Shown one piece after another: positions 1 to 36,321 of a stretch of DNA of 36,321 nucleotides. Made by a program: the position numbers and the translations under genes. Origin of the DNA: Anaerolineae bacterium (GTDB lineage: Bacteria; Chloroflexota; Anaerolineae; JAADDB01). A model generated the notes under the pieces. The model had not been told where the DNA came from and ran no database searches. It saw nothing but the letters and a program-made list of their open reading frames with translations. The stretch's first letter is position 1. Each line of letters opens with the position of its first letter. The stretch spans positions 1 through 36,321 of the forward strand of contig WFQU01000010.1 of NCBI GenBank assembly GCA_015486845.1, written 5' to 3'.

Positions 1-210
1 AGCGTTCCCCCGGCAAAGGTGGTAAAACGAGTTAAACAGGTCATTGGTCGCTGCTTAGGCCAGCCGGTCGCACCGGCAATACGAATAATTTCTGTTCTCG
101 GGCCTGGTTCACACTATCGCATAGCATCAAACTGGTCCGAATTCAAGCCGCCAACGATATGTCAGAACTGTTTGCCAACAGAATGGCGGCGGATAGCAGC
201 GTGGCGGTAG
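1..210 (+). CDS. possible 3' end of a gene cut by the window edge
   Basis: One frame is open from the first base to a stop at 208-210, giving about 69 residues with a basic start and no recognisable domain. An alternative continuation with a more natural acidic composition lies in another frame (roughly 125-290), so a frameshifted gene end is possible. No family is recognised. It is listed only because the frame is open to the window edge; it may not be coding. Confidence 0.18.
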   Translation, partial: SVPPAKVVKRVKQVIGRCLGQPVAPAIRIISVLGPGSHYRIASNWSEFKPPTICQNCLPTEWRRIAAWR

Positions 211-395
211 AAAGTGATAGCCCAAAAGAAACCAGCCACGGCGCAGCCGAGAACCTTTTTCAGGGGGGCTGGATGGTGAAACGCCCCCAATAGGGGCTTG
301 GAGGCTGGCCCCCAAGAGAGAAAATAAAATAGATTGTCAGCCGTCATCAACTAACATCATTCCTATCTCCGTAGCATTACTTTTCAAGCTTGCCC

Positions 396-471
396 TGAAA
401 ATGGCCCCCCGGCCCCCAATTCTGGGGGTGTGTTGTTCTCCCTCCAAGGGGGGGGATAGGGGGCATTTTCA
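396..471. repeat. inverted repeat with nested hairpin
   Basis: TGAAAATG (396-403) is the reverse complement of CATTTTCA (464-471), and the next CCCCC (405-409) pairs with GGGGG (459-463). Inside lies a second perfect hairpin, CCCCCA (413-418) with TGGGGG (423-428). There is no T-run, so a terminator is unlikely. It abuts and partly overlaps the dispersed repeat at 461-495. Confidence 0.6.
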
Positions 472-495
472 GCCGCTGTGGTGCGCCTGTCTGCG
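461..495 (-). repeat. dispersed repeat R1, copy 1
   Basis: Read on the minus strand this contains the core GGCGCACCACAGCGG followed by CTGAAAATG. Near-identical cores occur at 20541-20575 (+), 32733-32765 (+) and 36111-36146 (-). All copies seen lie outside recognised genes. Confidence 0.6.
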
Positions 496-539
496 TGCCC
501 GCACAGGCAGGCCTATGCCGAATCCCCTGATGTTGAGGC

Positions 540-1499
540 TTAATGTTGAACTTGCAGGAGAACTTTCATGACGCCGGGCTGGGCTGCTTTGTTCAATGCC
601 ATCACGCCCTGACGCAAAGGATACAGGCCATCGATGAGCGGTTCCACGCTTACCTCGTGAGCCGATAGTGCCTGCAAAGAACGCCGGAAAGGACCGCAGC
701 GGGAACCTATAATCCGAATTTCGTTGACGACAGCCGGGGTCAAGTTCAGTGGCGCTGCGTCATGGGTGCTGCTCTTGAGCACGACAGTTCCCATGGGTCT
801 GGTTATTTGTAGCGCTCGGGTCAGGCCGTCCGGCGAGCCGGTTACTTCCACCACGATGTCGAATGCCTTTTCCTCGGCAGCGTCTGGCGCTAACAGATGG
901 ATGCCGCGTTTGGCCAGAAAGCGGACACGCTTAGGATGCCGGGTTAACGCAAAGACTTCCGCCCCAGTTGTCGCTACGGCTTGCGTTACCAGCGTGCCCA
1001 GTTTACCGACGCCTAAAACAGCAACCCGCATTGTTGGCTCGATGTGTACTTGTTCTAGAATGCGAAAGGCCGCAGCCAATGGCTCGGTGAAGACTGCTTG
1101 TTGATCCGGGATGTGGGTTGGTACTTCGTGTAGATTTACTTCTGGCACAGCGACATATTCGGCAAAAGCACCGTCGTGATCCCGGATGCCGATTACCCGG
1201 CGGTGTTCGCAATGCGTTGGAAGCCCCATTCGGCAAAAGCGGCACGTTCCGCAACCGATATTGATCTCACCGACCACGCGTTTTCCCAGCCACTGCCGGT
1301 CATCTGCTTCCACCACGTGGCCGACAAACTCGTGGCCGGGAATGCCTTGGAAATTCGCATAGCCGGCTAATATTTCTAAATCGGTGCCACAAATGCCAGC
1401 TAAATGGACGGACACCAAAACTTCGCCCACGGCACGTTGGGGCCGAGGTAAGTTGGCAAGCCATGCTATCTGTTGGCCGTCATAGAATAAACCCTGCAT
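540..1499 (-). CDS. zinc-dependent medium-chain dehydrogenase (MDR family)
   Basis: This 319-residue protein is an NAD(P)-dependent alcohol, polyol or sugar dehydrogenase of the medium-chain family, soluble in the cytoplasm. Residues expected of the catalytic zinc site are present: Cys37 in GICGTD, His56-Glu57 in PGHE, and Glu139 in FTEP. Four cysteines at about 83, 86, 89 and 97 form the structural zinc lobe. A Rossmann motif GVGKLG sits near 163-168. It is somewhat shorter than typical sorbitol or threonine dehydrogenases (about 340-350). The ATG at 1497-1499 is preceded only by a weak purine-rich stretch, so the start is less certain. It lies downstream of secDF on the same strand but is separated by a terminator-like hairpin, so it may be transcribed separately. 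Substrate cannot be told from sequence. Confidence 0.88.
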   Translation of the reverse strand: MQGLFYDGQQIAWLANLPRPQRAVGEVLVSVHLAGICGTDLEILAGYANFQGIPGHEFVGHVVEADDRQWLGKRVVGEINIGCGTCRFCRMGLPTHCEHRRVIGIRDHDGAFAEYVAVPEVNLHEVPTHIPDQQAVFTEPLAAAFRILEQVHIEPTMRVAVLGVGKLGTLVTQAVATTGAEVFALTRHPKRVRFLAKRGIHLLAPDAAEEKAFDIVVEVTGSPDGLTRALQITRPMGTVVLKSSTHDAAPLNLTPAVVNEIRIIGSRCGPFRRSLQALSAHEVSVEPLIDGLYPLRQGVMALNKAAQPGVMKVLLQVQH

Positions 1500-1525
1500 T
1501 ATCTTGTCTTCTGCATCGCAAAATT

Positions 1526-1561
1526 GAGGAAGCCGGGTGTGAAACCACCCTTGGCTTCCTC
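1526..1561 (-). terminator. hairpin terminator after secDF
   Basis: Two stacked perfect stems: GAGGAAGCC (1526-1534) with GGCTTCCTC (1553-1561), and inside them GGGTG (1535-1539) with CACCC (1546-1550). On the minus strand it follows the secDF stop by about 20 bases and is followed by AATTTT, a weak U-tract. It probably ends the secDF transcript before the dehydrogenase gene. Confidence 0.65.
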
Positions 1562-1583
1562 ATCATTCTTGCGAAATATAAGA

Positions 1584-3911
1584 TTAGGCGGCAGCTGCCT
1601 TTTTTTTGCGTCCAAAAATGCGTTTCAAGTCGCCTTGTTCCCAGGCTACCAGAATCGGCACAGCATTGAAAATAGAAGAATAGGTTCCGCTAATGAGGCC
1701 AACCATCATTACGGTGATGAACTCATGAATGGACTCGCCGCCGAACAAGAAAATAGCGCTGACAATGAAGAACGCGTTGAGCTGTGTTGCTAACGAGCGG
1801 TGTACTGTTTCTAACAAGCTGCGATTGGCGATAGTTGGGAAGTCTTCGCCGCGATATTTGGGGGTGTTTTCACGAATGCGGTCGAAAACTACAATCGTGT
1901 CCTGTACTGAGAAGCCAATAATCGTCAACAATGCCGTTAAGAAAAGCGCGTTAGCCCGCCACCCCAGAAAGATGCTGATAATCGAGAAAACGCCAATGGT
2001 AACTAAAATATCATGGATCATGGCTATGATGGCGCTGGTTCCGTAACGAATAGGATTAGGTACATTCCGGAATGCGAACACGATGAATGCTAAAATGGCT
2101 AACGAAGCGATAATAACCGCCAAAACAGCGGCTTGGGTGACTTCGTGTCCCACGGCCGGGCCGACAGACCGAAATTCAACTTCCTGCATCTGCGGATATT
2201 TCGCTTCGAGTGCTTTTGTTAAAGCTGCCTTTTGCTTATCATCGACATTGCGGAAACGAATTAACACATCTTTGTTGCCGGCCGTTTGCACGACGACGTC
2301 ATTGAGTCCGTGCTGACTGAATAATTGGCGGATGTCATCCGGTTGCACGACTTGTCCCATTTTGATTTCCCAAAGCGAACCGCCGGTGAAGTCAATAGCC
2401 GGTTTAATGGGCGTTCCGGTCGTTATTGTTAGATAGATCATGGCAATAATACCGGGGACAATGACTAACGATGAAAGGCCGAAGTAATACCAGCGCTTGC
2501 CCACAATATTGAAAAGAACGCTCAAGCGCGCTTTGATGTTCTCTGGCGTCATCACATCCAAGATCCAATGGTTGTATTTAGCATCTTCGCTTAAATGTGT
2601 AAAAGCCATGTGCACGAGCACGCGTGTGACGCTGACGGCCGTGAACATACTGAGAATGACACCAAGGCCAAGGTTGATGGCAAAACCCTTGACCGTGCTG
2701 GCGCCGAATGTCCGCCCGAATTGGAACAAAATGAGCACTGAAATCAAAGTAGAAAGGTTCGAGTCGCGAATTGATGTCCAGGCACGGCTAAATCCGGCTT
2801 CAATGGCCACCCGCAAAGGCTTGCCGCGCCGGATCTCTTCTTTCATGCGCTCGAAAATTAGGATATTAGCGTCGACTGCGATACCTGTTGATAAGAGAAA
2901 ACCGGCAATACCGGGCAGCGTCAACGTGATTGGCACCAATTTATATATAGATAGGTTCAATAGCACGTATAGAATCAATGCCACGTCTGCTAGCAAGCCA
3001 GGCAGACGATAATAGAGCAACATAAAGAGGAACACGATCAAAAGGCCGATTAACCCTGCGTTCAAGCTGTTACGCACAGCTTGTTGCCCCAAGCTGGGAC
3101 CAACAATACGAGTGTTGACGACTTTCAAAGGAACCGGTAATGCGCCATAACTCATTTGAACTGCCAAACTTCGTGCGGAGGCAGCGGTAAAATTGCCGGT
3201 AATCACCCCTTGTCCGTCTGGGATGGCGCTGTTGATGCGAGGAGCGGATAATACTTTTTTGTCCAAAGTAATGGCCAGGATTTTGCCCACGTGGGAAGCT
3301 GTGTACTTAGCGAATATTTTGGCGCCATCTTTGCCCAACGTAAAGGAGATTTGCGGCTTGCCGGTTGTCGGCTCGAATGAGACCTTTGCTGATTTTAAGG
3401 ATTTGCCGGTCAAAATCGTTTTGTATACCGGGGCATCTTTGCCGGGCAATGCGTCTGCCGGCACACCCGCCATAGGGTGTGGGTCGCCCCGAGATGTACG
3501 GATATATTGTCCCTCAGAAACGGGCGGTTGGCTATCTCCTATTTCGACGAATTCTAACTGGCCAGTGCCTTTCAACGTGGAGATGGCGTCTTGGACGTTT
3601 TTGACGCCGGGCAACTCTACGACAATGCGGCTGCTTCCTTCCAATTGGACTACTGGTTCTGTAACGCCCATGCCGTTGACTCGATTGTCAATGATGGTCT
3701 TAGTATTTCGCATATTTTCTAAAGTGATTGTTTCTCCCGGCGGTGCGTCTGCTTCCAATAATACCTGCACACCACCTTGTAAGTCCAAACCTTTTTTGAG
3801 TTCTAAGTCTCGCCCTAAGACCATGGGATGTTTGATGGGTACAACAATCCACAAGGATAAGGCAAAGAGGACAATGATAAGGATGAAGAACTGGTTGTCG
3901 CGTTTATTCAT
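1584..3911 (-). CDS. secDF: fused SecD-SecF protein-export membrane subunit
   Basis: SecDF is the proton-driven accessory of the SecYEG translocon and pulls exported proteins across the cytoplasmic membrane. Here SecD and SecF are one 775-residue chain, as in Bacillus. The N-terminal helix (about 8-25) is followed by the SecD signature DLQGGVQ (about 43-49), the large exposed domain, and six-helix SecD core with VDANILIFERMKEE near 346-359. The SecF half begins near residue 472 with its own first helix, then DFTGGS (about 507-512) and the conserved QDTIVVFDRIREN segment. The open frame extends to 3995, but the ATG at 3911 is chosen because GGGGAGGA sits about 8 bases upstream and the protein then starts with the usual short cytoplasmic segment. 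A consensus promoter lies about 95 bases upstream of the start. The C-terminus is lysine- and alanine-rich. Confidence 0.96.
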   Translation of the reverse strand: MNKRDNQFFILIIVLFALSLWIVVPIKHPMVLGRDLELKKGLDLQGGVQVLLEADAPPGETITLENMRNTKTIIDNRVNGMGVTEPVVQLEGSSRIVVELPGVKNVQDAISTLKGTGQLEFVEIGDSQPPVSEGQYIRTSRGDPHPMAGVPADALPGKDAPVYKTILTGKSLKSAKVSFEPTTGKPQISFTLGKDGAKIFAKYTASHVGKILAITLDKKVLSAPRINSAIPDGQGVITGNFTAASARSLAVQMSYGALPVPLKVVNTRIVGPSLGQQAVRNSLNAGLIGLLIVFLFMLLYYRLPGLLADVALILYVLLNLSIYKLVPITLTLPGIAGFLLSTGIAVDANILIFERMKEEIRRGKPLRVAIEAGFSRAWTSIRDSNLSTLISVLILFQFGRTFGASTVKGFAINLGLGVILSMFTAVSVTRVLVHMAFTHLSEDAKYNHWILDVMTPENIKARLSVLFNIVGKRWYYFGLSSLVIVPGIIAMIYLTITTGTPIKPAIDFTGGSLWEIKMGQVVQPDDIRQLFSQHGLNDVVVQTAGNKDVLIRFRNVDDKQKAALTKALEAKYPQMQEVEFRSVGPAVGHEVTQAAVLAVIIASLAILAFIVFAFRNVPNPIRYGTSAIIAMIHDILVTIGVFSIISIFLGWRANALFLTALLTIIGFSVQDTIVVFDRIRENTPKYRGEDFPTIANRSLLETVHRSLATQLNAFFIVSAIFLFGGESIHEFITVMMVGLISGTYSSIFNAVPILVAWEQGDLKRIFGRKKKAAAA

Positions 3912-4003
3912 GTAAGAATTCCTCCCCAGGAAGAGATTGACTGCGCCGTTGCCATGCCCATTTGTTGTTGTTCTGGCTCTGCTTTTACGACACACAAAGA
4001 GAT

Positions 4004-4032
4004 AGTATAATGTACCCGTTTTCTCGTGTCAA
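4004..4032 (-). promoter_or_regulatory. consensus promoter of secDF
   Basis: On the minus strand TTGACA (4032-4027) is followed after exactly 17 bases by TATACT (4009-4004). Transcription should start near 3997, giving a leader of about 85 bases before the secDF ATG at 3911. Confidence 0.75.
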
Positions 4033-4141
4033 AAACCGGGTGAGGATAGCAAGTAGGGCACATAATTGTTTGCTCCTGCGACGTCGCTGTTATGCGCTCC
4101 TACGGCGTCGTGAAGCAGCGCGGTGTTGTTAGCCGTTGAAA

Positions 4142-4167
4142 CGCCGCTGAAAGGAGCTTCGGCGGCG
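4142..4167 (-). terminator. stem-loop just after the 4177-4704 gene
   Basis: CGCCGCTGAA (4142-4151) pairs with TTCGGCGGCG (4158-4167), ten base pairs including one G-U, with a six-base loop. It starts about ten bases past the stop of the minus-strand gene. Only TTT follows it on that strand, so termination would be inefficient or factor-assisted. Confidence 0.45.
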
Positions 4168-4176
4168 ACTAACGTG

Positions 4177-4704
4177 TTAATTTTTCTCTATCAACGTGAA
4201 TTCCCAACCACACATGAAATCCCGCTCTGTATCGTCCGGCGGGCAAGCGATGACATGGGTGGTAAAACGAGGATCGATGGTTTTAGCGAAATTTGTGTAC
4301 TCGGCAATACCCACCGACTTGCACGGGAACAAGGGTCGACCGTCTCGCTGCCGAGCGTGCTGTACGCGGCAAGTGATATTAAAAAAACGCAACGTGTGAT
4401 TATCTACAACCTCTAACCGGTAATCGTTGAGAAACGCGTACATGCGCAATTGTAGCGCTTTGGCTAAAGCGGGTACTCCGCCGCCTGGGGCGATATGGTG
4501 ACGCCGCATCAGTCGTTTGGCCTCGATAACGGTGAACTTCTCCCAGGCTGCGGTGTCTAATTCCATAGCAACGGCCATGTCGAATTTGGCTTCCGCTGCT
4601 AAAAACCAGAGCCCGTCATGGGCCAACCAGTTCTTAGCGAAGTCAGCCAACATTGCTTCTAAGGTTTCTCTCGGCAATTGCTGTAATAATGCTTTGTTGT
4701 CCAT
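4177..4704 (-). CDS. DUF6125-like protein of unknown function
   Basis: The 175-residue protein has no signal peptide or membrane helix. The N-terminal half is helical, with a Trp/His-containing segment (NWLAHDGLWF, about 26-35). The C-terminal half has Cys-containing motifs: CRVQHARQRDG around 112-122, PCKSVG around 127-132, CPPDD near 154-158 and a closing CGWEFTL. I recall this arrangement from proteins annotated DUF6125 or L-2-amino-thiazoline-4-carboxylic acid hydrolase-like, found mainly in anaerobes; that match is from memory. The conserved cysteines suggest metal or cofactor binding, which is inference. The gene appears to have its own promoter (4784-4813) and a stem-loop after the stop, so it is probably monocistronic. 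Confidence 0.75.
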   Translation of the reverse strand: MDNKALLQQLPRETLEAMLADFAKNWLAHDGLWFLAAEAKFDMAVAMELDTAAWEKFTVIEAKRLMRRHHIAPGGGVPALAKALQLRMYAFLNDYRLEVVDNHTLRFFNITCRVQHARQRDGRPLFPCKSVGIAEYTNFAKTIDPRFTTHVIACPPDDTERDFMCGWEFTLIEKN

Positions 4705-4783
4705 ATTTTTGTTTCCCCTGTTGCGTTTTTGTTATTCAGTTGCTTTCTTGGTTGGTGTCCATCCTTATCTGCTTTGCTGTGCT

Positions 4784-4813
4784 ATCATAGTAAATAAAGT
4801 CCCCCTTTGCCAA
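4784..4813 (-). promoter_or_regulatory. probable promoter of the DUF6125-like gene
   Basis: On the minus strand TTGGCA (4813-4808) is followed after 18 bases by TATGAT (4789-4784). The predicted start is near 4777, leaving a leader of about 73 bases. The rest of the 4705-4993 gap shows no gene. Confidence 0.5.
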
Positions 4814-4993
4814 ATCGGATTGATGGCGGTTTACGATGGCGCTAAGGACACCGGCCGGGGAACCACAGCATTGCCCCGAATCGTCATAAGGCCGCTGTGG
4901 ACTGCCACAATGTAGAGACGCTCTCTGTTGAGATTGATTCGCGGGTAGATGATTGGATCGCGTTGATAAGTTATTGGCATGGTAGGAGTTAAC

Positions 4994-7228
4994 ATGATAC
5001 GACGATGGATCTATATAATAGCAGGACTGGGCCTGGGCGTTAGTTTGTTGCTCTGGCTGTCCGGAGGCAGCATTCAGGGACAAGCAATAATACCTTCTCT
5101 GGCACCGGCTAGCGCTGATGTGTTGCTGCAACAAGATTACCAAGCCGGCAAACTAGATTTGGATCAATGGCTGCTTTATTACGGCTTTACCCTCGTTGCG
5201 CCGGAGAAATTGCCGGCGCGTTACCAGGGCCGTGCCCCTGGGCTGGATGGTACTCCGTTTTTCATTATTCTCCGGCAAAAATGGATGCAGTTGCGGCCGG
5301 GCACGCGCAAAGCGCTGACGCAATTAGGCCTGGCACCGACATATAGCGGGAAGCAGCAGCGTCCTATTCTTAGCGGGCCGGAAGAGCAATACCAAACAAC
5401 GCATTTTCTCATCCATTATACCCGCTCTGGCCAAGACGCGGTGCCAGTCCGGGACGATAACGGCGATGGCGTGCCGGATTATGTGGCCGAGGCAGCTTCC
5501 ATTGCCGAATTCGTTTGGCAAACAGAAATTGTTACCTTGGAATGGGCTCAACCGCCGGCCGATCGCGGCGAAGGCGGTGACCAGCGCTACGATATTTACT
5601 TGCGCAATATTCCCTATTATGGTTATACTCAGGCTTCGCAGCCTGTCGGGGATAATCCGCACACCCCGACTGTCGAGACGGCGGCTGCGTATAGTTTCCT
5701 GGTCTTAGACAATGATTATGCCGGATTTGACGGCACGCCTTTGTTGGACCTGAAAGTCACCATTGCCCACGAATTCAACCATGCTATTCAATACGGTTAC
5801 GATAGCTCCGAGCCAGAAATCTGGCTTTACGAATCGGTCGCCGTCTGGATGGAAAGCGAGGTTTATCCCCTAATTCACGATAACTGGCGTTATTTGAGCG
5901 CCTGGTACATGAGGCCGGAGCATTGCTTGCCTTATTATTCAAGCCAAAACAACCATGTTTATGGCGATTGGATTTTCATTCGTTACCTCTCGGAGCAATA
6001 CGGTGGCAACGTAACGGTGCGGGGCATTTGGGAGCACGCTGTGCAGTTAGACGGATTGGCGGCTATCGCTGCTTCTTTGGCTGATGGCGGGTACAGTTTA
6101 GGGAATGCTTATGCGGCGTTCACCGTAGCCGCGCTATTGGAAAATAAATGTCCAGCTGGACAGCCATATTGCTATCGAGACGCACCATTTTCGTTTCAAG
6201 GCAGTGATATCGTGGTCAAACAAGAAGGAATTATCACTTACGATGGCACGGCGGGGAGCCGTTCCCCAACCAACGGCGTTCAGCCCTACGGCGTCGATTA
6301 CTGGCAACTACGTTCCACCAGCCAAAAAGCGATGTCATTGACCATCACATTCCCCAACCCGCAGCCGCAACACAATTACCGGCCGTTGCTCGTGGCGACG
6401 GATGGTCACGGCTTGGTGCGTGTGACTGCTCTACCCATGGTAAACGGGCGGGGCAGCATCCATATCGATCCGGCGGAATACGGCTTGTTGCATTATCTTG
6501 CTGTCGTCGATGAGGCTATGGTGACGCAGAATAGCTGCGGCTATGAAACCTACACCGTTTCCTGGCAGCCCACTTCAGCTTACACGCCTACGCCGACCCC
6601 TTCGCCCACGGCGACCGCCACCGCCACTGCTACGCCGATTCCCACCTGGACGCCCACGGTTACGCTGACGCCAACACCCGGCCCGACGCACCCTCCGATA
6701 ACGGTTTGCCACGATCTTCTGAAAAATGGCGATTTCGAGTCCGGCCAAGCCACACCCTGGCAAAGCAGTTCTTCGCTAATCTCGCCGGTGGCTGCCAAGC
6801 CGCCCAGCGCTTACGGCGCTTGGTTTGGCGGCTATTACAATGCTAATGACTGCTTGTACCAAGACTTGAATCTGCCAGTTGGCCGTAACGGAACCCGGCT
6901 CGTATTGCAGTATGACTGGTATGTCAATTCGCAGCTTCCCCGCGGCCGGGCGCCGCAACACATTCTGGAAGCAGACCTTCTGCGCGCTACAGATCTGACC
7001 CGGCTGGCCCAACTGGCCTGGCAAAATGACCAAAATCCGCTGAATGTGTGGCAACAGACGACGATGGATATCACCCAATACGCCGGGCAGCGTGTGCGCT
7101 TGCAATTTACGGGCCAGACTAATGAAAGCAGTGCTATCACCAGCTTTTTCGTGGATAATGTGCGCTTGTTAGCTTGCCGGCAATTTATCCCCGATCATTT
7201 TGTTTACTTGCCGTTGCTGAAACATTGA
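4994..7228 (+). CDS. secreted zinc metalloprotease with Thr/Pro-rich linker
   Basis: This 744-residue protein begins with a signal peptide (basic start, hydrophobic core to about residue 25). The catalytic segment is HEFNH at about 259-263, with a glutamate near 280 in LYESVAVWME, the zincin pattern seen in the MXAN_6640-type putative metalloproteases. An acidic DDNGDGVPD motif (about 154-162) looks like a calcium-binding loop. After a beta-rich region comes a linker of Thr-Pro repeats (about 533-570), then a jelly-roll-like domain opening with NGDFESG that resembles carbohydrate-binding modules. The chain ends in VYLPLLKH, a tail style common in secreted Chloroflexota proteins. The ATG at 4994 is preferred to one 15 bases upstream because AGGAG precedes it at good spacing. 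Likely role: extracellular protein degradation; substrate unknown. Confidence 0.88.
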   Translation: MIRRWIYIIAGLGLGVSLLLWLSGGSIQGQAIIPSLAPASADVLLQQDYQAGKLDLDQWLLYYGFTLVAPEKLPARYQGRAPGLDGTPFFIILRQKWMQLRPGTRKALTQLGLAPTYSGKQQRPILSGPEEQYQTTHFLIHYTRSGQDAVPVRDDNGDGVPDYVAEAASIAEFVWQTEIVTLEWAQPPADRGEGGDQRYDIYLRNIPYYGYTQASQPVGDNPHTPTVETAAAYSFLVLDNDYAGFDGTPLLDLKVTIAHEFNHAIQYGYDSSEPEIWLYESVAVWMESEVYPLIHDNWRYLSAWYMRPEHCLPYYSSQNNHVYGDWIFIRYLSEQYGGNVTVRGIWEHAVQLDGLAAIAASLADGGYSLGNAYAAFTVAALLENKCPAGQPYCYRDAPFSFQGSDIVVKQEGIITYDGTAGSRSPTNGVQPYGVDYWQLRSTSQKAMSLTITFPNPQPQHNYRPLLVATDGHGLVRVTALPMVNGRGSIHIDPAEYGLLHYLAVVDEAMVTQNSCGYETYTVSWQPTSAYTPTPTPSPTATATATATPIPTWTPTVTLTPTPGPTHPPITVCHDLLKNGDFESGQATPWQSSSSLISPVAAKPPSAYGAWFGGYYNANDCLYQDLNLPVGRNGTRLVLQYDWYVNSQLPRGRAPQHILEADLLRATDLTRLAQLAWQNDQNPLNVWQQTTMDITQYAGQRVRLQFTGQTNESSAITSFFVDNVRLLACRQFIPDHFVYLPLLKH

Positions 7229-7310
7229 CCCGTGTCTGGCTTTCTTGCTGCAATGGTCATTATGCGGCCCAACGACTATGAGTCATGATAACGTCTGGAA
7301 TTCGTCCTGC

Positions 7311-7376
7311 GGCGATTGGCATTCAAGCTGCGCAGGCAGGTTTCGCAATGATCGCGGCGATTTCCAGTTGCTGGAC
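7311..7376 (+). repeat. dispersed repeat R2, copy 1
   Basis: It aligns over about 66 bases with 20647-20714. Both share the exact core CTGCGCAGGCAGGTTT (7328-7343 here) and GCGATTTC further on, with scattered differences. A shorter core match (12 bases) lies at 31327-31338. The remaining part of the 7229-7560 gap holds only the promoter and leader of nnr. Confidence 0.65.
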
Positions 7377-7377
7377 G

Positions 7378-7407
7378 TTGACACGCGATTGCCATCGGTA
7401 TTATAGT
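7378..7407 (+). promoter_or_regulatory. promoter of the nnr-adh operon
   Basis: TTGACA (7378-7383) and TATAGT (7402-7407) are separated by 18 bases. The predicted start near 7414 leaves a leader of roughly 145 bases. The -35 box directly abuts the R2 repeat. Confidence 0.7.
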
Positions 7408-7560
7408 ATGACTGGGGGATAACTGCTCTTGTCATGGCGAGCGCAGCGACAGTATGGCCCTTTTTCCGCTAAGTAATCCGATGATTTTTGAGACGTTCTG
7501 CGATCTTATGTCTCTGTGTCTACTGTTTTCAGAGCTATTTTCCGGGAAGGAGTGGTGAAA

Positions 7561-9141
7561 ATGAAGGTTTCTCATGTAGCAGAAATGCGTAATCTGGATC
7601 ATCAAGCGGTCGAGCGTTATGGGATTCCGGCGCCGATCTTGATGGAAAACGCTGGTGAAGCAGCTTATTACGTAATTTTGCGAGCATTGGGGGTTAAAGG
7701 AAAGCGGTTTGTCGTTTTCTGCGGCAGCGGTCATAATGGCGGTGACGGCATGGTGGTTGCCAGGAAGCTCTACTCCAGCGGTGGGTTGGTGCAGATATTT
7801 TGTTTGGGGCGTCCGGAGAAATTCGATGAAGTGGTGGGAACACATTACAAAATGGTGGCGCGGATGCCTATCGAATTCGTGCGAGTGACCGAGGAGAACC
7901 TTGGCCAAATTGATTTGGCGTTGCGCGAAGCGGATGCAGTAGTAGATGCTATTTTCGGCACCGGCCTCAGCCGGGAGGTAGGTGGTATTTATCGTCAGGT
8001 TATCCAGCGTGTTAACGATAGTGGTAAAGCAGTGTTTAGCATCGATATTCCTTCTGGGGTGAACGGTGATACCGGCCGCGTGATGGGCGTGGCGGTGCAG
8101 GCTGATCACACCATTACTTTCGGGTTGCCTAAGATTGGCAGTATGCTCTATCCCGGCTTTGCGTTAGGTGGTCGGCTGACGGTGACCCATATTTCCTTCC
8201 CGCCGGAACTTTACCAGGACGACGCTTTGCAAGTGGCACTGAGCCTGCCTGCGCCGTTGCCGATTCGGCCTCGGGATGCCCATAAAGGCAGTTATGGCAA
8301 GGTTCTCTTCGTTGCCGGCGCGGCGCGCTACGTGGGGGCGCCCTATTTCGCTGCTCTTTCGTTCTTGAAAGCGGGTGGTGGCCTCTCCTATTTGGCCACG
8401 CCGCGTTCCATTGCCCCGTTCATTGCCAACAAAGGGAGCGAGATTGTCTTCTTGCCGCAGGCTGAAACCGGCAGTGGCAGCCTTGCTTTGTCTGGCCTGG
8501 ATGGCTTGCTGGCTGCCAGCCGGGATGTGAATATGGTTGTGCTGGGCCCAGGGCTTTCCTTGGACGAGGAAACGCAGCAACTGGCCCGTGCTTTGGTGGC
8601 GCAGGTGGAGAAACCGCTGCTCATTGATGGCGATGGGTTGACGGCCATTGCTGGCCTGCCGGGAATGGTGCGCGCTCGTCGGGCGCCAACCGTCTTGACG
8701 CCGCATCCCGGCGAAATGGCTCGGCTGACCCAGCTTTCCGTCGCTGAGATACAAGCCCAGCGGGTAGACGTGTTGCAGAAGGCGGTGGCCGACTGGAACG
8801 CGCACATCGTCCTCAAAGGGGCGCACTCCTTGATCGGCTACCCGGACGGCCGCGTCTTCATCAATTTGAGTGGTAACTCCGGCATGGCCACGGCCGGCAG
8901 CGGCGACGTACTCACTGGCAGCATTGCGGCTATGTTCTGTAGCGGCTTCGCCTGGGATGAAGCAGTGCGCATGGGGGTCTTTGTGCACGGATTGGCCGGC
9001 GATTTGGCTGCTCGCGACCTGGGCGAAGATGGCATGTTGGCCGGGGATATCTTGGCGCATTTGCCGGCGGCGCTGCGGCATTGGCGGGCACACCAACAAG
9101 AAATGGTGGCCAGTTATTACGACAGTTTGCAAGTGGTGTGA
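7561..9141 (+). CDS. nnr: bifunctional NAD(P)HX epimerase/dehydratase
   Basis: The 526-residue protein repairs hydrated NADH and NADPH. The N-terminal YjeF domain epimerises the R and S hydrates; the C-terminal ribokinase-like domain dehydrates the S form using ADP or ATP. Visible motifs are LMENAG (about 27-32) and GSGHNGGDG (about 55-63) in the epimerase, KGSYGKVLFVAG at the start of the dehydratase, the TPHPGEMARL segment, and GSGDVLTG near 445-452. Both domains are complete and the length fits the fused family. A longer reading to 7516 is possible, but AGGAG lies just before the ATG at 7561. It probably forms an operon with the dehydrogenase that begins 15 bases downstream. Confidence 0.95.
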   Translation: MKVSHVAEMRNLDHQAVERYGIPAPILMENAGEAAYYVILRALGVKGKRFVVFCGSGHNGGDGMVVARKLYSSGGLVQIFCLGRPEKFDEVVGTHYKMVARMPIEFVRVTEENLGQIDLALREADAVVDAIFGTGLSREVGGIYRQVIQRVNDSGKAVFSIDIPSGVNGDTGRVMGVAVQADHTITFGLPKIGSMLYPGFALGGRLTVTHISFPPELYQDDALQVALSLPAPLPIRPRDAHKGSYGKVLFVAGAARYVGAPYFAALSFLKAGGGLSYLATPRSIAPFIANKGSEIVFLPQAETGSGSLALSGLDGLLAASRDVNMVVLGPGLSLDEETQQLARALVAQVEKPLLIDGDGLTAIAGLPGMVRARRAPTVLTPHPGEMARLTQLSVAEIQAQRVDVLQKAVADWNAHIVLKGAHSLIGYPDGRVFINLSGNSGMATAGSGDVLTGSIAAMFCSGFAWDEAVRMGVFVHGLAGDLAARDLGEDGMLAGDILAHLPAALRHWRAHQQEMVASYYDSLQVV

Positions 9142-9156
9142 TAACGGAGGTTTATC

Positions 9157-10158
9157 ATGAAAGCGTGGATCTTGGAAAAACAGGCACCGGTTTCCCAACG
9201 GCCGCTGCGTCTGGTGGAGTGGCCCGATCCGCATCCTGGACCGGGGGGGATCCGCATTAGAGTGCAGGCGTGCGGCGTTTGTCGTACGGATGTCCATATT
9301 GCCGAGGGCGATTTGCCATTACACAAATCGCCGTTGGTATTGGGTCACGAAATAGTTGGAATTGTGGACGAGATTGGTGCCGGGGTGGACCGTTTTCGAC
9401 TCGGCCAGCGGGCCGGCGTAACCTGGCTGCACAGCGCTTGCGGCCACTGTAAATTCTGCCGGGCGGGCAAAGAGAATCTCTGTCCAGAGGCGCATTTCAC
9501 CGGCTGGGACGCCGATGGTGGCTATGCGGAATATGCCATTGTTAATGCCGCGTTTGCACTGCACCTGCCGGAGGAGCGCTCGTTTGTGGAGATGGCACCG
9601 TGGATGTGCCCCGGCGTGGCCGGATATCGCGCTTTTCGCCTGACCGGCTTACAGAAAGGAGATCGTTTAGGCCTCTACGGCTTTGGTCCTACAGCGACGT
9701 ATGTGTTACAAGTGGCGCACGCTTTGGGCATTGCGGTCTATGTAGTGACCCGCAGCGAGAAGAACAAGAACGCTGCCCGTGAACTGGACGCCGAATGGGT
9801 CGGCGGCTACGACGAACAGATGCCGGTGCAATTAGATGGTGGTATTATTTTCCCGCCGGTGGGCGATTTAGTTCCTTTTGCTTTACGCCAGATGGATCGC
9901 AACGGTCGGCTGGTTTTGGGCCCGGTGACCATGACACCGATTGTTATTAACGATTTCAACCTGATTTGGGGGGAGCGTTCCATCACCAGCCTGGCGCATG
10001 TGACCCGGCAGGACGGGGAGGCGTTTGTCAAGATTGCGTCCGCAACTGACCTCGCCATGAACATTGAAACCTATCCCTTTTCGCAGGTGCCGCAAGCGCT
10101 CATTGCCGTGCGTGAAGGCAAGGTGAAGGGCAATGCTGTCATCCGCGTGGCGGCCTGA
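9157..10158 (+). CDS. zinc-dependent alcohol dehydrogenase
   Basis: A 333-residue medium-chain dehydrogenase that oxidises alcohols or reduces aldehydes with NAD(P). Catalytic zinc ligands are Cys42 (CGVCRTD), His64-Glu65 (LGHE) and Cys151 (PWMCPGVAGYRA). The structural zinc is held by cysteines near 95, 98, 101 and 109. The nucleotide-binding loop reads GFGPTA (about 175-180). It fits the subgroup annotated as zinc-binding alcohol dehydrogenase family protein, and differs from the 540-1499 enzyme in having Cys instead of Glu near the active site. CGGAGG sits 7 bases before the ATG. The 15-base gap after nnr suggests co-transcription. Substrate unknown. Confidence 0.93.
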   Translation: MKAWILEKQAPVSQRPLRLVEWPDPHPGPGGIRIRVQACGVCRTDVHIAEGDLPLHKSPLVLGHEIVGIVDEIGAGVDRFRLGQRAGVTWLHSACGHCKFCRAGKENLCPEAHFTGWDADGGYAEYAIVNAAFALHLPEERSFVEMAPWMCPGVAGYRAFRLTGLQKGDRLGLYGFGPTATYVLQVAHALGIAVYVVTRSEKNKNAARELDAEWVGGYDEQMPVQLDGGIIFPPVGDLVPFALRQMDRNGRLVLGPVTMTPIVINDFNLIWGERSITSLAHVTRQDGEAFVKIASATDLAMNIETYPFSQVPQALIAVREGKVKGNAVIRVAA

Positions 10159-10479
10159 GCGCGTCATACGTTCGTTCTTCGGTAGGTCGCATCGAACACT
10201 GATCACCCAGATTGCACGCAGATACCTGTAGATTAACAAGGGAAAGGCAGAGAAAACCGGTGTCAGTCTGCGTTATCTGTATTCAATTTGTTGGTAAAGC
10301 GTCATTTTTACGTGGATTAGTGACAGGCTCATCGTCATTGTGATGGTTGCCGGCGCCTGATGAATTCCTTCTCTTTTCGCCATCCTGTCCCTCTCCGTGT
10401 TATAATAACTGCGGTAGCGTTGCCTCGCGTTCTGCTTAGCCCGATCTTTGGCAGAGCGCGAAATGGGGAAGGGAAGAGC
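10159..10479 (+). other. intergenic stretch with an extended -10 promoter
   Basis: No gene is seen. The first part (about 10205-10285) carries degraded pieces similar to the TGCACGCAGAT/GCGTTNATCTG repeat seen elsewhere. The end holds the promoter at 10398-10406 and the ribosome-binding site of the next gene. Confidence 0.5.
10398..10406 (+). promoter_or_regulatory. extended -10 promoter for the 10480-15801 gene run
   Basis: TGT followed directly by TATAAT (10401-10406) is a perfect extended -10 element. No good -35 box is visible at the usual distance, as allowed for extended -10 promoters. Transcription would begin near 10413, about 67 bases before the first start codon. Confidence 0.55.
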
Positions 10480-11316
10480 ATGATCGCAGAAAGCAAAGAA
10501 AGCGCAGTGCCAGCATTGGGTGCAGCGGTGGCGTTCGACCTGCGTTGGCAAACGCGCTGGTGGGGTGTTTCCTCCACTTCGGCATTTCTATTCGGTGTGT
10601 TGATGCTCTTGCAGCGACGTCAGATCCGGCTACCCGCTTTGCTAAATTGGTCATGGTTGGCGCTTTTCCTGCTCTTCGGTTTTTGGCTGGCTGCTTTCTG
10701 GCGAAACTGGACCGTTTACGGAACGAAAAAGGCCGTTCCGCCAACTGGCGAACTGAAGCGTTGGCCTTATGCCCGGCCCGGTGCGCCTTGGGTCTGGATA
10801 TCCGGCGGCGGAGATTTCCCCCTTTGGCCGGCGCATGCCTGGAGCCGAGGTATATTGTGGCTGACGGCAGCTGTTTTGCTGCTTTGGACTTTTCCCCTGC
10901 CGGTGTGGCGGTTGTGGGGTGGGGGGCTGTTGCTGATTTTTCTCGGCTGGTGGTGGCGCACTTGGCGACAAAGTACGCCGCGCTTTTTGGCGGCGCTGTT
11001 ACTGTTACTCTTACCCTTCTTGGCTCCATTCAGCGGCGCTGGGCAAACGGTGGGGTGGAGGGAAATTGCTTTTGCCGGGATGCTTCTTGGCGCAGGTATG
11101 GCTTTGTCGAATGGAACAGGCTGGCAGTCAGACTTCTGGACGTTATTAGCCGTGGCCGGTCCGATCACCTGGCTATCTGTCTCTGGCTTCTGGCCGACGG
11201 CGTTGCTGTTAGCGTTACTGGGCGGTGAATTGCTCTGGTTGAACCACAAACAGTGTGGCGCCGGCCGACGACATTTTGTTTGGCTATTATCTTTGCTGGC
11301 TGTAACTTTGTTGTGA
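10480..11316 (+). CDS. Trp-rich multi-pass membrane protein, unknown function
   Basis: The 278-residue protein has about seven hydrophobic segments and many tryptophans, mostly at the ends of the helices. I see no catalytic motif and recognise no family. The region around residues 83-110 is soluble and carries Gly/Pro/Trp-rich sequence. The ATG at 10480 is chosen over one 120 bases upstream because GGGGAAGGGAAG precedes it and because the upstream part overlaps the promoter. Its stop lies 11 bases before argF, with the argF ribosome-binding site between, so the two are probably translated from one message. No link to arginine synthesis is evident. Confidence 0.7.
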
Positions 11317-11327
11317 GGAGGTACGGG

Positions 11328-12263
11328 ATGAAAAACGTGGCGGATTTTTTGAGCATTGCCGATTTATCAACGGATCAATTCTGGTCCTGGTTGGAGCGGG
11401 CGAAAGCGTTGAAGGAGGCGTGGCGGGCCGGCGGTAATCAGCCTATTTTGGCGGGAAAGAGCTTAGCGTTGCTTTTCCAGAAACCATCTTTGCGCACACG
11501 TGTCTCTTTTGAAATGGGCATGACCCAATTAGGCGGCTACGCGTTCTATCTTTCGCCGCAGGAAATCCGTTTGGGAGAGCGAGAAAGCGTAGCCGACGTG
11601 GCACGCGTTATCTCTGGTTACGTAGATGGCGTGATGGCCCGGGTTTTCGATCATCAGCATTTGCTCGAGCTATCCAAATATGCTTCCATACCTATCATTA
11701 ACGGCCTTTCTGATTTTAATCATCCTTGCCAGGTGTTCAGCGATTTGTTCACGCTGTACGAACATTGGCACTGGGCCGACCTGCGGGGTAAACACTTGGT
11801 TTACGTGGGGGATGGCAATAATGTGGCCCATTCTTTGCTCTACGGTTGTAGCAAGGTGGGCATGGATGTGACTATTTCTTCGCCTCCGGGTTACGAAGTG
11901 CGGCCGGATGTGGTTGCCGAGGCATTAGCCCAAGCCCGGCGTATGGGCAGCAAAGTGAATCTGGAGCCGGACCCGCAGCGGGCTGTCGCCGGCGCTGACG
12001 CGATCTACACCGATGTGTGGACTAGCATGGGGCAAGAAGAGGAACAACAAACACGCAAACAAGTTTTTCCGCCTTATCAGGTGAATGAATCGTTGGTGGA
12101 AGCTAGCGGCAATCCGGATGTCGTCGTGTTGCACTGTTTGCCGGCCCATCGTGGCGAAGAGATTACCGACGCCGTGGCTGATGGACCGCATTCGCTACTC
12201 TTCCCGCAGGCGCACAACCGTTTGCATGGGCAGAAGGCCATTTTGGCAGAATTACTGGGGTAA
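11328..12263 (+). CDS. argF: ornithine carbamoyltransferase
   Basis: The 311-residue enzyme makes citrulline from ornithine and carbamoyl phosphate in arginine synthesis. The carbamoyl-phosphate loop is KPSLRTR at about 52-58 (the more usual form is KPSTRTR). HPCQ is at 132-135. Ornithine-type recognition is shown by DVWTSMGQE (about 229-237) and [10 protein letters not shown] (about 269-278), which separate it from aspartate carbamoyltransferase. The length is normal. GAGGAGG precedes the ATG at 11328; a longer open frame from 11253 would overlap the upstream gene. It is followed by cdaA after 3 bases. Ornithine could be supplied by the LysW-type cluster at 28860-32192. Confidence 0.95.
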
Positions 12264-12266
12264 CTG

Positions 12267-13067
12267 GTGCAGGACATTCTTTTTTTGGCGCATCGCCTAA
12301 ATATTATTAGTTTCCTGGATATCTTACTGGTCACGCTGACTTTTTACGCTGTTTTGCGGCTGTTTCAGGGCACGCAGGCGGTGCAACTTTTGCGCGGATT
12401 GCTGTTACTCATTTTGCTCATCGTGGTGTTGACGAATGCTTTTGATCTAATAGCTTTCCGGTGGTTAGTACAAGTCTCGCTACCCGCATTCTTAGTCGCT
12501 GTGCCGGTAATATTCCAGCCGGAATTGCGTCGTGCCTTAGGCAGATTGGGGCAGTCTGCGCCGTTATTCGGCCGAGAACTGCCCCCCTCGCAAACGGCTC
12601 AGTTGGTGGAGGAACTGGTCTCGGCCACCTTCACGCTGGCAAAACAGCGTTTTGGTGCTTTGATTGTCATTGAAGGGGTTACCGGTTTGGAGGAATATAT
12701 CGAGACCGGTACTTCACTGGATGCTACGGTCTCTCGTGAGCTAATTATGTCGCTATTCTATCCCAATTCAGCTCTGCACGACGGCGCAGTGATTATTCGC
12801 CAGAAGCGAATTGTTGCTGCCGGTTGTGTGCTGCCGTTGTCGCAAAGTACGCTGGATTCCCGCTTGGGCACTCGCCATCGCGCCGGGATTGGCGTTTCGG
12901 AACAAAGTGATGCTTTTGTGATCATCGTTTCCGAAGAAACCGGCATTGTTTCTGTGGCGCGCAATGGTCATATCACACGTCGTTTGGAAGAGGGGCGCTT
13001 GCGTAAAGCGCTTTACGCTTTCTTTGGCCAGGAGGCAGGTAGGGGAAGCGAGGTGGCGCATGATTAA
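12267..13067 (+). CDS. cdaA: diadenylate cyclase (c-di-AMP synthase)
   Basis: CdaA joins two ATP into the messenger cyclic di-AMP, which controls potassium and osmotic balance and envelope integrity. The 266-residue protein has three N-terminal membrane helices (about 14-32, 41-57 and 66-84) followed by the DAC domain. The catalytic motifs DGA (172-174) and RHR (203-205) are intact. The start is GTG at 12267, three bases after the argF stop; the ribosome-binding site is weak, so translation may be coupled to argF. The end overlaps the YbbR gene by eight bases, the classical cdaA-cdaR arrangement. Confidence 0.96.
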   Translation: MQDILFLAHRLNIISFLDILLVTLTFYAVLRLFQGTQAVQLLRGLLLLILLIVVLTNAFDLIAFRWLVQVSLPAFLVAVPVIFQPELRRALGRLGQSAPLFGRELPPSQTAQLVEELVSATFTLAKQRFGALIVIEGVTGLEEYIETGTSLDATVSRELIMSLFYPNSALHDGAVIIRQKRIVAAGCVLPLSQSTLDSRLGTRHRAGIGVSEQSDAFVIIVSEETGIVSVARNGHITRRLEEGRLRKALYAFFGQEAGRGSEVAHD

Positions 13068-14403
13068 ATGGAGCGTTTTGATTCTGCGCCGATTCTTTGT
13101 TTCTCTACGCAAAGATTGGAGCTCTTTTCTTTTAGCGCTCTTCCTGGCACTGGTGGTCTGGGTTATTGCCATTCAGCAGCAAGATCCACTGATTACCCAG
13201 CATTTGGCCGATACGGTTTCGATTCAATATGTGGACTTGCCGCCGGGACTGGTTATTCTGGGCACGCCGCCGGAAAATCTTGAGCTTTCTATTCGTGGCC
13301 CGCGCAGTGTTGTGGGAGGATTGACCGGCAGCAGTTTTTCCGCCAAGGTTGAACTGGCCGGCCTCCAGCCTGGCATTCACGACTTGTCTGTGCAAGTTCT
13401 GAAATCGCCTTCTGTGGATATCGTCTCGCAAAAGCCGGAACGGGTTACAATTCACTTGGAGCGTTTAGTGCACAAAACTATGCCGGTGGAGGTTGTGATG
13501 GCTGACCAGCCGCCCGCCGGTTACTCGGTTTATCCGGAACGGGCGACTATTAAGCCCATGACTGTGACCGTCTCCGGGCCGGAAAGCCAGGTAAAGCAGG
13601 TCACAAAAGTGGTCGCACAGCTTTACGTGAGCAACGCCAAGCAGACCTTTTCCCGCAAAACATTGGTGGATGCCTGGGATGCCAACAATCAAACTGTGTT
13701 CGATGTCACTTCTGAACCGCGCCTGGTGAATGTGATGGTCCCGGTGGAGCAGAAACCCGGTTATTTGGATTTGCCCGTCGTGGTGCAAACGCGGGGTAAG
13801 CCGGCTGCTGGCTATTGGTTGCAAAATGTGTCCGTGGAACCGGCAGTGGTGACCTTGAAAGGCAGTCCGGCCGCTTTGAAATCTCTGCCCGGCTACGTAG
13901 AAACAGCGATTTTGGATCTGACTGGCGCCGACAAAAATATCGTGGAACGACTAGCCTTAGTGTTGCCACGCAATGTTTCTGTGGTCAATAGCAAGAGTGT
14001 GAAAGTCGAAGTGAAGATTTTGCCCATTGAAGGTGGTAAGACGATAGAACGCGTGCCGCAAGTACAAGGATTGAACGAAGGCCTGGCTTTGCGCACACCG
14101 CTGAATCCGATTACCATTGTGCTATCTGGACCTTTACCGAAATTGAGTAAGTTGGGGGCGGCGGAGGTGTCGGTGGTGGTTGATTTTTCTAATATCACTG
14201 CCCCCGGCGTTTATACGATAAAGCCAGTGGTTGTGGTCCCGCAAGGCGTGACGGTTCAATCGGTGGTGCCGACGGAGGTCAATGTGGAAGTCATTTCGTT
14301 GTTGCCGACGGTGACCCCTTCGCCGACGGCTGCTGCCACGCTGCCCATTACCGGGACGGTTACGATCACGCCTACGCTAACGGTCACTCCGACATCGCCC
14401 TGA
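13060..14403 (+). CDS. cdaR: YbbR-domain protein, probable CdaA regulator
   Basis: This 447-residue protein has one N-terminal membrane helix (about 21-38) and an extracytoplasmic part of about four YbbR repeats, the arrangement of CdaR, which binds and tunes CdaA. The C-terminus is a low-complexity Thr/Pro tail (from about residue 416) typical of Chloroflexota envelope proteins. The ATG at 13060 overlaps the cdaA stop and is preceded by a purine-rich site; an open reading to 12946 would sit inside cdaA. The regulator role is inferred from domain and position. Confidence 0.92.
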   Translation: MIKWSVLILRRFFVSLRKDWSSFLLALFLALVVWVIAIQQQDPLITQHLADTVSIQYVDLPPGLVILGTPPENLELSIRGPRSVVGGLTGSSFSAKVELAGLQPGIHDLSVQVLKSPSVDIVSQKPERVTIHLERLVHKTMPVEVVMADQPPAGYSVYPERATIKPMTVTVSGPESQVKQVTKVVAQLYVSNAKQTFSRKTLVDAWDANNQTVFDVTSEPRLVNVMVPVEQKPGYLDLPVVVQTRGKPAAGYWLQNVSVEPAVVTLKGSPAALKSLPGYVETAILDLTGADKNIVERLALVLPRNVSVVNSKSVKVEVKILPIEGGKTIERVPQVQGLNEGLALRTPLNPITIVLSGPLPKLSKLGAAEVSVVVDFSNITAPGVYTIKPVVVVPQGVTVQSVVPTEVNVEVISLLPTVTPSPTAAATLPITGTVTITPTLTVTPTSP

Positions 14404-14427
14404 GTTCAGAGAAAGTATGAGTCATTG

Positions 14428-15801
14428 ATGCGTAAGCCAATTGTTGCTCTAATCGGTCGCCCCAATGTAGGGAAATCGACGCTTTTTAATCGCTTAGTCG
14501 AACAGCGAAAAGCCATCGTAGAGGACGTTCCCGGCACGACGCGGGATCGGCTGTACGGCGACTGTGAATGGAGCGGTGTTTCTTTTCTTGTCGTGGACAC
14601 CGGAGGCGTGGAATTGCCTTCCGGTCGCCGGGAAGAGCAGCGCTCTGTCCAAACGCCATTAGCCGTGAGCTCCAAAGGATTCCTGCGCGAAATCCGTGTT
14701 CAGGTGACAGAAGCGTTGGCGGAGGCCGACGTCATTGTTTTTGTGACGGACGCCAAAAGCGGCATCACACCGGCCGATGAAACAATTGCTGAGTGGCTGC
14801 GCCAGTCACAAAAGCCGTTGTTGGTGGCTGCTAACAAAGCGGATAACGAGGAGCGCCGTTTGACGGCCTTCGAGTTTTACAACTTGGGTGTGGGGGAGGT
14901 TTTTGCTGTTTCGGCGCTACACGGCATCGGCACCGGCGATTTGTTGGATGCTATCGTGGCCGGATTTGAGCAGATACCGGCCGAACCGGAGGAGCCTGGC
15001 CTGCGCTTGGCGTTGGTTGGTCGGCCTAATGTGGGTAAATCGTCGTTGCTGAACGCTTTATTAGGCCGAGACCGGGCTATCGTCAGTGTTATTCCCGGCA
15101 CGACGCGGGATGCTGTTGACTCGCAGGTGAAGTGGCACGGCGAGTCGGTGACCTTGGTGGATACGGCTGGCATTCGGCGCCGGGGACATATCGATCGCGG
15201 CGTGGAGCGCTATAGCGTCCTGCGCGCTTTGCGGGCCATTGAGCGCAGCGATGTGGTAGCGTTGCTGGTCGACGCGGAGGAAGGCAACACGGAGCAGGAC
15301 GCCCACATTGCCGGCTACGCGCTGGAATCTTCGCGCAGCATTTTCATTGTTGTTAACAAATGGGACCTGGTGGAAAAAGACAGCTATACCATGGATGTCT
15401 ATCGCCAGCGCCTGCGGGAGGCTTTCCGATTCATCGATTACGTGCCGCTGATTTTCATCTCCGCTTTGACTAAGCAGCGGGTAGGCCAGGTTTTGGAAAT
15501 AGCACATCAAGTATACAGCGAGCGTTTTTTTCGCATTCCAACCTCTGCACTAAATCACATGCTGGAGCAAGCTGTCGCCCGGCATCCGCAACCAGTGCGG
15601 GCTGGTAAACAATTGCGTTTTTACTATGTCACCCAGGCGGACGTCGATCCGCCTACTTTCGTCTTTTTTGTCAACAACAGAGAGATTGTTCATTTCTCGT
15701 ACAAACGCTATTTGGAAAATAGCATTCGAGCGCTGCATCCGTTTCATGGAACACCTTTGCGCCTCGTTTTCCGCAACCGCAGCGGAGATGATTTGTCGTG
15801 A
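14428..15801 (+). CDS. der: ribosome-assembly GTPase Der (EngA)
   Basis: Der has two GTPase domains and a KH-like domain and helps mature the 50S subunit. In this 457-residue protein the first P-loop GRPNVGKS is at 10-17 and the second at about 198-205, each followed by PGTTRD and NKxD motifs. Between DTGG and the next helix of the first domain there is a longer-than-usual segment (about residues 61-88). The C-terminal KH-like domain is complete. An ATG at 14428 is chosen; a TTG directly before it is possible. No strong ribosome-binding site is seen apart from GAGAAAG about 14 bases upstream. The stop overlaps the start of the broken peptidase gene. Confidence 0.96.
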   Translation: MRKPIVALIGRPNVGKSTLFNRLVEQRKAIVEDVPGTTRDRLYGDCEWSGVSFLVVDTGGVELPSGRREEQRSVQTPLAVSSKGFLREIRVQVTEALAEADVIVFVTDAKSGITPADETIAEWLRQSQKPLLVAANKADNEERRLTAFEFYNLGVGEVFAVSALHGIGTGDLLDAIVAGFEQIPAEPEEPGLRLALVGRPNVGKSSLLNALLGRDRAIVSVIPGTTRDAVDSQVKWHGESVTLVDTAGIRRRGHIDRGVERYSVLRALRAIERSDVVALLVDAEEGNTEQDAHIAGYALESSRSIFIVVNKWDLVEKDSYTMDVYRQRLREAFRFIDYVPLIFISALTKQRVGQVLEIAHQVYSERFFRIPTSALNHMLEQAVARHPQPVRAGKQLRFYYVTQADVDPPTFVFFVNNREIVHFSYKRYLENSIRALHPFHGTPLRLVFRNRSGDDLS

Positions 15802-16350
15802 AGTGGAGTCTCTGGATGCTTTTGGGCATCGGCCTATTTTAGGCGCTAACGACGGCGCCAGCGGCGTGGCCGTGTTCTGCTCGAGGTAGCGCGTGCTTTT
15901 CCGCCCGCCGGCCCGTCCCACGCTCCGCTGCAATTTGTTTTTTTCGACGCGGAAGATCGTGGTGAAATCGATGGCTGGCCCTGGTCTGTCGGCGCAGCAC
16001 ATTTTGCCCAGCAGATGCAATCGTTGCCCGGCGCAGTGATCATCGTGGATATGATCGGGAATGCTAATCAGCAGATTTATTGGGACGGCAACTCGGATGT
16101 AACCCTTTCGCACTGTTTTTGGCGGTTGGCCGATCAGCTTGGTTATCGGCAGTGGTTCGTGCCGCAACAGAAATATACCATTTTGGATGATCATATCCCC
16201 TTTCGCCAACGGAACATCCCGGCAGTAGATCTGATTGACTTCGATTACCTGTATGGGCACACGTTCGCTGATACGGCCGACAAAGTTTCACCGCAGAGTT
16301 TGCAACGAGTTGGCAATGTTCTGTCGCATTATCTCGTCAAGGATTGCCCA
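15798..16350 (+). pseudogene. M28-family peptidase remnant (deleted and frameshifted)
   Basis: Pieces of an M28 peptidase or glutaminyl cyclase-like protein lie in three frames. A GTG at 15798, overlapping the der stop, starts a short hydrophobic leader (VKWSLWMLLGIGLF) that hits a stop at 15838-15840. In a second frame RPILGANDGASGVAV (about 15828-15874) is the metal-binding region of the family. The next family segment, LLEVARAFPP, continues in the third frame after two surplus bases (TT at about 15875-15876). It carries VFFDAEDRGE, the DMIGN motif and the final YGHTFADTADK segment, ending near 16350. The roughly 100 residues normally found between leader and RPILGANDG are missing. The original stop also seems lost, since the last frame runs on to 16806 into the aminotransferase gene. 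Confidence 0.85.
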
Positions 16351-16456
16351 TCATGCACCTATATTCAGGGCAGTCAACTTGTGCAAATTTGTGAAGGTTG
16401 TGGTAACTTTAGGCAGGCGATTGTTCTCAATCGTATCATAAAAAAGGGGGAGAATT

Positions 16457-17617
16457 ATGCAAGAAGCAGATCGCTTAGCGAATTTACCGCCCTACATTTT
16501 TGCACGTCTGGGCGCTCGCTTACGCAAATTGATGGCAGAAGGCCGGGACATTGTCCGTTTGGATATTGGCAGTCCGGATTTACCACCAGCACCGTTTATT
16601 ATCGATGCATTGAACCGTTCGGCGGCCGATCCGCATCATCACGGTTATGCTGGTTATGTGGGCGTACCGACATTTCGGCAGGCCATCGCAGCCTATTATC
16701 AGTCTCGTTTCGGTGTGGAACTGGATTGGCAGACGGAGATTTTGCCGCTCATTGGTTCCAAAGAGGGATTGGCGAACATAGCTCTGGCGTTCATCAATCC
16801 GGGTGATTTGGTGTTGGTGTCGGATCCCGGTTATCCGACTTATCGCATGGGCACGTTTTTGGCACAAGGCGAGGTCTATTACATGCCGTTGTTGGCGGAG
16901 AACGATTTTTTGCCCGACTTAGATGCTATTCCCGTAGAGGTTGCGCAACGGGCCAAAATGATATGGTTGGACTATCCTAATAATCCCACCGGGGCAATCG
17001 CCGATGCCGTGTTTTTCGAGAAATTGGTGGCTTTTGCCCGTCGTTACGACATCCTGGTTTGTCATGACGCACCTTATTGCGACGTGGGCTATGATGGTTA
17101 CAAAGCGCCCAGTTTCTTAGCCACGCCGGGTGCCAAAGAAGTAGGTGTCGAATTCAACTCACTTTCCAAATCGCATAACATGGCCGGCTGGCGTGTCGGG
17201 ATGATCGTAGGCCGGCAAGATGTGGTGCAATCTTTGTTGAAAATCAAGTCGAACATCGATTCTGGCATTTTCCGGCCGATTCAGGACGCGGCGACAGTAG
17301 CTTTGACCGGCGATCAGTCCTGGTTAGAGGAGCGGAATGGGATTTATCAGGAACGACGCGATATTATTCTGGAGACATTGTCCGAGATAGGCATTAAAGC
17401 GCGCACGCCGCAAGCTTCATTGTACATTTGGGCTGAGGTGCCGGCAGGCTACACGTCGCAAGAATTCGCCGACAAATTGCTTTTGGACCTGAACGTATCT
17501 GTTACACCGGGAAGTGCTTTTGGCGCCCATGGTGAAGGCTATATCCGCATTTCTGTGGGTATGGACACAGATCGTATTCGGGAAGCTATGCGCCGCTTGC
17601 GTACGCTTGCGCTCTGA
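16457..17617 (+). CDS. class I/II PLP aminotransferase, LL-diaminopimelate aminotransferase-like
   Basis: The 386-residue fold-type I aminotransferase has the PLP lysine at 238 in NSLSKSHNMAGWRVG, the cofactor-binding NNPTG (175-179), Asp204-Ala-Pro-Tyr, and a substrate-carboxylate arginine near the end (YIRISVG). The SLSKxxNMxGWR form resembles enzymes annotated as LL-diaminopimelate or aspartate/alanine aminotransferase. A role as the 2-aminoadipate aminotransferase of the LysW pathway is conceivable but nothing in the sequence proves it. GGGGGAG precedes the ATG at 16457. The gene stands alone between the broken peptidase and a long folded intergenic region. Confidence 0.88.
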   Translation: MQEADRLANLPPYIFARLGARLRKLMAEGRDIVRLDIGSPDLPPAPFIIDALNRSAADPHHHGYAGYVGVPTFRQAIAAYYQSRFGVELDWQTEILPLIGSKEGLANIALAFINPGDLVLVSDPGYPTYRMGTFLAQGEVYYMPLLAENDFLPDLDAIPVEVAQRAKMIWLDYPNNPTGAIADAVFFEKLVAFARRYDILVCHDAPYCDVGYDGYKAPSFLATPGAKEVGVEFNSLSKSHNMAGWRVGMIVGRQDVVQSLLKIKSNIDSGIFRPIQDAATVALTGDQSWLEERNGIYQERRDIILETLSEIGIKARTPQASLYIWAEVPAGYTSQEFADKLLLDLNVSVTPGSAFGAHGEGYIRISVGMDTDRIREAMRRLRTLAL

Positions 17618-17726
17618 AGGAAGAAATGTGATTAGCGGGTTACTCAGCTCAGTGACTATGGATTAGGACAATGTCTGCCAAGCTGCTCTGCAGCGATTTG
17701 TAGTTGTCTGATGAGGTGGGGGGCTG

Positions 17727-17886
17727 CATTGTTTGACCAATGTCATATGCATGGTTAACCTGGCCCGCCGGAGGCTGTGGGCTAACCTGCTAATCGTGTA
17801 GATGCTCCGGTGGAGCTCGCCTTGAGGAGACCACACCGGCTTCCATAGTATGAGCCTGACCTGTTCACAGTCGGTTGGGCTCATAC
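17727..17886 (+). ncRNA. candidate structured RNA of four consecutive stem-loops
   Basis: In a 408-base gap (17618-18025) four stems follow each other: CATTG/CAATG (17727-17731, 17738-17742); GGTTA..GCCC/GGGCTAACC (17753-17757, 17763-17766, 17779-17787); CCGGTG/CACCGG (17807-17812, 17834-17839); and a 14-pair stem GTATGAGCCTGACC (17848-17861) with GGTTGGGCTCATAC (17873-17886), including two G-U pairs. No convincing frame or known RNA signature (RNase P, tmRNA, SRP, common riboswitches) was recognised. The strand is uncertain. It could be a trans-acting RNA, a leader of hflX, or the non-coding end of a lost insertion sequence such as an IS110-type guide RNA. Confidence 0.4.
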
Positions 17887-18025
17887 CACAAGGGTGTTTC
17901 ATGGGTGATCTAACATTGTCGAAGTAATTACGACGGGATTTTCGCTTTTAGCGCCATCGCACGAAGAAATATGTCGGTGGCAGTTTCTTTCGTATAGGCA
18001 TTAACGGATTGGTTGTTATATTTCT

Positions 18026-19369
18026 ATGAGAAGTTACCATACAAGCGAACAAAAAGAGCGGGCACTTCTCGTCGGCACCGCGATTCAGGGCCAAGAGATG
18101 CTACTGACCCTGGAACAATCCCTGGCAGAGTTGGCGCGCTTGGCCGAAACGGCCGGCGTGGAGGTAATAGGCGAGATCAGCCAGCACATCCGCCGTCCTA
18201 ATCCCGCTACGCTTATTGGGCGCGGCAAAGTGGACGAACTGAAAACAGCGGTTGCAGCTTTGGATGCGACGGTCGTCATTTTCGACAGCGAGCTTTCGCC
18301 TCGCCAGCAGCGTGAACTGGAGCATGTTTTAGGCGAAGATGTGAAGTTGTTGGACCGTACCGCCCTGATTTTGGATATTTTCGCGCGTCATGCCCATACT
18401 AAGGAGGGTGCTTTACAAGTTGAGTTGGCACAATACGAATACCGTCTGCCCAGGCTGACGCGGGCCTGGACCCATTTGGCCCGGCAGGCTGGCGGCGGTG
18501 CTGCCCGGGGTGGGGCGGCCGGCGTGGGTTTACGTGGCCCCGGCGAGACCCAATTGGAGGTCGACCGGCGCGAGATTGGCCGGCGTATGGCTACGCTGCG
18601 TCGCCAGTTGGAGGATGTACGCGCCCATCGTCGCCGCTACCGACAGCGGCGACAAGCTGTCCCACTGCCGGTGGTTGCTCTGGTCGGCTACACCAATGCC
18701 GGCAAATCCACGCTCCTCAACCGGCTGACTGATGCCGATGTCCTGGTGCAGGATCAACTTTTCGCTACGCTGGACCCCACCACGCGCCGGCGCACGCTTT
18801 TCAAAGGACAAGAGGTGCTTTTCTCTGATACCGTTGGCTTTATCCAAAAACTGCCCACCCAGTTGGTCGCTGCTTTTCGCGCTACGCTGGAAGAAATCCA
18901 GGATGCCGACGTTGTGGTGAAAGTAGTTGACGCCGCTGATGCCGTCGCCTGGCAACATTACCTGACTGTTACCCAAACTTTGACCGAATTAGGCGCCAAC
19001 CAGAAATTGTCCATGTTGCTTCTCAATAAAGTGGACTTGATCCCGCCCGCCAAGTTGCGAAAATTACGAGACCTTTTTCCCGATGGCATCTTTATTTCGG
19101 CCCGCATGGGCCAGGGCATTGATGACTTTCTTGCTCGGCTGGAGTCGTTGTTAATGGCTCTGATGGTGGAAATCCGGATCCAATTGCCCTTTCGACGGGG
19201 GGATTTGGCTTCTTTATTTCACCGGCTGGGGCAAGTAGAGCGGGAAGAACACAACGCGAATGGTATTATCATGCGCGGGCGCATTCCTAAAAGCCTGATG
19301 GGACAATTTTCGCCTTACCAGCTCTTGGCTTCGGTGGAAACCGGAGAAATAGACACGGCAGGTACGTGA
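18026..19369 (+). CDS. hflX: ribosome-splitting GTPase HflX
   Basis: HflX binds stalled or stress-damaged ribosomes and splits the subunits. The 447-residue protein has the N-terminal glycine-rich HflX domain with GRGKVDEL (about 65-72), the linker signature GPGETQLEVDRR (171-182), the P-loop GYTNAGKS (221-228), DTVGFI and NKVD motifs, and a short C-terminal domain. There is no recognisable ribosome-binding site; instead TATATT lies only four bases upstream of the ATG at 18026, so the message may be leaderless. mscS follows after 16 bases. Confidence 0.95.
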   Translation: MRSYHTSEQKERALLVGTAIQGQEMLLTLEQSLAELARLAETAGVEVIGEISQHIRRPNPATLIGRGKVDELKTAVAALDATVVIFDSELSPRQQRELEHVLGEDVKLLDRTALILDIFARHAHTKEGALQVELAQYEYRLPRLTRAWTHLARQAGGGAARGGAAGVGLRGPGETQLEVDRREIGRRMATLRRQLEDVRAHRRRYRQRRQAVPLPVVALVGYTNAGKSTLLNRLTDADVLVQDQLFATLDPTTRRRTLFKGQEVLFSDTVGFIQKLPTQLVAAFRATLEEIQDADVVVKVVDAADAVAWQHYLTVTQTLTELGANQKLSMLLLNKVDLIPPAKLRKLRDLFPDGIFISARMGQGIDDFLARLESLLMALMVEIRIQLPFRRGDLASLFHRLGQVEREEHNANGIIMRGRIPKSLMGQFSPYQLLASVETGEIDTAGT

Positions 19370-19385
19370 GCGTAGGAGATACATC

Positions 19386-20429
19386 TTGAGTATTTGGCAC
19401 AGAGTCTATTTCGGGAATCCTTTACAGGCGTGGGGTATAGCCCTGTTCGTTGGGCTGTTGATCTCGCTCGGTTTGATCTTGTTGAAGCGATGGAGTATTC
19501 ACCATTTGGGGCGGTTTGCTGAGCGCACTGCCAACTATTACGATGATCTCTTTGTGGCATTGATTCGCAGCACGCAACACTGGTTATTGGTTATTGTTGG
19601 CTTTTATGTTGGCAGCTATACGGTGGCGTTATCCTCTTCTGCACGTGCTGTCGTCACTAAAGTGGTCTTCTTGGCTCTGCTGTTCCAGGTTGGGCTTTGG
19701 ATCGCCGCCGTAGTGACCTTGTGGGCTGCGCATTATCAAGAAGAAAAATCCGATGACGGCACAGCCGTGACTATGGCCAGCACCATCAGTTTCATTACCA
19801 AGCTCGCCGTCTGGTCTATCGTCATTTTAGTCGCTTTGGACAACCTAAACGTGAAGATCACTGCGCTGGTGACTGGTTTAGGCATTGGCGCGCTGGCCAT
19901 TAGCTTGGCGCTACAAAACATTCTTACCGACTTGTTTGCCTCGCTGTCCATTCTTTTCGACAGACCTTTCGTGATCGGCGATTTCATCGTTGTCGATGAT
20001 TTCTCCGGTACTATTGAACACATTGGCCTTAAAACAACCCGTGTACGCTCTCTGTCCGGCGAGCAGATCGTTTTCTCTAACGCCGATTTGCTCCAAAGCC
20101 GCATCCGCAATTACAAATTGATGAAAGAACGGCGAGTTGTCTTTGCTGTAGGGGTAACTTACGATACGCCATATGAAAAACTAAAGAAGATTCCAACGAT
20201 GTTGGAAGAAATCATTTCCAAGCAGAAAATTGCTCGCTTCGATCGGGCCCATTTCAAGACCTTTAGTGGTTCCTCTTTGGACTTCGAAATTGTGTATTAC
20301 GTGACCATCGCGGATTACAAGTTGTATATGGATATTCAGCAAGCCATCAATTTAGAGACGTTCCGTTGTTTCGCCGCAGAAGGCATCGAATTCGCTTACC
20401 CTACCCAAACCGTGTTCTTACACCAATAG
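19386..20429 (+). CDS. MscS-family mechanosensitive channel
   Basis: A 347-residue membrane protein with about four N-terminal helices and then the conserved pore-lining helix and beta domain of MscS (GLGIGALAISLALQN, about 159-173; RPFVIGDFI, about 193-201; FSNADLLQSRIRNY, about 229-242). Such channels open under membrane tension and release solutes in osmotic downshock. The start is a TTG at 19386 preceded by AGGAG. The gene is probably co-transcribed with hflX. A 17-pair palindrome follows about 60 bases past the stop. Confidence 0.93.
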   Translation: MSIWHRVYFGNPLQAWGIALFVGLLISLGLILLKRWSIHHLGRFAERTANYYDDLFVALIRSTQHWLLVIVGFYVGSYTVALSSSARAVVTKVVFLALLFQVGLWIAAVVTLWAAHYQEEKSDDGTAVTMASTISFITKLAVWSIVILVALDNLNVKITALVTGLGIGALAISLALQNILTDLFASLSILFDRPFVIGDFIVVDDFSGTIEHIGLKTTRVRSLSGEQIVFSNADLLQSRIRNYKLMKERRVVFAVGVTYDTPYEKLKKIPTMLEEIISKQKIARFDRAHFKTFSGSSLDFEIVYYVTIADYKLYMDIQQAINLETFRCFAAEGIEFAYPTQTVFLHQ

Positions 20430-20489
20430 AGTGAGTCGACGCTGTTCTCCGTCGCTTGATTCTCGGATATTTTTCCGTTTTTCGGAGGA

Positions 20490-20524
20490 GAGGGTAGCCG
20501 AAGGCATTGCCTTCGGCTACCCTC
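20490..20524. repeat. perfect 17-bp palindrome after mscS
   Basis: GAGGGTAGCCGAAGGCA (20490-20506) is the exact reverse complement of 20508-20524, with one central base. The hairpin would be very stable on either strand. No T-run follows, so it is a REP-like element or a processing/stability hairpin rather than a plain terminator. Confidence 0.75.
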
Positions 20525-20540
20525 CAGAGAAGCTTATTTT

Positions 20541-20575
20541 CAGAGGCACACCACGGCGGCTGAAAAATCGCCCCC
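20541..20575 (+). repeat. dispersed repeat R1, copy 2
   Basis: Contains AGGCACACCACGGCGGCTGAAAA shortened here to its core CACACCACGGCGGCTGAA, matching copies at 461-495, 32733-32765 and 36111-36146. It is preceded by TTATTTTCAGAGG, which also borders the copies near herA. Confidence 0.6.
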
Positions 20576-20607
20576 CAACCTTCGGGGCCAGGGGATAACT
20601 CGGCCAA

Positions 20608-20714
20608 GCGACTAAAAGTCGCGGCAACGTCTGAAAAATCGCCCTACGGTGATTAGCATGCAACCTGCGCAGGCAGGTTTTGCAGTTGTAGTAGCGATTT
20701 CTAATCGCTGCACG
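20608..20714 (+). repeat. repeat R2 copy 2 with triloop hairpins
   Basis: Perfect hairpins with three-base loops occur at 20608-20622 (GCGACT/AGTCGC) and 20694-20708 (GCGATT/AATCGC). Between them AACCTG (20662-20667) pairs with CAGGTT, inside the R2 repeat (20647-20714) that also occurs at 7311-7376. The rest of the 20430-21129 gap has no supported gene; it ends with the promoter at 20825-20853 and a long leader. Confidence 0.6.
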
Positions 20715-20824
20715 AGGCTTAGCTTTTCCCCATCCCCGTATCGGGGAGGGGAAGGCTTGCTGCCCCTTTGGGCGGTAAGCCAAGGGAGAGGTCTTATTTT
20801 CAAAGACGGTAAAGATTAAAGCGA

Positions 20825-20853
20825 TTGCGCGAAATGCCTCTTTTTGCTATACT
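20825..20853 (+). promoter_or_regulatory. probable promoter of the eRF1-like gene
   Basis: TTGCGC (20825-20830), 17 bases, then TATACT (20848-20853) preceded by TGC, an extended -10. Transcription from about 20860 would give a leader of some 270 bases before 21130. A reading frame in that leader is not convincing as a gene. Confidence 0.5.
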
Positions 20854-21129
20854 TGTAAATGATATAGTTGGGCTCCAACACAATGAGGTTTCCTGGCGCA
20901 AGTCTCCCAAACCAGCCTCATTCGCGGGCTACCGCGTAAATAGTAGCAGGGACACGATGCTGTTCGCTACGTACTGCTTGATCGAGGAGGATTGGTACGT
21001 AATGTTTTTGCTGGGCGATGGCTTCAAATTGTTGCTGCCTTCTGATTTGATTTTCCTCGCGTGTGATATGGCTGTACCTGCTATCGATGTTAACTTCTCA
21101 CTAAACCTGTTGTTCAAAGGAGGATATTC

Positions 21130-22281
21130 ATGATGGAAACAGTTGCTTTGCGGTCAGTTTTGGATTACCATGATGCGAATGTATTGTCCGTCTATTTGGA
21201 TGTTAATCCGGCTAAGCCTGCTAATCAAGGTGGTCGGCGTGCTTATCAAATTTGGTTGGCTGACCAATTAAAAAACTTGGCCGATTCTATTGTGAATGGC
21301 GAGAAACGTTTCTGGCGTGATCAGGCAGCTCGTCTGCAGGAATTTGTTGATTCTTTTAGGCCGAGTTCGAAAGGCGTGGTTATTTTCTCAGGAGCGGGTT
21401 TATGGCAGGTTTTCGAAATGCCGGAAGCGCCTCGCAATAGAATTTGGTGGGGGCAGCCGCTGACGGTGCCGTTGCGTCGTTATTTGGCCCGGCGTCATCG
21501 TTACGGCCTGGTCATTGCTGATCAGGAGAAAGCGCGTTTCTTCGCCGGCGATCCGTACGTTATAGAAGAACTGTCGACAGCAGAACTGAACAATAGGATG
21601 GCGGAAGAACCATCTCGCCATGAGACCACTTCTTTTCGGGGTGGCGGTGGCGTCGTCGCCTCCGGCGATCGTGATGACGATTTACAGGGCCGGGCGCAGG
21701 CAGTTCAGCGGCGTTTTATGGATTCAGTCGTTCAACAGATGGCCCAATTGGCCACGGAATATGACATCCAGCGTTGGACCATTGCCGGCCAAACGGAGAA
21801 TCGTGCTATTTTAAAGGATGAGATGCCCCCAGCTTTGCGTGATGCGGTTATTAGTGAAAGAACACTTCCTTCGACGGCCGGCAAAGGGGAGATTCAGGAA
21901 AAAGTCTTGTCGGCATGGCAAGTATTCGAGCTGCAAGAGAGAACCGTACTGGTCGATAAACTGCTGCAGCAAGGGGAAACAGGTTTTCAGGTTGTGATGG
22001 GTTTGGAAAAAACGCTGGAGGCTATTCAGGAAGGCCGTTCCAGTTTAGTGCTCATTGACTATGATTTAGACGGAGAAGTGTGGGTCTGTCCGCAGTGTGG
22101 CTGGGTGGCACTTGCAGCGCAGGAATGCCCTGTTTGCGGCAAAGAAATGCGGTTGGTGCATTTAGCTACCGCCATCGAGCGCCGTGCCAGAGAGATGGGG
22201 AGTGAGGTAGAGATTATAAACGGCGAGCCGGCAAGGAAATTGAAAATTAATGGAGAAATCGGTGCTTTTTTGCGTTTCTGA
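21130..22281 (+). CDS. bacterial eRF1-like (baeRF/Vms1-type) protein with zinc ribbon
   Basis: The 383-residue protein has the layout of the bacterial relatives of archaeal/eukaryotic release factor 1. An N-terminal domain opens with a short Tyr-Leu-Asp strand (VYLDVNP, about 21-27). A middle domain contains the RFFAGD strand and a glycine loop GGGG (171-174), at the place where eRF1 has GGQ, followed by a charged helix. A C-terminal domain ends in a four-cysteine zinc ribbon (Cys320, 323, 333, 336), as in archaeal aRF1. Such proteins are thought to act on stalled ribosomes or peptidyl-tRNA; for this one that is inference. AAAGGAGG precedes the ATG at 21130; the next codon is also ATG. A strong terminator follows the stop. 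Confidence 0.85.
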   Translation: MMETVALRSVLDYHDANVLSVYLDVNPAKPANQGGRRAYQIWLADQLKNLADSIVNGEKRFWRDQAARLQEFVDSFRPSSKGVVIFSGAGLWQVFEMPEAPRNRIWWGQPLTVPLRRYLARRHRYGLVIADQEKARFFAGDPYVIEELSTAELNNRMAEEPSRHETTSFRGGGGVVASGDRDDDLQGRAQAVQRRFMDSVVQQMAQLATEYDIQRWTIAGQTENRAILKDEMPPALRDAVISERTLPSTAGKGEIQEKVLSAWQVFELQERTVLVDKLLQQGETGFQVVMGLEKTLEAIQEGRSSLVLIDYDLDGEVWVCPQCGWVALAAQECPVCGKEMRLVHLATAIERRAREMGSEVEIINGEPARKLKINGEIGAFLRF

Positions 22282-22309
22282 GCGGTGCGATATGACCTTC
22301 AATTCCAGG

Positions 22310-22345
22310 AGCGGCGCATTCCGGCAAGGTGTGCGCCGCTTTTTT
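22310..22345 (+). terminator. intrinsic terminator of the eRF1-like gene
   Basis: AGCGGCGCA (22310-22318) pairs perfectly with TGCGCCGCT (22332-22340), followed by a T-run to 22345. It lies about 30 bases after the stop codon. Confidence 0.88.
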
Positions 22346-22488
22346 GTCATCCGCGACCTATAGACGCAAAAGCTACCTGGAATTATCAATTCTGCTGAAG
22401 TCGTAACTTTTGCTAAACTGGCCAAGGTATGTAAAATGTGTGGGGCAAGGCAGCGCTGCCTTGCGATTCTCGGCAAAGACAGGATATT

Positions 22489-23871
22489 ATGGCTCCGAAT
22501 AGTGCTGATGTTGTTATTTGCGGGGCCGGCATAGCCGGCATCGCCACCGCCTATCATTTATCCGTCTGGCAAGGTATCCGTAGTGTGCTGCTTGTGGATG
22601 AACGTTCGCCGTTGACTTTCACCAGCGACAAGTCCACCGAGTGTTACCGCAACTGGTGGCCCGGCCCCGGTACCGCCATGGTCAGTTTGATGAACCGCAG
22701 CATTGACATTATGGAAACATTGGCCGGTGAAAGCGGCAATGTCTTTCACCTGAATCGTCGTGGTTATCTTTTCGCCACCGCCGACCGCGAGCATTTGGAC
22801 GACTTTCGCACTGCAGCGGCGGAGCCGGCCACGTTGGGTGCGGGGCAATTGCGTATCCACAATGGCCAGCAGGACGTAGGCCCTTACATTCCGCCGCAAC
22901 CTGCAGGCTTCGCCGGCGAACCGGATGGGGCGGATCTCATTTTAGATCAGGCGTTGATTCGCGCTCAGTTTCCCTATCTGTCGCCGGAGACCATCGCTGT
23001 GCTGCATGTGCGTCGAGCTGGCTGGCTCAGTGCCCAGCAGTTGGGTATGTTCATGTTGGAAAGAGCGAAAGAGCAAGGAGTGCGTTTCCTCAGCGGCAAA
23101 GTGGTGGCGGTGGAAACGGTTGGCGGATGCGTACAAGTTGTGCATGTGGCATATCCCGGCGGTGAAAAGACGATTTTCACGAATATTTTTGTTAATGCGG
23201 CGGGCCCTTTTTTGTGGCGTACCGGCACCCTGTTGGGTGTGGATATCCCGGTATTTGCCGAATTGCACATGAAAGTGATGATCAAAGACCGGCTGGAAAT
23301 TGTGCCAAGAGGCGCACCACTGTTAATTTGGAACGACACGCAATATTTGCCCTGGAACGAGGCTGAGCGGGCGCTTTTTGCTGAGAGTGATGCGGACCGT
23401 AGGCTGCTGGAACTGTTTCCCGCCGGTGTGCACACCCGACCGGAAGGCGGTCCCGGCAGCACGACCATTCTCATCCTGTGGGATTATCACGAGCGCCGAA
23501 CCGAGCCGGTACCGAATCCGCCGCTGGATCCGCTGTACGCGGAAATTGCGCTGCGCGGGCTGGCGACCATGTTGCCACAACTGCGCGCCTATTTCGGCAG
23601 AATGCCCAAACCGCTGCTGGATGGCGGCTATTACGTGAAAACGCGGGAGAACCGTCCACTCATCGGGCCGCTGCCGGTGGCGGGAAGCTACCTCATTGGG
23701 GCGCTTTCCGGTTATGGCATCATGGCGTCCTCCGCGGCGGGAGAATTGCTGGCAGCCCATATCGCCGGCGTAACCCTGCCGGACTACGCACCAGCGTTCA
23801 GCCTGGCGCGTTACCAAGATCCGGCCTATCAAGCCCTGCTGGAGGACTGGACGGACTCTGGACAGTTGTAG
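22489..23871 (+). CDS. FAD-dependent oxidoreductase (DAO family, sarcosine/glycine oxidase-like)
   Basis: The 460-residue protein has an N-terminal FAD dinucleotide-binding motif GAGIAGIATAYHL (about 12-24) and ends with the DAO-family segment ENRPLIGPLP...GALSGYGIMASSAAGE that closes the FAD site. A distinctive STECYRNWWPGPG (about 49-61) lies early in the chain. Family members oxidise secondary amines or amino acids such as sarcosine, glycine or dimethylglycine. The ATG at 22489 is preceded by AGGA; an ATG 51 bases upstream lacks a binding site. The next gene downstream is alanine-glyoxylate aminotransferase, so a role in glycine/glyoxylate exchange is a reasonable inference. The genes are separated by 309 bases of hairpins. 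Confidence 0.88.
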   Translation: MAPNSADVVICGAGIAGIATAYHLSVWQGIRSVLLVDERSPLTFTSDKSTECYRNWWPGPGTAMVSLMNRSIDIMETLAGESGNVFHLNRRGYLFATADREHLDDFRTAAAEPATLGAGQLRIHNGQQDVGPYIPPQPAGFAGEPDGADLILDQALIRAQFPYLSPETIAVLHVRRAGWLSAQQLGMFMLERAKEQGVRFLSGKVVAVETVGGCVQVVHVAYPGGEKTIFTNIFVNAAGPFLWRTGTLLGVDIPVFAELHMKVMIKDRLEIVPRGAPLLIWNDTQYLPWNEAERALFAESDADRRLLELFPAGVHTRPEGGPGSTTILILWDYHERRTEPVPNPPLDPLYAEIALRGLATMLPQLRAYFGRMPKPLLDGGYYVKTRENRPLIGPLPVAGSYLIGALSGYGIMASSAAGELLAAHIAGVTLPDYAPAFSLARYQDPAYQALLEDWTDSGQL

Positions 23872-23950
23872 AAAGCGGGAGGTGAAGGCGGTAGCCGGCA
23901 GACCGGTAAATGGGGTTTGCGTGTTAGCTGCGAAGCGGCTGACGGGACGG

Positions 23951-24104
23951 AGAAGTTCAACTTCTGAGAGAAGTTGAACTTCTTTGCCGGTGCTGTTTCA
24001 ACCGCGATGATGATTAGAGGCAAATAAGTTAAATGTACCTGATGCTCAAGCCGCATCCGTGATGCGGCGGCCTTGGCTCTAAAACGGCGGGTCACGGACC
24101 CGCC
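23951..24104. repeat. three consecutive perfect hairpins
   Basis: AGAAGTTCAACTTC (23951-23964) with its complement at 23970-23983; CCGCATC (24051-24057) with GATGCGG (24061-24067), loop CGT; and GGCGGGTC (24086-24093) with GACCCGCC (24097-24104), loop ACG. A fourth small one, GACGC/GCGTC with loop TCC, follows near 24128-24140. No T-runs follow. The 23872-24180 gap otherwise holds no gene. Confidence 0.75.
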
Positions 24105-24180
24105 TGGAACACGGTAATAGGCTTTTTGACGCTCCGCGTCTCAGCGGCTCTGCGTCGGCTATTCTCAAAGGGAGGCAACA

Positions 24181-25302
24181 ATGGACAGCAAGAAATTTAC
24201 CGATCTCAACACATCCCCCCGGATTTTGCTAGGCCCCGGGCCCAGTATGGTGCCGTCGCGCGTGTTGCGCGCCATGGCAACCCCGCTCATTGGCCACTTA
24301 GATCCGGAATTCATCACCATTATGAAAGAAGTGCAGGAACTTTTGCGCTATGTGTTCCAAACGGGAAACGATGTAACCTTTCCTGTTTCGGGGACCGGCA
24401 GTGCGGCGATGGAAGCGTCCATGGCGAATTTCATCGAGCCGGGGGATGCTGTACTTATCGCCGTGAACGGCTATTTCGGCGAAAGGCTGTGTGATATGGC
24501 TGGCCGCTATGGCGCCGAAGTACACCGCATTGATCGTCCCTGGGGCGAAGTGTTCACGCCGGCCGAGATTGAGGAAGCACTGGCGCAACGCCGGTATAAA
24601 CTCCTGGGAGTGGTCCACGCCGAGACCTCCACCGGGGCGTTGCAACCGGAGATCGGGGCCATTGCTGAAGCGGCACACAAACACGGAGCCCTCCTGGTGT
24701 TGGACACGGTCACCTCTTTGGGCGGTGTGCCGGTGCAGATCGACGCCTGGGGCGTGGACGTGGCTTACAGCGGCACGCAAAAAGCGCTTTCTTGCCCGCC
24801 GGGGCTCTCGCCTCTCACCGTCGGGCCCCGGGCGCAGGAAGTGCTGCATCAGCGCAAGACGAAAGTCGCCAACTGGTATCTCGACTTGACGCTGGTGGAA
24901 AAATATTGGGGGGACGAACGCACCTACCACCACACAGCGCCCATCAGCATGAACTACGCGCTGCGGGAGGCGCTGCGCATCATCGCCGAGGAGGGGCTGG
25001 AGAACCGCTTTGCCCGGCACCGTGCGCACGCGGAAATGCTCTGGGCCGGCCTGGAAGCGTTAGGTTTGCCGCCGTTGGTGGAAAGCGCCTACCGGCTACC
25101 CACCTTGACCACGCCGCAATTGCCCGCCGGGTTGGACGAAGTGGCTATCCGGCAGAAACTGTTGGCCGAGTACAATATTGAAATTGCCGGCGGATTTGGC
25201 CCCCTGAAAGGAAAAGTGTGGCGCATCGGGCTAATGGGCTTCAGCAGCAGGCGGGAAAACGTCGTCTTGCTGCTCTCGGCGCTGCGTGAACTCTTGGGCT
25301 GA
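24181..25302 (+). CDS. alanine-glyoxylate aminotransferase
   Basis: This 373-residue class V PLP enzyme moves the amino group of alanine (or serine) to glyoxylate, making glycine. The chain starts with the conserved LLGPGPS (about 16-22) and continues with the cofactor GTG loop (71-73), HAETSTG (about 146-152) and LDTVTSLGG (about 174-182). The PLP lysine is 201 in SGTQKALSCPPG. The C-terminal WRIGLMG segment is intact. Length is normal for the AGXT family. AGGGAGG precedes the ATG at 24181. Next to the FAD amine oxidoreductase it suggests a glycine/glyoxylate module; alanine versus serine as donor cannot be read from the sequence. Confidence 0.93.
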   Translation: MDSKKFTDLNTSPRILLGPGPSMVPSRVLRAMATPLIGHLDPEFITIMKEVQELLRYVFQTGNDVTFPVSGTGSAAMEASMANFIEPGDAVLIAVNGYFGERLCDMAGRYGAEVHRIDRPWGEVFTPAEIEEALAQRRYKLLGVVHAETSTGALQPEIGAIAEAAHKHGALLVLDTVTSLGGVPVQIDAWGVDVAYSGTQKALSCPPGLSPLTVGPRAQEVLHQRKTKVANWYLDLTLVEKYWGDERTYHHTAPISMNYALREALRIIAEEGLENRFARHRAHAEMLWAGLEALGLPPLVESAYRLPTLTTPQLPAGLDEVAIRQKLLAEYNIEIAGGFGPLKGKVWRIGLMGFSSRRENVVLLLSALRELLG

Positions 25303-25334
25303 GAGAGCATTGATTGCGATCCTGGGAGTGCATC

Positions 25335-27671
25335 ATGTTCGTGCAGACCGAAAAATGGCTCCGCCAACATAAACATCTCGCGGCGTTTGCCAGCTATGCG
25401 TTCCTGGTTGCGCTCTTTTTCAGTCCGATTCTGTCCATGCGGCGGACGTTCCCACCGGGGGATTTCAGCGAACATTTTTTCACGTCCGCCTCTTTTTTGC
25501 ACCACGAATTGCTGCACGGCCGCTTGCCGGTTTGGAATCCGTTCGTTCATGCCGGACATCCTTTTTTAGCCGACCCGCAAGCGGCTGTGTTCTATCCCGT
25601 CCAGGATTTCTGGCTGCTCCTCTCGGCGTCGGTTTGGACCGGCTGGCTGCGATTCTACCTGCTGGAAGTCGAGGCGATCTCCCATTTCGTCTTAGCCGGG
25701 TTTTTCACCTATTTGCTGGCATACGACTTGCTGAAAAACTGGCGAGCGGCGTTTTTGGCCGGCGTTGTCTTCACTTTCTCCGGCTATTTGACTGGCTACC
25801 CGCCGCTGCAATTAGCCATCCTGCGCACGGCAATCTGGCTGCCGCTCATTTTGTGGCTGTTGCTGCGGGCGGTGCGCCGGCCGGCGCGAATCGGCTACTG
25901 GCTCGGCGCTGCAGTTGCCTACAGCGTCGCGTTCCTGGCCGGGCACCCGCAGACATACTGGTTCATGAGCTACGCGGTGGCGGCCTGGATCGTCCTCCTC
26001 CTGTGGAGCCGCAACGCGCTTTTCCCGGCCGGCCAGCGGCCGCGCTGGCGCGCGTTATTCAGCCGCGTCGTCCTTTTCTACGCGGCGACGGTTGGCCTCA
26101 GCGCCGCCCAGCTCTGGCCGAGCCTGGAATTTACCGTGTACAGCGCCCGGGCCAGTGTGGATTACAACTTCCTGCGCCACGGCTTCCCGATGCGAGACAC
26201 CTGGCAAATCCTGGTGCCGAACGTGGTGAGCCTTTTTTCGCCGCTTTACGTGAGCATCCCGGCCATCGGTCTTCTGCTGATTGCCATTGCGAGCGTGCTG
26301 CGCTGCCCAAGCCGGGCCGACACTTCTGTCGCGTCCGGTGTGTTGCTGCTGCGCCGCTTCGTTCTCTTCTGGACATTCTTGGCTCTCATTGCGCTGTTGC
26401 ATTCTTATGGCGGGAATGCCTTTTTCTACCCGTGGGTTTACCGCTATTTCCCCGGCGGTAAACTCTTCCGCGACCAGGAACGTGCCGCGTATTTGGTCAC
26501 GTTCGGGTTCGCCATGCTGGCCGCCTACGGTGCGCTCTTCCTGAACGAAATGCAGCGCCGGCTCCGGCGCCGGGTCGTGAGCATTTTCCTGGCGATGGTT
26601 GTGGCCGGCGTGCTGCTTTTTACATTCATCTATCGTTGGCCGCACGCCCTCGGCGGAAGTGCGTCCGACGGGCATTATGCAACAGTCATCGCCCGCGTGT
26701 TGGTCGTTGCGTTGCTGCTCTTCGCCTTGCTCTGGAGCCATCTTAAGAGGTCAATGCAGCTCTTCCTGCTGACGCTGTTGATCATAGCAGATCTCTTCTC
26801 GGCCAATATCGGCACCAATTTGGACAAAGCGTGTCCCTGGGAGCAAGCCGCCATCTGGCCGGAGATTGTTAAATTACAACAATCCATCCGTGAGGATCGA
26901 AAAGCACACCCCGACATCGCCGAGCGGGCGTATAACCAGTACCGCGTGCCTTTGGATTACGGGATGACAGCTTATGTGGAAGAAATCACCGGTGCCAGCC
27001 CGCTCTACCTGCGTAATTATGGTCTGATCCTGGACAAACTCAACCGGAAGAAAGTGTGGCGGCTCACTGGTGTGCGGCATGTTCTTTCCAGCGACCCGGA
27101 TATCGGCGTGCCCGCCCTGCGCTTAGGTTTCTACCCCCAACGCCCGCACGGGGCGACCTATCTGTTCAAGTTGAAAGCCGCCTATCCGCCGGCGTGGATC
27201 GCTCACGAAGTCTATTTTGCCGGCGACCGTGCCGCATTCTCGCTCTTAGCTAAACCCGATTTCGACTTAGACGGCAGCGCTGTCCTGCCGCCAGAAGCGG
27301 AAGAGGTGCTTCGGCACAGTGCTTCCCCGAGCACAATGGCCCCCGCCGGGGAAAACAAGGTGTCCATGCGCCGCCTTTCGCCCACGGAGTACACCATCTC
27401 GGTGGACAGTCCACACGGAGGATTGCTGGTGGTCAGCCAAAACTGGCTGCCTGGCTGGCAGGCGCACTCTGGCGGCAAGACGGTGCCCGTGTTGCGGGCT
27501 GATTTGACCTTCTTGGGGATACCGGTTTCGCCGGGGGAAGAACAAATACGGCTGTCGTACCGGCCAGCCAGCGTCCGTTACGGGCTGCTCATCAGCGGAC
27601 TGACCTTACTGATCCTTGGACTAATAACCGTATTTTCTTTCCGGTTTGCCGGCCCAGGGTATGATGCTTAA
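25335..27671 (+). CDS. YfhO-family multi-pass membrane protein (GT-C-like)
   Basis: The 778-residue protein has about a dozen hydrophobic helices in its first 500 residues, a loop after the first helix with PPGDFSEHF and LPVWNPFVHAGHPFLADPQ, and a beta-rich C-terminal part with QNWLPGWQ before a last membrane helix. This is the YfhO pattern (PF09586), believed to include polyprenyl-phosphate-sugar transferases acting on lipoteichoic or other surface glycopolymers. The ATG at 25335 has GGGAG upstream; the gene follows the aminotransferase by 32 bases, so they may share a transcript although no functional link is obvious. Acceptor and donor unknown. Confidence 0.85.
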   Translation: MFVQTEKWLRQHKHLAAFASYAFLVALFFSPILSMRRTFPPGDFSEHFFTSASFLHHELLHGRLPVWNPFVHAGHPFLADPQAAVFYPVQDFWLLLSASVWTGWLRFYLLEVEAISHFVLAGFFTYLLAYDLLKNWRAAFLAGVVFTFSGYLTGYPPLQLAILRTAIWLPLILWLLLRAVRRPARIGYWLGAAVAYSVAFLAGHPQTYWFMSYAVAAWIVLLLWSRNALFPAGQRPRWRALFSRVVLFYAATVGLSAAQLWPSLEFTVYSARASVDYNFLRHGFPMRDTWQILVPNVVSLFSPLYVSIPAIGLLLIAIASVLRCPSRADTSVASGVLLLRRFVLFWTFLALIALLHSYGGNAFFYPWVYRYFPGGKLFRDQERAAYLVTFGFAMLAAYGALFLNEMQRRLRRRVVSIFLAMVVAGVLLFTFIYRWPHALGGSASDGHYATVIARVLVVALLLFALLWSHLKRSMQLFLLTLLIIADLFSANIGTNLDKACPWEQAAIWPEIVKLQQSIREDRKAHPDIAERAYNQYRVPLDYGMTAYVEEITGASPLYLRNYGLILDKLNRKKVWRLTGVRHVLSSDPDIGVPALRLGFYPQRPHGATYLFKLKAAYPPAWIAHEVYFAGDRAAFSLLAKPDFDLDGSAVLPPEAEEVLRHSASPSTMAPAGENKVSMRRLSPTEYTISVDSPHGGLLVVSQNWLPGWQAHSGGKTVPVLRADLTFLGIPVSPGEEQIRLSYRPASVRYGLLISGLTLLILGLITVFSFRFAGPGYDA

Positions 27672-27743
27672 ATGGCGAGTCATTTGCTTTTCGGAAGATT
27701 GCTTCGTCCTCAATGAATAGGGATAGAGCCGACTTGTTGTGTT

Positions 27744-27772
27744 TTGACAAAATTAGGACGGTATGTTATAAG
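27744..27772 (+). promoter_or_regulatory. strong promoter of the leader RNA before the Nudix gene
   Basis: TTGACA (27744-27749), 17 bases, then TATAAG (27767-27772), itself preceded by TGT as an extended -10. This is among the best promoter matches in the window. The start should be near 27779, well clear of the YfhO stop at 27671. Confidence 0.75.
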
Positions 27773-27778
27773 TGATTA

Positions 27779-27941
27779 TCTTTTTGTGGAGAAGAAATAG
27801 ATCGTGGGCCATCACATTATCTTGATTGTCAAGAAGCAGAGCAGGAAGCATAAGCCGAGCCGCTAAGGTCCGGAGTTTGGTACTTGCTCATTGGCGAAAG
27901 GATGCCGTTGCCGACTTCCAGACCTGGAGGTCGGCTTTTTT
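27779..27941 (+). ncRNA. terminator-ended leader or small RNA upstream of the Nudix gene
   Basis: A consensus promoter and an intrinsic terminator bracket about 163 bases with no reading frame of note. The transcript contains a hairpin TCTTGA/TCAAGA (27820-27825, 27829-27834). AGGTCCGGAG (27866-27875) can pair, nine of ten positions, with 27916-27925, which is the 5' arm and loop of the terminator. The two structures exclude each other, as in an attenuator or riboswitch. No known riboswitch class was recognised. It could instead be a free-standing small RNA. The Nudix start codon is 16 bases past the T-run. Confidence 0.55.
27910..27941 (+). terminator. intrinsic terminator between leader and Nudix gene
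   Basis: GCCGACTTCCA (27910-27920) pairs with TGGAGGTCGGC (27925-27935), eleven pairs with one G-U and a four-base loop, followed by six T (27936-27941). The ribosome-binding site GAGAGGGG follows at once. Confidence 0.88.
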
Positions 27942-27956
27942 CGTGAGAGGGGCAAA

Positions 27957-28487
27957 ATGAAGCGCATAGGATGTATGACCGTTATTCTCAGCGAGGATAA
28001 GCGGCGTGTGTTATTAATTAAACGGGACGACTTTCGCATCTGGGTGCCGCCGGGCGGTAGTATCGACCCGGGCGAGCAGCCGGAAGCTTGTGCAGTACGC
28101 GAGGCACGTGAGGAAAGTGGTTACGATGTGGTTTTAGACCGGTTAGTGGGACGGTTCCATTGGCAGAATGCACCGGACGGGCCGATGACATCGTATGTTT
28201 ATGCGGCGCACGTCGTAGGCGGTGAGGCCATCGTGCGTGGGCCGGAAACTCGGGAAGTCCGATGGTTTCCAGTGGACCGGTTGCCCCGGCGCATGCTGTC
28301 TCATACTAAACGGCGGGTGGCAGTCGCTTTGACGAAACAGGATACTCCTGTTGATGTCAAAGAGCGTATGCCGACTTGGCAAGCGTGGTTATTGCGCTTA
28401 CTGGTTGTGCTGCGTGATCAGTACAACAAATATTTTCGGAAATCACTGTATGCCGACCGTATGCGCAATTTAGGGCGCGGTGGGTGA
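27957..28487 (+). CDS. Nudix hydrolase
   Basis: The 176-residue protein hydrolyses a nucleoside diphosphate linked to another moiety; the substrate is unknown. A complete Nudix box runs from about residue 34 to 56: G-x5-E-x7-REAREESGY, with all metal-binding glutamates. The fold starts after residue 3 with the usual first strand, and about 40 extra residues at the C-terminus are basic. A reading to 27891 would run through the terminator, so the ATG at 27957 is chosen; GAGAGGGG precedes it. The position directly after a terminator with a competing pairing suggests that expression depends on read-through. Confidence 0.93.
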   Translation: MKRIGCMTVILSEDKRRVLLIKRDDFRIWVPPGGSIDPGEQPEACAVREAREESGYDVVLDRLVGRFHWQNAPDGPMTSYVYAAHVVGGEAIVRGPETREVRWFPVDRLPRRMLSHTKRRVAVALTKQDTPVDVKERMPTWQAWLLRLLVVLRDQYNKYFRKSLYADRMRNLGRGG

Positions 28488-28859
28488 ATTAGGTGGGTGA
28501 AGCTTGTGGAGAACCCAAATGGGCCGGCGCCAGCTACCAAGCGCCTATACCCCAAAAGGGGGGCATGTCACTGAGGGCGTTTTACCTCTCCTGACCTCCT
28601 GCAAAAGGGCTTTGGCTTCGGCTGCTTTTGGGCTATCACTGGCTCTCGTCTCGTCGCAAACTTATTGTTATCCTGTTGTCAACGAGCGCATAGAGCGTGT
28701 TGTCGCCGTAAGTTGGTATACGCTGAATAGTAGTCTATAGTATGAACCGGGTTTTATAACAGGAATCTTCGTACTGCTGGGATGATATGTTTGAGATCAA
28801 CGTTTATCAGCGTGCATCGGCGTTGGTCAGCGTGCTATATCTTAGAGGAGGTTGTGAAC
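28488..28859 (+). other. gap with promoter and repeat piece before lysW
   Basis: No gene is supported; a 78-codon frame at 28504-28740 has no binding site or domain. The stretch holds the promoter at 28713-28741 and, at about 28796-28836, a degraded copy of the ATCAGCGTGCATCNGCGTT repeat seen upstream of herA. AGAGGAGG just before 28860 serves lysW. Confidence 0.55.
28713..28741 (+). promoter_or_regulatory. probable promoter of lysWXY
   Basis: TTGGTA (28713-28718), 17 bases, TATAGT (28736-28741). The predicted start near 28748 gives a leader of about 112 bases that includes the repeat piece at 28796-28836. Confidence 0.55.
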
Positions 28860-29033
28860 ATGGCAGCTTTGACGGTGGATTGCCCGGAATGTGGGGCTGA
28901 GATTGATTTGACCGACTTGATTGTGGGAGAAATTGTTGTTTGCCCTGATTGTGGCGTAGAGCTGGAAGTGATGAGCTTAACGCCACCGGTGGTGGAATTG
29001 GCCCCGGAAGAGGAAGAAGACTGGGGAGAATAG
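28860..29033 (+). CDS. lysW: amino-group carrier protein LysW
   Basis: LysW is the small carrier whose C-terminal glutamate is joined to the amino group of 2-aminoadipate (or glutamate), protecting it during reduction. This 57-residue protein has the zinc ribbon Cys8, Cys11, Cys28, Cys31 (CPECG and CPDCG), an acidic tail and the exact family ending EDWGE with the attachment glutamate as last residue. The ATG at 28860 follows AGAGGAGG; longer readings would add a non-conserved stretch. It heads the cluster and is about 80 bases from lysX. Confidence 0.97.
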
Positions 29034-29112
29034 CGGCGATGGGGCCTCGGCAACACTGATTTTATCGTTGTCGGGGCTTCTTTCTGCGGCAAGCAAAGGG
29101 GAGGAAGAAGCG

Positions 29113-29985
29113 ATGCGAGTTGGTGTTTTGCTTTCGCGTGTTCGGAAAGAGGAGAAACTGATTTTCGACCGGCTGCAGCGCCGGGGTGTGCCTTTCGACA
29201 CGATTGACGACCGGCAGATAGTTTTTGACTTGCAAGGCAACGGTTTTGGGAAATATGACGTGGTTTTGGAGCGGTGTATCAATCACAGCAGGGCGCTTTA
29301 CGCAGTGCACATTCTGAATGACTGGGGTGTGCCTACCGTGAACAATGCAGAAGTAGCTGAAGTTTGCGGGAACAAGCTGCTCACAAGCAGTTCTTTGATT
29401 CGCCACGGCGTGCCGACGCCGCGAACGAAAATCGCGTTCACGCCAGATAGTGCGTTGCAAGCCATTGAGGCGATGGGCTATCCGGTAGTCTTGAAGCCAG
29501 CCGTGGGTTCTTGGGGACGGCTGTTGAGCAAAATCAATGATCGCGATGCCGCCGAGGCTGTCTTAGAGCACAAACAGATTTTGGGCAGCTATCATCATTC
29601 CATTTTCTATATTCAGGAATATATCCGCAAGCCGATGCGGGACATTCGCGCTTTCGTCGTTGGCAATGAGACCATCGCGGCCATTTATCGCCATTCTGAA
29701 CATTGGATCACTAACACCGCCCGAGGTGGTTCTGCTTCCGTCTGTCAGATCACGCCGGAACTAAACGATCTTTGTGTGCGAGCGGCCCGGGCTGTGGGCG
29801 GCGGCGTGGTGGCTATCGACGTGCTGGAGGACCCGGAGCGAGGGCTGTTGGTGAACGAAGTGAACTACACCATGGAATTTCGCAACAGCATCGAGCCGAC
29901 TGGCGTCGATATTCCGGGGCGCATTGTCGATTTTGCCCTGCGAGTGGCTGCTGATGGCTGGGAGAAAGCTAATGGCTGGGGATAA
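29113..29985 (+). CDS. lysX: LysW-amino acid ligase (RimK-like ATP-grasp)
   Basis: LysX uses ATP to join the LysW C-terminus to the amino group of 2-aminoadipate; related ArgX uses glutamate, and some homologues use both. The 290-residue protein has the ATP-grasp layout: [17 protein letters not shown] (about 122-138), [17 protein letters not shown], and the metal-binding [12 protein letters not shown] near the C-terminus. The ATG at 29113 has GGGAGGA upstream; an earlier in-frame codon at 29068 adds non-conserved residues. Its end overlaps lysY by 14 bases. Whether it prefers aminoadipate or glutamate cannot be settled by eye. Confidence 0.95.
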
Positions 29986-31039
29986 GCCGAAAATTCGCGT
30001 CGGCATCGTCGGGGCTTCCGGCTACACTGGCGGAGAATTGCTGCGCTTGTTGCTGTGGCATCCCCGGGTGGAAGTGGTGCAGGCCACCAGCGAGCGCCAA
30101 AGCGGAAAATTCGTTTATGCCGCCCACCCCAACCTGCGTGGGCTGACGAAACTGAAATTCAGTTCAGCACGCCAATTACAGCCGGCAGACCTGCTCTTTT
30201 TGGCGCTGCCCCATGGCAGCGCCCAGCAGCGTATCGACGAATTCGCTGCTGTCGCGGAGCGCATCATTGATCTGAGCGCCGACTTCCGGCTGCGCGACGC
30301 ATCGACTTATGCCAAATGGTACGGCCATGAACACGCCGCGCCGGCCTGGTTGGACCGTTTCGTCTACGGCCTGCCGGAGCTTTATCGGGAACAGATCGCC
30401 GGGGCACGCTACGTCAGCGGCGTGGGCTGCAATGCCACGGCGACGACGTTGGCTGTTTGGCCACTCTTCCGAGCCGGGCTGGTACAACCCGGTCGTGACC
30501 TTATTGTGGAAGTCAAAGTCGGCTCCAGCGAGGCCGGTGCAACCCCCAGTGCCGGTTCGCACCACCCGGAACGGAGCCATGTGGTGCGCTCTTACGCGCC
30601 GGTGGGCCACCGGCACACCGCCGAGGTGATGCAAAACCTGGCCTTGGCCGGGGAGGTACCGCCGGTGCATCTCTCGGTGACCGCTGTGGAAATGGTACGA
30701 GGCGCTTTGGCCACCGCACATCTTTTCTTGCGGCCTGAGGTGGAGGGTGAGAAAGAAATATGGGCGGCTTACCGGCAAGCGTACCGGGATGAGCCTTTCG
30801 TGCGCATCGTTAAAGAGCGCCGCGGCATTTACCGTTTGCCGGAGCCAAAGATTCTGGCCGGCAGCAATTTTGCCGACGTCGGCTTTGCTTTCGATCCGGA
30901 AAGCCGCCGCTTGGTGGCTATAGCTGCCATCGACAACCTGATGAAAGGCGCCGCCGGCACGGCAGTGCAATGCATGAACGTGATGTACGGCTGGGACGAG
31001 CGCACCGGACTGCGCTTTCCCGGCTTGCATCCGATCTGA
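29972..31039 (+). CDS. lysY: LysW-aminoadipyl/glutamyl-phosphate reductase
   Basis: LysY is an ArgC homologue that reduces the LysW-bound acyl phosphate to the semialdehyde with NADPH. The 355-residue protein has the nucleotide loop GASGYTG (14-20), the catalytic cysteine 153 in SGVGCNATA, and His in the KVGSSEAG...HHPERS segment typical of LysY/ArgC. The start is the ATG at 29972, preceded by GGGAGAAA and overlapping the lysX end, so translation is probably coupled. Two earlier in-frame ATGs are less well placed. The next gene of the pathway, lysZ, follows only after 346 bases. Confidence 0.95.
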
Positions 31040-31043
31040 GCAT

Positions 31044-31092
31044 GACGCGCCGGCAAAGTCACGTGTTTCGCTAATGACATTGCTGGCGCGTC
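31044..31092 (+). repeat. long hairpin directly after lysY
   Basis: GACGCGCCGGCA (31044-31055) pairs with TGCTGGCGCGTC (31081-31092), twelve pairs with one G-U. Its loop contains AAGTCAC (31056-31062), which could instead pair with GTGACTT (31098-31104). It starts five bases past the lysY stop; without a T-run it is a weak terminator or message-end stabiliser. The remaining 31093-31385 contains an R2 core piece and the lysZ promoter but no gene. Confidence 0.6.
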
Positions 31093-31279
31093 GCAGTGTG
31101 ACTTCCAGTTGCCACAGGTTCTAACGCAGAGAGTTGAAGACGCGGCGAGAAACAATGCACAATTCGCCATAACTTCAGTCCCCTTCCAGGGAGTTTCTTG
31201 ACAATGTAGCGCGGGCATTTTCCCCCCTCGTGTGCTCCGGCGGGCAAGACAGCGCTGCCGGGCGTCCCGGCCTTGCTAT

Positions 31280-31308
31280 TTGTGGACATCGCCCCCGGCA
31301 GATACAAT
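31280..31308 (+). promoter_or_regulatory. probable separate promoter of lysZ
   Basis: TTGTGG (31280-31285), 17 bases, TACAAT (31303-31308). A start near 31315 leaves about 70 bases before the lysZ ATG. It suggests that lysZ is not only read from the lysW promoter. Confidence 0.5.
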
Positions 31309-31385
31309 TAGCCCGGTGTAAGTCGGCTGCGCAGGCAGTGTGAAAATAGCGCATCGATAATTCGAGATCACGAGGTAACCAAAAC

Positions 31386-32192
31386 ATGATCGTTATCAAA
31401 ATCGGCGGCGGCAAAGCTTTGAATCATGCCGCTATCGTCCGGGATATCGCACAACTCCGGAAGACGGGGCCACAATTGGTCGTGGTGCATGGCGGTGCGG
31501 CGTGGACTAACGAGATCGCCGCACAATTAGGTCACCCGCCGCAATTTGTTACTTCCGTTTCTGGCTACACCAGCCGGCGCACCGACCGCCGCACCCTGGA
31601 GATTTTCGAAATGGTCTATTGTGGCATGATGAACAAGCGGTTCGTGGAGCTTTTCCAGGCTGCCGGGGTCAACGCAGTGGGGCTCAGCGGCCTGGATGGC
31701 CGGCTGTGGGAGGGGAAACGCAAAGACCGCTTGCGCATTGTGCGGGAAGACGGCCGGCGCATGGTTTTGCGAGACGATTACACTGGCCGGGTGGAAAAAG
31801 TCAACGCCGGCTTGCTGCGCTCGCTTTTGAACGCCGGCTATCTGCCTGTGCTGACCCCGCCGGCGCTTTCCTACGCGGGGGAAGCCATCAACGTGGACGG
31901 CGACCGGGCCGCGGCGCAAACGGCGATCGCTTTGGCCGCCGACACGCTGCTCATCCTTAGCGACGTGCCCGGCTTGCTGCGCGCTTTCCCGGACGAAAGC
32001 AGCTTGATCCGCCATATCCCGGCCGCTCAGGTAGACGATTACATGACCTTTGCCGGGGGACGCATGAAGAAAAAAGTAATGGGCGCCGCCGAAGCCGTGC
32101 AAGCCGGCGTGCGCCGGGTAATCTTCGCCGATGGCCGCGGGGAAACCCCTGTGCAAGATGCCATAGATGGGGCCGGTACGGTTATTGACTGA
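31386..32192 (+). CDS. lysZ: LysW-aminoadipate/glutamate kinase
   Basis: LysZ, an ArgB-type amino acid kinase, phosphorylates the side-chain carboxylate of the LysW-bound amino acid before LysY reduces it. The 268-residue protein starts with the kinase strand VIKIGGGK (3-10), then VVHGGAAW (33-40), the substrate-binding NVDGDRAAAQTA segment, LSDVPGLL, and GGRMKKKVMGA near the end. Replacement of the usual ArgB glycine-rich wording by HGGAAWTN is typical of LysZ. The ATG at 31386 is preceded by GAGGTAACC. The GIY-YIG gene starts one base after its stop. Confidence 0.95.
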   Translation: MIVIKIGGGKALNHAAIVRDIAQLRKTGPQLVVVHGGAAWTNEIAAQLGHPPQFVTSVSGYTSRRTDRRTLEIFEMVYCGMMNKRFVELFQAAGVNAVGLSGLDGRLWEGKRKDRLRIVREDGRRMVLRDDYTGRVEKVNAGLLRSLLNAGYLPVLTPPALSYAGEAINVDGDRAAAQTAIALAADTLLILSDVPGLLRAFPDESSLIRHIPAAQVDDYMTFAGGRMKKKVMGAAEAVQAGVRRVIFADGRGETPVQDAIDGAGTVID

Positions 32193-32193
32193 G

Positions 32194-32703
32194 ATGGTAA
32201 GCTACGAAAAGCCGGCGGCAGCATTGCCGGCAACCGGTGGCAGCTACGCGCTCTTTCTTCGTCTGGCCTTTCCTGTGACCATTCAGGTAGGCCGGCTGGG
32301 ACGGTTTGACTTCCCGGCCGGGACGTACGTCTATTTCGGCAGTGCCTTCGGGCCGGGCGGGCTGGGGGCGCGATTGGGGCGGCATTTGCGCGGCGGCGCG
32401 CAGATCCGTTGGCACGTGGACTACTTGCGCCGGTTAGCGACGGTAACTGGCTATTGCTACACCGAAAGCACTCGGCGGCTGGAGTGTATTTGGAGCCAGG
32501 CAGTGGCTATTTGGCCCGGCGTAACGGTTCCTGTGCCCGGCTTTGGCGCTTCCGATTGCCGGGCGTATTGTCCCGCCCATCTTTTCTTGTTGCCCGAAAT
32601 GGGCTATTTCTTGTCGGCTGAATGGCTATCGACGGCGGCCGATTTGGCCATTGCTGACGTTTCCTGCTTTACAATGGTTAGTTCCTCGGATACTGCCTGC
32701 TAA
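32194..32703 (+). CDS. GIY-YIG-like nuclease domain protein (DUF123)
   Basis: This 169-residue protein matches the DUF123/COG1833 group of GIY-YIG-related proteins. The family pattern is YALFL at about 19-23, GTYVYFGSAFGPGGLGAR around 46-63, a basic GRHLR, and WHVDYLR about 71-77, with conserved Cys-containing segments SDCRAYCPAH later. Some members are fused to endonuclease III, suggesting DNA cleavage or repair, but activity is unproven. It begins one base after the lysZ stop, so translation is likely coupled to lysZ, although a link to amino-acid synthesis is not apparent. The C-terminal 25 residues look non-conserved. Confidence 0.85.
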   Translation: MVSYEKPAAALPATGGSYALFLRLAFPVTIQVGRLGRFDFPAGTYVYFGSAFGPGGLGARLGRHLRGGAQIRWHVDYLRRLATVTGYCYTESTRRLECIWSQAVAIWPGVTVPVPGFGASDCRAYCPAHLFLLPEMGYFLSAEWLSTAADLAIADVSCFTMVSSSDTAC

Positions 32704-33107
32704 CTTTTTTTTGGAGCTCTTGGTAGGAGTCGGCATGGGCCTGCGGCGCACCACAGCGAATGGAAACCTATGGCTGGACTCGAGCCTTTAGGCGGTTTTG
32801 TAGCGTTACTCCCGGCTAAAGCCTCTACTCCGGCGCAATGGGGACTATTTTCAGGGTAGAATCTGTTACTAATTTTTTGACCATTGTTTTTTTTATCTGC
32901 GTGCGCAGCCTGCGTTGATCTGCGTCCCATTTTTATTTTCAGAGGAGGAACCCTCAACAGTTTTCCTGCAATCCTCCGGAATACGTTCGCACCGCCTAAC
33001 GAGAAAACAAGTCTGCAACAGATTACTGGCTCTTGGTAAAAAGAGGCACAATACTGGTACTGAAAAATCCTCCGGCGCTAACCTAAACCTTCAATGGCTA
33101 AGCTCTC
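32704..33107. other. repeat-filled gap between convergent genes
   Basis: No gene is supported. It holds the R1 copy at 32733-32765, the long repeat arm at 32784-32941, and about 160 bases (32950-33107) in which nothing was recognised. A short frame within the repeat is described under the next entry. Confidence 0.6.
32733..32941 (+). repeat. composite dispersed repeat, left arm of the herA-mre11 locus
   Basis: It starts with an R1 core (32735-32760), in which GGTAGGAG, ATG at 32735 and an 18-codon frame ending at 32791 can be read. Then a ~158-base segment (32784-32941) matches, in inverted orientation, 36158-36321. Both hold GCCTTTAGG, then CCGGCTAAAGCCTC, then a closely matching ~60-base end (32881-32941 against 36215-36158). 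The arm is followed by GAGGAGG, as at herA. Confidence 0.75.
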
Positions 33108-34355
33108 TCAGTTTCCGAAAACGTCCTCATAGAGCTTTTGGGCGTGCTCCAATAACCGTTCACGTTTCTCGTCCGGCAAGTCCTGTCGGCGAAAATAGTA
33201 ATCCAGCAACGCCATGGGGTCCTTGCCCTCCCTAAACCCGCCGGCCAGCCGCACTTTAGGCGGCGGGAAGACCCGATTGATAGCAACGACAATGCTTGCC
33301 TCGCGCAGGGCTGCGAGAATTTTCGCTTCGTGGAGCAAATGCTGTTGCTCCGGGCGCATCTGCACGAAAATGCGCACCACGGCATCCCGCAAGTCGTATT
33401 CCTCCGCGGCTTCTAAAATGGCAAGGGTGGGATCGCCAGCGGCACGCGCATCAACACGGATGGTCACGAAAGGTCGGGCGCGGCGTTTGTAGCCAGGCAG
33501 GAAACGATAACGGGTGACCCCAGGCTGCACTTCGGCTAAAACGAACCCCTTTTCTTCTTGCTCTTCGCCGAAATCGATCCGTTCCAGACTGCCGCTGTAC
33601 ACCACCGGTGGTTGGTTTCCCTCGTTTAGATCCTGGAATTTGTGAATGTGTCCCATTGCGACATAATCCCAGGTGGGATCGGCTATGATGCTTTTCAGCA
33701 CGACCACATCGCGCCCCACCATCACCGATTGCTCGGAGCCCTGCTTCGCCCCGGAGACGGAAAAATGGCCGGTGAGAATGGCTGGCAGTTCGGCCGGGCG
33801 TTTTGCCGCTTCGTCGGCCAGCCCCTGGATGATCATTGCCATCTTGTCGGTGATGAGCCGGTCAATCTCGCTAATGGCTAATCCTTTGTATTCCTCTTTG
33901 CGCAATAATTGGCTGCGCACCGGATAGGGAACCGTAGCGACTAACAAATCGCCCCGCTTGGTGTGCACGCGATGTATTTTCGCTTTGTTGCCTACGATGA
34001 CGTGGGGCACGGCCAGCGTTTTGAAAATGTCCAACGTATTGGCCCGACTGATCACCCCGGGCAAATCGTGGTTGCCCACCAACAAGATAACCGGAACACC
34101 GTTACTGGAAAGCCGCTTGATTCGTTTGGCGAACTCACGCTGGTAAGTCGGGTTAGGGTTTTGGTTTCGATAAGCATCACCGGCAAAAAGGAAAAGATCC
34201 ACGTCTTTGGCCAATGTGTAATCCACTACATCGTCGAACCGGTGCAGGAAATCCATCACCCGACTATTCAAACCGGTGGAAGGATCGATCTTGCCGTAAT
34301 TCTCCATGCCGATATGAATATCGGCCACGTGCAAAACGCGAATTGGCGCTGTCAT
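33108..34355 (-). CDS. Mre11/SbcD-like DNA repair exonuclease
   Basis: The 415-residue metallophosphoesterase belongs to the Mre11/SbcD group that trims DNA ends with manganese. All metal motifs are present: DIHIG (Asp12, His14), GD at 59-60, GNHD (94-97), GHFSV (196-200) and GHIH (235-238). A capping domain follows, and the C-terminus is basic and helical, where Mre11 would bind Rad50 or DNA. The ATG at 34355 is preceded by GAGGAGGA and lies three bases after the herA stop, so the two form an operon. No sbcC/rad50 gene is in the window, unusual for this family. Confidence 0.92.
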   Translation of the reverse strand: MTAPIRVLHVADIHIGMENYGKIDPSTGLNSRVMDFLHRFDDVVDYTLAKDVDLFLFAGDAYRNQNPNPTYQREFAKRIKRLSSNGVPVILLVGNHDLPGVISRANTLDIFKTLAVPHVIVGNKAKIHRVHTKRGDLLVATVPYPVRSQLLRKEEYKGLAISEIDRLITDKMAMIIQGLADEAAKRPAELPAILTGHFSVSGAKQGSEQSVMVGRDVVVLKSIIADPTWDYVAMGHIHKFQDLNEGNQPPVVYSGSLERIDFGEEQEEKGFVLAEVQPGVTRYRFLPGYKRRARPFVTIRVDARAAGDPTLAILEAAEEYDLRDAVVRIFVQMRPEQQHLLHEAKILAALREASIVVAINRVFPPPKVRLAGGFREGKDPMALLDYYFRRQDLPDEKRERLLEHAQKLYEDVFGN

Positions 34356-34358
34356 GGG

Positions 34359-36059
34359 CTAAAAATCCTCCTCGTCGCCGTAAAGATCGTCGGTGGCCTG
34401 CTGAAAACTCTCGGAAGTCACTGCGGCGCCCACCTCTTTATAGAATTCCAGGCCGTAATCGCGAGGGCGCAGCACAATAGGTACTCGCATGGCATGGCCT
34501 AAGATCAGCACTTGCTGTTTAGTTTCCAGACTGGCCAGAACTTGTCGCAGCCCGGCCGCGCCGCTGGTGCCGCTGAGCACCGCCCTGATATCGGCGTCGT
34601 CGTCTAATAGTGCGGTGATGCGGGTGCCAATTTGGGACATGACCTCTTCATCAATGCCGCTGGGGCGCTGATCCACCACCATGAGGGTCACTGCGTATTT
34701 GCGCATCTCTCGGGCAATGACGCCGAAAATCGTCTGGGCGGCTACCGCCGGATCTAAAAACTTGTGAGCTTCTTCTATAACAACGACCAAAGGTTTCTTT
34801 TTTCCCCTGGAACCGGCCGCCTCAGATTGTTCTGCTAACTCCATATAACGATCGTGAATGCGCCGGCTCAGATAGTTGGCCACGAAGATGTAAGCCGCTA
34901 AATTGGAGCCGTAACGCCCAAATTCTAGAACCACACTTTTGTCGGCTTGCAGGAACTCGAAGATTTTATCGACACTATTTTCCGGAGCATCGTGGACGAG
35001 AAACGGAAAGCGCTTTAGCTTTTCCAGACGTCGCTGCAAAGCCCGCAAAGAGCCGGCGTGCTGGCCGTGTTCTTCCACTAATTCATCCAAGTCATCTTTG
35101 TCCAGATTTATGGCACTTTCCAGCCAGTTGTCGCCGAAACGATCGTGGAGGGCGTAAAGGGCGTTAACCATGGGCTCGCTGAGCTCTAAAGTGCTGCGCA
35201 GCATTTCGATGTCTCGTGGTTTTACTTGGGCGTAAGCAATGCGCACGATGCCGTCCGGCCGGGCCTGGCGCTGGCGGGAAGAGCGTTCATCGACGCTGAA
35301 AATGCCCACCCGGCCCGGGAAGAGCGCTTTCAGCCCTTTTGCATCTTGTCTATCCGTCCCCTCGTTGAGTCCTTTCCAGCCGTATTCGCCGTGCATGTCG
35401 AAAATTAAGCTGACCGCTACGTCTTCCTGGATGAGTCCGGCCAGCAAAATGCGGGTTAAGAATGATTTGCCGGTGCCGGTTTTACCAAAGATGCCGACGG
35501 AACGCTCCACTAAGCGTTCCAATCCGATGGTGACTCGTTGTTCGTCCATTTCCAATGGCGTGCCCAGGAAGAAATGATGCGTTTTATTCACGGCGTCGTA
35601 TCCCTCGCGGCCAAAAATCTGCTCGATATCCTCGTTGGTGGCCCAATATGCGGGTGCGAAATGTCGGGGTACTGTTTTGACCGGCGCCGGTTCGGGCTGA
35701 TCCGGTCGGATGACCAGCAGTGGCATCAGGCTCAGCTTGCCAAACGTGGTCACGCCGCGGTAGATGTCCTGCAAGAAATCATCGTCTGGCGGCGGCAATT
35801 TAGTCAGTTCCGGGTTATTGTTATCCAAGGCAACGTCTTTGATCATGGTGAAAAAGCGATGACCACCGCTGTGCACGACGACATAACGGCCAACGGCCAA
35901 CGTTTCCAGCGGCTGGGCGCCGTCGACCCGCAGGTCTAAGCCGGCGGAGAGGGAACCGCCGGTGATAACGCCTAATCGGTCTTTCTCTGGTAGCTGCGCT
36001 TGGGCCGTTAACTGAGCGAATTCGTCATTGGCGTCTATTTGTTTTGTTTTTTCTGTCAT
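34359..36059 (-). CDS. herA: HerA-like hexameric DNA translocase
   Basis: HerA pumps double-stranded DNA and works with NurA and Mre11-Rad50 in archaeal end resection. The 566-residue protein has an N-terminal beta-barrel (HAS-like, about 20-120), Walker A GKTGTGKS (192-199), DMHGEY (221-226), Walker B VVVIEEAH (425-432), a VDQRPS sensor (462-467) and an arginine finger near 480 (GTR). The C-terminus is acidic. The ATG at 36059 follows GGAG, which lies at the end of a dispersed repeat. It is directly followed by the mre11-like gene. NurA is not present here. Confidence 0.92.
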   Translation of the reverse strand: MTEKTKQIDANDEFAQLTAQAQLPEKDRLGVITGGSLSAGLDLRVDGAQPLETLAVGRYVVVHSGGHRFFTMIKDVALDNNNPELTKLPPPDDDFLQDIYRGVTTFGKLSLMPLLVIRPDQPEPAPVKTVPRHFAPAYWATNEDIEQIFGREGYDAVNKTHHFFLGTPLEMDEQRVTIGLERLVERSVGIFGKTGTGKSFLTRILLAGLIQEDVAVSLIFDMHGEYGWKGLNEGTDRQDAKGLKALFPGRVGIFSVDERSSRQRQARPDGIVRIAYAQVKPRDIEMLRSTLELSEPMVNALYALHDRFGDNWLESAINLDKDDLDELVEEHGQHAGSLRALQRRLEKLKRFPFLVHDAPENSVDKIFEFLQADKSVVLEFGRYGSNLAAYIFVANYLSRRIHDRYMELAEQSEAAGSRGKKKPLVVVIEEAHKFLDPAVAAQTIFGVIAREMRKYAVTLMVVDQRPSGIDEEVMSQIGTRITALLDDDADIRAVLSGTSGAAGLRQVLASLETKQQVLILGHAMRVPIVLRPRDYGLEFYKEVGAAVTSESFQQATDDLYGDEEDF

Positions 36060-36321
36060 TTCATTCTCCTCTGAAAATAGAACGCAGATTAACGCTGATG
36101 CACGCTGATCTTAATTTTCATCCGCTGTGGTGTGCCGCAGGCTCATGATAACTCCCTTGAAAATAAAATAGGACGCAGATTAACGCTGGCTGCGCACGCA
36201 GATAAAAAATAATGGCGAAAAAATAAGCCTGATGACATCATTATTAGCAAAGCGCTGCACTTTCGCCAACACCGGAATCGAGGCTTTAGCCGGTGGTAGA
36301 CCCACCAACCTACCTAAAGGC
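36060..36321 (-). repeat. composite dispersed repeat upstream of herA, cut by window edge
   Basis: Read toward herA there are three modules: a long arm (36321-36158) homologous to 32784-32941; an R1 core (36146-36111) with GGGAG, an ATG at 36146 and an 11-codon frame; and a shorter copy of the arm end (about 36108-36066) that finishes TTTTCAGAGGAG next to the herA start. No separate gene is seen. A herA promoter was not identified with confidence. Confidence 0.75.

Follow-up and report, generated by a model that had tools for sequence, protein, structure and literature searches.

The leader upstream of the Nudix hydrolase gene in the 36,321-nucleotide stretch of Anaerolineae DNA analyzed here (the window) is very probably a transcription attenuator in which a translating ribosome senses the supply of charged lysyl-tRNA. 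We found its parts, their conservation in related genomes, the match between its codons and the genes downstream, and the pairing of its strands. The parts lie as follows.

27744 to 27772, plus strand: promoter, recognized by sequence, with TTGACA (27744-27749), a 17-nt spacer and TATAAG (27767-27772)
27788 to 27791, plus strand: possible Shine-Dalgarno sequence GGAG, 12 nt 5' of the GTG, a weak candidate
27804 to 27866, plus strand: leader peptide ORF of 20 codons, GTG to TAA, encoding VGHHIILIVKKQSRKHKPSR and then the stop, for which G003, G068, G036 and many more have homologous leaders
27831 to 27854, plus strand: control codons AAG AAG CAG AGC AGG AAG CAT AAG, four Lys and one Arg among eight
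27839 to 27889, plus strand: hairpin 1:2, in which 27839-27845 pairs with 27883-27889 and inner pairs are added (-20.3 kcal/mol)
27866 to 27882, plus strand: antiterminator strand (region 2), with its core AGGTCCGGAG at 27866-27875, overlapping the leader stop codon
27909 to 27925, plus strand: region 3, the terminator 5' arm and loop, which is the partner of region 2 (helix 2:3, -20.1 kcal/mol)
27910 to 27941, plus strand: intrinsic terminator, hairpin 3:4 (hairpin 27910-27935, T run 27936-27941; -19.1 kcal/mol)

An earlier, sequence-only reading of this DNA had described an extended -10 promoter, an alternative pairing, a terminator and a gene in that order, and each element was located as claimed. 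A TG at 27764-27765 provides the extended -10 (TGtTATAAG), the transcript is predicted to start at about 27779, and the T run of the terminator ends 15 nt 5' of the Nudix ATG at 27957. Our consensus promoter scan passed over this promoter because it requires T as the last base of the -10 element; the TTGACA-17-TATAAG arrangement is kept in the homologous leader of genome G003 (L003). What the sequence-only reading had overlooked is the ORF inside the leader and the lysW-lysX-lysY-lysZ genes downstream.

The leader ORF begins with a GTG preceded by a modest Shine-Dalgarno sequence, and its stop codon (TAA, 27864-27866) overlaps the antiterminator strand at 27866-27875. A tiny ORF, GTG GAG AAG AAA TAG (27786-27800), was also considered as the leader and was rejected, being distant from the switch and having no counterpart in the relatives read. 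Taken alone, the window leader contains four Lys codons compared to 0.72 in shuffles (p=0.005). Among 110 lysW loci taken from the class, to which the window and G003 were added, 40 were testable, that is, had a strong terminator shortly 5' of the gene and a leader of sufficient length. For leader ORFs whose end lies just 5' of the terminator, Lys was counted over the final 20 codons. In these 40 loci 105 Lys codons were observed upstream of lysW while 21 were expected from dinucleotide shuffles, the largest of 200 null sums was 35, and lysine was the most enriched of all 20 amino acids (z 16.5). The short ORF holds several codons for lysine, the amino acid that the operon most likely makes.

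Helices 1:2, 2:3 and 3:4 are mutually exclusive and of near-equal stability. Hairpin 1:2 overlaps the control codons and conceals the antiterminator strand in the ribosome-free leader, while the terminator, a hairpin of 11 pairs with a 4-nt loop followed by six T, stands between the leader ORF and the first gene. The previously noted pairing of 27866-27875 with 27916-27925 at nine of ten positions was confirmed, with one C.A mismatch and one G.U pair. Alone, this match is not significant, as 12.5% of dinucleotide-shuffled leaders attain it, and it is convincing only because of the cross-species comparison. For 26 leaders, duplex energies were computed between the stop-codon region and the native terminator, and between the stop-codon region and the terminators of all the other leaders. 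Own-species 2:3 pairing was far better than cross-species pairing (z -7.7, 0 of 20,000 permutations), and the signal was maximal at the stop codon and weakened when the strand was slid away from it. The paired strands change together between leaders (CACTGGTCTGG/CCAGACCAGTG, CCTCCGGTCTGG/CCAGACCGGAGG and CCCCTGGTCAGG/CCCGGCCAGGGG), the CCAGACC motif of region 3 is conserved in relatives, and the terminator stem covaries in alignment A1. Covariation, which the sequence-only reading had proposed as a check, is thus found among homologous leaders of the class both in the terminator stem and between region 2 and the terminator 5' arm.

In the proposed mechanism, RNA polymerase would initiate at about 27779 and a ribosome would translate the leader ORF from the GTG at 27804. 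When lysine is scarce, the ribosome would stall at the Lys codons in 27831-27854 and disrupt hairpin 1:2, releasing 27866-27882 to pair with 27909-27925; with helix 2:3 formed, no terminator would arise and the polymerase would continue into the Nudix gene and, probably, into lysW-lysX-lysY-lysZ. When lysine is plentiful, the ribosome would arrive at the TAA at 27864-27866 and mask the antiterminator strand, so that hairpin 3:4 would form and transcription would stop at about 27941. If the leader is not translated, 1:2 would form and 3:4 would again be left free. Leader translation, stalling, the switching itself and read-through into lysW are predictions from the arrangement of these parts.

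Folding under constraints was consistent with this scheme. With the 3' terminator arm absent and a stall simulated at codon 27834 or 27849, the minimum-energy fold was 2:3; simulated stalls at 27831 and 27843 gave folds other than 2:3. A ribosome placed at the stop codon left 2:3 unable to form, and with no ribosome 1:2 formed. The coordinates and these folds agree that region 1 shares sequence with the control codons and that region 2 would be masked by a ribosome on the stop codon. The modeled folds support the switch, short of proof.

Homologous leaders show the same design. A DNA similarity search with the leader in 100 related genomes gave only two matches, and it was these that revealed the leader ORF and the link to lysW. 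In G003, of the same family, the promoter, leader, terminator and Nudix gene follow in matching order, with a leader ending WSNKPKPNR and stop and a contig that stops within the Nudix gene; in G068, of another family, a leader ending FKKQSKKQKPDRRVW and stop lies directly upstream of lysW. A covariance model built from 16 leaders recovered the window leader at E 1e-14 and, within the class, had matches in 201 of 395 genomes, as well as in 49 of 400 genomes drawn from the phylum at E <= 1e-4, some of them outside the class. The element lies directly 5' of lysW, lysX or homocitrate synthase in related genomes and stands immediately ahead of lysine genes across many of the class's families; it is absent from two further lysW loci within the window's own family (G001 and G004). 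The model also found a second copy in the window's genome, outside the training set (C143:35197-35311, E 8.5e-5). This copy encodes the leader peptide INKKKQSKPIPVARSG / MSRQIVPIILINKKKQSKPIPVARSG and stop, with AGGAG preceding its ATG and a terminator present, and it lies just 5' of a homocitrate synthase-like gene, the first lysine gene, whose best match is TIGR02146 at a score below the TIGR02146 cut-off.

Downstream of the window attenuator we identified the following genes.

27957 to 28487, plus strand: Nudix hydrolase, the first gene 3' of the attenuator (PF00293, E 5e-23)
28860 to 29033, plus strand: lysW, amino-group carrier protein (TIGR01206, above cut-off)
29113 to 29985, plus strand: lysX, ligase acting on LysW (TIGR02144, 361 bits, cut-off 276)
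29972 to 31039, plus strand: lysY, argC-type semialdehyde dehydrogenase (TIGR01850, above cut-off), its LysY role suggested by its neighbors
31386 to 32192, plus strand: lysZ, [LysW]-aminoadipate kinase (NF010659, 419 bits, cut-off 223)

With lysW, lysX, lysY and lysZ together, these genes have the make-up of a LysW-dependent (alpha-aminoadipate) lysine cluster. Because the window's genome encodes a classical ArgJ and no dapA was found in it above cut-off, the cluster most likely makes lysine. A 372-nt non-coding gap (28488-28859) separates the Nudix stop from the lysW start and contains a weak promoter-like site at 28713-28741, so read-through to lysW is probable rather than certain; the covariance model found no second attenuator between the two genes in the window. 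Such a gap is unusual within an operon and could be the scar of a Nudix insertion.

The sequence-only reading had taken the switch to control the Nudix hydrolase. This holds in so far as the Nudix gene is the first one read, but at the other Nudix loci examined the element was absent throughout, and the gene is therefore probably a passenger of the operon, a first gene specific to its lineage. One could propose instead that the Nudix enzyme, for which no NCBIfam equivalog scored at cut-off, is a functional member of the lysine regulon and that the attenuator was retained for it. The order of leader and then Nudix does recur in G000 and G003, where both are conserved (75% identity over 55 aa). 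However, the pair occurs in only two genomes of one family and elsewhere the lysine genes follow the leader directly, which makes this proposal unlikely.

Across Chloroflexota, the codons of the leader follow the gene downstream. Among model hits whose downstream gene was identified, lysine codons outnumbered arginine codons in 29 of 34 leaders upstream of homocitrate synthase or lysX and in 0 of 23 upstream of argC or argG (Fisher p = 2e-11, where p-values are indicative only as the genomes are related). At most of these loci a motif served to classify the downstream gene, and for each gene type some examples were checked. In genomes from outside the class, Lys leaders were found before a homoaconitase-like gene and before homocitrate synthase (identities by eye), and some leaders before proS are rich in proline (INPPCPVEPSDKP.. 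and IRPPSLPAPEHRT followed by the stop). These data suggest that a single RNA chassis has probably spread among the Chloroflexota, acquiring new targets as its control codons were swapped between Lys, Arg and Pro. The parts of this chassis are likely the PD..SG codons with their stop, the GGTCTGG / CCAGACC switch and the terminator. We consider its likely targets to be lysW, lysX, homocitrate synthase and homoaconitase for lysine, argC and argG for arginine, and proS for proline.

Individual versions of the chassis were seen at many loci. Arg-codon versions lie before argC or argG at L206-L210, L223, L234, L236, L240, L245, L246, L253, L257, L260 and L261. Pro-codon versions lie before proS (prolyl-tRNA synthetase) at L254 and L279, and before a short metallophosphoesterase-like gene, identified by eye, at L249, L259, L264, L268 and L280. 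Tandem attenuator pairs, mostly ahead of one lysine operon, occur at L211 (426-708), L212, L213, L214, L215, L216, L217 and L218; often a Lys-type leader is followed by a second leader of Lys or Arg type with a terminator, and this could be a double gate. At L262 a leader ending ATPQPGPAPDLWSG and stop lies upstream of a possible LOG-family (lysine decarboxylase-like) gene. In family f10 (L047, L058, L097 and L102), the leaders before lysW are rich in Arg (RNSRRARAKRS..) and their inner hairpin differs, which suggests that this LysW cluster responds to arginine.

Could the window leader itself be signaled by arginine, or by lysine and arginine together, and not by lysine alone? Arg codons stand at 27843 and 27861, two within the last eight codons of the ORF, and arginine could therefore contribute to the signal; Arg-type homologs of the leader are found before argC and argG, and LysW is able to serve arginine in some organisms. 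On the other hand, four Lys codons stand against these two, only one of which falls among the control codons, the genome's second copy reads NKKKQSK before homocitrate synthase, and ArgJ is present. An arginine or mixed signal is accordingly quite improbable.

Two further explanations do without a leader peptide. The sequence-only reading had favored an attenuator or a new riboswitch, with a plain small RNA as its main alternative. A metabolite-binding riboswitch, for lysine or another ligand, that acts on transcription and controls the Nudix gene would fit the order of elements, from promoter through leader and alternative pairing to terminator, and the leader does fold better than its shuffles (z -3.1), although this is largely due to the terminator (z -1.2 without it). 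As that reading had said, no known riboswitch class is recognizable: Rfam gave no family at gathering score in the window, the sole match in a lax scan of the leader was a chance match of 11.6 bits, and across 20 related loci Rfam found, apart from the leader, only one FMN riboswitch and two tRNAs. (The FMN riboswitch, L049 817-983 on the minus strand, lies near the lysine attenuator of genome G036.) The leader alignment showed no aptamer-like conserved fold besides 1:2; conservation centers on an in-frame Lys-rich ORF and three alternating helices, and the open frame exchanges Lys, Arg and Pro codons with the downstream gene, which a ligand-binding RNA would have no need to do. The attenuator part of the earlier claim, with its alternative pairing, thus stands, while the riboswitch part is very improbable. 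A free-standing small RNA, whose terminator lies before the Nudix gene by chance, would account for the promoter and the strong terminator, but it leaves unexplained why the element immediately precedes lysine genes in many families of the class and why its codon content and 2:3 pairing are maintained. We rejected it on the codon evidence as scarcely credible; the terminated leader product may accumulate, yet the design is cis-acting.

A lysine-sensing leader-peptide attenuator has relatives among known systems. One was reportedly described by Tsubouchi et al. in 2005 for the LysW-type lysine cluster of Thermus thermophilus; it, too, is reported to have a Lys-codon leader peptide and a terminator before lysine genes. 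The window, in contrast, comes from another phylum, shares its chassis with Arg and Pro versions and has a Nudix gene first. Control codons, helices 1:2, 2:3 and 3:4, and a ribosome at the stop codon that masks region 2 make up the attenuator scheme (PMC1183508) and are common to the window and the trp, his, leu and thr leaders of Proteobacteria, for which Rfam has leader families. The window differs from these in amino acid and phylum and is without an Rfam match, and its homologous RNAs in Chloroflexota serve several amino acids. Like the lysine riboswitch (L-box, RF00168) it would control lysine genes by termination, but it is without the aptamer and the Rfam scan was negative. Like the T-box it would sense aminoacylation with a single chassis of changeable specificity; however, the T-box binds tRNA and needs no translation, whereas the specificity of the window leader lies in translated codons, and here too the Rfam scan was negative. 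According to a 2010 survey, leader-peptide systems other than the ermC leader were known only from Proteobacteria and Actinobacteria (PMC2965389), and the literature that we searched, in which subscription papers are thinly covered, held no report of leader-peptide attenuation in Chloroflexota. The mechanism is therefore a known one, and what is new is the phylum and the apparent use of one RNA chassis across Lys, Arg and Pro versions.

These comparisons are evidence that classical leader-peptide attenuation is common beyond the groups in which it is usually described, and from them a regulon of lysine, arginine and proline genes can be predicted for a phylum that is largely uncultured. Protein sequence often does not resolve whether the product of a LysW cluster is lysine or arginine, and on this point the leader codons give a direct hint. 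If the shared chassis is real, it would amount to a T-box counterpart programmed by codons, and its changeable codons would make the evolution of attenuator specificity testable.
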